Below, piece by piece: positions 1 through 41,814 of a stretch of 41,814 nucleotides of DNA. How positions within the stretch are numbered: position 1 is the stretch's first letter; every line of letters starts with the position of its first letter. The notes beneath the pieces were generated by a model. That model ran no database searches. It was not told the DNA's origin and saw nothing but the letters and a program-made list of their open reading frames with translations. Both the position numbers and the translations under genes were made by a program. This DNA comes from Clostridia bacterium (GTDB lineage: Bacteria; Bacillota; Clostridia; Oscillospirales; Oscillospiraceae). The stretch is taken from NCBI GenBank assembly GCA_024404825.1, contig JAKSPM010000002.1, positions 1 to 41,814 on the forward strand. The letters run 5' to 3'.

Positions 1-42
1 ATCATTGAAGACCGCAGCATCCCGATTCCCGGATTTGATTGA
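1..42 (+). CDS. C-terminal end of an upstream gene (partial)
   Basis: An open frame runs from the window edge to a TGA at 40-42 and gives the 13-residue tail IIEDRSIPIPGFD. It stops 8 bases before the ATG of the next gene, and its stop codon overlaps that gene's GAGG ribosome binding site, so the two are probably co-transcribed. The tail is too short to name. The context suggests a polysaccharide-biosynthesis gene, but that is inference only. Confidence 0.55.
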   Translation: MIEDRSIPIPGFD

Positions 43-50
43 GGTATCCT

Positions 51-881
51 ATGAGAAATATTCAGATCATTTTAATTATCCTGTTCCTCGTCGGCGTAGT
101 AGCCTTCGGCATGACCTTCGGCTATAACTATTTCTATGCCGATAAGGAAAGCCCCGTGATTTACTGCGAAAACGAGGATTCGACCATTGAGGTCAGCGTC
201 ACGGCAACCAAGCAGGAGCTTTGCGCAGGGCTCCATGCCAAGGACAATGTCTCCGGTGATATTACCGACCGGATCCAGGTCAAGTCCGTCTCCTCGCTCT
301 ACAACTCCAACAGCGCGCAGGTCAACTTTGTTGTCTTTGACGACGCCTCCAATGCCGGCATTTTTTCCAGAACGGTCGTCTATTCCGACTACGAAAAACC
401 GCACTATGCTCTGAGCAAGCCGCTTTTGTTCGGTGTCGGTCAAACAGTTACCCTGCTTGACCGCTTAACTGCAAGTGATGTTCTCGACGGCGATATTTCC
501 AGCAAGATCCGTCTGACAATGGTCAACCTGTCCAACGACACCGCCGGCAGCTACAATATCCGCGTCATGGTGACCAACTCTCTCGGCGATACCTCCATGA
601 TCCCTCTGACCGTTATCATCCGCAATACTCCAATCGGTTCTCCGACCATCGAGCTGACGGATTATCTGGTCTATACCAAGGTCGGGCAGCCGCTCAATCT
701 GGAAGATTATATCAAGTCCGTTGACGATCCCGCTGCTTCCTCCGGAAAAGGCGTGGTTAAAAACGTTGAGATCACCTCCTCCGTCAATTACCAGTCCGCA
801 GGCACTTACGACGTCTGTTATTCCTATATCGGAACAACCGGCTTACAATACGACGTGATTCTCACGGTCGTAGTAGAATAA
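51..881 (+). CDS. Membrane-anchored Ig-like (DUF5011-type) surface protein
   Basis: A 276-residue protein with one N-terminal membrane segment (about residues 4-27) and no lipobox, so the remainder should lie outside the cell. The outer part reads as about three tandem Ig-like beta-sandwich units. The first two share the signature AKDNVSGDI and ASDVLDGDI, typical of DUF5011/bacterial Ig domains that end in a 'YxVxVxxxxxxG' strand pair. A TTG four codons upstream is possible, but ATG 51 sits 6 bases after GAGG and is the better start. It lies 12 bases before a Wzz/BY-kinase gene, so a role in exopolysaccharide export or cell-surface assembly is likely. No catalytic motif is visible, and the exact function is unknown. 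Confidence 0.75.
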   Translation: MRNIQIILIILFLVGVVAFGMTFGYNYFYADKESPVIYCENEDSTIEVSVTATKQELCAGLHAKDNVSGDITDRIQVKSVSSLYNSNSAQVNFVVFDDASNAGIFSRTVVYSDYEKPHYALSKPLLFGVGQTVTLLDRLTASDVLDGDISSKIRLTMVNLSNDTAGSYNIRVMVTNSLGDTSMIPLTVIIRNTPIGSPTIELTDYLVYTKVGQPLNLEDYIKSVDDPAASSGKGVVKNVEITSSVNYQSAGTYDVCYSYIGTTGLQYDVILTVVVE

Positions 882-893
882 GGGGGTGTTTGA

Positions 894-2414
894 ATGGCAA
901 AGGAAAATCCGAACAAACGTGCCTCGTTCGCCAATATTGAGCCCTACTGCATTGCCGCCTATGTCGGCAAGCGTTTATGGATGGTGCTCGTTTGCGCAAT
1001 CACCTTCTTCATGTATGTCTATGTGTTCCTGAACTGGTTCTCCCCCGCAAGCTACACCAGCGCAGTCACCTTCTCCGTCATTTCCAAGACTGCATTCGGC
1101 ACCTCGGTCAGCAATGTTGCCGCAACCTCTTCCGTTGCAAGCCAGTTCTCCGAGCTGTTGAAAAGCGATGTTGTCAGGAGCGTTGTTGCCGAGGAAATGG
1201 GTTACACCCTGAAGGAATTCCCCGCAACGATTTCCGTCAGCGTCCCGGAAGGCACGAACATTATCAATGTTAACGTAACCGCAGAGACCCCGGAGCTTGC
1301 TTTCCGCACCGCGCTGACCATGATTAACAGCTATGACAGCTATTCCAGTTTCATCAATAAAACCGCGATCCTGGACGTTATCTACGGCCCCAACATTCCG
1401 ATAAATCCGAATGACCTCAGTACCCGTTCAACGATTCAGAGGCTTGCTGCGCCGGTCGGTGCCGTGTTGATGGCAGGGCTTTTGGTCTTCTTTGCGCTGA
1501 TGTCCGATACCGTGCAGACCGCCAGCGGCGCACGTCACCAGCTCGACTGTAAGGTGCTCAGCACAATTTATTATCAGAAGAAGTCCAGAACGCTCAAATC
1601 CCTGCTGAAAAACACGAAGAAGTCTCTTTTGATTACTTCTCCCACTACCTCGTTCTATTACGTGGAGACCTTCCATCAGCTCCGCGTTCAGCTGGAGCAG
1701 GCCAACCGTTCCCACGGCAGCAAGGTCTTCCTTGTCACGAGCTGCAGCGAAAACGAAGGCAAATCCACGGTTTCGGCAAACCTTGCGCTCTCTCTTGCGC
1801 AAAAGCATGAGCGCGTGCTGATCGTTGATGCCGACCTTCACAAGCCCGCACAGCATAAGGTCTTTGAAAAGGCTCCAGGCGAGGGGAAGGATTTCGGCTC
1901 CCTGCTCGCAAGAAACTTCACCACGGAGGACCTCAACAGCGCTATCGAATACGACAGTGAACTCAATCTTCACTTCCTCTATACCACAAGCGCCCGCAAG
2001 CACGCCTCCGAGCTGCTTTCCTCCGGTGTTGCAAAGAAGCTGATGCGCTCTCTGCGCAACAACTTCGACTATATCATCATTGACTCTCCCCCGATGGGCT
2101 TCTTTACCGACGCAGAGGTCCTCTGCGATCTTTGTGACGCTTCCCTGCTCGTTGTCCGTCAGAACTGCATTCCCGTCACCGGCATCAATGATGTCATCGA
2201 CTCTATGACCGAGTGCAATGCGACCTTCATGGGCTGCGTACTCAATAACGTCCACTCCGTGAAGGCGATCGGCAAGTTCGCCAGTGGCACCGGCTATGGT
2301 TACGGTTACGGCTACGGCTATGGTTACGGCTACGGCTACGGCTATGGCTACGGAAAGGACAAGACGGAAAAGCCCACCGCCTCCACAGAAAGAAAGGAGG
2401 ATAGCAATGGCTGA
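894..2414 (+). CDS. Wzz-type chain-length regulator fused to BY-kinase (first copy)
   Basis: A 506-residue membrane protein combining a polysaccharide co-polymerase domain with a bacterial tyrosine kinase. Transmembrane segments lie near residues 28-50 and 180-203 and bracket an extracellular Wzz domain. The cytoplasmic P-loop domain has Walker A SENEGKST (Lys290), Walker A' LIVDADLHKP (Asp312/Asp314, with His where most BY-kinases have Arg) and Walker B YIIIDSPP (Asp397). The C-terminus has ten Gly-Tyr dipeptides in a row, then a charged tail. BY-kinases autophosphorylate a C-terminal tyrosine cluster to control assembly of the polysaccharide export machine. The next gene is a paralogue whose start overlaps this one by 8 bases. 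No cognate phosphatase is visible in the window. Confidence 0.88.
   Translation: MAKENPNKRASFANIEPYCIAAYVGKRLWMVLVCAITFFMYVYVFLNWFSPASYTSAVTFSVISKTAFGTSVSNVAATSSVASQFSELLKSDVVRSVVAEEMGYTLKEFPATISVSVPEGTNIINVNVTAETPELAFRTALTMINSYDSYSSFINKTAILDVIYGPNIPINPNDLSTRSTIQRLAAPVGAVLMAGLLVFFALMSDTVQTASGARHQLDCKVLSTIYYQKKSRTLKSLLKNTKKSLLITSPTTSFYYVETFHQLRVQLEQANRSHGSKVFLVTSCSENEGKSTVSANLALSLAQKHERVLIVDADLHKPAQHKVFEKAPGEGKDFGSLLARNFTTEDLNSAIEYDSELNLHFLYTTSARKHASELLSSGVAKKLMRSLRNNFDYIIIDSPPMGFFTDAEVLCDLCDASLLVVRQNCIPVTGINDVIDSMTECNATFMGCVLNNVHSVKAIGKFASGTGYGYGYGYGYGYGYGYGYGYGKDKTEKPTASTERKEDSNG
2292..2354 (+). repeat. Hexanucleotide GGYTAY repeat encoding (Gly-Tyr)10
   Basis: Ten consecutive in-frame GGC/GGT + TAC/TAT units encode alternating glycine and tyrosine at the end of the first BY-kinase. 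The third codon positions vary, so the tract is kept at protein level. It could still expand or contract by slippage in steps of two residues. Confidence 0.9.
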
Positions 2415-4020
2415 CTTCAACACCCCGAAAATGCCGCGAAGCAAGGTTCATGATGAAGCCGATAACCAAGTCGGCGCGTTAAATTTTAATTTATCCGTCA
2501 TTTGGCATAACTTCCTTCTTGCCGCCAAGCATTTCCTTTGGATCCCGGTCATACTGGCGATCCTGATGTCTGTTTTCATGTATTACCGTTCACAAGTCGT
2601 ACTGACACCCAACTATACCTGCAAGGCTGTCTTTGCGGTCAGTGCCAATTACTCCTCCTCTACGGATATTCTAAGTTATAACTACTACTATGACGGCGCA
2701 GCATCCAGTCAGCTATCGACGACCTTCCCCTATATCCTCCGCAGTGATGATATGATGATGCGTATCCGTCAGGATCTGAATATGGCCTACATCCCCGCAA
2801 CGGTTTCCGCCAACTCCGTCACGGATGCGGGTCTGTTTATCCTGACCGTTACTGCAAAAAGTCCCGACCTTGCCTATAAGGTTGCAGATTCCATCATTCG
2901 CGTCTATCCGGAGGCTGCGGTCAAAGTACTCGGCGACACACAGATCACCATGATCGACCCGCCGACAAAGCCGGAGAACTCGGATGAAATGCACCAATCC
3001 AAGCTGCCGCCGATCAAAGGCTTCTTTATCGGTCTGTTGCTGGGCTTCCTGATTGTTCTGGCGATCTCTCTGATGCGTAAGACCGTTCACTCGGCAGAGG
3101 ATCTGCGTACCCTTTGCAATCTTTCGTGCCTTGCCTATGTGCCGCAGGTGCGGTTTAAGAAACGATCGTCTCTGGAAAATCAAAAGGTCACGATCACAAA
3201 TGCCAAAACCGGTACAGACTTCAAGGAGGCCATTCGTACGCTTCGCCTGAAGTCCATCAAGGCACTCGGCGAAAAGCGCGGATGCAAAACGATCCTTGTT
3301 ACAAGTACCCTGCCTCATGAAGGCAAGACCACGATCTCCGTCAACCTGGCGCTCGCGCTTGCCGCAGAAGGCAACCGTACCATCCTGATCGACGCCGACC
3401 TGCGTACCCAGTCTTTGAAGGGCAATTTCGGCATCACGCAGCCCTCTGAGGGCTTAGTCGAGCTGCTCGGCAACAAGGCAAAGCAGTTCCGTCTGCTCAA
3501 CGTTCCCAAGTCCACTTTGCTGCTGCTCTCCGGCGACGAAACCACCGACACTCCGCAGCGGCTTTTAGACTCGCACCGCATGGAAAAGATCATGGCTTCC
3601 CTGCGCGAGCAGCTGGACTATATCATCATCGACACTCCGCCCGCAGGCATCCTCTCCGATGCTGCAACGCTTGCAAAGTATGTTGACGGCGCGATTTACG
3701 TTGTACGCCAGGACCTTGCAAACACCTCGCAGATCTTTGACAGCATCCAAACCCTTTCGAACTCCGATATGCGCCTGATCGGCAGTGTGCTGAACGCAAC
3801 GCAGGCAGGCACCAACCAGTACGGCTACGGTTCGAAGTACGGTTACGGCTACGGCTACGGCCCGAAATACGGCTACGGCTACGGTTACAAGTACGGCGGC
3901 TACGGCTACGCCAACAGCTACGGAGCCAAGCACGAAAACGGTTTTGACGAAGAGGATACCGAAGAGCTCTCCATGGCACTGGAATCTCAGGATCCCACCG
4001 ACATCAGAATTCGAAACTGA
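2407..4020 (+). CDS. Wzz-type chain-length regulator fused to BY-kinase (second copy)
   Basis: A 537-residue paralogue of the preceding gene. The start is ATG 2407, 6 bases after a strong AAAGGAGG, and it overlaps the upstream stop by 8 bases, which points to translational coupling. The open frame continues upstream, but only through the repeat of the previous gene. Membrane segments near residues 35-58 and 205-225 enclose the Wzz-like domain. The kinase domain shows Walker A LPHEGKTT (Lys307), Walker A' ILIDADLRTQ and Walker B YIIIDTPP. The tail (DNA 3820-3924) has 14 tyrosines in YG and KYG units, followed by an acidic segment. It is the last gene before a strong terminator. Role by family: autophosphorylating control of exopolysaccharide or capsule polymerisation. 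Confidence 0.88.
   Translation: MADFNTPKMPRSKVHDEADNQVGALNFNLSVIWHNFLLAAKHFLWIPVILAILMSVFMYYRSQVVLTPNYTCKAVFAVSANYSSSTDILSYNYYYDGAASSQLSTTFPYILRSDDMMMRIRQDLNMAYIPATVSANSVTDAGLFILTVTAKSPDLAYKVADSIIRVYPEAAVKVLGDTQITMIDPPTKPENSDEMHQSKLPPIKGFFIGLLLGFLIVLAISLMRKTVHSAEDLRTLCNLSCLAYVPQVRFKKRSSLENQKVTITNAKTGTDFKEAIRTLRLKSIKALGEKRGCKTILVTSTLPHEGKTTISVNLALALAAEGNRTILIDADLRTQSLKGNFGITQPSEGLVELLGNKAKQFRLLNVPKSTLLLLSGDETTDTPQRLLDSHRMEKIMASLREQLDYIIIDTPPAGILSDAATLAKYVDGAIYVVRQDLANTSQIFDSIQTLSNSDMRLIGSVLNATQAGTNQYGYGSKYGYGYGYGPKYGYGYGYKYGGYGYANSYGAKHENGFDEEDTEELSMALESQDPTDIRIRN
3820..3924 (+). repeat. Imperfect Tyr-Gly repeat tract in second BY-kinase
   Basis: The coding DNA is dominated by TACGGC/TACGGT units broken by Ser-Lys, Pro-Lys and Lys insertions, giving 14 tyrosines in about 35 residues. 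It is less regular than the tract in the neighbouring paralogue, so the two tails have diverged from each other. Confidence 0.8.
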
Positions 4021-4027
4021 TAAAAAA

Positions 4028-4065
4028 CATCGACCGTCTCAGTTTGAGGCGGTCGATGCTGTTTT
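4028..4065 (+). terminator. Terminator of the polysaccharide operon
   Basis: A 14-bp stem, CATCGACCGTCTCA paired with TGAGGCGGTCGATG (one G-T wobble) around a GTT loop at 4028-4058, is followed by CTGTTTTA. It starts 7 bases after the stop of the second BY-kinase. Confidence 0.88.
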
Positions 4066-4164
4066 ACTTCATATTTTCTTAACATTTCTTCACTTTCTTT
4101 GTTAACATTTTACGCATAAAATAAGATTGTAAACAAAGATTTCTTTTTTCCTCCATTATACCTA

Positions 4165-4198
4165 AGGAGCTGATGCTTGCCGCATCAGCTCCTCTTTT
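4165..4198 (+). terminator. Second hairpin between converging operons
   Basis: A perfect 12-bp stem, AGGAGCTGATGC/GCATCAGCTCCT with loop TTGCC, is followed on the plus strand by CTTTTTA. It ends 4 bases from the spo0A stop codon. On the minus strand the following bases are not T-rich, so it stops plus-strand transcription better than spo0A transcription, though it may serve both. Confidence 0.7.
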
Positions 4199-4986
4199 TA
4201 CATATTGGCGGCCATTGCCGCATTTTTCAGCTGCAGCTGAAGCTTGTCGGCGATCAGTGCAATGAATTCCGAGTTTGTGGGCTTGCCCTTGGTGTTGGAG
4301 ACCGTATAGCCGAAGAAACGCTGCAAGGTCTCCAAATCGCCGCGATCCCATGCCACCTCGATCGCATGGCGAATTGCCCGCTCCACGCGGGAGGGGGTGG
4401 TTGCAAAGGTCTTTGCAACCTGCGGATAGAGCACCTTTGTGATGGCATTGATGACATCCATATCATCCACCGCGATCATAATTGCCTCACGCAGATACTG
4501 GTAGCCCTTGATGTGTGCCGGAACCCCGATCTCGTGGATCACCGAGGTCACCATCGCCTCAATATTCGGCTCCTTGTAGCCCGCCTTTTGCGAAGGACTC
4601 TTCTGCTGCTGTTTTGTGCGGCGGATCTCCCCGATCCGCTGCGCGATCGTCTCGCAGTCGCAGGGCTTCAAAAGAAAATACTGTGCTCCGAGATTGGTCG
4701 TCATTGCCGCCACATACTCCGTGACAAAATTGGAGGTCACGACCATGAGCGGACGCGGCTTCATCTCGGATGCCTGCTTTAATACTGACATTCCGTCAAG
4801 CTTCGACAGCGTCAGGTCAAGGATCAGCACCTCCGGGTTCATCCCGGAAAGCAGTCTGCTTGCCTGTAGACCATCCGTTGCGATCTGTACCGTTTCATAT
4901 TCCTCTGTCTGTTTCAGTGCGTTTTTCAGTTGCTTGCAAAACTCCTCATTGCTGTCTGCAATCAGAACATTGATTCGACTGTCCAT
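4198..4986 (-). CDS. spo0A: Sporulation master response regulator Spo0A
   Basis: A 262-residue transcription factor. Phosphorylation of the receiver domain (1-125) activates a C-terminal DNA-binding domain that controls entry into sporulation and stationary-phase genes. The phosphoacceptor Asp57 lies in [13 protein letters not shown], with Thr84 and Lys107 (LLKPCD) in the expected places. The effector domain holds the Spo0A hallmark stretches [29 protein letters not shown] and [12 protein letters not shown] 4986 was chosen because AGGAGAGG lies 7 bases upstream. An ATG eight codons earlier has no such site. Unlike the Bacillus arrangement, spoIVB is not adjacent. One acid-pocket residue is changed: the usual Asp-Asp reads Asp11-Ser12. 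Two 0A boxes upstream suggest autoregulation. Confidence 0.95.
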
Positions 4987-5203
4987 GCGATTCCTCTCCT
5001 GTTGATACAAAAATTACACCCGCTTGCAGGCGCAGCTGCTGCCAGAGCTGCTGCCGCCCGCCCCCTTTTGTGCAAAAATCAGGTAAATTTGCTGTTTTCC
5101 CATCGGCATTGCCGTACATCGCTGCGATAGGTATAATTTACCATAGTTCTCTTTCTTTTTCAAGGTGTTTATCGAATTTTTTACACACAAAATTCCGCTG
5201 TTA

Positions 5204-5220
5204 TTCGACAAATCTCGACA
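5204..5220 (-). promoter_or_regulatory. Tandem 0A boxes upstream of spo0A
   Basis: Read on the minus strand, TGTCGAG and TGTCGAA lie head to tail with starts 10 bases apart, matching the Spo0A box TGTCGAA at 6/7 and 7/7. They are about 220 bases upstream of the spo0A start. A further near match, TATCGAA, lies at 5170-5176 on the plus strand. The rest of the 4987-5203 leader holds a TATACC/TATAAT-like AT-rich block near 5125-5140 without a good -35. The true start site and sigma factor cannot be read. Confidence 0.6.
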
Positions 5221-5247
5221 CATTTCCGATTTTTATTTACATTTTCG

Positions 5248-5283
5248 TTGCAAAATGCCGCTGCCGAAAATCGGCAGCGGCAT
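5248..5283 (-). terminator. glmS terminator
   Basis: A 13-bp perfect stem, ATGCCGCTGCCGA/TCGGCAGCGGCAT with a 3-base loop, lies 16 bases after the glmS stop. It is followed on the minus strand by TTTTGC. Confidence 0.85.
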
Positions 5284-5299
5284 AGGCATGTAACTTCTG

Positions 5300-7141
5300 T
5301 TATTCAACTGTAACGGATTTCGCCAGATTTCTCGGTTTATCGACATCGCACCCGCGCATGACTGCAACATAATAGGAGAAGATCTGGAGCGGAACGACCG
5401 TCAGGCTCGGCTGAAGAAGAAGGTGCGTCTGCGGAACGAGCATTGCCCGCTCAACCGTCTTATGGATCTCTTCGTCAAAGCAGTCCAGCGTCAGTGCAAG
5501 CACATTGGCGCCTCTTGCACGGACTTCCTTGATGTTGGACATGGTCTTATCAAACAGCTCCGGCACGGTAGCAAGTGCAACAACCAGCGTTCCATCCTCG
5601 ATCAGAGAGATCGGGCCGTGCTTGAGTTCGCCCGCGGCATAGGCCTCGGAATGGACATAGGCGATTTCCTTAAGCTTCAGGCTGCCCTCTAAGCCCACGG
5701 CGCTGTCAACATTTCTGCCGATAAAGAACGCATCCTTGTGGGAGAAACAGCGAGAAGCATAATACTGGATCTGCTCGATGTTTTCCGGCGCGAGAATCTT
5801 CATGACCTGTTCGGGAAGCTCCTCCAATGCGCGAAGCACCTGCGCGTATTCTTCTTGCTCGACCGTACCGAGTTGACGTGCGATGTACATTGCCAGCAGA
5901 TAGATCACGGAGAGCTGAGTGGAATAGGCCTTGGTCGTTGCAACGGCAATTTCGGGGCCTGCCCAGGTATAAATGACATCGTCTGCAGCCTTGGCAATGG
6001 CGGAGCCGACCACATTAACGATTGCAAGCGTACGGCTGCCCTGTGCCTTGGCTTCCATCAGCGCGGATTTGGTGTCGGCGGTTTCGCCGGACTGACTGAT
6101 GATAAGAACCAAAGTATCTTCCCCGAGGATCGGGTTTGCATAGCGGAATTCGGAGGCCAGGATCGGCTCAACGGGGATGCGGCAGGTCTTTTCCAGAATA
6201 TACTTGCCGACGCAGCCGACATAGTAGGCAGAGCCGCAGGCAACCACGTAGATACGCTTGAGACCTTTGAGGTAGTCAGCGGTCAGCTTGATATCGTCCA
6301 GCACGACCTCGCCGCCCTTGATGCGCGGAGAGATGGTATCGCGGAGGGCTTTGGGCTGCTCGTTGATCTCCTTGAGCATGAAATGCTCATAGCCGCCCTT
6401 TTCGGCAGCGTCGATTTCCCAGGTGATATGCTCGGGTGTCTTTTCGATTTCGTCGCCCGCAGCATTGTAGAATCGGTAGGAATTCTTTGTGAAAACGACC
6501 ATGTCGCCGTCGTTGAGGTAGCTGACCTCACGGGTATAGCTGAGGATCGCAGGGACATCGGAGGCGATAAAGTTGCCATCGGAGCCGAAGCCGAAAATCA
6601 GGGGGCTGTCCTTCTTGACTGCGATCAGGGTATCAGGCTGATCGACGCAGAGAAGGCCAAGTGCATAGCTGCCTTCGATGCGGGAAATTGCCTGACGAAC
6701 AGCTGTCAGAAAGTCGTGAGAATCCTCGTAGTAGAATTCCACAAGGTTCGCAACGACTTCCGTGTCGGTCTCCGACTGGAAGCTCTTGCCTGCCTTAATC
6801 AGACGCTCCTTGAGCTGCAGATAGTTCTCGATGATACCGTTATGGACAACGACGATCTTACCGCCGTCTGCCATATGCGGATGAGAGTTGACATCCGACG
6901 GAGCACCGTGGGTCGCCCAACGGGTATGTCCGATGCCGATGGTACCGGAAACGGCGTTGCCGCCGTCAATCATGTTGGACAGGTTCATCAGTCTGCCCTT
7001 GGCCTTTGCGACCTTTAATGTGCCCTCAGAATAGAGGCAGACACCGGCGGAGTCATAGCCGCGGTATTCAAGCTTGGAAAGACCGTCTAATAAAATCGGT
7101 GCAGCCTGCGCATTGCCGGCATATCCGACGATTCCACACAT
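5300..7141 (-). CDS. glmS: Glutamine-fructose-6-phosphate aminotransferase (isomerising)
   Basis: A 613-residue cytoplasmic enzyme that makes glucosamine-6-phosphate from fructose-6-phosphate and glutamine, the first committed step to UDP-GlcNAc for peptidoglycan and surface polysaccharide. The start is fixed by the N-terminal glutaminase nucleophile: MCGIVGY puts Cys at position 2, with GGAGG 8 bases upstream. Upstream in-frame codons are leader. The glutaminase domain (1-240) shows GHTRWATHG and HNGIIENY. Two SIS sugar-isomerase domains follow, with SQSGETADT in the first, and the family C-terminus DKPRNLAKSVTVE is present. Length is normal. The leader is only about 34 bases from the predicted start site, leaving no room for a glmS ribozyme. 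Confidence 0.97.
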   Translation of the reverse strand: MCGIVGYAGNAQAAPILLDGLSKLEYRGYDSAGVCLYSEGTLKVAKAKGRLMNLSNMIDGGNAVSGTIGIGHTRWATHGAPSDVNSHPHMADGGKIVVVHNGIIENYLQLKERLIKAGKSFQSETDTEVVANLVEFYYEDSHDFLTAVRQAISRIEGSYALGLLCVDQPDTLIAVKKDSPLIFGFGSDGNFIASDVPAILSYTREVSYLNDGDMVVFTKNSYRFYNAAGDEIEKTPEHITWEIDAAEKGGYEHFMLKEINEQPKALRDTISPRIKGGEVVLDDIKLTADYLKGLKRIYVVACGSAYYVGCVGKYILEKTCRIPVEPILASEFRYANPILGEDTLVLIISQSGETADTKSALMEAKAQGSRTLAIVNVVGSAIAKAADDVIYTWAGPEIAVATTKAYSTQLSVIYLLAMYIARQLGTVEQEEYAQVLRALEELPEQVMKILAPENIEQIQYYASRCFSHKDAFFIGRNVDSAVGLEGSLKLKEIAYVHSEAYAAGELKHGPISLIEDGTLVVALATVPELFDKTMSNIKEVRARGANVLALTLDCFDEEIHKTVERAMLVPQTHLLLQPSLTVVPLQIFSYYVAVMRGCDVDKPRNLAKSVTVE

Positions 7142-7181
7142 AAAAAAACCTCCGAACATTTCGTTCTGTTTATACCTTGTC

Positions 7182-7210
7182 ATTATACCGAAATCGTTTA
7201 TCAAAATCAA
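7182..7210 (-). promoter_or_regulatory. glmS promoter
   Basis: On the minus strand TTGATT, a 17-base spacer and a perfect TATAAT (plus-strand 7182-7187) form a sigma-A promoter. The predicted start is near 7175. Confidence 0.8.
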
Positions 7211-7280
7211 CGCAAAGTTTGCATTTTTTCTCTATTTTGACTTTTTACTTGTCCTTTTCAAAAAACTTAGTTCAAAACGG

Positions 7281-7324
7281 TAAAGAGAAAAAGCGGAGCA
7301 GCCCGCATTCAGCAGGCTGCTCCG
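7281..7324 (-). terminator. Terminator of helicase/DprA-like operon
   Basis: A 10-bp stem, CGGAGCAGCC/GGCTGCTCCG with an 11-base loop (7294-7324), is followed on the minus strand by CTTTTTCTCTTT. It lies 7 bases after the DprA-like stop. Confidence 0.85.
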
Positions 7325-7331
7325 GGATTCG

Positions 7332-8177
7332 CTATTTGATTTCCGGTGTATCCACGGCTACCGCACCAAGCTCACACAGCCGTTTGGGTCCCTCGGTATC
7401 ATCCTGAAAGACGAAAACCGGGCTGTAGCCATGGTCAAGATTTTGCCGGGCACCAGCCCATGTACCGCCATGTCCGTAAGCGCATTGCGCCACATAGGTC
7501 GTTTCCGCGAGGGCGTGGATGAAGGCATTGCGGCGAAGTGCACGGAAGGTCGAAAATGCAACATTTGTTCCGTCCTCGGAAAGATAGACGATATTTTTCT
7601 CCGCACGGCATTTCTCCAGGCGGTCGGCAACAAACGAGATCACCGTTCCGCCGGCGATCAGGGCCGCCTCCTGCGCAGCGCGGTCTGCCCCGGAAGCGTT
7701 TCCGGAAACAAGTGCGAAGCCTGCCTGTGCCGCCTGTGCGCCGACCGTCGCGGCAAACACGGCGTTATCCGGGCGCAGGTCTCTTGAGCCGACCAGGGCG
7801 ATCGCCCGTTTTTGCAGCAGAGATACATCCCCTTTTGCAAAGAGCACCGCAGGTGCCTCATCACCGAGTTTTTTCAGCCGTGCGGGATAGGCGCTTGACA
7901 CGCAGGTGACCGGGGTGATCCCCTTACAGGAAAGCTCGGAAAGATAGGCTTGCAAAAGCGCCTGTCTTTGCAGCAGACTGACGATTCGCTGTGCCGTTTG
8001 CTCCGGGTAACCGAGTTTGAGAAGATCCTCCGGGCGCAGCTCCCTGTCCCGCTTCGGCGGTTCGGTCTCGTGCATTTTCCGGCGCAGGGCGCGCAGCTCG
8101 GAAAGACGCAGCGGCTCAGCATCCTTTTGTCCCAACGTGCAGCACAGCAGCAGGTAGCCCTGCTCCTGCGGCTTCAT
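7332..8177 (-). CDS. DprA/Smf-like DNA-processing Rossmann protein
   Basis: A 281-residue protein related to DprA, which in the well-studied family binds single-stranded DNA and loads RecA. The N-terminal third looks helical. The Rossmann core has AIALVGSRDLRPDN and LVSGNASGADRAAQEAAL, matching the DprA 'VGSR' and 'SGxAxGxD' signatures. After this the sequence departs from typical DprA: the RRNRIIAGLS region is replaced by RALRRNAFIHALAE, and there is no C-terminal winged helix. It may be a divergent paralogue rather than the competence protein itself. Its ATG overlaps the helicase stop as ATGA, so the genes are translationally coupled. Confidence 0.72.
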   Translation of the reverse strand: MKPQEQGYLLLCCTLGQKDAEPLRLSELRALRRKMHETEPPKRDRELRPEDLLKLGYPEQTAQRIVSLLQRQALLQAYLSELSCKGITPVTCVSSAYPARLKKLGDEAPAVLFAKGDVSLLQKRAIALVGSRDLRPDNAVFAATVGAQAAQAGFALVSGNASGADRAAQEAALIAGGTVISFVADRLEKCRAEKNIVYLSEDGTNVAFSTFRALRRNAFIHALAETTYVAQCAYGHGGTWAGARQNLDHGYSPVFVFQDDTEGPKRLCELGAVAVDTPEIK

Positions 8178-9349
8178 CTGTACTTTCTGCGCGGCACGGG
8201 TTTGGCTTCTTCCGCCTTTTCCAACGTGCCGTCCTCATTCATTTTCATCGGCCGGATCTCAAAATGGCAGTACTTTGCGATCTCATCCAGCTTCGCCTTT
8301 TCCGGGAAGGTGCCGAGGATCGACCATGCAACGCCCTTTTTCCGGGCGCGACCCGTTCTGCCGATGCGATGAACATAGTATTCATTCTCCTGCGGGACAT
8401 CATAGTTGATAACACAGTCCACATCGTCAACATCAATGCCTCGGGAAGCAACATCCGTCGCGATCAGCACGGGAAGCTCGCCTTTTCGGAAGGTCTGCAT
8501 TGTTTTTTCACGCACGCTCTGCTTGATATCGCCGTGCAGGCAGTCGGCCTGCACCCCTGCCCGCTGCAGATCATCGCACAGGCGCTGGCACATCACCTTG
8601 GTGTTGCAGAAGATGATCACACGCTCAAAATCCTTTAACAGCCGGAGCGTCATCTCCTGCTTGTGGAAGGGAGAGACCTGAATCGAATACTGGTCGATGT
8701 CGGGGCGGCTCTCCTGCGTGGGCTTGACCGTGATCTCCACCTCGTCACGCTGATACATCCAGGAGACCGTCATGACCTCCTGCGAGATGGTCGCGGAGAA
8801 CAGGCCGAGATTGCGGCGGTTTTTGATTTTTTCGATGATATGGGTCACATCTTTGAAGAAGCCCATATCGAGCATCCGGTCAGCTTCGTCCAGAATCACC
8901 GTCTGCACCTTGTCAAAGCGGATGGTGTGGCGGTTATAGTGATCCATGAGTCTGCCGGGTGTAGCAACAACGATCTGCGGCTTTTTCTGCAGGGCTTTGA
9001 TCTGCGGGTTGATATTCGCTCCGCCGTAGAGCACTGCTACGCGGATATTTTTATAATAAGTAAGCAGGCCGCGAAGCTCGTCACCGATCTGAATGGCAAG
9101 CTCTCTGGTCGGAGCCAGAATAAGCCCCTGAACAGCCTCGCTTTCGGGGTCGATATGTTCGATCATAGGAATACCGAAGGCAAAGGTCTTGCCCGTGCCG
9201 GTCGGTGCCTTGGCGATGACGTCTTTCCACTCCATAAGGGGAGGAATCGCCTCCTGCTGTACGCGGGTCGGGTAGCCGTAGCCTTTTTTCTCCAGTGCTT
9301 TCAATACTTCCTCGGACAAGCCGAGCTGTGCAAATGTTTTTTCTTCCAT
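8174..9349 (-). CDS. DEAD-box ATP-dependent RNA helicase
   Basis: A 391-residue cytoplasmic RNA helicase with all core motifs in order: Q-motif region YPTRVQQEAIP, motif I APTGTGKT, Ia PTRELAIQ, motif II DEAD, motif III SAT, motif V ATDVASRGIDVD and motif VI HRIGRTGR. It has only a short basic tail (PVPRRKYR) and no accessory RNA-binding domain, so it is a minimal helicase of the RhlE/CshB size class. Likely roles are ribosome assembly or mRNA remodelling. The specific substrate cannot be told. The start ATG follows AAAGGA. It is first of a two-gene operon and divergent from thyA. Confidence 0.93.
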   Translation of the reverse strand: MEEKTFAQLGLSEEVLKALEKKGYGYPTRVQQEAIPPLMEWKDVIAKAPTGTGKTFAFGIPMIEHIDPESEAVQGLILAPTRELAIQIGDELRGLLTYYKNIRVAVLYGGANINPQIKALQKKPQIVVATPGRLMDHYNRHTIRFDKVQTVILDEADRMLDMGFFKDVTHIIEKIKNRRNLGLFSATISQEVMTVSWMYQRDEVEITVKPTQESRPDIDQYSIQVSPFHKQEMTLRLLKDFERVIIFCNTKVMCQRLCDDLQRAGVQADCLHGDIKQSVREKTMQTFRKGELPVLIATDVASRGIDVDDVDCVINYDVPQENEYYVHRIGRTGRARKKGVAWSILGTFPEKAKLDEIAKYCHFEIRPMKMNEDGTLEKAEEAKPVPRRKYR

Positions 9350-9383
9350 GAAATGCGTCCTTTGTCAAGAATTTTCCGAAAAT

Positions 9384-9412
9384 AGTATATCATATGATTT
9401 CTTGTCTGGCAA
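9384..9412 (-). promoter_or_regulatory. Helicase promoter
   Basis: On the minus strand TTGCCA (5/6 to the -35 consensus), a 17-base spacer and TATACT (5/6) form a good sigma-A promoter. The predicted start is about 28 bases upstream of the ATG. Its -35 hexamer coincides with the one predicted for the divergent thyA promoter. Confidence 0.72.
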
Positions 9413-9435
9413 CCATCGCAAAAATGTGATATAAT
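9407..9435 (+). promoter_or_regulatory. thyA operon promoter (extended -10)
   Basis: A perfect TATAAT at 9430-9435 is preceded by TGA, making an extended -10. The hexamer 17 bases upstream is a weak TGGCAA, as expected when an extended -10 compensates. The thyA ATG lies 27 bases downstream of the -10. Confidence 0.72.
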
Positions 9436-9462
9436 GAAAAAAAAGAGCGTTCGGAGGCAGTT

Positions 9463-10293
9463 ATGAGCAAGGCCGACCTTTTCTATATCGAAACCTGCCG
9501 CGATATCCTCGAAAACGGCGTTTGGGATACGGATCTTAACGTGCGCCCGCATTGGGCTGACGGCACACCCGCGCATACCGTCAAGAAATTCGGCGTGGTA
9601 AACCGTTATGATCTGTCGGAGGAATTTCCGATCATGACACTGCGGCGCACCTATTTTAAGTCCTGCATCGGTGAGCTTTTGTGGATCTGGCAGAAAAAGT
9701 CCAACAACATCCGCGACCTAGGTGCCCACATTTGGGACAGTTGGGCAGATGAGAACGGCTCCATCGGCAAATCCTACGGCTACCAGCTTGGCGTGAAAAA
9801 CGTCTACCCCGAGGGTGAATTTGACCAGGTCGATCGTGTCTTATATGATCTCAAGCACAATCCGTCCTCCCGCAGGATCATGACGAATCTCTATAATTTT
9901 GCCGATCTGCACGAGATGGCACTGTATCCCTGCGCCTACTCCATGACCTTCAACGTCAGCGGAAACAGGCTCAACGCAATATTAAACCAACGCTCGCAGG
10001 ATATGCTGACGGCCAACAACTGGAACGTCGTGCAGTATGCGGTTCTTGTGCATATGCTTGCGCAGGTGTCCGGGCTTGTGCCGGGAGAGCTCGTGCATGT
10101 GATTGCCGACTGCCACATCTATGACCGCCATATAGACGCGGTGAGAAAGATGATCGAGTTGACCCCCTTTGATGCGCCGAAATTCCGGATGGATGCGTCA
10201 ATCCGCGATTTCTATTGCTTTACCAAGGACAGTTTCTCACTGGAAAACTATCAATATCACCCATTCACGGACGAGATCCCCGTGGCGATTTGA
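9463..10293 (+). CDS. thyA: Thymidylate synthase
   Basis: A 276-residue folate-dependent enzyme that methylates dUMP to dTMP using methylene-tetrahydrofolate and releases dihydrofolate. The catalytic Cys157 sits in ALYPCAYS, a variant of the usual APC(H) context. Phosphate-binding residues are visible in SSRRIM and in LNQRSQD (Arg178-Ser179), the nucleotide-contacting Asn in NNWNVVQYA, and HIYDRHI near the C-terminus. GGAGG precedes the ATG by 6-7 bases. The gene for dihydrofolate reductase, which recycles the product, begins 7 bases downstream, a classic functional pairing. Length is typical for ThyA. Confidence 0.96.
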   Translation: MSKADLFYIETCRDILENGVWDTDLNVRPHWADGTPAHTVKKFGVVNRYDLSEEFPIMTLRRTYFKSCIGELLWIWQKKSNNIRDLGAHIWDSWADENGSIGKSYGYQLGVKNVYPEGEFDQVDRVLYDLKHNPSSRRIMTNLYNFADLHEMALYPCAYSMTFNVSGNRLNAILNQRSQDMLTANNWNVVQYAVLVHMLAQVSGLVPGELVHVIADCHIYDRHIDAVRKMIELTPFDAPKFRMDASIRDFYCFTKDSFSLENYQYHPFTDEIPVAI

Positions 10294-10300
10294 GGTGCCT

Positions 10301-10804
10301 ATGAACTGTATTGTCAATGTGACCCCTTCCTGGGGCATCGGGCAGGGGGACAAGCTGCTTGTCTCCGTTTCCGAGGACTTAAAACATTTTCGGGCGCTGA
10401 CGGTCGGAAAGACTGTCATCTGCGGTCGAAAGACGCTTGCGACCTTCCCCGGAGGAAAGCCGTTAAAAAGCAGGAACACGATCCTTCTTTCCTCTGATGA
10501 AGCTTTTTTTGCAGAGGGCGCGGAGGTCGTACACAGCGAGCAGGCGCTTTTTGCCCGCCTGCGCCAGCTTCCTTCCAAGGAGCTTTGCGTCATCGGCGGC
10601 GAGAGTGTTTACCGTCTGCTTCTTCCCTACTGTGACCGCGCCTATGTGACGATCACCTATGCCGAGCTGCCTGCTGACCGTTTCTTCCCGGATTTAGACC
10701 ATGAGGACGGATGGGCGCTTACCGTGCAGGGTGCAATGCGCGGGGAAAACGGCTTGAAATACCGTTTTTGTGAATACCGAAACCGCAATCCGAAGGATTT
10801 TTAA
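10301..10804 (+). CDS. folA: Dihydrofolate reductase
   Basis: A 167-residue enzyme that reduces dihydrofolate to tetrahydrofolate with NADPH. Visible family features are the Met20-loop region WGIGQGDKLL, the acidic substrate residue in SEDLKHFR, the NADPH-binding VICGRKTLATFPG and the conserved VIGGESVYRLLLPYCDRAY. ATG 10301 was chosen: GAGGTG, overlapping the thyA stop, lies just upstream, and the in-frame extension further back runs inside thyA. It is the second gene of the thyA operon. Confidence 0.94.
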   Translation: MNCIVNVTPSWGIGQGDKLLVSVSEDLKHFRALTVGKTVICGRKTLATFPGGKPLKSRNTILLSSDEAFFAEGAEVVHSEQALFARLRQLPSKELCVIGGESVYRLLLPYCDRAYVTITYAELPADRFFPDLDHEDGWALTVQGAMRGENGLKYRFCEYRNRNPKDF

Positions 10805-10821
10805 GAAAGAAGGAACAACCT

Positions 10822-12045
10822 ATGAAGAAAACCGTATTACGCAGCTATGCAAGACTGATCGCCAAGTGCGGCGTCAACGTGCAGAAGGGGCAGGATGTCA
10901 TCATAAATGCAGGCCTCGATCAGCCCGAATTCGTACAGATGGTCACTGAGGAATGTTATAAGCTCGGTGCCGCCAGCGTCAAGGTCGAATGGAACTATCC
11001 GGCACTGGAAAAGCTGCATTACCGCTACCGCAGCCTCAAGAACCTGTCCACCGTGCTGGATTGGGAAAAGGCAAGACTTCAGCACTACGTAGACACGCTC
11101 CCCTGCCGCATCTATCTTGACTCGGACGACCCCGACGGTCTTAAGGGCGTCAATCAGGAGAAGATGGCAAAGTCCGCGCAGCGGCGTTACCCCATCGTTA
11201 AGCCCTACCGCGATCAGATGGAAAACAAATACCAGTGGTGCATCGCAGCCGTTCCCGGTAAGGCCTGGGCAAAGAAGCTGTTCCCGGAGCTCCGCGCTTC
11301 GCAGGCGATGGAAAAGCTGTGGGAAGCAATTCTCTCCACCTCCCGCGTCACCGACGACCCGATCAAGGCCTGGGACGAGCACAACAAAGATCTTTTTGAC
11401 CGCTGCTCCTACCTGAACAATCTCGGCATCGAGTCGCTTCACTACTATGCCTCCAACGGTACTGATTTCACCGTTGGTATGATCCCGGAGGCAGAATTCA
11501 AGGGCGGCGGCGAACTCAGCCTGCAGAATATCTACTTCAACCCGAACATTCCCTCTGAGGAGTGCTTCATCTCCCCGATGCGCGGCAAGGCAGAGGGTAT
11601 CGTCTATTCCTCCAAACCCCTGTGCTATCAGGCGCAGCTGATTGAAAACTTTTCCATCCGTTTCCACGAAGGCAAGGCAGTCGAGTGGCACGCAGAGAAG
11701 AATGAAGCCCTGCTCACGAAGCTCATCAATATGGATGAAGGCTCCGCCTACCTCGGCGAATGTGCCCTCGTTCCCTATGACAGTCCCATTCAGGCCTCCG
11801 GTCTTCTGTTCTACAACACCCTGTTCGACGAAAACGCGGCCTGCCATCTCGCCCTCGGCATGGGCTTTGCAGACACGATCAAGGACTACGACAAATACAC
11901 CCTTGATGAGTGCCGCGCCTTCGGCGTGAACGACTCCATGGTTCACGAGGACTTCATGATCGGCACCAAGGACCTGAACATTGATGCTGTCACCCGTGAC
12001 GGAAAGACCGTTCCGATTTTCCGCGACGGCAACTGGGCGTTCTGA
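10822..12045 (+). CDS. M29-family metallo-aminopeptidase
   Basis: A 407-residue cytoplasmic peptidase of the AmpS/AmpT/PepS family, which removes N-terminal residues from peptides using two metal ions. Family features are the N-terminal YARLIAKCGVNVQKGQDV, the metal-site segments NIPSEECFISP and LGECALVPYDSPI, the LFDENAACHLALGMGF block and NDSMVHEDFMIG near the end. AAGGA lies about 8 bases before the ATG and the gap to folA is 17 bases, so it probably shares the thyA promoter. Complete and of normal length. Confidence 0.92.
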   Translation: MKKTVLRSYARLIAKCGVNVQKGQDVIINAGLDQPEFVQMVTEECYKLGAASVKVEWNYPALEKLHYRYRSLKNLSTVLDWEKARLQHYVDTLPCRIYLDSDDPDGLKGVNQEKMAKSAQRRYPIVKPYRDQMENKYQWCIAAVPGKAWAKKLFPELRASQAMEKLWEAILSTSRVTDDPIKAWDEHNKDLFDRCSYLNNLGIESLHYYASNGTDFTVGMIPEAEFKGGGELSLQNIYFNPNIPSEECFISPMRGKAEGIVYSSKPLCYQAQLIENFSIRFHEGKAVEWHAEKNEALLTKLINMDEGSAYLGECALVPYDSPIQASGLLFYNTLFDENAACHLALGMGFADTIKDYDKYTLDECRAFGVNDSMVHEDFMIGTKDLNIDAVTRDGKTVPIFRDGNWAF

Positions 12046-12093
12046 TAAAGTATATAAAAAGGACGTGCCCTTTCGCGCAGAGGTGAGTAACAA

Positions 12094-12522
12094 GTGGCAA
12101 ACGGCAATCTTGTTTTTACAAAAATATGGGAAGACGAAACAATCTTTGAGCTCCGAATTTCGGCATCAAACCAGTATGTAAGCGCATATCAGGATTGTTA
12201 TTTTGATGACGAAAAACTGACGCAATTATCCGATTTTTTGATTGCATATAGTTTGGGGAAATATGATTGTGATTATTTTGAGTCAGGTCACAAAAGAGGC
12301 GATTGCACGCCTCAATTTTCCTTAAAGCTCGGAGCTGACCGTACCGGTCATGTTACAATTGAAGCTGATTTGGAAATAGGAGATGTCACAGATAGATCTC
12401 ATAGATGCCAAATGAATGTTTCCTGTTCTTTGGGCGAGCTGGAGCTGCTTGGAAGAAGCTTAAAAACACTTGCGCATAATGAAATCGGGGCATCCGTCAG
12501 TTTCGTGGATAATTCATACTAA
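12094..12522 (+). CDS. Small unrecognised protein
   Basis: A 142-residue soluble protein that I cannot assign with confidence. It starts at GTG 12094 with GAGGTGAG 7 bases upstream. It has no signal peptide, membrane segment or catalytic motif. It alternates short beta-like stretches (VFTKIWEDETIFELRI, HVTIEADLEIGD) with acidic turns and ends in a helix-like LGELELLGRSLKTLAHNE. It resembles the small acidic 'immunity-protein-like' hypotheticals common in Firmicutes, but that is only an impression. Its codons are much richer in AAA, ATT, GAT and TTT than the neighbouring aminopeptidase, suggesting a different origin. It lies 48 bases after the aminopeptidase and just before a hairpin cluster. 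Confidence 0.6.
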   Translation: MANGNLVFTKIWEDETIFELRISASNQYVSAYQDCYFDDEKLTQLSDFLIAYSLGKYDCDYFESGHKRGDCTPQFSLKLGADRTGHVTIEADLEIGDVTDRSHRCQMNVSCSLGELELLGRSLKTLAHNEIGASVSFVDNSY

Positions 12523-12523
12523 A

Positions 12524-12802
12524 TGAACAAAATATTGTTCACCGAGTCCCGGTTTGCCAAGTCATGACCGCCGGCTAAGCCGGCGGCTTGATTAAGCCCT
12601 ATAAGGGCATTTTACCGACAGGCATCTAAAGACGCACTGAAAATTCTTTCGATTGCATCTGATGCCCTGCCGCCCGTAAACGGGCACTCTCGCTTTTACC
12701 GTTTCATTGTACTAATTCGGAAGTGCCTTTGTTTGTTGCTTGCTTCGCTCGATGCTTGAAGCTAAAGCTATTACGGTGCACCTCCTCCGGCATAGCCGGA
12801 GG
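12524..12802. repeat. Cluster of palindromic hairpins, probable mobile or REP-like element
   Basis: This non-coding stretch holds many perfect inverted repeats. TGAACAA/TTGTTCA is at 12524-12541 and CCGCCGGC-TAA-GCCGGCGG at 12568-12586. GCCCT-ATA-AGGGC is at 12596-12608 and GCCCG-TAAA-CGGGC at 12672-12685. CCTCCGGC-ATA-GCCGGAGG is at 12784-12802. A longer-range GGCATC/GATGCC pair lies between. Two GC-rich 8-bp stems with 3-base loops bracket it, recalling the hairpin ends of IS200/IS605-derived non-autonomous elements or REP clusters. A structured RNA is the alternative. No open frame of note lies within. The remaining 12803-12902 leads into the next gene and shows only its GGAG site. Confidence 0.55.
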
Positions 12803-12902
12803 TTTCCGAAATCAACAGAGAACGGGGCGTTGATTTTGTGCGGCAAAATCCGACACTCATTCGGGATGCAGACAAATCCTAGTATGACTGGAGTAATTTA
12901 TC

Positions 12903-13652
12903 ATGATAACGGATTCTTTTGATGAAAAAAGCAAACCGATGATTTCTTTGAAAGATGTTTACGGCGAACAAAAGCATCTGACCGATATATGTATCATCAC
13001 TTTTTCGGGGTTGATCTGTAAAGCAATTCTTGAATCACACGAATGTGAGCAAATCGCTGAAATCGGTGCCTGCAACGGCAACATTCCCATATATTCATTT
13101 CACGATAAGGGACGAGTGATCGCTTTTTACTTATCTCCGATAGGTTCTACGATCGCTTCACAATGCTTATTGGAAGTCAACTGGCTGATCGGTGCGACAA
13201 AGTTCGTTATGTTCGGTTCCTCCGGAAGTCTGGCATACGAAAAGACGGCGAACCGTTTTGTCATACCCACAGAAGCATATCGTGACGAAGGAATGTCTTA
13301 CCACTATGCCCCTGCCGGTGACTATATCACGGTAAAAAACAGCAGTGTTGTCAGAGCTGTTTTTGATGAAATAAACGTGCCTTATGTCGAAGGAAAGACC
13401 TGGACAACCGATGCAATCCTGCGTGAAACCTCCGCACTGACGGCAAAACGCAGAGCCGAAGGATGTATCGCAGTTGAAATGGAAATCGCCGGTGTGCAGG
13501 CTGTTTGTGATTTTCACGGCTTGAACCTGTACACATTTATCGTTACCGGTGATGTTCTTTCGGATGATAGCTACTGTTTGGGTTCTATATCGGATGCGAA
13601 TCATAACATCGACAAATTTCAGCTTGCCTTGGAAATTGCAAGTCGGATATAA
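12903..13652 (+). CDS. Nucleoside phosphorylase (PNP/UDP family 1)
   Basis: A 249-residue member of the purine nucleoside/uridine phosphorylase family, which cleaves nucleosides with phosphate to base and ribose-1-phosphate. Family blocks seen are FGSSGSLAYE (phosphate/ribose site), IPTEAYRDEGMSYHY (the 'EA(I)RDEG' segment), the base and ribose motif AVEMEIAGVQAV, and VTGDVLSDD. Substrate choice (uridine, adenosine or modified nucleosides) cannot be decided from these motifs. GGAG lies 11 bases before the ATG. Codon use is AT-richer than the flanking core genes, like the small gene at 12094. The 12-kb upstream operon and the flotillin downstream are not obviously related to it. Confidence 0.85.
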   Translation: MITDSFDEKSKPMISLKDVYGEQKHLTDICIITFSGLICKAILESHECEQIAEIGACNGNIPIYSFHDKGRVIAFYLSPIGSTIASQCLLEVNWLIGATKFVMFGSSGSLAYEKTANRFVIPTEAYRDEGMSYHYAPAGDYITVKNSSVVRAVFDEINVPYVEGKTWTTDAILRETSALTAKRRAEGCIAVEMEIAGVQAVCDFHGLNLYTFIVTGDVLSDDSYCLGSISDANHNIDKFQLALEIASRI

Positions 13653-13668
13653 CTGTTGAAATGAAAAT

Positions 13669-13712
13669 GACCCGCCGAAGAGGAAAGCAAAGTCCTTTTC
13701 GGCGGGTCTTTC
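13669..13712. terminator. Bidirectional terminator
   Basis: A stem of about 16 bp (GACCCGCCGAAGAGGA with TCCTTTTCGGCGGGTC, one G-T pair, 8-base loop) lies between the converging phosphorylase and flotillin genes. TCTTTCT follows on the plus strand and ATTTTCATTTC on the minus strand, so it can serve both. Confidence 0.8.
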
Positions 13713-13734
13713 TGTGTCATTAAGCTTGCTTGCA

Positions 13735-13766
13735 GGGCGTGCCTTCCGGCACGCCCCGTTTTTTCT
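13735..13766 (+). terminator. Second terminator, plus strand
   Basis: GGGCGTGCC-TTCC-GGCACGCCC is followed by CGTTTTTTCTT. The T-run is only on the plus strand, so it backs up termination of the phosphorylase transcript before it enters the flotillin gene. Confidence 0.82.
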
Positions 13767-13779
13767 TCTGCACAGTGCT

Positions 13780-15180
13780 TTAATTCTTTTCCTGCGGCTT
13801 ACCTGCGAGCTTGCCGCCTGCGTAGCCTGCCACAATGGATGCCAGGTCGATACCGGTCGATTCCTTCATCCCGTCGATGATCTGATTTGCACCGTTCATG
13901 ACGTCCTTGATGAGCCTCGTGGAGTTGCCGTCACCGTACATGACGATCTTGTCGGTCTTGGCAAGAGGCTCGGCGGCGTTCTTCACCACATCGGGAAGAG
14001 CGGTCAGATACATCTCAAGGATGGAGGCTTCACCCATCTTCTTCTGGGCTTCGGCTTTCTTCTCAATGGCTTCCGCTTCCGCCAAACCCTTGGCACGGAT
14101 ACCTTCGGCCTCCTGCTCCATCGCGTAGCGCATGGCTTCGGCCTCTGCCTTCTTTGCCTCGGCCTGCTTGACGGCCTCATAGGCCTTTGCCTCCGCGTCC
14201 CTCTGGCGGCGGATCAGCTCTGCTTCGGCTTCCTTTTCGGCCTTATACTTCATTGCATCTGCCTGCTTACGTACCTCTGCGTCCAGCTGACGCTCCTTGA
14301 GGGCGATTTCCTTTTCGGCAAGCTCTGCTTCCTTTTCACGCCTTGCAATGTCTGCATTCGTGCGCGTGACCTCAACGGTCTTACGCTGTGCCTCCTGCTG
14401 GATAGAGTAGGCGGCGTCTGCCTCTGCACGCTTGGAGTCGGCCTTGACCTTCATCTCGGCCTGCTGCACAGCCAGTGCGGCATCCTGCTCCGCCATCAGC
14501 TTCTCGGCCTGCACCTTGACGGCGTTGGCCTCCTGCTGGGCGTTGGAGGTTGCAATGGCAATGTCTCTCTGCGCATTTGCCTTTGCGATCTGTGCATTCT
14601 TGCGGATCTGCTCCACGTTGTCGATACCCATGTTCTCAATGGTGCCGGCACCGTCCTTGAAATTCTGAATATTGAAGTTCACGACCTCAATACCGAGCTT
14701 GCGCATATCAGGAACGACGTTTTCGGTGATCTTGCGGGCAACGCCCTGTCTGTCCTGCACCATTTCCTTCAGTCCGACGGAGCCGACGATCTCACGCATG
14801 TTACCTTCGAGCACCTGTGTGACAAGCGTTACAAGCTCCTGCGGCTTCTTTCCGAGCAGGGATTCGGCGGCAAGCTTCAGAAGCTCCGGGTCGGAGCTGA
14901 TCTTAACGTTTGCAACACCGTCAACGGTCACGTTGATAAATTCGTTCGTGGGGACTGCCTCGCTGGTCTTCACGTCAACCTGCATGACCCGCAGGGAAAG
15001 CTTGTCAACACGTTCAAAGAATGGAACATGCCAGCCGGCTTTACCGATCAGGATACGCTTCTTCCCGAGGCCGGAGATGATGTACGCGGTGTCAGGAGGC
15101 GCTTTAAGATAACCGCAGGCAATCAGGATGATTGCAAGCACGCCGAGGATGGGGCCTAATACGAACCAAATGTTTTCCAT
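13780..15180 (-). CDS. Flotillin-like SPFH-domain membrane protein
   Basis: A 466-residue flotillin/YuaG-type protein that in this family forms oligomeric scaffolds in membrane microdomains. It has an N-terminal membrane segment (about residues 4-25), an SPFH/band-7 domain (about 30-200, including DVKTSEAVPTNEFINVTVDGVANVKI) and a long coiled coil rich in Glu-Ala and Lys-Ala (about 205-400). The C-terminus holds the flotillin YLTALPDVVKNAAEPLAK segment and a Gly-rich end. ATG 15180 was chosen for its AAAGGAGAG site. An in-frame ATG ten codons earlier has none. Its leader contains a manganese-type riboswitch with a terminator, an uncommon partner for a flotillin. Confidence 0.93.
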   Translation of the reverse strand: MENIWFVLGPILGVLAIILIACGYLKAPPDTAYIISGLGKKRILIGKAGWHVPFFERVDKLSLRVMQVDVKTSEAVPTNEFINVTVDGVANVKISSDPELLKLAAESLLGKKPQELVTLVTQVLEGNMREIVGSVGLKEMVQDRQGVARKITENVVPDMRKLGIEVVNFNIQNFKDGAGTIENMGIDNVEQIRKNAQIAKANAQRDIAIATSNAQQEANAVKVQAEKLMAEQDAALAVQQAEMKVKADSKRAEADAAYSIQQEAQRKTVEVTRTNADIARREKEAELAEKEIALKERQLDAEVRKQADAMKYKAEKEAEAELIRRQRDAEAKAYEAVKQAEAKKAEAEAMRYAMEQEAEGIRAKGLAEAEAIEKKAEAQKKMGEASILEMYLTALPDVVKNAAEPLAKTDKIVMYGDGNSTRLIKDVMNGANQIIDGMKESTGIDLASIVAGYAGGKLAGKPQEKN

Positions 15181-15234
15181 GATACTTTCTCTCCTTTTCT
15201 GAAATGACAATGGTTGATTGACTCAAAAGGAAAT

Positions 15235-15357
15235 AAAAAAGAGACTTTTATCGAATTCGGTAAAAGTCTCGTAAATCCTGTAGGATTCTGCACACCCGGG
15301 GCAAAGCCCGTGATGACGGTTGTGCAGCCGGATTGCTCCGGAACTACTCCCTTTTGA
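15235..15357 (-). promoter_or_regulatory. yybP-ykoY (manganese) riboswitch with intrinsic terminator
   Basis: Transcribed from the minus strand, the leader starts with AAAAGGGAGUAG (15344-15355), contains CCGUCAUCACGG and ends in CGAGACUUUU (15262-15271). These are the conserved loop and core segments of the yybP-ykoY class. Between them are a CCGGA-GCAA-UCCGG hairpin, a CUGCACA/UGUGCAG stem enclosing the CCGUCA arm, and an AAUCC/GGAUU hairpin. The closing strand GAGACUUUUA can instead pair with UAAAAGUCUC (15241-15250) to form a 10-bp terminator followed by six U. The family senses Mn2+ and usually turns expression on by blocking the terminator. That logic fits here, by inference. The flotillin ATG is 55 bases downstream. 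Confidence 0.82.
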
Positions 15358-15364
15358 TGGCTAG

Positions 15365-15393
15365 AGTATAGCACGCAGGTTTCGGATTTGCAA
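15365..15393 (-). promoter_or_regulatory. Flotillin/riboswitch promoter
   Basis: On the minus strand TTGCAA, a 17-base spacer and TATACT. The predicted start, near 15358, falls exactly at the first bases of the riboswitch. Confidence 0.75.
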
Positions 15394-15472
15394 TATACGT
15401 AGTGCACAATCTTCTAATTCGCTTTTTGGTTATTTTGCATAAATTTCAGCCGAGATATCTCTAGGAAAGCAA

Positions 15473-15500
15473 TGAAAAAGGGGCTGAAAAACAGCCCCTT
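15473..15500 (-). terminator. Terminator of the opp operon
   Basis: A 7-bp stem, GGGGCTG/CAGCCCC with a 5-base loop (15480-15498), is followed on the minus strand by TTTTTCATT. It lies 11 bases after the stop of the small membrane protein. Confidence 0.82.
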
Positions 15501-15509
15501 TTCATTACA

Positions 15510-15749
15510 TCATAATAGTCCCAGCAGGAACGCTGTGCCATATGCGATCACCAGTAAAAGGATCAGACACAGAGGAACGATCAGAAACCAGGCGGAGACA
15601 AGCATGGCGAATAGGTCGCCCTTCTCCATCTCATCTTTGACAGAAGGCGCCGGTGCTTCCGATTTCGGGTCGGGCAGCTCCTGCTTGACTTCCTGACGGT
15701 TTTTCTGTTGCGCTTCGAATGCCTCATCTACGCGATACATGCGCCGCAT
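15510..15749 (-). CDS. Small single-pass membrane protein at end of opp operon
   Basis: A 79-residue protein. Residues 1-45 are hydrophilic, charged and proline-containing, and predicted cytoplasmic. Residues 47-78 are a long hydrophobic stretch (LVSAWFLIVPLCLILLLVIAYG) that ends the protein, so it is tail-anchored in style. GAGAGGAG lies 7 bases before the ATG. It starts 19 bases after oppF and is followed by the operon terminator, so it is probably co-expressed with the peptide transporter. No family was recognised. An accessory or stabilising role for the transporter is a guess from position alone. Confidence 0.7.
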   Translation of the reverse strand: MRRMYRVDEAFEAQQKNRQEVKQELPDPKSEAPAPSVKDEMEKGDLFAMLVSAWFLIVPLCLILLLVIAYGTAFLLGLL

Positions 15750-15768
15750 GGCATAGCTCCTCTCGAAA

Positions 15769-17304
15769 TTATTCGGCCACCTGAAGCTTATGATGGCAAG
15801 CTACGAAGTGGTTGGGAGCAACTTCCTCCCACTCGGGCGTGATGTGCTCACAGATTTCTGTGCAGTACTTGCAGCGAGTGTGGAATTTGCAGCCCTTCGG
15901 AGGATCGACGGGGCTGGGAATATCGCCTTCAAGGATCTCAAGCTGACGTCCGCCCACGGATTCCGTTGTGGGAATCGCGTTCAAAAGCGCCTCTGTGTAA
16001 GGATGGCGCGGCTTGTCGAAGATTTCCTCCGAGGCAGCCAACTCGACCATCGACCCAAGATACATTACCCCGATTCGGTCGGAAATATACTTAACGACGG
16101 AAAGGTCGTGGGTAATGAAGAGATAGGTAAGATTTTCACGTTCCTTCAGGTCAAGCAGCAGATTGATGATCTGCGCCTGAATGGAGACGTCAAGTGCGGA
16201 AACGGCTTCGTCACAAACAACAAACTTCGGGTTGGTCGCAAGTGCTCTGGCAATACCGATACGCTGACGCTGACCGCCGGAGAACTGATGCGGGAAGCGG
16301 TGCAGGAAGTAGGGTGCAAGGCCGCATTCGTCCATGACGTTCAAAACCATTTCCTGCATACGGTCGCCCTTGTTCTTCACCATGTTGTGGGCAATCATGC
16401 CCTCGCTGATGATCTGGCCGACGCTCATACGCGGATTCAGAGAAGAATACGGATCCTGGAAGATCAACTGCATATCGCGGCGGAGCTTACGGATCTCCTC
16501 GTATTTCAGACGTGCCAGGTCGATGCCGTCATCACGGTAGGCCTCGTACTTTTGGAACTCGGGATCGTTTGCATAGGGCTTGCGCATCTGATCGATCTCT
16601 GCGCTGATGGCACTCAGCTCCTTGCGGTAAGCATCGATCTTTGCATCGGTGTCGGCAAGCTTCTGCTCTGCCTTTGCAAGCTTCTTCTCGTTGTATTCTT
16701 TTCCGGCTTCTTCTGCGGCTCTCTTGGCGTACCTTTCTTCTTCGACGTTTACGGCATGCTTTTCGCGTTTGTCGTCCATTGCGGAAAGCTTCTTTGCAAT
16801 GTCATAGCTCTTGCTGTAGACGTCGATAACAGGCTTCAGGTCATCAACGGAAACAAAGCCGCCGACGATCTTCGTCATGTTGAGCATGGCATCTTCTTCC
16901 AGCTTACGCGCGCTATCCAGCTCCGCGTGCTTGGCATATTTGCCCTTCTCGTCGAGCGTTTCATATTCCGCTTCGAGCTTTTCTCTCTTCTGCCGCAGGT
17001 CGTGCCACTTTTCGCGCAGTGATTTGAGATTCTTTACCGTTGCGCTAACATATTTCGGAGCGACATCATCCAAAGATCTGCCATAGTACATGGTACGACC
17101 ATAGGTCTGATGGTACAGCTGCAGGATGGTACGGCCGAGGGTGGACTTGCCGCAGCCGGACTCGCCGACGAGGCCGAAGGTCTCGCCCTTGTAAATATCA
17201 ATGGAAATGCCGTCGTTTGCCTTAACAAAACGGCCCTTTTTCAGCGGAAAATACTGCTTCAGGTTGCTGATTCGGAGCAGAACTTCTTTATTGTTGTTTT
17301 CCAT
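15769..17304 (-). CDS. oppF: Oligopeptide ABC transporter ATPase OppF with large coiled-coil insertion
   Basis: A 511-residue ATP-binding subunit of a peptide importer. The ABC motifs are intact: Walker [10 protein letters not shown] (47-55), Q-loop [11 protein letters not shown] (281-291), signature FSGGQRQR (341-348), Walker [13 protein letters not shown] (361-372) and H-loop ITHD. The usual C-terminal Cys-rich peptide-transporter segment [11 protein letters not shown] is present. Family members have only about 35 residues between Walker A and the RKLRRDMQ segment. Here about 190 extra residues (roughly 78-270) intervene, mostly charged coiled-coil heptads rich in Lys, Glu and Ala. ATG 17304 follows AAGGAGG and overlaps the oppD end by 17 bases. 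A much longer open frame upstream is oppD in another frame. Confidence 0.92.
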
Positions 17305-18283
17305 GTCTGTCCTCCTTATTGGGATAGAAGCAGCGAACCTGCTGATTTTCGGACACATGAACCAACTCGGGTTCTTCCTCCTGGCAACGCTCGGTTGCGT
17401 ACTTGCAGCGCGGTGCAAACTTGCAGCCCTTCGGCAGATCCAACGGATGCGGGACGGCACCCGGGATCGCCTCAAGACGTGCATCGCCCGGCGTATCAAG
17501 TCTCGGGATGGAAAGCATCAGGCCTTCCGTATAGGGATGAGAATACTCCGAGGAATGGAAAATCGTTTCCGCGGGAGCAAACTCAACGACCTGGCCGCAA
17601 TACATGACTGCAACGTCATCTGCCATCTGGTTGATAACGCCGAGGTCATGCGTAATGAACAGGACTGCTGTGTTATTCTTTTCACGCAGTTCGTTCATCA
17701 GCTTCAGGATCTGTGCCTGAATGGTAACGTCAAGCGCAGTGGTGGGCTCGTCGGCAATAAGGATCTTCGGCTTGCAGGCAAGTGCCATAGCGATCATGAC
17801 ACGCTGACGCATACCGCCGGAGAGCTGGTGCGGATACTGCTTTGCAACAACCTCGGGATTCGGGATCTTAACGTCAGACAGAAGCTCGATTGCCTTCTGT
17901 GCAGCTTCGCTCTTGCTCATTCCCTGATGGATCATCAGCGGCTCGGAAAGCTGCTTGCTGACAGAGAAGACAGGGTTCAGGCTAGTCATCGGTTCCTGGA
18001 AAATGACAGAGATATCATTGCCGCGAATCTTATACATTTCCTTGGTGGAAAGCTTTGTCAGGTCTTTTCCGTCAAAGATGATCTCGCCGGATTCGATGTA
18101 ACCGTTGCCGTCAAGAAGCTGAAGGATACTCATTGCGGAAACGCTCTTGCCGGAGCCGGATTCACCGACGATGCCGAGAACCTTACCGGAATCGACACTG
18201 TAGCTGACGCCGTTGACTGCCTTAACAATACCGCGTTTTGTCGTAAAGAAAGTTTTCAGGTTTTTAAGCTCTAATAATGCCAT
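17288..18283 (-). CDS. oppD: Oligopeptide ABC transporter ATPase OppD
   Basis: A 331-residue ATP-binding subunit that pairs with OppF to power peptide uptake. It shows Walker [10 protein letters not shown]-loop [12 protein letters not shown], signature LSGGMRQR, Walker [13 protein letters not shown] and H-loop FITHD, then the C-terminal SHPYTEGLM and [11 protein letters not shown] segments typical of OppD. Length is normal and, unlike OppF next door, there is no insertion. TAAGGAGGG precedes the ATG. It starts 12 bases after oppC. Confidence 0.95.
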
Positions 18284-18295
18284 AATTCACCCTCC

Positions 18296-20131
18296 TTACC
18301 GTTCCGCGGACTTCGGATCGACTGCATCGCGAAGCGCATCACCGATCAGGTTGATGCAAATCGTGCAGATGCCGAAGATCGCTGCGGGGAATACCCAACG
18401 CCACCAGAACTGCTGAATAACAAGAGAGTTATTGGCACCGGTCAGCATATTGCCCCAGGTCGGTGTGGGGGGCGAAATGCCGAAGCCCATGTAAGACAGA
18501 GTGGATTCGGTCAGCATACAGGTTGCAAATTCAAGCGTTGCATCGACGAGAATCATACTCAGTACATTGGGAATAATATGGCGGAAGATAATGACGCGTT
18601 CTTTAATGCCCATGGCCTTGGCCGCGGTAACATATTCCTGTTCACGCTGGGAGAAGATCTGCGCACGGATCATGTGGCAGATGCCCGGCCAGGACAGGAC
18701 GCCGAGGACGACCATGATAAGATACATTCTCTGCTCAACGGAGATTCTCGTGCCGATGATTGCAGATAGGATCATTGCAAACGGGATAAACGGCAGACCG
18801 CCGATAACCTCGGATACACGCATGACGATCATATCGACCCAGCCGCCGAAGTAGCCGGCCAGACCGCCGAGGATAATGCCGATCACGAGAGAGATCAAAA
18901 CGGAGATAGCGCCGACGGTCATAGTGACCTTACCGCCATTAACAATACGGTTCAGGATATCACGACCGAGATCGTCTGTGCCGCAGAGATAACCCTTCAG
19001 GCCCCATGCTTCAATGTCACCCTTTTCGGTGACGGCATAGTTCTGATAGAAGCCGACATAGATGTCTTCAACATTCTTGACAGAAGACGGGACTTTGGTC
19101 TGCTTGTGGGTATTGTCGCCCCAGGAGACGACCTTGCCGTTATCAAGCAGAACGGAATAATGGTAACGGCCGCCGGAAATCCGGACGGGCTTGCCGTCAA
19201 ACTTCGGAACATCATTCTCGCCCTTGGTGCAGGTGCCCCAAACGACGACAGTGCCGTCTTCCTTTACTGCCGCAACGGAGTTGCTGGTACTGGCAATATC
19301 GACAACACCGCTGTCAAGACCCTCGGGGATCCTGGCAAGAGGATTGTCCTTCTGATATCCGGTATAGGCAACAGAGCCATCCTTCAGCAGGGAAATGTAA
19401 GCATAACTCGTAAGTGCGACTTTCTGGATATTGCCCTTATAGTCGCTCTTTACGCCGATATCCGAAAGATTGCTGTTGCCCCAGATATACAGGTCACCGC
19501 TTTCGGTCACGACTGCCGAGAACTGGTTGCTTGCTTCGAGCTGAACGATGTTGGGATTCCTGCCGCTGTTGGCATAAGCCGTCAACTTGTCGGGAATTTT
19601 GTCCTGGCCGAGACGGCGGTTGCCCCAAACATAGAGCTTACCGAATTTGTCCAGTGCAACAATATGGTCATAGCCGGCAGCGATATCGACGATATCCTTA
19701 TCCTTGAGATTCTCGGGGATGTCCTTAAGATCAATTTTGGAAGTGATCTTGGTTTTGCCCCAAAGATAGATCTTGCCGTCTTCATCGAGGCCTGCCGCAA
19801 AGGTGGGGCCGGGGGCGATTTTCTTGACCTTGCCGTTCATTTCTTCCGGCGCGGAAAGCATGTTCAGTCCGGGAGGAACGTTGGTCTGCGTATTGTCCTG
19901 GTAGGACAGATCCAGCTTAAAGAAGGCCGGGCCGATCATGACAAACAGGAAAATCAGCAGGAAGATAATCAAGCCCGTCATGCCGAGCGTGTTGTGGGTA
20001 AAGTTCTTTACCATCAAGCGGCCGGGGCTCTGAAGCTGTTCTTCCTTCATAAAGTCTGTGACTTTATTGCGGTTGCCGAACAGTCTTTGCAGAATCGTGC
20101 AGGAGTGCTTGGTCTTGTTCTTATTTTTCAT
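18296..20131 (-). CDS. oppC: Oligopeptide permease OppC with inserted RCC1-like beta-propeller
   Basis: A 611-residue inner-membrane permease subunit, roughly twice the usual OppC length. The C-terminal half is standard: CGTDDLGRDILNRI (383-396), five predicted membrane helices, the EAA-loop segment EYVTAAKAMGIKE, and the family end DALRDAVDPK. The N-terminus has a cytoplasmic stretch and the first helix (about 52-70). Between them, residues about 101-378 form seven repeats of the pattern V-x-x-I-A-x-G ... L-x-x-D-G-x-(h)4-W-G, with the WG or equivalent at 124, 169, 217, 257, 298, 337 and 376. These are RCC1-type repeats, enough for one propeller, placed on the extracellular side. ATG 20131, 9 bases after AAGGAGG, was preferred to a TTG three codons earlier. 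Confidence 0.93.
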   Translation of the reverse strand: MKNKNKTKHSCTILQRLFGNRNKVTDFMKEEQLQSPGRLMVKNFTHNTLGMTGLIIFLLIFLFVMIGPAFFKLDLSYQDNTQTNVPPGLNMLSAPEEMNGKVKKIAPGPTFAAGLDEDGKIYLWGKTKITSKIDLKDIPENLKDKDIVDIAAGYDHIVALDKFGKLYVWGNRRLGQDKIPDKLTAYANSGRNPNIVQLEASNQFSAVVTESGDLYIWGNSNLSDIGVKSDYKGNIQKVALTSYAYISLLKDGSVAYTGYQKDNPLARIPEGLDSGVVDIASTSNSVAAVKEDGTVVVWGTCTKGENDVPKFDGKPVRISGGRYHYSVLLDNGKVVSWGDNTHKQTKVPSSVKNVEDIYVGFYQNYAVTEKGDIEAWGLKGYLCGTDDLGRDILNRIVNGGKVTMTVGAISVLISLVIGIILGGLAGYFGGWVDMIVMRVSEVIGGLPFIPFAMILSAIIGTRISVEQRMYLIMVVLGVLSWPGICHMIRAQIFSQREQEYVTAAKAMGIKERVIIFRHIIPNVLSMILVDATLEFATCMLTESTLSYMGFGISPPTPTWGNMLTGANNSLVIQQFWWRWVFPAAIFGICTICINLIGDALRDAVDPKSAER

Positions 20132-20145
20132 CGTTCCCAACCTCC

Positions 20146-21162
20146 TTACTTATCCACACGGACACGCGGGTCGACCAGGCCGTAGCTAAGGTCGGTGATC
20201 AGCTGCCCGACGAGGCTGATAATGATGTAGAACATCTGAATTGCAAGGGCAAGCTCATAGTCATTATTCATCAGGCCCTGATAGTAAAGCTGTCCCATGC
20301 CGTTAAGACCGAACATATTTTCAATAATCAGAGAACCGGAGAAAATGCTGATAAACCAGCCGATGATGACCGTGATGACCGGAAGCAAAGCATTGCGCCA
20401 TGCGTGAGAATAGATGACAACCTTTTCACGCAGACCCTTTGCACGTGCTGTACGGATATAGTCCATGCTCAAAGAGTCGATCATTGCAGCACGGACATAT
20501 CTGGTCATGCCGCCGAGGGAGCCGACCGTCATAACAAGCACCGGCAAAATGAGGTAGTAGGTCTTGTCGAGGAATGCTCGGAACCCCGTGAAGTGGTTGC
20601 CCGGTGTTTCTATACCTGAAACAGGCAGCCATCCCATGGTAACTGCAAAGAACCAGATGAATATCAGGCCTATGATGTAAATCGGTATGGAGTAACCGAT
20701 GATCGTAAGCACCTGTACGCTGCTGTCGAACTTGCCGCGCTTATGCACCGCACAGTAAATGCCCAACGGGATCGTTATTGCAAGTGCAATGATCGTTGAG
20801 AATATGTTGATGAATATCGTATTCTTCATACGGATGGGAATAACCTCTGCAACATCCGTTTTGTAAAGCTGCGAATAACCGAGGTTGCCCTCCAGCAATC
20901 CGTCAAACTTTCCGTTCACATCCGGAACAAAGCCCATCCATCGCGCGTATCGCACGACCAGCGGTGCATCCAAACCCATTTGATGTCGTAATTGCTCGTA
21001 TCTTTTCTCATACTCCGCCGGACGCAGCGAACGCTTTAACGGTTCAAGCTGTGCGCGAGCCGGGTCAGTCGGGATCAGGTTATATATTGCATACATCAGC
21101 AATGAAACGATCAAAAAGACGAGGACCATATAAAGCAGACGCTTAACTACATATTTTCCCAT
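20146..21162 (-). CDS. oppB: Oligopeptide permease OppB
   Basis: A 338-residue permease subunit with six predicted membrane helices, forming the translocation channel with OppC. The N-terminal helix leads into NLIPTDPAR. An extracellular segment with RHQMGLDAPLVVRYARW is typical of Firmicute OppB, and the EAA-type loop MDYIRTARAKGL contacts the ATPases. The C-terminus ends DLSYGLVDPRVR. ATG 21162 was chosen because GGAGG is 8 bases away. The ATG two codons earlier is only 2 bases from it. Confidence 0.95.
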   Translation of the reverse strand: MGKYVVKRLLYMVLVFLIVSLLMYAIYNLIPTDPARAQLEPLKRSLRPAEYEKRYEQLRHQMGLDAPLVVRYARWMGFVPDVNGKFDGLLEGNLGYSQLYKTDVAEVIPIRMKNTIFINIFSTIIALAITIPLGIYCAVHKRGKFDSSVQVLTIIGYSIPIYIIGLIFIWFFAVTMGWLPVSGIETPGNHFTGFRAFLDKTYYLILPVLVMTVGSLGGMTRYVRAAMIDSLSMDYIRTARAKGLREKVVIYSHAWRNALLPVITVIIGWFISIFSGSLIIENMFGLNGMGQLYYQGLMNNDYELALAIQMFYIIISLVGQLITDLSYGLVDPRVRVDK

Positions 21163-21264
21163 CTGCATGACCTCCTTTACTATCTTTTTACTTTCTTTTT
21201 ATAGCAGTCCCGGAACGGGACATAATATTCGAATTCAAATCGGTCTCAAGAACCGAAACAAGAA

Positions 21265-21305
21265 TAAAAAGCGGGGAAGCGACGGGGCAGATTCTGCCCC
21301 GTCGC
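21265..21305 (-). terminator. Intercistronic hairpin between oppA and oppB
   Basis: A long GC-rich inverted repeat, GCGACGGGGCAGA/TCTGCCCCGTCGC (21279-21305), is followed on the minus strand by CTTCCCCGCTTTTTATT. The T-run is 8-9 bases away, so termination is probably partial. It would lower oppB-F expression relative to oppA or protect the oppA message. The rest of the 163-base gap shows only the oppB ribosome site. Confidence 0.6.
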
Positions 21306-21331
21306 CATAGATTTGTAAGTTTCGCTTCGAA

Positions 21332-23263
21332 TTACTTAGCGCCTTCGATGGAAGCGTAAATAATTGCTTTCTGGAAATCCCAAAGGCTGGATTCTTCATA
21401 GCCCTTCAGCCAGGACGGGAAGAAGGTGTGATAGTCGTTGCAGTAAAGAGCCAGATCGGGAAGCAGTTCGTTGAAGCGGATGATGAACTTCTGATAGTAA
21501 TCAAGGTAAGCTGCATCATCGCCGGGAGCTGCATCGTAAACCATGTCCATGGACAGGTCGTCGAGTTCCTTGTCGAAGATATAGTTGGTGTTGTAGCCCA
21601 TCTCGACATAGGGGGACTCAGGATCAGATGCGAAGTTGAAGGAGTAGTCATAGACTTCTGCGAAGCCGGTAGCCAGGTTGTACATACCGTAGGTGGGAAC
21701 ACCATACTGTTCGCCAACGGAGGTATCACGGTACATCCAGTTCAGCAGTTCGGTGAAGGTCATAACGTTCTGTTCAATGACCATGCCTGCATCAGCAGTC
21801 TGCTGACCGTTAGCCAGCATGGTAACGAGCAGGTCGGAGACGGAGTTGCCTTCGGAGGAAGCCCACATGATGTGCAGAGGCATCAGGATGCGGCCGTCGT
21901 CGAGGGTAACGTTCAGAGCGTAGTCGCCTGCTTCTTCGGGGGAAACTTCCTTGTAACGGACACCGGAGACATAGTCGTTGCCTTCAGCATCGAGGACCCA
22001 ACCGTCAGCCTCGAGGACTTCGATAGCCTTAGCGGGATCGTATGCGTAGGTGTTGAGCTTTTCGTTGAAGAGTTCTTCGGAATCCTGATACATCCACTGA
22101 GCGGTGCTGTATGCAGCATGGACAACGGAGCCGTAGCCGCCGCAGAAGGTGGTAGCGAATTCGTTACGGTCAAGCAGATATGCAACAGCCTGACGAACAG
22201 CGGTAAACTGCGTGGGGCCAAAGTCGCACTGGAACTGGATCTTGCCGTAGCCGTTACGGGTGTAGTGGCAGTAGTCGAAGCCGCCATCTTCAACCATGTC
22301 GAGAGCAGCGTTGATCTGCTCGCCTTCGGAAACCTGAGACAGGAAGTTGATTTCGCCGGTCTTGAAAGCGTCCATCATGGTCTCGTCCTCAGCCTTGACA
22401 AGAACGATCGTCTTGATGCTGGGCTTCTGGCCTTCGAAGTTGCCTGCGTAGTTGGGGTTGATCTCAAGGGTGGTAACCAGAGTACCGACGTCGAGGCTCT
22501 TCAGAGTGTAGGGGCCTGCGGAGACACGGTCTGCATAAACGTAACGGGATGCATTGATTTCATCTGCATTCAGTTCGCCGCCGTCGAGGTAGACACCTTC
22601 GCCGTCGTCCTTAACAGTCAGAGCAGCGGAGCTGTACAGAGGCAGATAGATGGGGGACAGGGATGCATAGGACAGGCCAAAGTAGTACTGAGCGTAGTCA
22701 GGAGTGATGCTGATGGAGTAGGTGTACTCGTCGAGCAGTCTGACGCCGCTGAGGACCTTGGTGGTGCCATCCTGATAATCCTGTGCGCCGACAACGGTAT
22801 CAGCATACATGGTTGCGCCTGCTTCGAGGGTTGCAGGAGAATAAGCAACCAGTGAATATGCGACGAAGTCAGCAGCAGTGATGGGCGTACCGTTGTTGAA
22901 CTTCAGGCCTTCCTTGATCTTAACGGTGTAGGTTGCAGTGCCGTCGTCGTTCATAACAACATCGCTGACTTCTTCAGCAACGGTGGTATTAACAACCATC
23001 TGACCACCCTGGTCAAATACGATAACACTGTAATCATCGATCAGATCGCGGATCAGCTTGTCGGTAGCATTGTTGGACCACCATGCGTTGCCGAGGTCGC
23101 CGGAAACTTCAGTGGTGCTGCCGTAGATGATCTTGTTTTCGCGCGTGCCGGTCGGGGTCTTGCCGGGATCATTCTTGCCGTCTTTCTTACAGCCGGTGAA
23201 AGCAGCCAGAACAAGAACCAGAGCCAGGACTAACGCCAAAACCTTGGAAAGATTCTTCTTCAT
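21332..23263 (-). CDS. oppA: Oligopeptide-binding lipoprotein OppA
   Basis: A 643-residue extracellular solute-binding protein (SBP_bac_5 type) that captures peptides for the permease. The signal peptide is a repetitive Leu-Val-Ala stretch ending in the lipobox AAFTGC, so Cys25 should be lipidated and anchor the protein to the membrane. Family traits include GLKFNNGTPITAADFVAYS near residue 130 and a 'Val-Arg-Gln-Ala' helix start, TAVRQAVAYLLDR. It is slightly longer than average for the family. It is the first gene of the operon, with its own strong promoter and a hairpin downstream, consistent with the higher dose needed for a binding protein. Confidence 0.94.
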   Translation of the reverse strand: MKKNLSKVLALVLALVLVLAAFTGCKKDGKNDPGKTPTGTRENKIIYGSTTEVSGDLGNAWWSNNATDKLIRDLIDDYSVIVFDQGGQMVVNTTVAEEVSDVVMNDDGTATYTVKIKEGLKFNNGTPITAADFVAYSLVAYSPATLEAGATMYADTVVGAQDYQDGTTKVLSGVRLLDEYTYSISITPDYAQYYFGLSYASLSPIYLPLYSSAALTVKDDGEGVYLDGGELNADEINASRYVYADRVSAGPYTLKSLDVGTLVTTLEINPNYAGNFEGQKPSIKTIVLVKAEDETMMDAFKTGEINFLSQVSEGEQINAALDMVEDGGFDYCHYTRNGYGKIQFQCDFGPTQFTAVRQAVAYLLDRNEFATTFCGGYGSVVHAAYSTAQWMYQDSEELFNEKLNTYAYDPAKAIEVLEADGWVLDAEGNDYVSGVRYKEVSPEEAGDYALNVTLDDGRILMPLHIMWASSEGNSVSDLLVTMLANGQQTADAGMVIEQNVMTFTELLNWMYRDTSVGEQYGVPTYGMYNLATGFAEVYDYSFNFASDPESPYVEMGYNTNYIFDKELDDLSMDMVYDAAPGDDAAYLDYYQKFIIRFNELLPDLALYCNDYHTFFPSWLKGYEESSLWDFQKAIIYASIEGAK

Positions 23264-23339
23264 TTAGTTTTTTCCTCCAAAAATAAATTTATATTCACTG
23301 TGGCAAGCACAGAAAATATCATCTTAAGAAAGCGGAAGC

Positions 23340-23356
23340 GTCCGCCAGTGGTGGAC
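23340..23356. promoter_or_regulatory. 17-bp imperfect palindrome in oppA leader
   Basis: GTCCGCCAGTGGTGGAC is symmetric at 7 of 8 paired positions. It lies about 40 bases downstream of the predicted opp start site. A second small hairpin, GCGGA/TCCGC, overlaps it. It could be an operator for a dimeric repressor or an mRNA hairpin. The sequence alone does not say which. Confidence 0.4.
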
Positions 23357-23402
23357 ATTCTTTCTTGATATATGCACCAAATTTCGGGATATATTTTTAG
23401 GT

Positions 23403-23431
23403 ATTATAACACATGATTTTGACGGAATCAA
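23403..23431 (-). promoter_or_regulatory. opp operon promoter
   Basis: On the minus strand TTGATT, a 17-base spacer and TATAAT preceded by TGT (extended -10). The predicted start near 23396 leaves a leader of about 130 bases to oppA. It has the same hexamers and spacing as the glmS promoter. Between this promoter and the glycogen-operon terminator (23432-23652) I see only AT-rich spacer without gene or clear motif. Confidence 0.82.
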
Positions 23432-23652
23432 GCAAAAGAATCATTTTTTTAATACTTTCTTCACAATTTGTGTAAAACGGGGAAACTTTGTTTCGATAAA
23501 GCGGCGAATTCTATCAATAATCATCAATAATGGATTTTTCGTCTGCAAATATACAGTAAAAATATCCGCAATCTATGCAGGATTTTCCGGAAAAACATGC
23601 TCTTTTCCTGCCTTTCTGCGCGTCCGCGTCTGCCGTCGGCGTACAGCGTGAA

Positions 23653-23690
23653 GCAAAAAATCCCAAAGGCAGAAAGGTGCCTTTGGGATT
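23653..23690 (-). terminator. Terminator of the glycogen operon
   Basis: A 13-bp stem, AATCCCAAAGGCA/TGCCTTTGGGATT with a 6-base loop (23659-23690), is followed on the minus strand by TTTTTTGC. It lies 11 bases after the GH13 stop. Confidence 0.9.
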
Positions 23691-23701
23691 GGTATGCGTT
23701 T

Positions 23702-25540
23702 TTATGTCTCGATCGCGCAGACACCGTACGGAAGCAGGAAGCGTTCGCCGTTCGGAAGCTGCTGCATATTTTCAGAGAACAGGATCGTACCGGCTGCATC
23801 TGTCATCTGCGGAGCATCGCTCCGGTTGACGAACATCGTGACCCGGCGTCCCTGCCATGTGCGGACGAATGACAGCTTTCCTTCCCCTGCCGACAGCACA
23901 CGCAGGTCGCCGTAGCGCAGGACGGGATGCTCTTTCATCCTGCCGAGTGCCTGATACCACGCCGTCAGCGCCTGATCCTCATTGCCCCAGGGGAAGCAGG
24001 CGCGGTTAAACGGATCCTTGCAGCCCTCCATCCCTGCCTCATCGCCGTAATAGATGCTCGGGCTGCCCGGGAGGGTAAACTGCAAAAAGCTTGCAAGGTG
24101 CAGCCGTCTGACGGCAAGCGCCCGCTCTTCCTCCGACAAAACAACCTCTGCCTGCTCCGGGCGGGTGTCCGGGATCTTTCTGACAAGAGCGGTCAGAATT
24201 CTTGCCGTGTCATGGCTGCCGAGCAGATTCATCAGGCACGATACGACCTGCGGCGGATAGTTTTCTGCGATGGTCATGAGGATCTCTGCGAGTGCGGTGC
24301 CGTCATCCTCTTCCCTGCAAAAGCGTATAATTGCCTTTTGCCACGGGTAATTCATTGTGCTGTCAAGCTGTGCGTCGGTGAAATATCTGCGCAGCTCGTC
24401 ATAGGCCTTTTTGTTGGAGGCATCCTCCCAGACCTCGCCCAAAAGGGCTGCATCCGGGCGAAGCTCCCGCAGGCGGCATTTCAGATGGGAAACGAACAGG
24501 TCGGGCAGTTCATCGACTACATCCAAACGGAACCCGTCCGCACCGAGCTTTAACCAGTGTTCCAAAACGCTGTCCTGCCCGTACATGATGAAGTCCTGAT
24601 AGTTTTCGTCCAGCTCGCGCACATCGGGCAGGGTCTCAAAGCCCCACCAGCACTCATATTTGTCTGGGAAGTGCTTGAAGGTGTACCAGCTGTAATAAGG
24701 AGAGCTCTCTCCTTTTACGGCGCCGTTGCCGAAGATGCCGAATTTGTCAAAATAAACGCTGTTTGCCCCTGTATGGGAATAGACGCCGTCGAGAATCACG
24801 TGCATTCCGAGCTCGTGCGCTTTCGTTGTCAGCGTGCGGAAGTCCTCCTCGGTGCCGAGCATGGGGTCGGGACGCTTATAGTCCGCCGTATCGTAGCGGT
24901 GGTTGGAAAAGGCCATACCAATGGGGTTTAAGTAAAGAACGGTCGCGCCCAGGTTACGGATATACTCCAGTTTTTCGGTAATGCCGCGGAAGTTGCCGCC
25001 GAAAAAGTCATTGCAGAGCACCTCGCCCTTTTCATTGGGAGAATACTGCGGCTGACCGCCCCAGTCCTCGCGGAGAATAAAGGGCTGCAGCTTGTCGTGC
25101 AGATCACAGTCTCCCGACTTTTTGAAGCGGTCGGGGAAAATCTGATAGATGACTGCACCCTTGAGCCAGTCGGGCGTGGTGAAATTCTCCGGGATGACAC
25201 TCAGCTGCCAGCGGTCGCCTGCTTCCATGTTGGTATCGTTTCCCTGCTTGAACAGGCGGAAAGGCCCCGTATTGGCCGTGATGCGGAACCAGTAAAAATA
25301 CAGGCCGCAGGTATTCAAAGATACCGTGCAGGTAAAGCTGTCATAGAGGTCTTTTGTCCCCTCCTTTCGGAACGGGAAGCTCCCGACAGGGGTACCGTCT
25401 TCTGTCTCGAATTCCACGCTGACGGCGGATGTTTCGCAGCTGCACGGGATCAGGATGCGCAGCGAACAAGCCTCCTTCGGAACAAGAGTTCCGAAGGGGG
25501 CTTTGTAGTATAGCTCTTTGCTGTTATATAAAATGCGCAT
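23702..25540 (-). CDS. GH13 alpha-glucan hydrolase (neopullulanase/cyclomaltodextrinase-like)
   Basis: A 612-residue enzyme expected to hydrolyse alpha-1,4 or alpha-1,6 glucans. An N-terminal beta-sandwich (about 1-115) precedes a TIM barrel with the GH13 regions: GMHVILDGVYSHTG, GFRLDVVDELP (nucleophile Asp), LLGEVWEDAS (acid/base Glu) and LLGSHDTARI (transition-state Asp), then a C-terminal beta domain. The DWLKGAVIYQIFPDRF entry is typical of the neopullulanase group. There is no signal peptide, so it acts inside the cell. As last gene of the glycogen operon it probably debranches or trims limit dextrins left by GlgP. The ribosome site is weak (GAAAGAG), suggesting lower expression. Confidence 0.88.
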   Translation of the reverse strand: MRILYNSKELYYKAPFGTLVPKEACSLRILIPCSCETSAVSVEFETEDGTPVGSFPFRKEGTKDLYDSFTCTVSLNTCGLYFYWFRITANTGPFRLFKQGNDTNMEAGDRWQLSVIPENFTTPDWLKGAVIYQIFPDRFKKSGDCDLHDKLQPFILREDWGGQPQYSPNEKGEVLCNDFFGGNFRGITEKLEYIRNLGATVLYLNPIGMAFSNHRYDTADYKRPDPMLGTEEDFRTLTTKAHELGMHVILDGVYSHTGANSVYFDKFGIFGNGAVKGESSPYYSWYTFKHFPDKYECWWGFETLPDVRELDENYQDFIMYGQDSVLEHWLKLGADGFRLDVVDELPDLFVSHLKCRLRELRPDAALLGEVWEDASNKKAYDELRRYFTDAQLDSTMNYPWQKAIIRFCREEDDGTALAEILMTIAENYPPQVVSCLMNLLGSHDTARILTALVRKIPDTRPEQAEVVLSEEERALAVRRLHLASFLQFTLPGSPSIYYGDEAGMEGCKDPFNRACFPWGNEDQALTAWYQALGRMKEHPVLRYGDLRVLSAGEGKLSFVRTWQGRRVTMFVNRSDAPQMTDAAGTILFSENMQQLPNGERFLLPYGVCAIET

Positions 25541-25560
25541 GGTCGTTCTCTTTCTTTGTT

Positions 25561-27951
25561 TTATAAATGCCAGATATTCTCCGCATACTCGGTGACGGCG
25601 CGGTCTGCCGAGAAGATCCCTGCCTTTGCGATGTTGACCAAAGCTTTTTTCTGGAAGCCGATGGGATCGTCAAAGGCGTTTGCGGCATCGCGCTGCGCAC
25701 GGGCATAATCGTTGAAGTCCGCCAGAGTCATATAGGCATCGGCCGTGCCGAAGCGATTTGTCAGCAGCGAAAGCACGATGTCATCAAAGCGCTGACCGAG
25801 GACGCCGGAGGTCAGGATATCCAGCACGCCGCGCAGCTCATCGGTCAAATACTCATTGGGATTATAGCCCCGCTGCCAAAGTGCCTCTACCTCGTCGGCC
25901 TTCAAGCCGAACAGGAACATATTTTCGTCTCCGACCTTTTCATGGATCTCCACATTCGCTCCGTCGAGCGTGCCGATGGTGACGGCACCGTTGATCATAA
26001 ACTTCATGTTGGAGGTGCCGGAGGCTTCCTTGCCCGCGATGGAGATCTGCTCGGACAGGTCTGCCGCCGGGATGATGATCTCGGCAAGAGAAACCTTGTA
26101 GTCCTCAATGAAGATGACCTTGAGCTTGTCTCTGACCTGCGGATCGGAGTTGATGAACTTCGATACCGCCACGATCAGGCTGATGATTTGCTTTGCGCGG
26201 ACATAGCCTGCCGAGGCCTTTGCGCCGAAGATGAAGGTATGGGGCGTAAAGGGGCTATTGGGCGAGGCTTTGATTTTGTTATAAAGAGACAGAATGTGCA
26301 GCACGTTCAGAAGCTGCCGCTTATATTCATGCAGGCGCTTGATCTGCACATCGAAGATGGAAGCAGGGTCGACATTGATGCCGTTCGCCTGCGCGATATA
26401 CTTGGCAAGTCTTGCCTTGTTGTCTCGCTTGATCAGCTCCAAAGCCTTCAGAACGCCCTCGTCATCGCGGTAGGAAAGCAGGCGCTCTAATTGCTTCGCG
26501 TCGTTTTTATAGTCATCTCCGATGATCTCATCCAAAAAGCCCGTAAGGGACGGATTGGACTGACACAGCCATCTGCGGTATGCAATGCCGTTCGTGACAT
26601 TCGTAAAACGCTTGGGAGACAGACTGCAATAGTCGCGGAACAGGCCGTTTTTGAGGATGTCCGTGTGAAGCTTGGAAACGCCGTTGACTGTATGGCAGCA
26701 GGCAAGGCAGAGATTTGCCATGCGCACCTCGCCGCCGGAAATGACGGCCATATAGTCGATCTTACCGGGGTCGTTCGGGAAGCTCTTTTGAAGCGATTCC
26801 CTAAGCCGGCGGTTGATTTCCGCAGTGATGGAATAGATGCGCGGAAGCTGCTCACGGAAGAGCTCCACGCTCCAATGCTCTAAGGCCTCGGACATGACGG
26901 TATGGTTGGTGTAGGAAAGGGTCTTCTGCGCCATTTCCCATGCTTCATCCCAGCCGTAATCGTGCTCGTCCATCAGAAGCCGCATCAGCTCCGGCACGCA
27001 CAGTGCCGGGTGGGTGTCGTTGATGTGGATGGCAACCTTATCCGAAAGATTGTCGAGCGTGCCGTAATCTCTCAGATGGCGGTTGAGAATCTGTTGCAAA
27101 GACGCAGACACGAGCAGATATTGCTGCCGCAGGCGCAGGCGCTTGCCGGAGATGTGGTCGTCTGCCGGATAGAGCACCTTGGAGATGGTCTCCGCCATCG
27201 TGTTCTGCTCCAATGCGCGGACATAGTCGCCTCTGGAGAAGGCTGCCATGTCGAAGCTCTGCGGAAGCTTGGCACTCCACAGAACAAGCTTATTGACCGC
27301 CTTGCTGTCGTAGCCCGAGATCAGCATATCATAGGGCACCGCCATGACGGATGTATAGCCCACATGGGCGACCTTGAACTTGCCGTTGTCCTGCCACTCG
27401 CGTGCTTCGCCGCCGAAGCGCACCTCCACGGCCTCATCCTGCCGCGGACGCAGCCAGACATCGCCCATTTCCAGCCAGTTGTCAGGGAACTCCATCTGCC
27501 AGCCGTCAACGATCTTCTGACGGAAGATGCCGAATTCATAGCGGATGGAATAGCCGGTGGCGGGATAGTCGAGCCCTGTCAGGCTGTCCATATAGCACGA
27601 GGCAAGCCTGCCTAAGCCGCCGTTGCCGAGGCCTGCATCAGGCTCCATGTCATAGAGCTTTTCGATGTCAAAGCCCTTTTCGGCCAAGGCCGCACGGAAG
27701 GGTTCCTCCACGCCGAGGTTGAAGAGGTTGTTGCGCAGGGAGGTGCCGACCAAAAATTCCATTGACATATAGAAGACCTGCTTGCGGCCTTCCTCCCTGC
27801 AGGTATGGCGGTAGCTGCGGCGCTTTTCGGCGAGCATTTCCCGCACGACCGTGCATAGTGCACGGTAGACCTGCTTTTCGGTGGCCTCGTCTACGGAGCA
27901 GCCAAACTCGTGCTGACATTCTAAGTCGATCAGTTCAAGATAAGATTTCAT
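25561..27951 (-). CDS. glgP: Glycogen/maltodextrin phosphorylase
   Basis: A 796-residue GT35 enzyme that releases glucose-1-phosphate from the non-reducing ends of alpha-1,4 glucans using pyridoxal phosphate. Conserved parts include DAGLGNGGLGRLASCYMDSL, HINDTHPALCVPELMR, RLHEYKRQLLN and the cofactor-lysine block KEASGTSNMKFMINGA. Length and end-to-end conservation look complete. It lies 21 bases after glgA and 20 before the GH13 gene. AAAGGA precedes the ATG by about 12 bases, rather far. With glgA in the same operon, both synthesis and breakdown are co-expressed, so flux must be set by metabolite control. Confidence 0.96.
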   Translation of the reverse strand: MKSYLELIDLECQHEFGCSVDEATEKQVYRALCTVVREMLAEKRRSYRHTCREEGRKQVFYMSMEFLVGTSLRNNLFNLGVEEPFRAALAEKGFDIEKLYDMEPDAGLGNGGLGRLASCYMDSLTGLDYPATGYSIRYEFGIFRQKIVDGWQMEFPDNWLEMGDVWLRPRQDEAVEVRFGGEAREWQDNGKFKVAHVGYTSVMAVPYDMLISGYDSKAVNKLVLWSAKLPQSFDMAAFSRGDYVRALEQNTMAETISKVLYPADDHISGKRLRLRQQYLLVSASLQQILNRHLRDYGTLDNLSDKVAIHINDTHPALCVPELMRLLMDEHDYGWDEAWEMAQKTLSYTNHTVMSEALEHWSVELFREQLPRIYSITAEINRRLRESLQKSFPNDPGKIDYMAVISGGEVRMANLCLACCHTVNGVSKLHTDILKNGLFRDYCSLSPKRFTNVTNGIAYRRWLCQSNPSLTGFLDEIIGDDYKNDAKQLERLLSYRDDEGVLKALELIKRDNKARLAKYIAQANGINVDPASIFDVQIKRLHEYKRQLLNVLHILSLYNKIKASPNSPFTPHTFIFGAKASAGYVRAKQIISLIVAVSKFINSDPQVRDKLKVIFIEDYKVSLAEIIIPAADLSEQISIAGKEASGTSNMKFMINGAVTIGTLDGANVEIHEKVGDENMFLFGLKADEVEALWQRGYNPNEYLTDELRGVLDILTSGVLGQRFDDIVLSLLTNRFGTADAYMTLADFNDYARAQRDAANAFDDPIGFQKKALVNIAKAGIFSADRAVTEYAENIWHL

Positions 27952-27972
27952 AGATTGCGTCGGGTCCTTTCG

Positions 27973-29400
27973 TTACAGAAGGCTTTGATAAAGTGCCATG
28001 TACTCCTGTGCAGGTGCTTTCCAGCTGCAGTCAAATTCCATGTCTCTGCGCATCAGATCGTTCCATGCCTTCTTGTCGTTATAGTACAGCGTGATGGCGC
28101 GGTCAATGGCCGCGAGGAAATCATCGGCATTGTAGCTTTGGAAATTGAAGCCTCTGCCGTCCTTGCTCTGCGGATTATAGGGCGGAACGGTGTCTTTTAA
28201 ACCACCCGTAGCATTGACCACGGGGATCGTGCCATAGTGCATGGCAATGAGCTGGCTCAAGCCGCAGGGTTCGGACTTCGACGGCATCAGGTAGATGTCA
28301 GCGCCCGCATAAACGCAGGAGGCAAGCTTCGGGTCAAAGCGCAGATTCATGGAGAATCTGCCGGGATAGCTTGCTGCCATACCGGCAAGAAGCTGCTCAT
28401 ACATCCGGTCACCTGTACCGACGATGACAAGCTGAACCTCTCTGTCCATAAGTCTGTGCAGAATGTAGGTCAGCAGGTCGATGCCCTTATGGCCGACCAG
28501 GCGCGTGACCATTGCCATCACAGGAACATCCGGCGCTTCATTGAGGCCGAGTTCTCTTTGCAGGGCGAGCTTATTTTCTGCTTTGCCCTTGAGGTTCTTG
28601 GCGGAGAAGTTCGCGCTCAGCGCGCTATCCGTCTGCGGATTATAGACATCTACATCAATGCCGTTGGTGATGCCGGTGAGCTTTTCGCCGCAGCCTGCAA
28701 GCACGCCATCGAGGCCGTGCGCATAGTAGGGGTATTTCAGCTCCTGCGAATAGGTCTTCGAGACGGTCGTCACACGGTCGGACAGTGCAATGGCGCCCTT
28801 CATAAAGTTCAGACAGCCGTCAAAGCTCAAAATATCCTTATATTCGGCAGGCAGGCCGATGGTATCTTCAAAGAAGGCGGGGTCTGCCTTGCCCTGATAT
28901 TCGACATTGTGGATGGTGAATATCAGGCGGGTGGAGGGCCAGCGGCTTTGATACAGTGCACGGAAATAGACCGGGATCAAGGCAGTTTGCCAGTCGTGGC
29001 AATGCAGAATATCCGGCTCAAAGCCGATATAGTTCATGCAGGCAAGCACTGCCTTGGAGAAGAAGGCAAAGCGTTCGCCGTCATCATAGTCGCCGTAGAC
29101 GGAGTCTCGGCCAAAATAGTATTCGTTGTCGATAAAGTAGATCTGCAGCTTCTTTTTGCGGCTTTTGAGCTTGAAAAGGCCCACATACTGTTCTCTCCAG
29201 GACAGTCCCATAGAGAACGACCCGACAAAGGTAACGGGGGTGTCAGAATGATATTTGATCCGCTTATAGTAAGGCAGGAACAGAACGATCTCATTGCCGG
29301 GGATACGGGCAAGCTCTGCGGGCAGTGCCTGCAGAACATCGCCCAAGCCGCCGGTCTTGACAAACGGAGCCGCCTCAGAGGCAGCGATGGCAATTCTCAT
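27973..29400 (-). CDS. glgA: Glycogen synthase (ADP-glucose)
   Basis: A 475-residue GT5 enzyme that extends alpha-1,4 glucan chains from ADP-glucose. It has the N-terminal substrate motif FVKTGGLGDVLQALP, the DILHCHDWQTALIP segment, VTRLVGHKGIDLL at the second Rossmann domain and the catalytic MPSKSEPCGLSQLIAM followed by ATGGLKDTV. Its ATG overlaps the glgD stop as ATGA, with GAGGAG upstream inside glgD. Normal length. Confidence 0.96.
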   Translation of the reverse strand: MRIAIAASEAAPFVKTGGLGDVLQALPAELARIPGNEIVLFLPYYKRIKYHSDTPVTFVGSFSMGLSWREQYVGLFKLKSRKKKLQIYFIDNEYYFGRDSVYGDYDDGERFAFFSKAVLACMNYIGFEPDILHCHDWQTALIPVYFRALYQSRWPSTRLIFTIHNVEYQGKADPAFFEDTIGLPAEYKDILSFDGCLNFMKGAIALSDRVTTVSKTYSQELKYPYYAHGLDGVLAGCGEKLTGITNGIDVDVYNPQTDSALSANFSAKNLKGKAENKLALQRELGLNEAPDVPVMAMVTRLVGHKGIDLLTYILHRLMDREVQLVIVGTGDRMYEQLLAGMAASYPGRFSMNLRFDPKLASCVYAGADIYLMPSKSEPCGLSQLIAMHYGTIPVVNATGGLKDTVPPYNPQSKDGRGFNFQSYNADDFLAAIDRAITLYYNDKKAWNDLMRRDMEFDCSWKAPAQEYMALYQSLL

Positions 29401-30512
29401 ATAATTTCTCCTCTTTCCACGATCACGGGATGATCGGGAGTTCCGCAGAGCTTGGTACCCTTGCGGACGCGGACATCCTTATCCAAAATGCAGCACTTGA
29501 CCTCGGCGCCTTCTTCGATGACGGCATCCTGCATGATGACGCAATCGGAAACCTGTGCGCCCTTTTCGACCTGGACGCCGCGGAACAGCACGGAATGGAC
29601 GGCATTGCCCTTGAGGATGCAGCCGTCGCCGACGATGCAGTTATCGATCTCGGCGCTGTCGCCGAAGTAAACGGGAACCTCATTGCGGACTCTCGTATAA
29701 ATGGTCTGCTCGCTGTGGAAAAGCTCGTTGCGTACATCCCAGTCAAGCAGCGCCAAATTGTTGCGGTAATATTCCTTGGGGCTTTCGTTGAACAGGGCAA
29801 CGCTGTCATACTTGTAGGCATGGATCTTCATATTGCCTGTGAAGAAGCCGCGCATGATCATATCGCGCTCCAAGCGGTAGAGGCTGTGAGAAACGGCATC
29901 CTTCGTGCGCTCAATGAGCAGCTCGCGCTTCATCACGAATACGCCCATAGAGGCATAGTAGCGATCGTCGGCTGCAAAGTCCACGGCCATGTCTTCGATC
30001 CTGCCGTCCTCGCCGAGCAAAATACCGAGGTCTACCTGCTTCGAGCCGTTGCAGATACCGTCCTTGACAACAACGGTCACATCTGCGCCGGAGGCGATGT
30101 GGTCATCGAGCACCTTGCGGTAGTCCATTGCACACAGCACGCCGCCGTCTGCCATGACGATATATTCTTCTTTTGCAAGAGAAAGGAAGTCGATAGCCGC
30201 ATTCAGGGCATCGAGCTTGCCGCGATAGGAGCCGCTGTGACCCTGTGCAAACGGGGTCAGGAATTCCAAACCGCCTTCGCCGAGCTCCATATCCCACTCC
30301 TGACCCGAGCCGATATGGTTCATCAGAGACTGATAGTTATATTTCGTGATCACGCCGACATGGCTGATGGCGGAGTTGGACATATTGGACAGGCAGAAAT
30401 CAATATTGCGGTATCTTGCGCCGAACGGAAGCGAAGCGATGGTACGCTTGTTGGTCAGCTGACCGAGGGAACTGTCATAGATATTAGCAAAGATAACACC
30501 CATTAAATTCAT
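29397..30512 (-). CDS. glgD: GlgD, regulatory subunit of ADP-glucose pyrophosphorylase
   Basis: A 371-residue paralogue of GlgC found in Firmicutes. It keeps the nucleotidyltransferase fold and the C-terminal left-handed beta-helix (hexapeptide repeats such as CIVGDGCILKGNAV) but lacks the GGxGxRL catalytic loop. The N-terminus reads LMGVIFANIYDSSLGQLT instead, which matches the known non-catalytic GlgD type that associates with GlgC. ATG 30512 was chosen because AAAGGAGG is 8 bases upstream. The ATG two codons before lies too close to that site. It begins 20 bases after glgC. Confidence 0.93.
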   Translation of the reverse strand: MNLMGVIFANIYDSSLGQLTNKRTIASLPFGARYRNIDFCLSNMSNSAISHVGVITKYNYQSLMNHIGSGQEWDMELGEGGLEFLTPFAQGHSGSYRGKLDALNAAIDFLSLAKEEYIVMADGGVLCAMDYRKVLDDHIASGADVTVVVKDGICNGSKQVDLGILLGEDGRIEDMAVDFAADDRYYASMGVFVMKRELLIERTKDAVSHSLYRLERDMIMRGFFTGNMKIHAYKYDSVALFNESPKEYYRNNLALLDWDVRNELFHSEQTIYTRVRNEVPVYFGDSAEIDNCIVGDGCILKGNAVHSVLFRGVQVEKGAQVSDCVIMQDAVIEEGAEVKCCILDKDVRVRKGTKLCGTPDHPVIVERGEII

Positions 30513-30532
30513 GTTCATTTCCTCCTTTCGCC

Positions 30533-31720
30533 TTATACGATCTCGCCGGGTGCAATGGAACGGTTTTCTTCGATGACCGTATCCTTGCCCACGACACTGA
30601 TTTCTTTCTTTTCGCCGTCTGCGAAGGTGCCGCCGATCACCGCTCCGCGGCAAATACTGCAATTTTCACCGATGATGGCATGGCGCACAATCGCGCCGGA
30701 CTCGATAATCGTGTTCGGCATGATGACACTGTCTTCCACAACAGCGTCCTTGCGGACGATGCAGTTGGTGGAGATAATGCAGTGATCTACCTTGCCGTAG
30801 ATGCCGCAGCCCTCGGCTATGAAGGAGTTGCGGATGGAGCTGTCAGCGTCAATATAAGATGACGGGCAAGCGTAGTTTCTGGCGTAGATCTTATGGGTCT
30901 TGTCTCCGTAGATGTCAAACGCAGGCTCATCACCCAAAAGCTCCATGTTGGCCTCCCAAAGAGAGCCGATCGTGCCGACATCCTTCCAGTAGCCGTTGAA
31001 ATCATAGGCGTACATCTTATGGCCTGCGTTCAAAATGGCAGGAATGACATTCTTGCCGAAGTCGTTGCTGGAATCGGGGTCTGCCTCGTCTTCGATGAGG
31101 AACTTTTTGAGGATGCTCCAACGGAAAATGTAGATACCCATGGAGGCGTTGTTGCTCTTGGGCTGCTTGGGCTTTTCTTCGAATTCGTAAACGGAGCCGT
31201 CGTCTCGGGTGTTCATGATACCGAAGCGGCTTGCCTCCTCCATCGGCACCTTACGCACGGCGATGGTGCAGTCGGCCTGCTTTTCTTCATGGAAGGCAAG
31301 CATTTCGGCGTAGTCCATGCGGTAGATGTGGTCGCCGGAGAGGATCAGCACATTTTCGGGGTCATAGCGTTCGATAAAGGCAATATTCTGATAAATAGCG
31401 TTTGCCGTGCCCTTGTACCATTCGGATTTTTCCGAGCGGGCATAGGGCGGCAGCACCTGCACGCCGCCGTGGGACTTGTTCAGGCCCCAGGGCTGACCGT
31501 TGCCGATATACTCGTTCAGCTCCAGGGGCTGATACTGGGTCAGGATGCCGACGGTATCAATACCGGAGTTGACGCAGTTGGACAGGGGGAAGTCAATGAT
31601 GCGGTACTTGCCGCCGAAGGGAACGGCAGGCTTTGCAGTGTTCTGGGTCAGCACCATCAGACGGCTGCCCTGGCCGCCCGCCAACAGCATGGCGACACAA
31701 TGTTTCTTCTGAAAATTCAT
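30533..31720 (-). CDS. glgC: ADP-glucose pyrophosphorylase, catalytic subunit
   Basis: A 395-residue enzyme that makes ADP-glucose from glucose-1-phosphate and ATP, the committed step of glycogen synthesis. Seen are the nucleotide loop [36 protein letters not shown], the glucose-phosphate site [10 protein letters not shown], the [14 protein letters not shown] block and a C-terminal beta-helix. The loop residue after GSRL is Met where most homologues have Gly. The start overlaps the glgB stop as ATGA, and its GGAG site lies inside glgB. Confidence 0.96.
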
Positions 31721-33651
31721 AAGCTCGTCTCCTTTTTCTTACCGGAGGTCTCCGGCTTATTTAGTTTTCCGTCCGTAGGCGGAGATGATTTCCTTTTTGC
31801 GCCTGCTCTGCGTCGGTAGATCGTGACAGACATCGCAGGCAGAGTAAATTCCGCGGAATACTGATAAGCGCCCCAGGGCTTTTTTTGCGTTTTGACCGAG
31901 GGAACGAAGGTGCCGCAGCCGCCGTAGGGTCGAGAGTCCGAGCAGAACACCGGATCATAGGTGCCCGTCTTCGGCAGACCGAGACGGTAGTGATCGCGGT
32001 AGCAGGGGCAGAAGTTGCAAAGCACGATCAACTCTTTTCCGTCCTTGCCGATCCGGCGGTAGGACAGGATGCTGTTGTCTCTGTCGTCCGGCTCCAGCCA
32101 TTTGAAGCATTCCCAGCCTTGTTCGTTGTCCCACAGGCAGGGGTTGTCCAGATAGAAATGATTTAGATCCTTGACAAAGACCTGCATCTGCCGGTGTCTG
32201 TCATAGCCGAGCAGCAGCCAGTCAAGCCCCTGCTCATAGTTCCACTCGATGAACTGCGCGAACTCGCTGCCCATGAAGTTGAGCTTTTTGCCGGGTTCTG
32301 TCATCATATAGGCAAAGAAGGCACGCAGATTGTGGAATTTCTGATCGTATTCTCCGGGCATCCTGCCGATCAGGGACAGTTTTCCATGCACGACCTCGTC
32401 ATGCGAAAGCGGCAGAATGAAATTCTCGGAAAAGGCATAGGTCAGCTGGAAGGTCAGCTTGTTATGCTCATATTTGCGGTAGACCGGGTCTTTGGACATA
32501 TAATCCAAAAGATCGTTCATCCAGCCCATGTTCCACTTAAACAGGAACCCGAGGCCGCCCTCATACACAGGCCGCGTGATCTTCGGGAAGGTCGTGGATT
32601 CCTCGGCGATCATCAGCACGTTCGGCTTGTGCGCGAACGCCGCGATATTGAGCCGCTGCAGAAAGCTGATCGCCTCTAAGTTTTCCCTGCCGCCGTAGCG
32701 GTTGGGCTTGAACTTCGGACGGTTATAATCCAGGTACAGCATGGACGCCACCGCGTCCACGCGGATACCGTCGATGTGGTATTTCTCCAGCCAGAAAATG
32801 ACATTGGAGATCAGGAATGAGCTGACGCCGCCCTTACCGTAGTCAAAAATTCGGGTACCCCAGTCGGGGTGCTCATTCATTGCAGGGTCGGAAAGCTCAT
32901 ATTGGCAAGTGCCGTCAAATTCATAAAGCCCGTTCTCATCCTTCGGGAAGTGGGCAGGTACCCAGTCTAAAATCACGCCGATCCCCGCCTGATGGCAGCT
33001 ATTTACAAAGCCCATCAGCTCCTGCGGAGCGCCGTAGCGGAAGGTCGGAGAATAATAGCAGGTCACCTGATAGCCCCAGCTCGGGTCATAGGGGTATTCG
33101 GTGAGCGGAAGCAGCTCGATGTGGGTGTAGCCCATATCTTTGACATAGGGAACAAGCTCCTGCGCAAGCTCTGCATAAGACAGGTAACTGCCGTCCTCAT
33201 GCCGTTTCCACGAGCCTAAATGTACCTCGTAGATATTGACCGGGCGCTTTAACACATTCTGCCTTGCGGCAGTGCGGCGGTAAATACCGTCGCTCCATTT
33301 GTAATTTAAGGTGCACAGAATGCTGGATGTATCAGGAAGCGCAGCCGTGCGGAAGCCGTAGGGGTCGGTCTTATAGACCCGTTTCCCGCTGCGGTGGGCC
33401 ACACAATATTTATAACATTGTCCCTCTTTTGCGAAGGTGGAAACAGCCTCCCAAATGCCCTCGCCGATCGGGTGCATGGGAAGATCCTCGGGATTCCAGA
33501 AATTGAAATCGCCGACGACGCTCACGGCACTTGCATTCGGCGCCCAGACACGGAATCGCCAGCCGTTTTTCTCCTGATGTGCGCCGAGCAGTTCATATGC
33601 ATTTTCCAGCGCGCCGGATGTGAATTTTTGCAGTTGTTCGGATAGGTTCAA
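31717..33651 (-). CDS. glgB: 1,4-alpha-glucan branching enzyme
   Basis: A 644-residue GH13 enzyme that introduces alpha-1,6 branches. An N-terminal CBM48/Ig-like domain ([20 protein letters not shown]) is followed by the barrel with [28 protein letters not shown] (nucleophile Asp), [12 protein letters not shown] (acid/base Glu) and [10 protein letters not shown], then a C-terminal beta domain with a Lys-rich tail that also encodes the glgC ribosome site. The start codon is TTG at 33651, supported by GAGGAG 7 bases upstream and the usual MNLSEQ-like beginning. No ATG fits. First gene of the operon. Confidence 0.95.
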
Positions 33652-33695
33652 GTCGCTTCTCCTCTTTCTCCGCTGTCAGCCCATTTTAACAGATA

Positions 33696-33724
33696 AATTA
33701 TACGCGTTTTGCCTGTCAAATGCA
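33696..33724 (-). promoter_or_regulatory. Glycogen operon promoter
   Basis: A perfect TATAAT is read on the minus strand. The hexamer 17 bases upstream is TTGCAT. A perfect TTGACA is also present but only 11 bases from the TATAAT, too near to work with it. The start is predicted about 40 bases before glgB. Confidence 0.6.
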
Positions 33725-33805
33725 ACCGCAAAGGCGCGTTTTTCCTCCTTCAAAAGAAAATTTTACCAAAATCTCACAGAAATAACCCGTCGATTTTTGG
33801 CAATC

Positions 33806-33852
33806 TGTCAAAAGCAAAATGCCATTCCGAAAACTTGGAATGGCATTTTCTT
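33806..33852 (-). terminator. Terminator of the alaS/HIT operon
   Basis: A 13-bp stem, AAAATGCCATTCC/GGAATGGCATTTT with an 8-base loop (33816-33849), starts 8 bases after the HIT gene stop. TTTTGCTTTTG follows on the minus strand. Confidence 0.88.
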
Positions 33853-33857
33853 TGCTA

Positions 33858-34196
33858 TCAGTTGAAGCTTCCCATCTGCTTGCCTGCAAGCACATGGAAA
33901 TGCAGATGATGCACGGTCTGTCCGGCATCTGCGCCGCAGTTGGTAACAACGCGGAAGCCATCTGCAAAGCCCATCTCGGCAGCCAGCTTTGCGATCACCT
34001 CATAGATGTGCGCCACGATGTAGGCGTTCTCCCCGGTGATCTCGGCAGCGGAGGCGATATGCTCCTTCGGCACAACTAAGAAATGGGTCGGGGTCATGGG
34101 TGCGATGTCATAAAAGGCATAGCACAGCTCATCCTCATAGACCTTGTTGGACGGGATATTTCCGGCAATGATCCGGCAGAACAGACATTCTTCCAT
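33858..34196 (-). CDS. HIT-family (HinT-like) nucleotide hydrolase
   Basis: A 112-residue histidine-triad protein. The triad VHHLHFHVL (His-x-His-x-His-x-x) is present, with the N-terminal CLFCRIIAGNIPS and the VPKEHI segment of the HinT branch. Family members hydrolyse phosphoramidates such as AMP-lysine and aminoacyl-adenylates. Its position 15 bases after alaS fits a role in clearing misformed aminoacyl-adenylate products, but this is inference. CGGAGG precedes the ATG. Last gene of the T-box-led operon. Confidence 0.93.
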   Translation of the reverse strand: MEECLFCRIIAGNIPSNKVYEDELCYAFYDIAPMTPTHFLVVPKEHIASAAEITGENAYIVAHIYEVIAKLAAEMGFADGFRVVTNCGADAGQTVHHLHFHVLAGKQMGSFN

Positions 34197-34211
34197 AATT
34201 TGACCTCCGTA

Positions 34212-36854
34212 TTATTTCGCATTATCGGCAACGAAGGCTTCCACAGAAGCCAGTGCCTCGGGAAGCTTGCTCTCGTCCTTGGCGCCGCCCATGGCAGAGT
34301 CGGGCTTGCCGCCGCCGGAGCCGCCGCACAGGGTGCAGATTCCCTTCACGAGCAGGCCTGCCTTCACGCCGGCGCTGACTGCATCCTTGCCGCAGACAGC
34401 CAAAATCGAGATCTTTTCACCGCAGACGGAAGCAAGGCAAGCTACCGCCTTGTCATCCTTTTCGCGGAGGATGTCGCCGTATTTACGCAGGTCGGCGGCT
34501 TCCACATCGCGCAGGATGGAAGTGACGACCTTGAGGCCGGAAACTTCCTTTGCACCGTCGAGGAGCTTGCCGATCTCGCCGGAGGCGGCGCGATCCTTCA
34601 TGGTGTCGATTCTCTGATGCAGCTCTTTGTTTTCCGCGATCAGGCTTTCGAGCTTGTGCGGAAGCTCTGCAACATTCGGTGCCTTTGCAGTCTCTGCCAG
34701 ACGGAGCAGAAGTGCCTGCTGCTCTTCCATACGCTTGAGCACTTCGGGACCCGTGACCGCTTCGATACGGCGAACACCGGAAGCGACGGAGCCTTCGCTT
34801 GTGATGGTGAACAGGCCGACCTTTGCGGTATTATCCAAATGCGTACCGCCGCAGAATTCCATAGACACATCGCCCATCTTGACCACGCGGACGGTATCGC
34901 CGTACTTTTCACCGAACAGCGCCGTTGCGCCGAGCTTCTTGGCCTCCTCGATCGGAAGCACCAGAGTCTCAATGCCCACACCACTAAGTACATAGCGGGT
35001 AACGGCTTCATTGATCTTTGCCAGCTCTTCCGGCGTCACAGCTGCGAAATGAGTGAAGTCAAAGCGCAGGCGGTCGGGCTCGACCAGGGAGCCTGCCTGA
35101 TGGCAGTGGTCACCGAGAACACTCTCGAGTGCGCTCTGCAGCAGGTGGGTCGCGGAGTGTGCGCGGCGGATGGCGTTGCGGCGCTCTACATCGATCTTTG
35201 CCGTGAGCTTGTCGCCGAGGGAAATTTCGCCGGAGACGACCTTGCCGTAGTGCATATATTTTCCGCCCTTGTTCTTCTGAACATCGGTCACTTCAAAGAG
35301 CGTGCCGTCTGCACGAAGCGTACCCTTGTCGCCGATCTGGCCGCCCATTTCCGCATACATGGGAGTACGGTCAAGCACGATGATGGCATCCATGCCCTCG
35401 GACACGGAGCCACAGAGTTCTTCATTGGAGATGATGGCAACGACCGTGCCTTCAGCTTCTTCATTCTCATAGCCGACAAAGGCAGTCTCGGGGACTTCCT
35501 TGCCGAATTCGATGCCTGCCCAGCCGAGGTCGCCGAGGGCTTTTCTTGCCTCTCTTGCACGAACCTTCTGCTCCTGCATCTGCTTGGCAAATTCTTCCTC
35601 GTCCACGCTCATGCCGTCCTCCTGCGCCATCTCAATGGTCAGGTCGATCGGGAAGCCGTAGGTATCATAAAGCTTGAATGCGTCCGCGCCGGAGAAGACG
35701 GTCTCGCCCTTGTCCTTGTGCTGGCGGAGCATTTCTTCAAAAATTTTCATGCCGCCGTCGATGGTCTTGCAGAAGTTTTCTTCTTCGGTCTTGATGACGC
35801 GGGTGATATAGGATTCCTTTTCGCGCAGCTCAGGATACTGGCATTCGTTTTCGTGTACGACGGTCGCAACGACCTCGAACAGGAAGGGCTTGTTGACACC
35901 GAGGAGCTTGCCGTGTCTTGCGGCTCTTCTGAGCAGGCGGCGCAGGACATAGCCTCTGCCCTCGTTGGACGGAAGCACGCCGTCACAGATGAGGAAGGTG
36001 GCAGAGCGGATGTGGTCGGTGATAACGCGGAGGCTGACATCCATCTTATGGCTCTTGCCATAGGAGGCGCCGGTCAGCTCCGTGACCTTGTTGGTAATGT
36101 TCATGACGGTATCGACATCGAACAGAGAATTGACGCCCTGGCTTGCAACGGCAAGACGCTCTAAGCCCATGCCGGTGTCGATATTCTTCTGAACGAGCTC
36201 GGTATAGTTGCCGTGGCCGTCATTGTTAAACTGGGAGAAGACGTTGTTCCAGACTTCCATGTAGCGGTCGCAGTCGCAGCCGACGGTGCACTCGGGCTTT
36301 CCGCAGCCGAATTCTTCGCCGCGGTCATAGTAGACCTCGGAGCAGGGGCCGCAGGGGCCGGAGCCGTGTTCCCAGAAGTTGTCGCCCTTTCCGAAGCGGA
36401 AAATGCGGTCGGCAGAGATACCGATCTCCTTGTTCCAAATTTCAAAGGCTTCCTCGTCATCCTGATAGATGGACGGATAGAGTCTGTCTTTTTCCAGACC
36501 GACGACCTCGGTCAGAAACTCCCAGCACCACGACAGAGCCTCGCGCTTGAAATAGTCGCCGAACGAGAAGTTTCCGAGCATTTCAAAGTAGGTGCCATGG
36601 CGGGCGGTCTTGCCGATGTTGTCGATGTCGCCGGTACGGATGCACTTCTGACAGGTGCAGACACGGTGACGCGGGGGTTCTTCTTCGCCGGTGAAGTAGG
36701 GCTTCATCGGAGTCATGCCTGCGTTGATGAGCAGGATGGATTTGTCATGCTGCGGAACTAAGGGGAAGCTGGGCAGGCGCAGATGTCCCTTGCTTTCAAA
36801 GAAGGACAGGAACATTTCGCGCAATTCGTTTACGCCATAGGATTTGTGTGCCAT
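34212..36854 (-). CDS. alaS: Alanyl-tRNA synthetase
   Basis: An 880-residue class II synthetase that charges tRNA-Ala. Seen are the catalytic start with FFESKGHLRLPSFPLVP and ARHGTYFEMLGNFSFGDYFK, the tRNA-recognition middle, the editing domain with SATHLLQSAL and the metal-binding CGGTHLDNTAKVG, and the C-terminal DHHA1 domain with CGGSGGGKPDSAMGGAKD. ATG 36854 (MAHKSYG) is the start. Its GGAGG site 11 bases upstream lies within the last codons of the RAYT gene in front. Length is normal. Expression should depend on the T-box leader 560 bases upstream. Confidence 0.96.
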   Translation of the reverse strand: MAHKSYGVNELREMFLSFFESKGHLRLPSFPLVPQHDKSILLINAGMTPMKPYFTGEEEPPRHRVCTCQKCIRTGDIDNIGKTARHGTYFEMLGNFSFGDYFKREALSWCWEFLTEVVGLEKDRLYPSIYQDDEEAFEIWNKEIGISADRIFRFGKGDNFWEHGSGPCGPCSEVYYDRGEEFGCGKPECTVGCDCDRYMEVWNNVFSQFNNDGHGNYTELVQKNIDTGMGLERLAVASQGVNSLFDVDTVMNITNKVTELTGASYGKSHKMDVSLRVITDHIRSATFLICDGVLPSNEGRGYVLRRLLRRAARHGKLLGVNKPFLFEVVATVVHENECQYPELREKESYITRVIKTEEENFCKTIDGGMKIFEEMLRQHKDKGETVFSGADAFKLYDTYGFPIDLTIEMAQEDGMSVDEEEFAKQMQEQKVRAREARKALGDLGWAGIEFGKEVPETAFVGYENEEAEGTVVAIISNEELCGSVSEGMDAIIVLDRTPMYAEMGGQIGDKGTLRADGTLFEVTDVQKNKGGKYMHYGKVVSGEISLGDKLTAKIDVERRNAIRRAHSATHLLQSALESVLGDHCHQAGSLVEPDRLRFDFTHFAAVTPEELAKINEAVTRYVLSGVGIETLVLPIEEAKKLGATALFGEKYGDTVRVVKMGDVSMEFCGGTHLDNTAKVGLFTITSEGSVASGVRRIEAVTGPEVLKRMEEQQALLLRLAETAKAPNVAELPHKLESLIAENKELHQRIDTMKDRAASGEIGKLLDGAKEVSGLKVVTSILRDVEAADLRKYGDILREKDDKAVACLASVCGEKISILAVCGKDAVSAGVKAGLLVKGICTLCGGSGGGKPDSAMGGAKDESKLPEALASVEAFVADNAK

Positions 36855-36858
36855 ATTA

Positions 36859-37398
36859 TCAATTACCTCCGAGTAATATTTCTGTGTAATATTTGTCTTC
36901 CGACCACTTGGCCGGGTTGTTTTCAATGTATTGCAGAATCCTCAAATAGTCGGCTTCATCGCGAATGATATGGTCATAATAAGAGGTCTGCCAAAGTGCC
37001 GTCCCTGCCTTTTTCGAAAAAGCGCGCTTCAAGGCAGACACAAATCGCGGAACAGTCTCGTTCTTCGGATCTGTCCTAACATCCTCCGCACCCGTAGGGC
37101 GCAGCATCCCTGATGCGCCGCCTTCCGCATTCACCCTTACGATCAAATGCACGTGATTTGGCATGATGACCGATGCCAACACGGAAATACGTGTTTCGTT
37201 TTCCGCATAAAAAGCCAGTACGTTCTGAACCGCCTTTCCGCATTTCGTCAGTTTGATTTCCGGCGCATCAAGGATGCTGCGCCCTACGATCCGTGACAGA
37301 ATCGGCTTGTGGCTTTTGGTGCAGAGCGTCAGAAAATAGCATGCCTCTGTATTGTAATCCCAGTCCTTTAACCTTGGATGCTTTCGTTTCGGCAGCAT
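36859..37398 (-). CDS. REP-associated tyrosine transposase (RAYT, Y1 HUH family)
   Basis: A 179-residue single-strand DNA transposase-like protein. The HUH motif is MPNHVHLIV (His82, His84) and the likely nucleophile is Tyr141 in SYYDHIIRDEADY. The start KHPRLKDWDYN...YFLTLCT and the end LQYIENNPAKW are typical of RAYTs, which act on REP palindromes instead of flanking IS ends. ATG 37398 has GGAGGG upstream. All catalytic residues are intact. It sits directly behind a T-box leader and 4 bases before alaS, whose ribosome site it encodes at its own C-terminus. Two REP-like palindromes lie within its coding sequence. Confidence 0.88.
   Translation of the reverse strand: MLPKRKHPRLKDWDYNTEACYFLTLCTKSHKPILSRIVGRSILDAPEIKLTKCGKAVQNVLAFYAENETRISVLASVIMPNHVHLIVRVNAEGGASGMLRPTGAEDVRTDPKNETVPRFVSALKRAFSKKAGTALWQTSYYDHIIRDEADYLRILQYIENNPAKWSEDKYYTEILLGGN
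37094..37119 (-). repeat. REP-like palindrome, copy 1 (inside RAYT gene)
   Basis: A 26-base unit starting GTAGGGCGCAGC on the plus strand. It can fold as GGCGC-ATC / GAT-bulge-GCGCC. Its reverse complement matches copy 2 at 25 of 26 positions. In frame it encodes residues 94-102 of the RAYT, between the HUH motif and the tyrosine. Confidence 0.75.
37262..37287 (+). repeat. REP-like palindrome, copy 2 (inside RAYT gene)
   Basis: A 26-base unit starting GGCGCATCAAGG on the plus strand, inverted relative to copy 1 and separated from it by 142 bases. In frame it encodes residues 38-46 of the RAYT. Stem GGCGC/GCGCC with a 3-base bulge and a short inner ATC/GAT stem, the usual REP shape. Confidence 0.75.
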
Positions 37399-37415
37399 TT
37401 TCTTCCCTCCGGCAC

Positions 37416-37641
37416 AAAAACAAAAACTCCGCCCCTTGGTTAGGGGCGGAGGAAATCCGCGGTACCACCCTAATTGCCCTATACAGGGCATCTTAGCCGC
37501 TCTGTAACGGGAGCACCCGTCCTGCTTTCACAGGCTGCTTGGAAGTGGCTGAAAAAACTGCCCCTGCGGACTTTCACCTGCCGTCCGCTCTCTGAAAAGG
37601 CGCAAATTTTTCTCGTTTCCGCATTGCGTTTAGACGATTCG
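37416..37641 (-). promoter_or_regulatory. T-box riboswitch (alanine type)
   Basis: A tRNA-sensing leader. The invariant T-box AGGGTGGTACCGCGG is read on the minus strand at 37457-37471. Its UGGU can pair with the ACCA end of tRNA-Ala. Upstream are the AGAGAG element of Stem I (37588-37593), a candidate specifier GCC (Ala, 37547-37549) and a TGCCCT/AGGGCA hairpin just before the antiterminator. Downstream, CTCCGCCCCT/AGGGGCGGAG (37427-37451) with TTTTTGTTTTTG is the terminator. Uncharged tRNA-Ala should favour read-through. Alanine identity rests on the specifier and on downstream alaS. Confidence 0.93.
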
Positions 37642-37647
37642 CATTTT

Positions 37648-37675
37648 ATTATACCGAATCCACTCGGTTTGTCAA
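37648..37675 (-). promoter_or_regulatory. T-box/alaS operon promoter
   Basis: Perfect TTGACA and perfect TATAAT with a 16-base spacer on the minus strand. The -35 begins 4 bases after the stop codon of the upstream zinc-ribbon gene, with no terminator between. Confidence 0.88.
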
Positions 37676-37678
37676 TCC

Positions 37679-38200
37679 TTATTTCAGCAGATACAGTGCC
37701 GAAAACAGCAGTTCGATCCCGCCCGCCGTCAACGTGCCGATTGCAAACGCCGCCACTTTCCGGTAGGTTTTCTCGCCGGTATACTTTGCTCTGTTCTTTT
37801 TCAGGCGGCGTTTTGCGCCCTTTTCGCACAGCAGTGCCACCGCCGCTGCCGCAACCGTGATCACGGCAAAGGTCAAACAGCGTGTAAAGCCTGTTTTCGG
37901 ATCATAGGAAAAGGCACGGCCTCGCAAAAGCGCCGCTGAATAATCCGGGCTGTTCCGGGTCAGCACCGCCCATCCGGACAGACCGAAAAACGCCAGTGCG
38001 GCAAGGGCAGAGACCGCCGCGATCAAGCATGCGGGGATGCCTGCGATCCCGATGGGGACCGCCTGCTTGCGTATCTTTCTGCGGTGCTGTTCCGAAGGCT
38101 GTTGTTTCGTTTTTTCCGTTTGACGGGCAAGCGGCTGCCCACACGAGCTGCACACGCTTGCCGAATCCGGATTTTCTATCAGACATCTCGGACAGAACAA
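37679..38200 (-). CDS. Zinc-ribbon membrane protein (family copy 4)
   Basis: A 173-residue protein with an N-terminal zinc ribbon (CPRC...CSSCG, residues 3-20), a basic linker (KIRKQ), and three predicted membrane segments near 50-75, 110-127 and 148-172. It is the most divergent of four tandem related genes: the glycine-rich GMY motif before the last helix is lost (KYTGEKTYRK instead). The start is TTG 38200, supported by AAGGAGG 8 bases upstream. Function unknown. Confidence 0.75.
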   Translation of the reverse strand: MFCPRCLIENPDSASVCSSCGQPLARQTEKTKQQPSEQHRRKIRKQAVPIGIAGIPACLIAAVSALAALAFFGLSGWAVLTRNSPDYSAALLRGRAFSYDPKTGFTRCLTFAVITVAAAAVALLCEKGAKRRLKKNRAKYTGEKTYRKVAAFAIGTLTAGGIELLFSALYLLK

Positions 38201-38213
38201 TGAATGTTCCTCC

Positions 38214-38762
38214 TTATTTCACCATTTTCACGCCGGCGGCAAAAATCACCACGCAGGCTGCAAGTGACACGATCCCGAGGATCAAGGCGATAAGATACAT
38301 TCCCCTGCCCGCATAACGGTCAGGCTCGGCACTCAGTCTGCGCAATGCTTTTCTCCCGAAGATCGCAGCAAGCAGGCCGAAGATTACACCGGCAGAGCCG
38401 AACATCATGCCGTAAATCCCTGCAAGCCATTCGGCCTCATATTCCTCCGCCATCGCTCCCGCGTATTCGGTGAAGAGTTCATAAACGGTATCCTTTGATG
38501 TAAGGAACATCACACCGTAAAAAGTCATCAAAAGTCCGAGGATGCCCATTACAAAACCGACGATCCCGAGGGCGATGGGGCGGCGTGCGCTTTGCGTGCT
38601 GCGAAGCGGGCTGTCCGGCTGTATGTTCACAGGCAGGTCAAAATTGATCGGTTCATAGGCAGGTACCTGCTCGCTTTGCCGCTCTTCGGGCAGCGGATAG
38701 GCGCAGCGGATGCAGAATCCGCGCCCTTCCGGGTTTTCTTCTTGACATCTCGGGCAAATCAT
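38214..38762 (-). CDS. Zinc-ribbon membrane protein (family copy 3)
   Basis: A 182-residue protein. The zinc ribbon CPRCQEENPEGRGFCIRC is followed by a Pro-rich linker to about residue 60, then RRPIALGIVGF and three predicted membrane segments, the last led by RYAGRGMYLIALILG. The acidic loop between helices one and two (YELFTEYAGAMAEEYEAEW) probably faces outward. ATG with AAGGAG upstream. It starts 12 bases after copy 2. The architecture resembles DUF4190-like zinc-ribbon membrane proteins, but function is unknown. Confidence 0.75.
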   Translation of the reverse strand: MICPRCQEENPEGRGFCIRCAYPLPEERQSEQVPAYEPINFDLPVNIQPDSPLRSTQSARRPIALGIVGFVMGILGLLMTFYGVMFLTSKDTVYELFTEYAGAMAEEYEAEWLAGIYGMMFGSAGVIFGLLAAIFGRKALRRLSAEPDRYAGRGMYLIALILGIVSLAACVVIFAAGVKMVK

Positions 38763-38774
38763 TTGATGTTCTCC

Positions 38775-39215
38775 TTATCTCCAGATCAGCACCAGTAAAA
38801 TAGCCGAAAGGGCACAAAGGCCGCAGCCGATACTGCCTAATACCTGGGCTGTTGTATACATACCGCCGCCTCTATAGTGATTCGGCTTCTGCTCACAGAC
38901 ATCCTTTGCCGATCTGCCGAGCGCCAGCGCGGTAATGCTCAGTCCAAGCGCAATGATGCCGAAAACCACACAGTAGACTGTAGAAATAACCTCCGCAAAT
39001 TCGTCTTCTCCGCCCGTATACTTTATGACGGTTCCGATCGAGGAAAAGAGCGTGGTATACATGGAAAAGAACAGGCCTGGTACAGACAGCGCAAGGCCGA
39101 CGATGCCGCGGGCGACCGGGCGACGGCGGCGTACAGCGGGAATCAGGCTTTCCCCACAGCGATTGCAGTAGGTGCTGCCTTCCGGGTTTTCCTGATAACA
39201 TCTCGGGCAATTCAT
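38775..39215 (-). CDS. Zinc-ribbon membrane protein (family copy 2)
   Basis: A 146-residue protein, the shortest of the four. It has zinc ribbon CPRCYQENPEGSTYCNRCG, almost no linker, RRRPVARGIVGLALS leading into helix one, an acidic outer loop (KYTGGEDEFAEV), helix two and a last helix led by HYRGGGMYTTAQVLGSIG. GAAGGAG lies upstream of the ATG. Function unknown. The shared RRP...GIVG and GMY...LG motifs show common descent with its neighbours. Confidence 0.75.
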   Translation of the reverse strand: MNCPRCYQENPEGSTYCNRCGESLIPAVRRRRPVARGIVGLALSVPGLFFSMYTTLFSSIGTVIKYTGGEDEFAEVISTVYCVVFGIIALGLSITALALGRSAKDVCEQKPNHYRGGGMYTTAQVLGSIGCGLCALSAILLVLIWR

Positions 39216-39244
39216 ATCATTGTTCTCCTTCTTTTACGTACAAA

Positions 39245-39766
39245 TCAAAAAACGAATGCGAGCAGTGCAAACACCGCGCCGATGCTGCCGAGCACGATGG
39301 CTGTGATATACATACCTTTGCCCATGTACCTTTCCGGCTCGCTGTTGAGCTTGTTTACGGCAACCCCACCGAAAACGGCAGAAACGACTCCCATGACAAG
39401 CGCCATCAGGGCATAGATTGTTGAATAGCTGTAAAACAGATTTTCATATACTGCGTCCATTTCAAGGTCATACATGTCCATCAAATCGGTGAAGCCCGCA
39501 AAATAGATTGCAAAAAATCCCAGGGCTATTGCACTGAAGCTCAGTGCAAAGCCGACGATGCCAAGCACGAACGGACGACGCTTGGTCTGCGGTTGGATTG
39601 TCACTGCACTGTAGCTCGGGTTCATTACGGCGCTCGATGCGGGACTTGCAGGCACGTACTGCGGTGCTGCAGGCTGCTGCGGCTGACTTTCGGGAAGCTG
39701 CAGGCCGCATACAGAGCAAAAGCGTTCGTTCTCCTGCACGGGGTTCTGACATCTCGGACAAATCAT
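39245..39766 (-). CDS. Zinc-ribbon membrane protein (family copy 1)
   Basis: A 173-residue protein and first gene of the cluster. It has zinc ribbon CPRCQNPVQENERFCSVCG, a Pro/Ala/Ser-rich linker (22-62), RRPFVLGIVGFALS into helix one, an acidic outer loop with several Tyr and Asp (LMDMYDLEMDAVYENL), helix two and a last helix led by RYMGKGMYITAIVLGSIG. AAAGGAG precedes the ATG. A good promoter lies 30 bases upstream. Function unknown. Confidence 0.78.
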   Translation of the reverse strand: MICPRCQNPVQENERFCSVCGLQLPESQPQQPAAPQYVPASPASSAVMNPSYSAVTIQPQTKRRPFVLGIVGFALSFSAIALGFFAIYFAGFTDLMDMYDLEMDAVYENLFYSYSTIYALMALVMGVVSAVFGGVAVNKLNSEPERYMGKGMYITAIVLGSIGAVFALLAFVF

Positions 39767-39797
39767 GGCAAATTCTCCTTTATCCTTTTATAAAATT

Positions 39798-39825
39798 AGT
39801 ATAGCACGCTGAATTTGTTTGTCAA
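39798..39825 (-). promoter_or_regulatory. Promoter of the zinc-ribbon gene cluster
   Basis: Minus-strand TTGACA, a 16-base spacer and TATACT with TG one base upstream (extended -10). Confidence 0.8.
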
Positions 39826-39924
39826 TCAGTATTGTATGTAATCTGTCGCAGGGAACTTTTCACGATACTTCCCCGTCTGTTTCCCCCGATGTGCAAAAAT
39901 TCGGTATACTTTTCAGGACACTTG

Positions 39925-39933
39925 TGCTATACT
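39925..39933 (+). promoter_or_regulatory. RNase J promoter (extended -10)
   Basis: TGCTATACT is a good extended -10. No clear -35 lies 17 bases upstream, where a second TATACT sits (39905-39910). The predicted leader is about 85 bases and shows no terminator or aptamer that I can recognise. Confidence 0.55.
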
Positions 39934-40025
39934 TTATATTAGGTAGATATTGGGTTATCCCCGATGACAGAAAAATTATGTGTCAGACACATTACATACA
40001 ATTCTCACAGAAAGGAGAAACAATT

Positions 40026-41681
40026 ATGGCTCAAAAATTAAAAATTATTCCGCTTGGCGGTCTGAATGAGATCGGCAAGAACATGACCGCGCTCGAATAT
40101 GGCAAAGACATGATCGTGGTGGACTGCGGCATCGGCTTCCCCGAGGATGATATGTACGGCATCGATTCCGTCATTCCCGATGTGACTTATCTTGCGAAAA
40201 ACCAAAACAAGCTGCGCGGCTACTTCATCACCCACGGTCACGAAGACCATATCGGCGCCCTGCCCTATGTTCTGCAAGCCGTCAACGCACCCGTCCACGG
40301 AACGCCCTTAACCAACGGTCTGATCCGGCTGAAGCTGGAGGAGCACGGTCTGCTCGAAAGCGTGAAGATCGTTACCCACAAGCCCGGCGACACGGTAAAG
40401 GCCGGCTGCTTCACTGTGGAATTTATCCACGTCAATCACTCCATTGCAGATGCCGTTTGCTTCTGCATCCACACCCCCGTCGGCAAAATCATCATGACGG
40501 GTGACTTCAAAATTGACCCGACTGCGCAGGAGGGCATGATGGATCTCGCCCGGCTCGGTCAGCTCGGCAAGGAGGGCGTTCTGGCCCTGCTTTGTGACTC
40601 GACCAACGTTGAGCGCACCGGCTATACGCCGTCGGAATCCACTGTTGCCGAAAGCCTTGACCGCCAGTTCAAGGGCTGCGATCAGCGGATCATCGTGACC
40701 ACCTTCGCCTCCAATATGCACCGCATTCAGGCAATTCTGCAGACGGCGCACCGCTACGGCAGAAAGGTCGCCGTGACCGGCCGCAGCATGGAAAACATCC
40801 TGAAGGTCGCAACAGAGCTTAACTATCTGCGCGTGCCTGAAAACACCATTGTAGACATCAATCAGATCAAGACCCTGCCGAAAAACAAAATCGTCATCGT
40901 ATCTACCGGCTCGCAGGGTGAAAATATGTCTGCGCTCTACCGCATGGCATTCTCCGGTCACCGTCAGGTAGAAATTCAGACCGGCGACCGCATTATTATC
41001 TCTGCCTCGGCCATCCCCGGCAACGAAAAGGCAATTTCCCGGATCATCAACGAGCTGTACCGCAAGGGCGCAGATGTTGTTTACGAAAAGTCCGAGGGTC
41101 TGCATGTTTCCGGTCACGCCTGCCAGGAGGAGTTGAAGATCGTCCACGCACTCACGAAACCCCGCTACTTCATCCCCGTCCACGGCGAACAGCGCCACCT
41201 GCAGATCCACGGCAAGCTCGCAAAGCAGATGGGCCTTTCCCCGAAGAACGTCATCATTGCCGATCTCGGGCAGGTGATTGAATGCACGGCAAAGACCTGC
41301 AAACTGAACGGCACCGTTCCGGCAGGAAAGATTCTTGTTGACGGCGCAGGTGTCGGCGATGTCGGCTCCGTGGTGCTGCGTGACCGCAAGCACTTGGCAC
41401 AGGACGGCATGATCGTTGTTGTGGTCAACCTCTCGGCAGAGGACGGCTCTGTGCTTTCCGGCCCCGACTTCATCACCCGCGGCTTCATCTATGTCAAGGA
41501 ATCCGATGATCTGATGGAGGCACTCAAAATGGTTGCCATCAACTCTCTGGAATACTGCCAGAAGCGCAACATCTATGACTATGCGACCATCAAGGCAACG
41601 ATCAAAAACGATCTGTCCGGCTTCCTCTATAAGAATACAAAGCGCAACCCGATGATCCTCCCGGTCATCACGGAAATCTGA
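40026..41681 (+). CDS. rnj: Ribonuclease J
   Basis: A 551-residue metallo-beta-lactamase/beta-CASP ribonuclease with 5'-3' exonuclease and endonuclease activity, central to mRNA turnover and rRNA maturation in Firmicutes. Metal ligands are in FITHGHEDHIGALP, HVNHSIADAV and MTGDFKID. The beta-CASP part has VTTFASNMHR and STGSQGE. PVHGEQRHLQIH near residue 380 and a C-terminal domain complete a normal-length protein. ATG 40026 follows AGAAAGGAG. The open frame extends 69 codons upstream without a ribosome site and was trimmed. Confidence 0.96.
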   Translation: MAQKLKIIPLGGLNEIGKNMTALEYGKDMIVVDCGIGFPEDDMYGIDSVIPDVTYLAKNQNKLRGYFITHGHEDHIGALPYVLQAVNAPVHGTPLTNGLIRLKLEEHGLLESVKIVTHKPGDTVKAGCFTVEFIHVNHSIADAVCFCIHTPVGKIIMTGDFKIDPTAQEGMMDLARLGQLGKEGVLALLCDSTNVERTGYTPSESTVAESLDRQFKGCDQRIIVTTFASNMHRIQAILQTAHRYGRKVAVTGRSMENILKVATELNYLRVPENTIVDINQIKTLPKNKIVIVSTGSQGENMSALYRMAFSGHRQVEIQTGDRIIISASAIPGNEKAISRIINELYRKGADVVYEKSEGLHVSGHACQEELKIVHALTKPRYFIPVHGEQRHLQIHGKLAKQMGLSPKNVIIADLGQVIECTAKTCKLNGTVPAGKILVDGAGVGDVGSVVLRDRKHLAQDGMIVVVVNLSAEDGSVLSGPDFITRGFIYVKESDDLMEALKMVAINSLEYCQKRNIYDYATIKATIKNDLSGFLYKNTKRNPMILPVITEI

Positions 41682-41690
41682 TACAGCGAT

Positions 41691-41731
41691 CACCCGCAAT
41701 GAAGTTAAAAATTCATTGCGGGTGATTTTTC
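41691..41731 (+). terminator. RNase J terminator
   Basis: A 13-bp stem, CACCCGCAATGAA/TTCATTGCGGGTG with an 8-base loop, is followed by ATTTTTC. It lies 9 bases after the stop codon. Confidence 0.9.
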
Positions 41732-41814
41732 GAATGCAGCATATTGTAAGCAGAAATTTAGCGCACCAACAAAAACTTCAAAGACGCCTGTACTGTCGCC
41801 TTTGGCAGAAGATA

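Follow-up and report, generated by a model that had tools for sequence, protein, structure and literature searches.

The monocistronic flotillin gene located on the minus strand of the window, by which we mean the whole 41.8-kb stretch of DNA analyzed here, is probably controlled by a transcriptional ON switch that is a divergent representative of the yybP-ykoY (Mn2+) riboswitch class. The Mn2+ riboswitch occurs very widely, and most of the targets known for it are transporters. The purpose of bacterial flotillins is debated, and the riboswitch link offers a testable role for them. No flotillin- or stomatin-linked yybP riboswitch was found in the open-access literature searched, although the gene lists of Dambach 2015 and Price 2015 may mention one; flotillin is thus a target class unreported for the Mn-type riboswitch in that literature.

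Architecture of the flotillin leader

On the minus strand, a promoter, an aptamer, and a terminator lie in series before flotillin. The promoter is of the sigma-70 type (TTGCAA-17 nt-TATACT with an extended TG, 15365–15393) and matches the consensus at 9 of 12 positions, and a promoter-like sequence stands at the equivalent place in other flotillin leaders (20 leaders inspected). The Mn-type, yybP-ykoY-like aptamer (15260–15359) was delimited by two covariance models (R1 and R2, below) and by the minimum free energy (MFE) fold. Its switch helix P1.1 has the 5′ strand AAAAG (15351–15355), which pairs with CUUUU at 15266–15262 and covaries with it. The adjoining L1 5′ strand GGAGUA (15345–15350), which is nearly invariant among 53 aligned leaders, holds the equivalent of the Mn-contacting G9. 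The P2 hairpin CCGG..CCGG (15328–15341) and the P3 stem, composed of P3.1 and P3.2 (15288–15327), are covarying helices, and P3 encloses the L3 loop UCAUCAC (15310–15316) with the equivalents of the Mn2+-coordinating U39, C40, A41 ... C45 (PMC9190785). The P4 hairpin AAUCC-UACA-GGAUU (15274–15287) comes from the MFE fold. The strand CGAGAC (15266–15271), which is also nearly invariant across leaders, comprises the 3′ end of P1.2, the L1 3′ strand, and the first base of the P1.1 3′ strand. Two further stretches, GGGAGUAG (15351–15344) and CCGUCAUCAC (15319–15310), are aptamer hallmarks.

Folded alone and de novo, the aptamer forms a four-way junction with P1.1, P1.2, P2, P3.1/P3.2, and P4, and the same unguided fold contains the L1 internal loop and the 7-nt L3. 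The P1–P4 four-way junction with L1 and L3 that characterizes the class is therefore seen in the window MFE fold, in the consensus, and in the covariation.

Downstream, the intrinsic terminator hairpin GAGACUUUUACCGAAUUCGAUAAAAGUCUC (15241–15270; −13.7 kcal/mol, z −4.9) overlaps the P1.1 3′ strand and is followed by a T-run, read from the sequence (15235–15240); the flotillin ATG at 15183 lies ∼52 bases past this run. The strand that closes the aptamer is thus reused by the terminator, another feature of the class. When the whole leader was folded with the downstream hairpin, the terminator displaced P1.1 (−49.3 kcal/mol, z −4.6), and none of 200 shuffles was as stable. A terminator hairpin starting in the P1.1 3′ strand is present in all 52 flotillin leaders. 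The original prediction of a promoter, aptamer motifs, and a mutually exclusive terminator at these positions was correct, with the minus strand as the coding strand.

The presence of both a terminator and an antiterminator would also suit an attenuator without ion control, in which the choice between P1.1 and the terminator is set by how fast RNA polymerase moves, by NusA, or by a protein; NusA can favor P1.1 independently of Mn2+ in Lactococcus lactis (PMC11087558). However, L1 and L3, which would be superfluous for a pure attenuator, are among the most conserved parts of the RNA, and ion transporters make up the overwhelming majority of the target genes across Clostridia. We consider this explanation very improbable.

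Membership in the yybP-ykoY class

R1 was trained on 47 leaders, none of which precedes flotillin. Most stand before genes for cation transporters: the training genes encode P-type ATPases, CitMHS/ArsB-like carriers, Na+/Ca2+ exchangers, and Na/Pi and CNNM proteins, as well as oxaloacetate decarboxylase (OAD) beta subunits and an AI-2E-like membrane protein. In the window, R1 found the flotillin leader as its sole match (61.3 bits, E = 3.4e-12). The same leader was again the sole match in the whole genome (1.45 Mb, 96% complete), making flotillin the only detectable target. R1 also recovered RF00080-positive leaders and that of Escherichia coli mntP. R2 was trained on only 11 RF00080-matching leaders, which belong to same-family MntP, GDT1, and P-type ATPase genes and to the validated E. 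coli mntP. Its sole match in the window was likewise the flotillin leader (56.5 bits, E = 3.9e-12), a score whose independence from R1 is qualified by the use of R1 to make the R2 training alignment. Every other SPFH leader tried was also found by R2. The recovery of the window leader by R2 therefore ties it to bona fide Mn-type riboswitches.

The original prediction had expected a significant RF00080 score, and this expectation failed: RF00080 gave no match to the leader at the gathering score or up to E = 10, and none across the whole genome at E = 1. The failed test is a weak one, because the validated E. coli mntP leader (L042, 862–958) is itself sub-threshold, scoring 41.6 against the 45-bit gathering score in the RF00080 copy used here, and because R2 finds the window leader. 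The mntP score further implies that the RF00080 family is under-annotated. In 101 same-family genomes, RF00080 gave 11 weak matches, none above threshold, whereas a simple class descriptor was found in 100 of 300 genomes, and the reversed pattern only in a handful; this initial descriptor required GTCA in L3 and so was biased, the covariance-model surveys less so. Together with the sub-threshold mntP score, these counts establish that RF00080 is insensitive in the lineage of the window genome, and it overlooks a large Clostridia branch of the riboswitch class. Class membership is accordingly based on the fold, the contact nucleotides, and R2 rather than on RF00080 itself.

Covariation was scored on an alignment of 53 leaders (52 flotillin leaders and one further match in L218). 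Two-sided changes occur at 18 of 21 pairs, and 94.8% of the cells are paired; the covariation score was 0.684, as against 0.185 for shuffles and 0.06 to 0.13 for slid controls. The missing RF00080 match is what might be expected of short motifs assembled by chance and without function, but two blind models at E of about 1e-12, strong covariation, and leaders before 51 flotillin orthologues refute this explanation, to which we give a negligible probability. The same three lines of evidence back the assignment to the Mn-type aptamer class that had been made from the sequence.

A scan of the leader with all of Rfam returned nothing relevant; matches to snR40 and to microRNA models were attributed to chance. 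Elsewhere in the window, a T-box leader lies on the minus strand (37439–37633; RF00230, 101 bits). In another locus, L034, an above-threshold molybdenum-cofactor riboswitch match adjoins, in opposite orientation, the RF00080-like leader of an MntP-like gene (1186–1330 and 1501–1654).

Flotillin and other genes downstream of the RNA

The window flotillin (13780–15183, minus strand) is a 467-aa protein with an SPFH/Band 7 and a Flot domain (PF01145, E = 3.9e-25; PF15975, E = 5e-7). Both matches are above the cut-offs, and the domain order is that of flotillins, SPFH followed by the flotillin repeat region. The protein matches the structures of human flotillin-1 and -2 at E of about 1e-50, its match to NCBIfam FloT is partial and below the cut-off, and its closest named relatives are from Oscillospiraceae.

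Flotillin orthologues were sought in GTDB representative genomes, and the 80 best loci were retained. An R1 match lies upstream on the same strand in 51 of the 77 testable orthologues, 68 to 318 nt before the aligned protein start, and is absent from the other 26; the denominator is 77 because three of the 29 RNA-less loci have too little upstream sequence. About 0.01 matches would be expected from the background density. Two flotillins from other genera, the nearest among those found at first (83–85% identical), carry this leader too, with stems that differ in sequence. No leader was found before orthologues at ∼50% identity (L004–L007). On the flotillin tree, presence of the RNA needs nine changes, compared with about 25 when labels are shuffled, and the window flotillin falls in a supported clade in which 13 of 14 members bear the RNA. 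These linkages, the blind models, and the covariation uphold flotillin as the target. Flotillin is mostly monocistronic, and its neighbors are not conserved. We rejected the idea that it is a passenger in a transporter operon, since, of the 50 flotillins for which a downstream ORF was clear, just 4 have it nearby and on the same strand.

Other genes stand under the same RNA. At the family level, the descriptor matched before genes for P-type ATPases (39), CitMHS-like carriers (21), flotillin (9), Na+/Ca2+ exchangers (8, and 2 more on second look), Na/Pi proteins (8), OAD beta subunits (7), and a second, HflK-like SPFH family (5). Class-wide, R1 matched in 180 of 391 genomes. The 83 class-wide leaders that were classified include 34 before Na+/Ca2+ exchangers, 22 before OAD beta subunits, and 21 before P-type ATPases; a single leader (L277) stands before a protein that is SPFH-like by its sequence. 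The order to which the window genome belongs contains an SPFH gene with the leader in another family (L027). Besides flotillin orthologues, at least three SPFH lineages thus carry the RNA, and since further SPFH/Band 7 proteins, in other families too, stand behind it, the link is broader and extends to SPFH scaffolds. The HflK-like SPFH/Band 7 proteins with the RNA are ∼300 aa long and were seen in L085, L115, L122, L124, and L128 and in L027 (RNA at 1401–1495) and L277 (1804–1901).

Several isolated arrangements were also observed. In L315 and L318, the RNA stands, unexpectedly, before secreted proteins whose N-termini resemble those of pectate lyases (AFPGAEGGGMYTTGARG). Copies of the RNA occur in tandem in L317 (101–195 and 245–335), and two copies lie 1.15 kb apart in L253 (1501–1599 and 2653–2748). 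L120 (293–397) holds a near-copy of the leader that stands before flotillin in the same genome (L119). Behind this near-copy lies an uncharacterized 209-aa protein, which has no NCBIfam match and is followed by an ABC-2-like membrane protein.

Ligand, proposed mechanism, and relation to known systems

In the L. lactis structure, Mn2+ is held by the phosphates of G9, U39, C40, U44, and C45 and by N7 of A41 (PMC9190785). All six contact positions are present in the window RNA. G9, U39, C40, A41 (A15314 in the window), and C45 have the same base, and position 44, where the contact is made by a phosphate, is A and not U. A41 is kept in all 93 class-wide matches and in 47 of 52 flotillin leaders, that of the window included. 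The remaining five flotillin leaders have U at this position (CGACUAAAC, CGACUAUAC, or CGACUAUCC; L195 2573–2683, L200 2709–2824, L214 13–125, L215 2613–2723, and L230 2652–2760), which requires two changes on the flotillin tree, on two branches. In L. lactis, A41U abolishes the stabilizing effect of Mn2+ (PMC9190785), and the natural variants differ at the very atom to which Mn2+ selectivity is attributed. Part of the branch may therefore have changed its ligand.

It is unlikely, in our estimation, that the ligand of this yybP-type aptamer has shifted altogether to another cation (Ca2+, Mg2+, Na+, or other) to which flotillin would then respond. Such a shift would agree with the natural A41U leaders and with a target set that includes CaCA Na+/Ca2+ exchangers, PMR1-like P-type ATPases, OAD beta Na+ pumps, and Na/Pi and CNNM proteins; many of these targets (OAD beta, Na/Pi, CitMHS) are annotated as Na+-linked and are not known Mn exporters, and yybP variants with altered divalent specificity were expected by Sherlock and Breaker 2020 (PMC7266159). 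However, A41 is retained in the window, and the models that find its leader also recognize those of the dedicated Mn exporters MntP and GDT1. Moreover, RF00080-matching leaders and R1-type leaders share P-type ATPases and CaCA exchangers among their targets. The established Na+ class, RF03071, has another motif, of 55 positions, for which neither the leader (up to E = 10) nor the genome (at E ≤ 0.1) gave a match. Because of the kept contact positions, the shared ATPase and exchanger targets, and the recovery of MntP and GDT1 leaders by R1, Mn2+ is the most economical ligand and is the one we propose, from sequence comparison, for the window RNA. A more speculative reading, which we regard as possible but unlikely, is that SPFH-linked yybP-type RNAs are being re-tuned, most sensing Mn2+ and the natural A41U subset another cation. 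If so, metal-ion riboswitches with differing specificities would directly control how flotillin scaffolds the membrane.

For the Mn2+-responsive ON switch, the following course of events may be proposed. The transcript would begin just upstream of the aptamer. At high Mn2+, L1 and L3 would dock around Mg2+ and Mn2+, and this docking would stabilize P1.1 (AAAAG/CUUUU), keep the GAGACUUUU strand from the terminator, and allow flotillin to be transcribed. At low Mn2+, the terminator would form. The ON sign is expected by analogy with L. lactis, in which an ON mechanism through P1.1 is established: Mn2+ stabilizes P1.1 and blocks the terminator (PMC11087558).

Flotillin would probably organize or protect membrane machinery under Mn2+ load, such as transporters, secretion complexes, or quality-control complexes. 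In Bacillus subtilis, the TerC-family proteins MeeF and MeeY, along with proteins of secretion and quality control, copurify with FloT and FloA (PMC10550928). The earlier suggestion of a scaffolded transporter thus gains indirect support from B. subtilis but none from the gene neighborhood, where flotillin usually stands alone. As MntP and TerC genes were not found in the window genome and flotillin is its only detectable target of the RNA, its role under Mn2+ load may lie in membrane protein quality and not in the service of one specific exporter. The RNA stands before flotillin in many gut bacteria, which suggests that they adjust their membrane scaffold to the level of manganese. Flotillin as a conserved, monocistronic target, together with the further SPFH families, would join metal sensing directly to the organization of membrane microdomains.

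Among known systems, the Na+ riboswitch (DUF1646 motif, RF03071) is also found before genes for oxaloacetate decarboxylase and for cation transporters (PMC9337991) but is a two-stem motif with no match in the window leader or the genome. B. subtilis FloA and FloT share the SPFH and flotillin domains of the window flotillin; however, the window flotillin stands alone, and FloA and FloT have no record of riboswitch control in the open-access literature searched. The closest counterparts are the RF00080 yybP-ykoY riboswitches of L. lactis yoaB and E. coli mntP. In contrast to these, the window leader lies below RF00080 detection, its target is a membrane scaffold rather than a transporter or TerC protein, and some of its sister leaders carry A41U. 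What it shares with them is the four-way junction, the L1 strand GGAGUA, the GAGAC junction strand, an L3 with UCA...C, and a P1.1 switch helix held in common with the terminator.

Follow-up and report, generated by a model that had tools for sequence, protein, structure and literature searches.

An OppC permease with an RCC1/BLIP-II-like propeller in its first outer loop: a possible docking platform for the binding protein of a peptide importer

The permease subunits of textbook peptide importers are thought to be uniform. What, then, is a beta-propeller doing inside one of them? The window, as we call the whole stretch of DNA analysed here (41,814 nucleotides from a member of the Clostridia), contains an oppC gene in which an earlier note, made from the sequence alone, had seen seven RCC1-type repeats. 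We address below whether this architecture is real, how it arose and what the propeller might do. A complete propeller was grafted once, in a lineage that is both large and conserved, and has been kept there under selection; the locus amounts to a natural experiment on how a binding protein is held over its channel.

The oppC gene (18296..20131; all features of the window given here are on the minus strand) was delimited by its open reading frame, Pfam, a structural model and fold matching. It starts with ATG behind a GGAGG (20141..20145), which the sequence identifies as its ribosome-binding site directly 3' of the oppB stop codon, and encodes 611 amino acids with no internal stop. In this single chain Pfam finds OppC_N at residues 35-87 (E 3e-9; 36.9 bits against a curated cut-off of 23.9) and BPD_transp_1 at residues 418-607 (E 4e-31; 108.7 bits against 26.4), together with RCC1_2 in four stretches (E 2e-30; 104 bits against 22) and RCC1 (26.9 bits against 21.7). 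The RCC1 and permease families are therefore both above their cut-offs in one protein. The RLD model PF25390 covers residues 95-344 (E 8e-43) with 147.5 bits, marginally below its cut-off of 150; the NCBIfam model Opp4C, top among the OppC models, gives 295.8 bits and does not reach its equivalog cut-off of 350. Six repeats end in WG, at residues 124, 169, 217, 298, 337 and 376, and a degenerate YTG at 256 brings the total to seven, the number that the earlier note had counted.

Pfam, hydropathy, fold matching and alignment with plain OppCs concur in placing the propeller where that note had put it, between the first membrane helix and GTDDLGRD. The helix, TM1, consists of hydrophobic residues 44-77 (19901..20002, by hydropathy) and follows an N-terminal tail with 10 K/R against 3 D/E. 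From GTDDLGRD (residue 385) to the C-terminal end runs the conserved permease core (18296..18979, by Pfam, alignment and fold match), including the coupling-helix motif AAKAMG. Given the positive tail, the position of TM1 and the topology of OppC known by homology, the positive-inside rule would put the insert outside the membrane. The architecture is confirmed as real: the Pfam E-values, together with independent relatives 38-76% identical over the full length, exclude chance. An assembly chimera or a broken gene, which the earlier note had already discounted, is ruled out, as the fusion recurs in independent genomes with identities of up to 76%.

How exact is the graft? The insert, a seven-bladed RCC1/BLIP-II-like propeller with a short lead-in, comprises residues 88-377 (19001..19870; Pfam, model and fold match, with the edges set by alignment to plain OppCs). 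The range of 101-378 proposed earlier was right within a few residues; the insert is slightly longer, since residues 88-101, the lead-in to blade 1, are also absent from ordinary OppC. Once residues 88-377 are removed, the remainder can be aligned to plain OppCs of 300 residues from the same class with no gap across the loop, the junction reading ...NVPP-LKGYLCGTDDLGRD... against ...NLPP-SSKHWLGTDEQGRD... in a plain OppC. The insertion point is the first outer loop, TM1-TM2 (PPxx...GTD), on the side of the binding protein OppA. From PP to GTD there are 8 residues in plain OppCs where the motif is present and about 300 in the window OppC, which bears out the unusual loop length. At its far end the propeller joins the permease through WG-LKGYL-GTD, with no flexible linker; this WGLKGYLxGTD link is short and conserved, which argues for a rigid mount. 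Boundaries of this kind are exact enough for a clean deletion as a test.

An AlphaFold model of the single OppC chain, built with 55 homologues, has a mean pLDDT of 86 and a pTM of 0.79; pLDDT is about 92 within the propeller and 91-94 where it joins the permease at either end. It shows seven complete three-stranded blades (residues 102-377) and not an open propeller. The modelled insert matches BLIP-II (beta-lactamase inhibitory protein II, 3qi0_A) over its length, with Z 30.9 and an rmsd of 2.1 over 255 of 268 residues, and the permease part, taken across the insert, matches E. coli OppC (8z21_B) with Z 30.5 over 278 of 278 residues; both values are from VIA-align on the model, and Foldseek agrees. 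As modelled, then, the insert is a closed seven-bladed propeller and the rest of the protein is a complete six-helix OppC fold. With OppC and DppC (8z21, 8z1v, 8j5q; NCBIfam Opp4C) the window protein shares the whole fold, OppC_N and BPD_transp_1, the coupling motif and the operon partners; it differs in that its outer loop between TM1 and TM2 is longer by 290 residues. BLIP-II (3qi0, 1jtd), an RCC1-like seven-bladed propeller, is alike in fold and is also closest by sequence (E 7e-24). It is, however, a free-standing inhibitor, whereas the propeller of the window is embedded in a permease and only 26% identical to it; no inhibitor role is implied.

The gene stands in an operon with oppA (21332..23263; 643 residues, a family 5 substrate-binding lipoprotein with the lipobox ..AFTGC), oppB (20146..21168; 340 residues, an ordinary permease partner) and oppD (17288..18283; an ATPase of 331 residues), all assigned by open reading frame and domain search, and with oppF (15769..17304), an ATPase in which motif spacing reveals a long internal insert. 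The window OppC is thus the permease of an OppABCDF peptide importer, and peptide transport is its predicted activity. About 60 related operons with OppA, OppB, OppD and OppF were found, some of them cut by contig ends. On every contig of sufficient length OppB and OppD adjoin the fusion; in most operons OppA is upstream and OppF downstream.

The fusion is not a one-off; it is widespread in a group of uncultured clostridia of the gut. Full-length relatives with 56-76% identity are present on ten contigs, mostly from animal-gut metagenome assemblies (two of these contigs recur among the sampled genomes), and among sampled species the fusion was found in 6 of 101 in the family, about 30 of 394 in the order, 17 of 391 in the class and 14 of 398 in the phylum (the samples overlap and each count includes the window's own genome). 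In a tree built from the permease domain only, without the insert, all 63 propeller-OppCs are on one side of a single branch (SH-aLRT 100, in a quick IQ-TREE search without bootstrap), and propeller presence requires one change, against a mean of 32 when shuffled. Hence the propeller was acquired once, and what had been seen in one gene belongs to a monophyletic OppC lineage with members in many families of the phylum. Neither this tree nor the genome surveys turned up a plain OppC within the propeller clade. Families are intermixed in it, which points to ancient inheritance followed by losses, to the transfer of entire operons, or to a combination of the two. The permease domains of L008 and L065, from two different families, are near-identical (branches of 0.025 and 0), which suggests either a recent operon transfer or assembly contamination. 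As for spread by plasmids, the query was not covered to 80% by any plasmid record. In the window's genome (96% complete) RCC1_2 matches oppC only, and no second gene of this type was found as a source of the propeller. An apparently free surface protein, the 1201-residue product of L056:4461-8063, combines RCC1 repeats with InlB-like and Ig-like repeats and DUF5648; it may exemplify the type of gene from which the propeller derives. The architecture is apparently undescribed: a search for RCC1-permease fusions in open-access papers returned nothing relevant, and no description of it as common in OppC. Papers on the large loop of streptococcal AmiC likewise offered nothing of use.

Could the propeller be a neutral passenger in a loop that tolerates insertions? 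A second OppC clade (SH-aLRT 100; L013-L031) does have unrelated inserts, 200-400 residues long, in this loop, giving proteins of 516-718 residues (L013:616-2205, L025:1495-3591, L029:103-2202 and relatives) with repeats of the form 'F-YxGxxYxV', and one such OppC is from the window's own genus. The TM1-TM2 outer loop of OppC is a recurrent site of domain insertion in the phylum. These other inserts, which by the same topology argument would also be outside, form a separate clade and are modelled with moderate confidence (pTM 0.52) as alpha+beta repeats instead of a propeller; no Pfam family matched them, and no PDB entry in the second-look structure list matched the insert itself, which says nothing on the novelty of its fold. 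The site therefore tolerates insertion. Nevertheless, pairwise dN/dS is 0.04-0.21 for the propeller and 0-0.14 for the permease (nine pairs, some with dS near saturation), and the blade-defining residues are kept down to about 38% identity. The propeller is under purifying selection. With no member that has lost it found in the clade, by surveys or tree, a neutral passenger is highly improbable.

If the propeller is useful, its partners may be reflected in how it evolves. In 39 complete operons its distances correlate most strongly with those of OppA (r 0.80), ahead of OppB (0.73) and of the permease half of the same protein (0.71). Given OppB, OppD, the permease and the OppF core, the partial correlation with OppA is 0.45 (permutation p 0.0005), and it stays between 0.32 and 0.66 in four further variants (quadratic terms, ranks and two subsets). 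The partial correlation with OppB is 0.30-0.58, whereas that with its own permease is about zero (-0.15 to 0.12, not significant). OppA divergence also correlates with other parts, namely the permease and the OppF insert. Such a pattern is as expected of a platform that touches OppA and OppB; shared rates or saturation can mimic it, and contact is thereby suggested rather than proven.

Two known importers offer precedents. The P2 domain of MalF is, as here, a folded unit that one permease subunit carries in an outer loop; it has another fold, sits in another loop and belongs to another permease family than the OppC propeller, and the likeness we draw is one of role only. In the maltose importer MalFGK2, this outer domain touches the binding protein (PMC3150292). 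In E. coli, DppB and DppC are together capped by the binding protein of Dpp, into which an outer, TM1-linked loop of DppB called the 'scoop' inserts, sealing the cavity (PMC12136057). From the correlated divergence, the rigid link, the Dpp scoop and the example of MalF-P2, we propose that the propeller is a rigid platform for docking OppA and sealing the cavity, in a role comparable to that of MalF-P2. A seven-bladed propeller of BLIP-II/RCC1 type, gained once in the short TM1-TM2 outer loop of a complete OppC, would sit just outside the membrane, rigidly mounted on the permease. Together with the outer loop of OppB it would hold the lipoprotein OppA in register over the channel mouth during peptide hand-over, as MalF-P2 does for maltose-binding protein. 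The insert on the side of the binding protein, the well-modelled and conserved junctions and a protein-binding nearest fold, BLIP-II, would all fit docking. Against it, sister importers dock OppA without a propeller, and no clear binding patch was identified on the propeller. We regard the docking platform as the likeliest reading, about evenly poised between right and wrong. The earlier note had listed docking among its possibilities; what that suggestion has gained is the correlated divergence, which is indirect.

The main rival is ligand binding. The propeller itself could be a receptor for peptides, peptidoglycan fragments or plant or host glycans near the channel, raising their local concentration or widening the substrate range. 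Between the window and L037 the propeller is 62% and the permease 91% identical, and such faster change is often seen in outer domains that select ligands; moreover, the divergence of OppA, the subunit that confers specificity, keeps pace with that of the propeller. Conservation compared loop by loop identified no clear binding patch or pocket: it is lowest in the inter-blade loops (0.47) and highest at the junction of blade 7 with the permease (0.76), and the conserved residues are mostly fold-defining ones (W, G, H, P). In addition, BLIP-II, the nearest solved homologue, binds protein, and capture in the importer is already done by OppA. We consider a receptor unlikely. The protein-binding habit of BLIP-II and other RCC1-like propellers, which serve as scaffolds, would also suit recruitment of another envelope protein, such as a peptidase or a cell-wall enzyme, whose products would then be coupled to import. 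Yet the window operon has no peptidase or cell-wall gene and is adjoined by glycogen-metabolism and flotillin-type genes, which leaves recruitment rather improbable.

Besides the propeller, one more feature of these operons calls for an explanation. The window OppF has about 180 charged, helix-like residues (approximately 16525..17064, from motif spacing and co-occurrence) between Walker A and the Q-loop, which are some 220 residues apart. This distance is 184-245 residues in propeller operons; the sister operons L156-L174 have 38-39. The OppF insert is found in nearly all operons with a propeller-OppC and in none of the sister operons examined, and the genomes that gave full-length matches to OppF in the survey of the family all had a propeller-OppC. 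DppC pairs with and contacts DppF in E. coli (PMC12136057), and because of this pairing both inserts, in OppC and in OppF, are probably carried by one and the same half-transporter. It is tempting to see in the two an outside-to-inside sensor on the OppC-OppF half that regulates the ATPase, the OppF insert having been found only with propeller-OppC and in all but one subclade. In that subclade (L116, L117 and L129), however, the propeller is present while Walker A and the Q-loop are 42 residues apart, with no insert. The OppF insert evolves even faster than the propeller, and the partial correlation of the two is only 0.07-0.24. Coupling between them is speculative, and such a sensor is very doubtful. 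A broader version, hardly less doubtful, would make these importers a distinct Opp subclass with a paired module on the OppC-OppF half, the outer propeller sensing or gating the loading of OppA and the inner helical insert adjusting the ATPase.

A few observations concern the operons and their surroundings. In most of one subclade of propeller operons (L118-L120, L133-L143, L152 and L155) OppA has about 738-800 residues, some 100 above the usual; L134, L137 and L142 deviate from this or are truncated. An apparent joint rise of propeller and OppA lengths is broken by the deep clade L180-L184 (long OppC, OppA of 598-620 residues), and we attribute it to a clade effect. Upstream of the window's opp operon is a glycogen-metabolism cluster (23702-33651, minus strand) with an alpha-amylase-type enzyme, a phosphorylase, a glycogen/starch synthase, two GlgC-like nucleotidyltransferases and a branching enzyme; flotillin-type genes are also among the neighbours of the operon. 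Finally, in an Acidimicrobiaceae assembly a frame of 1295 amino acids (L052:5901-9788) matches both OppC and OppD, which suggests a fusion of permease and ATPase.
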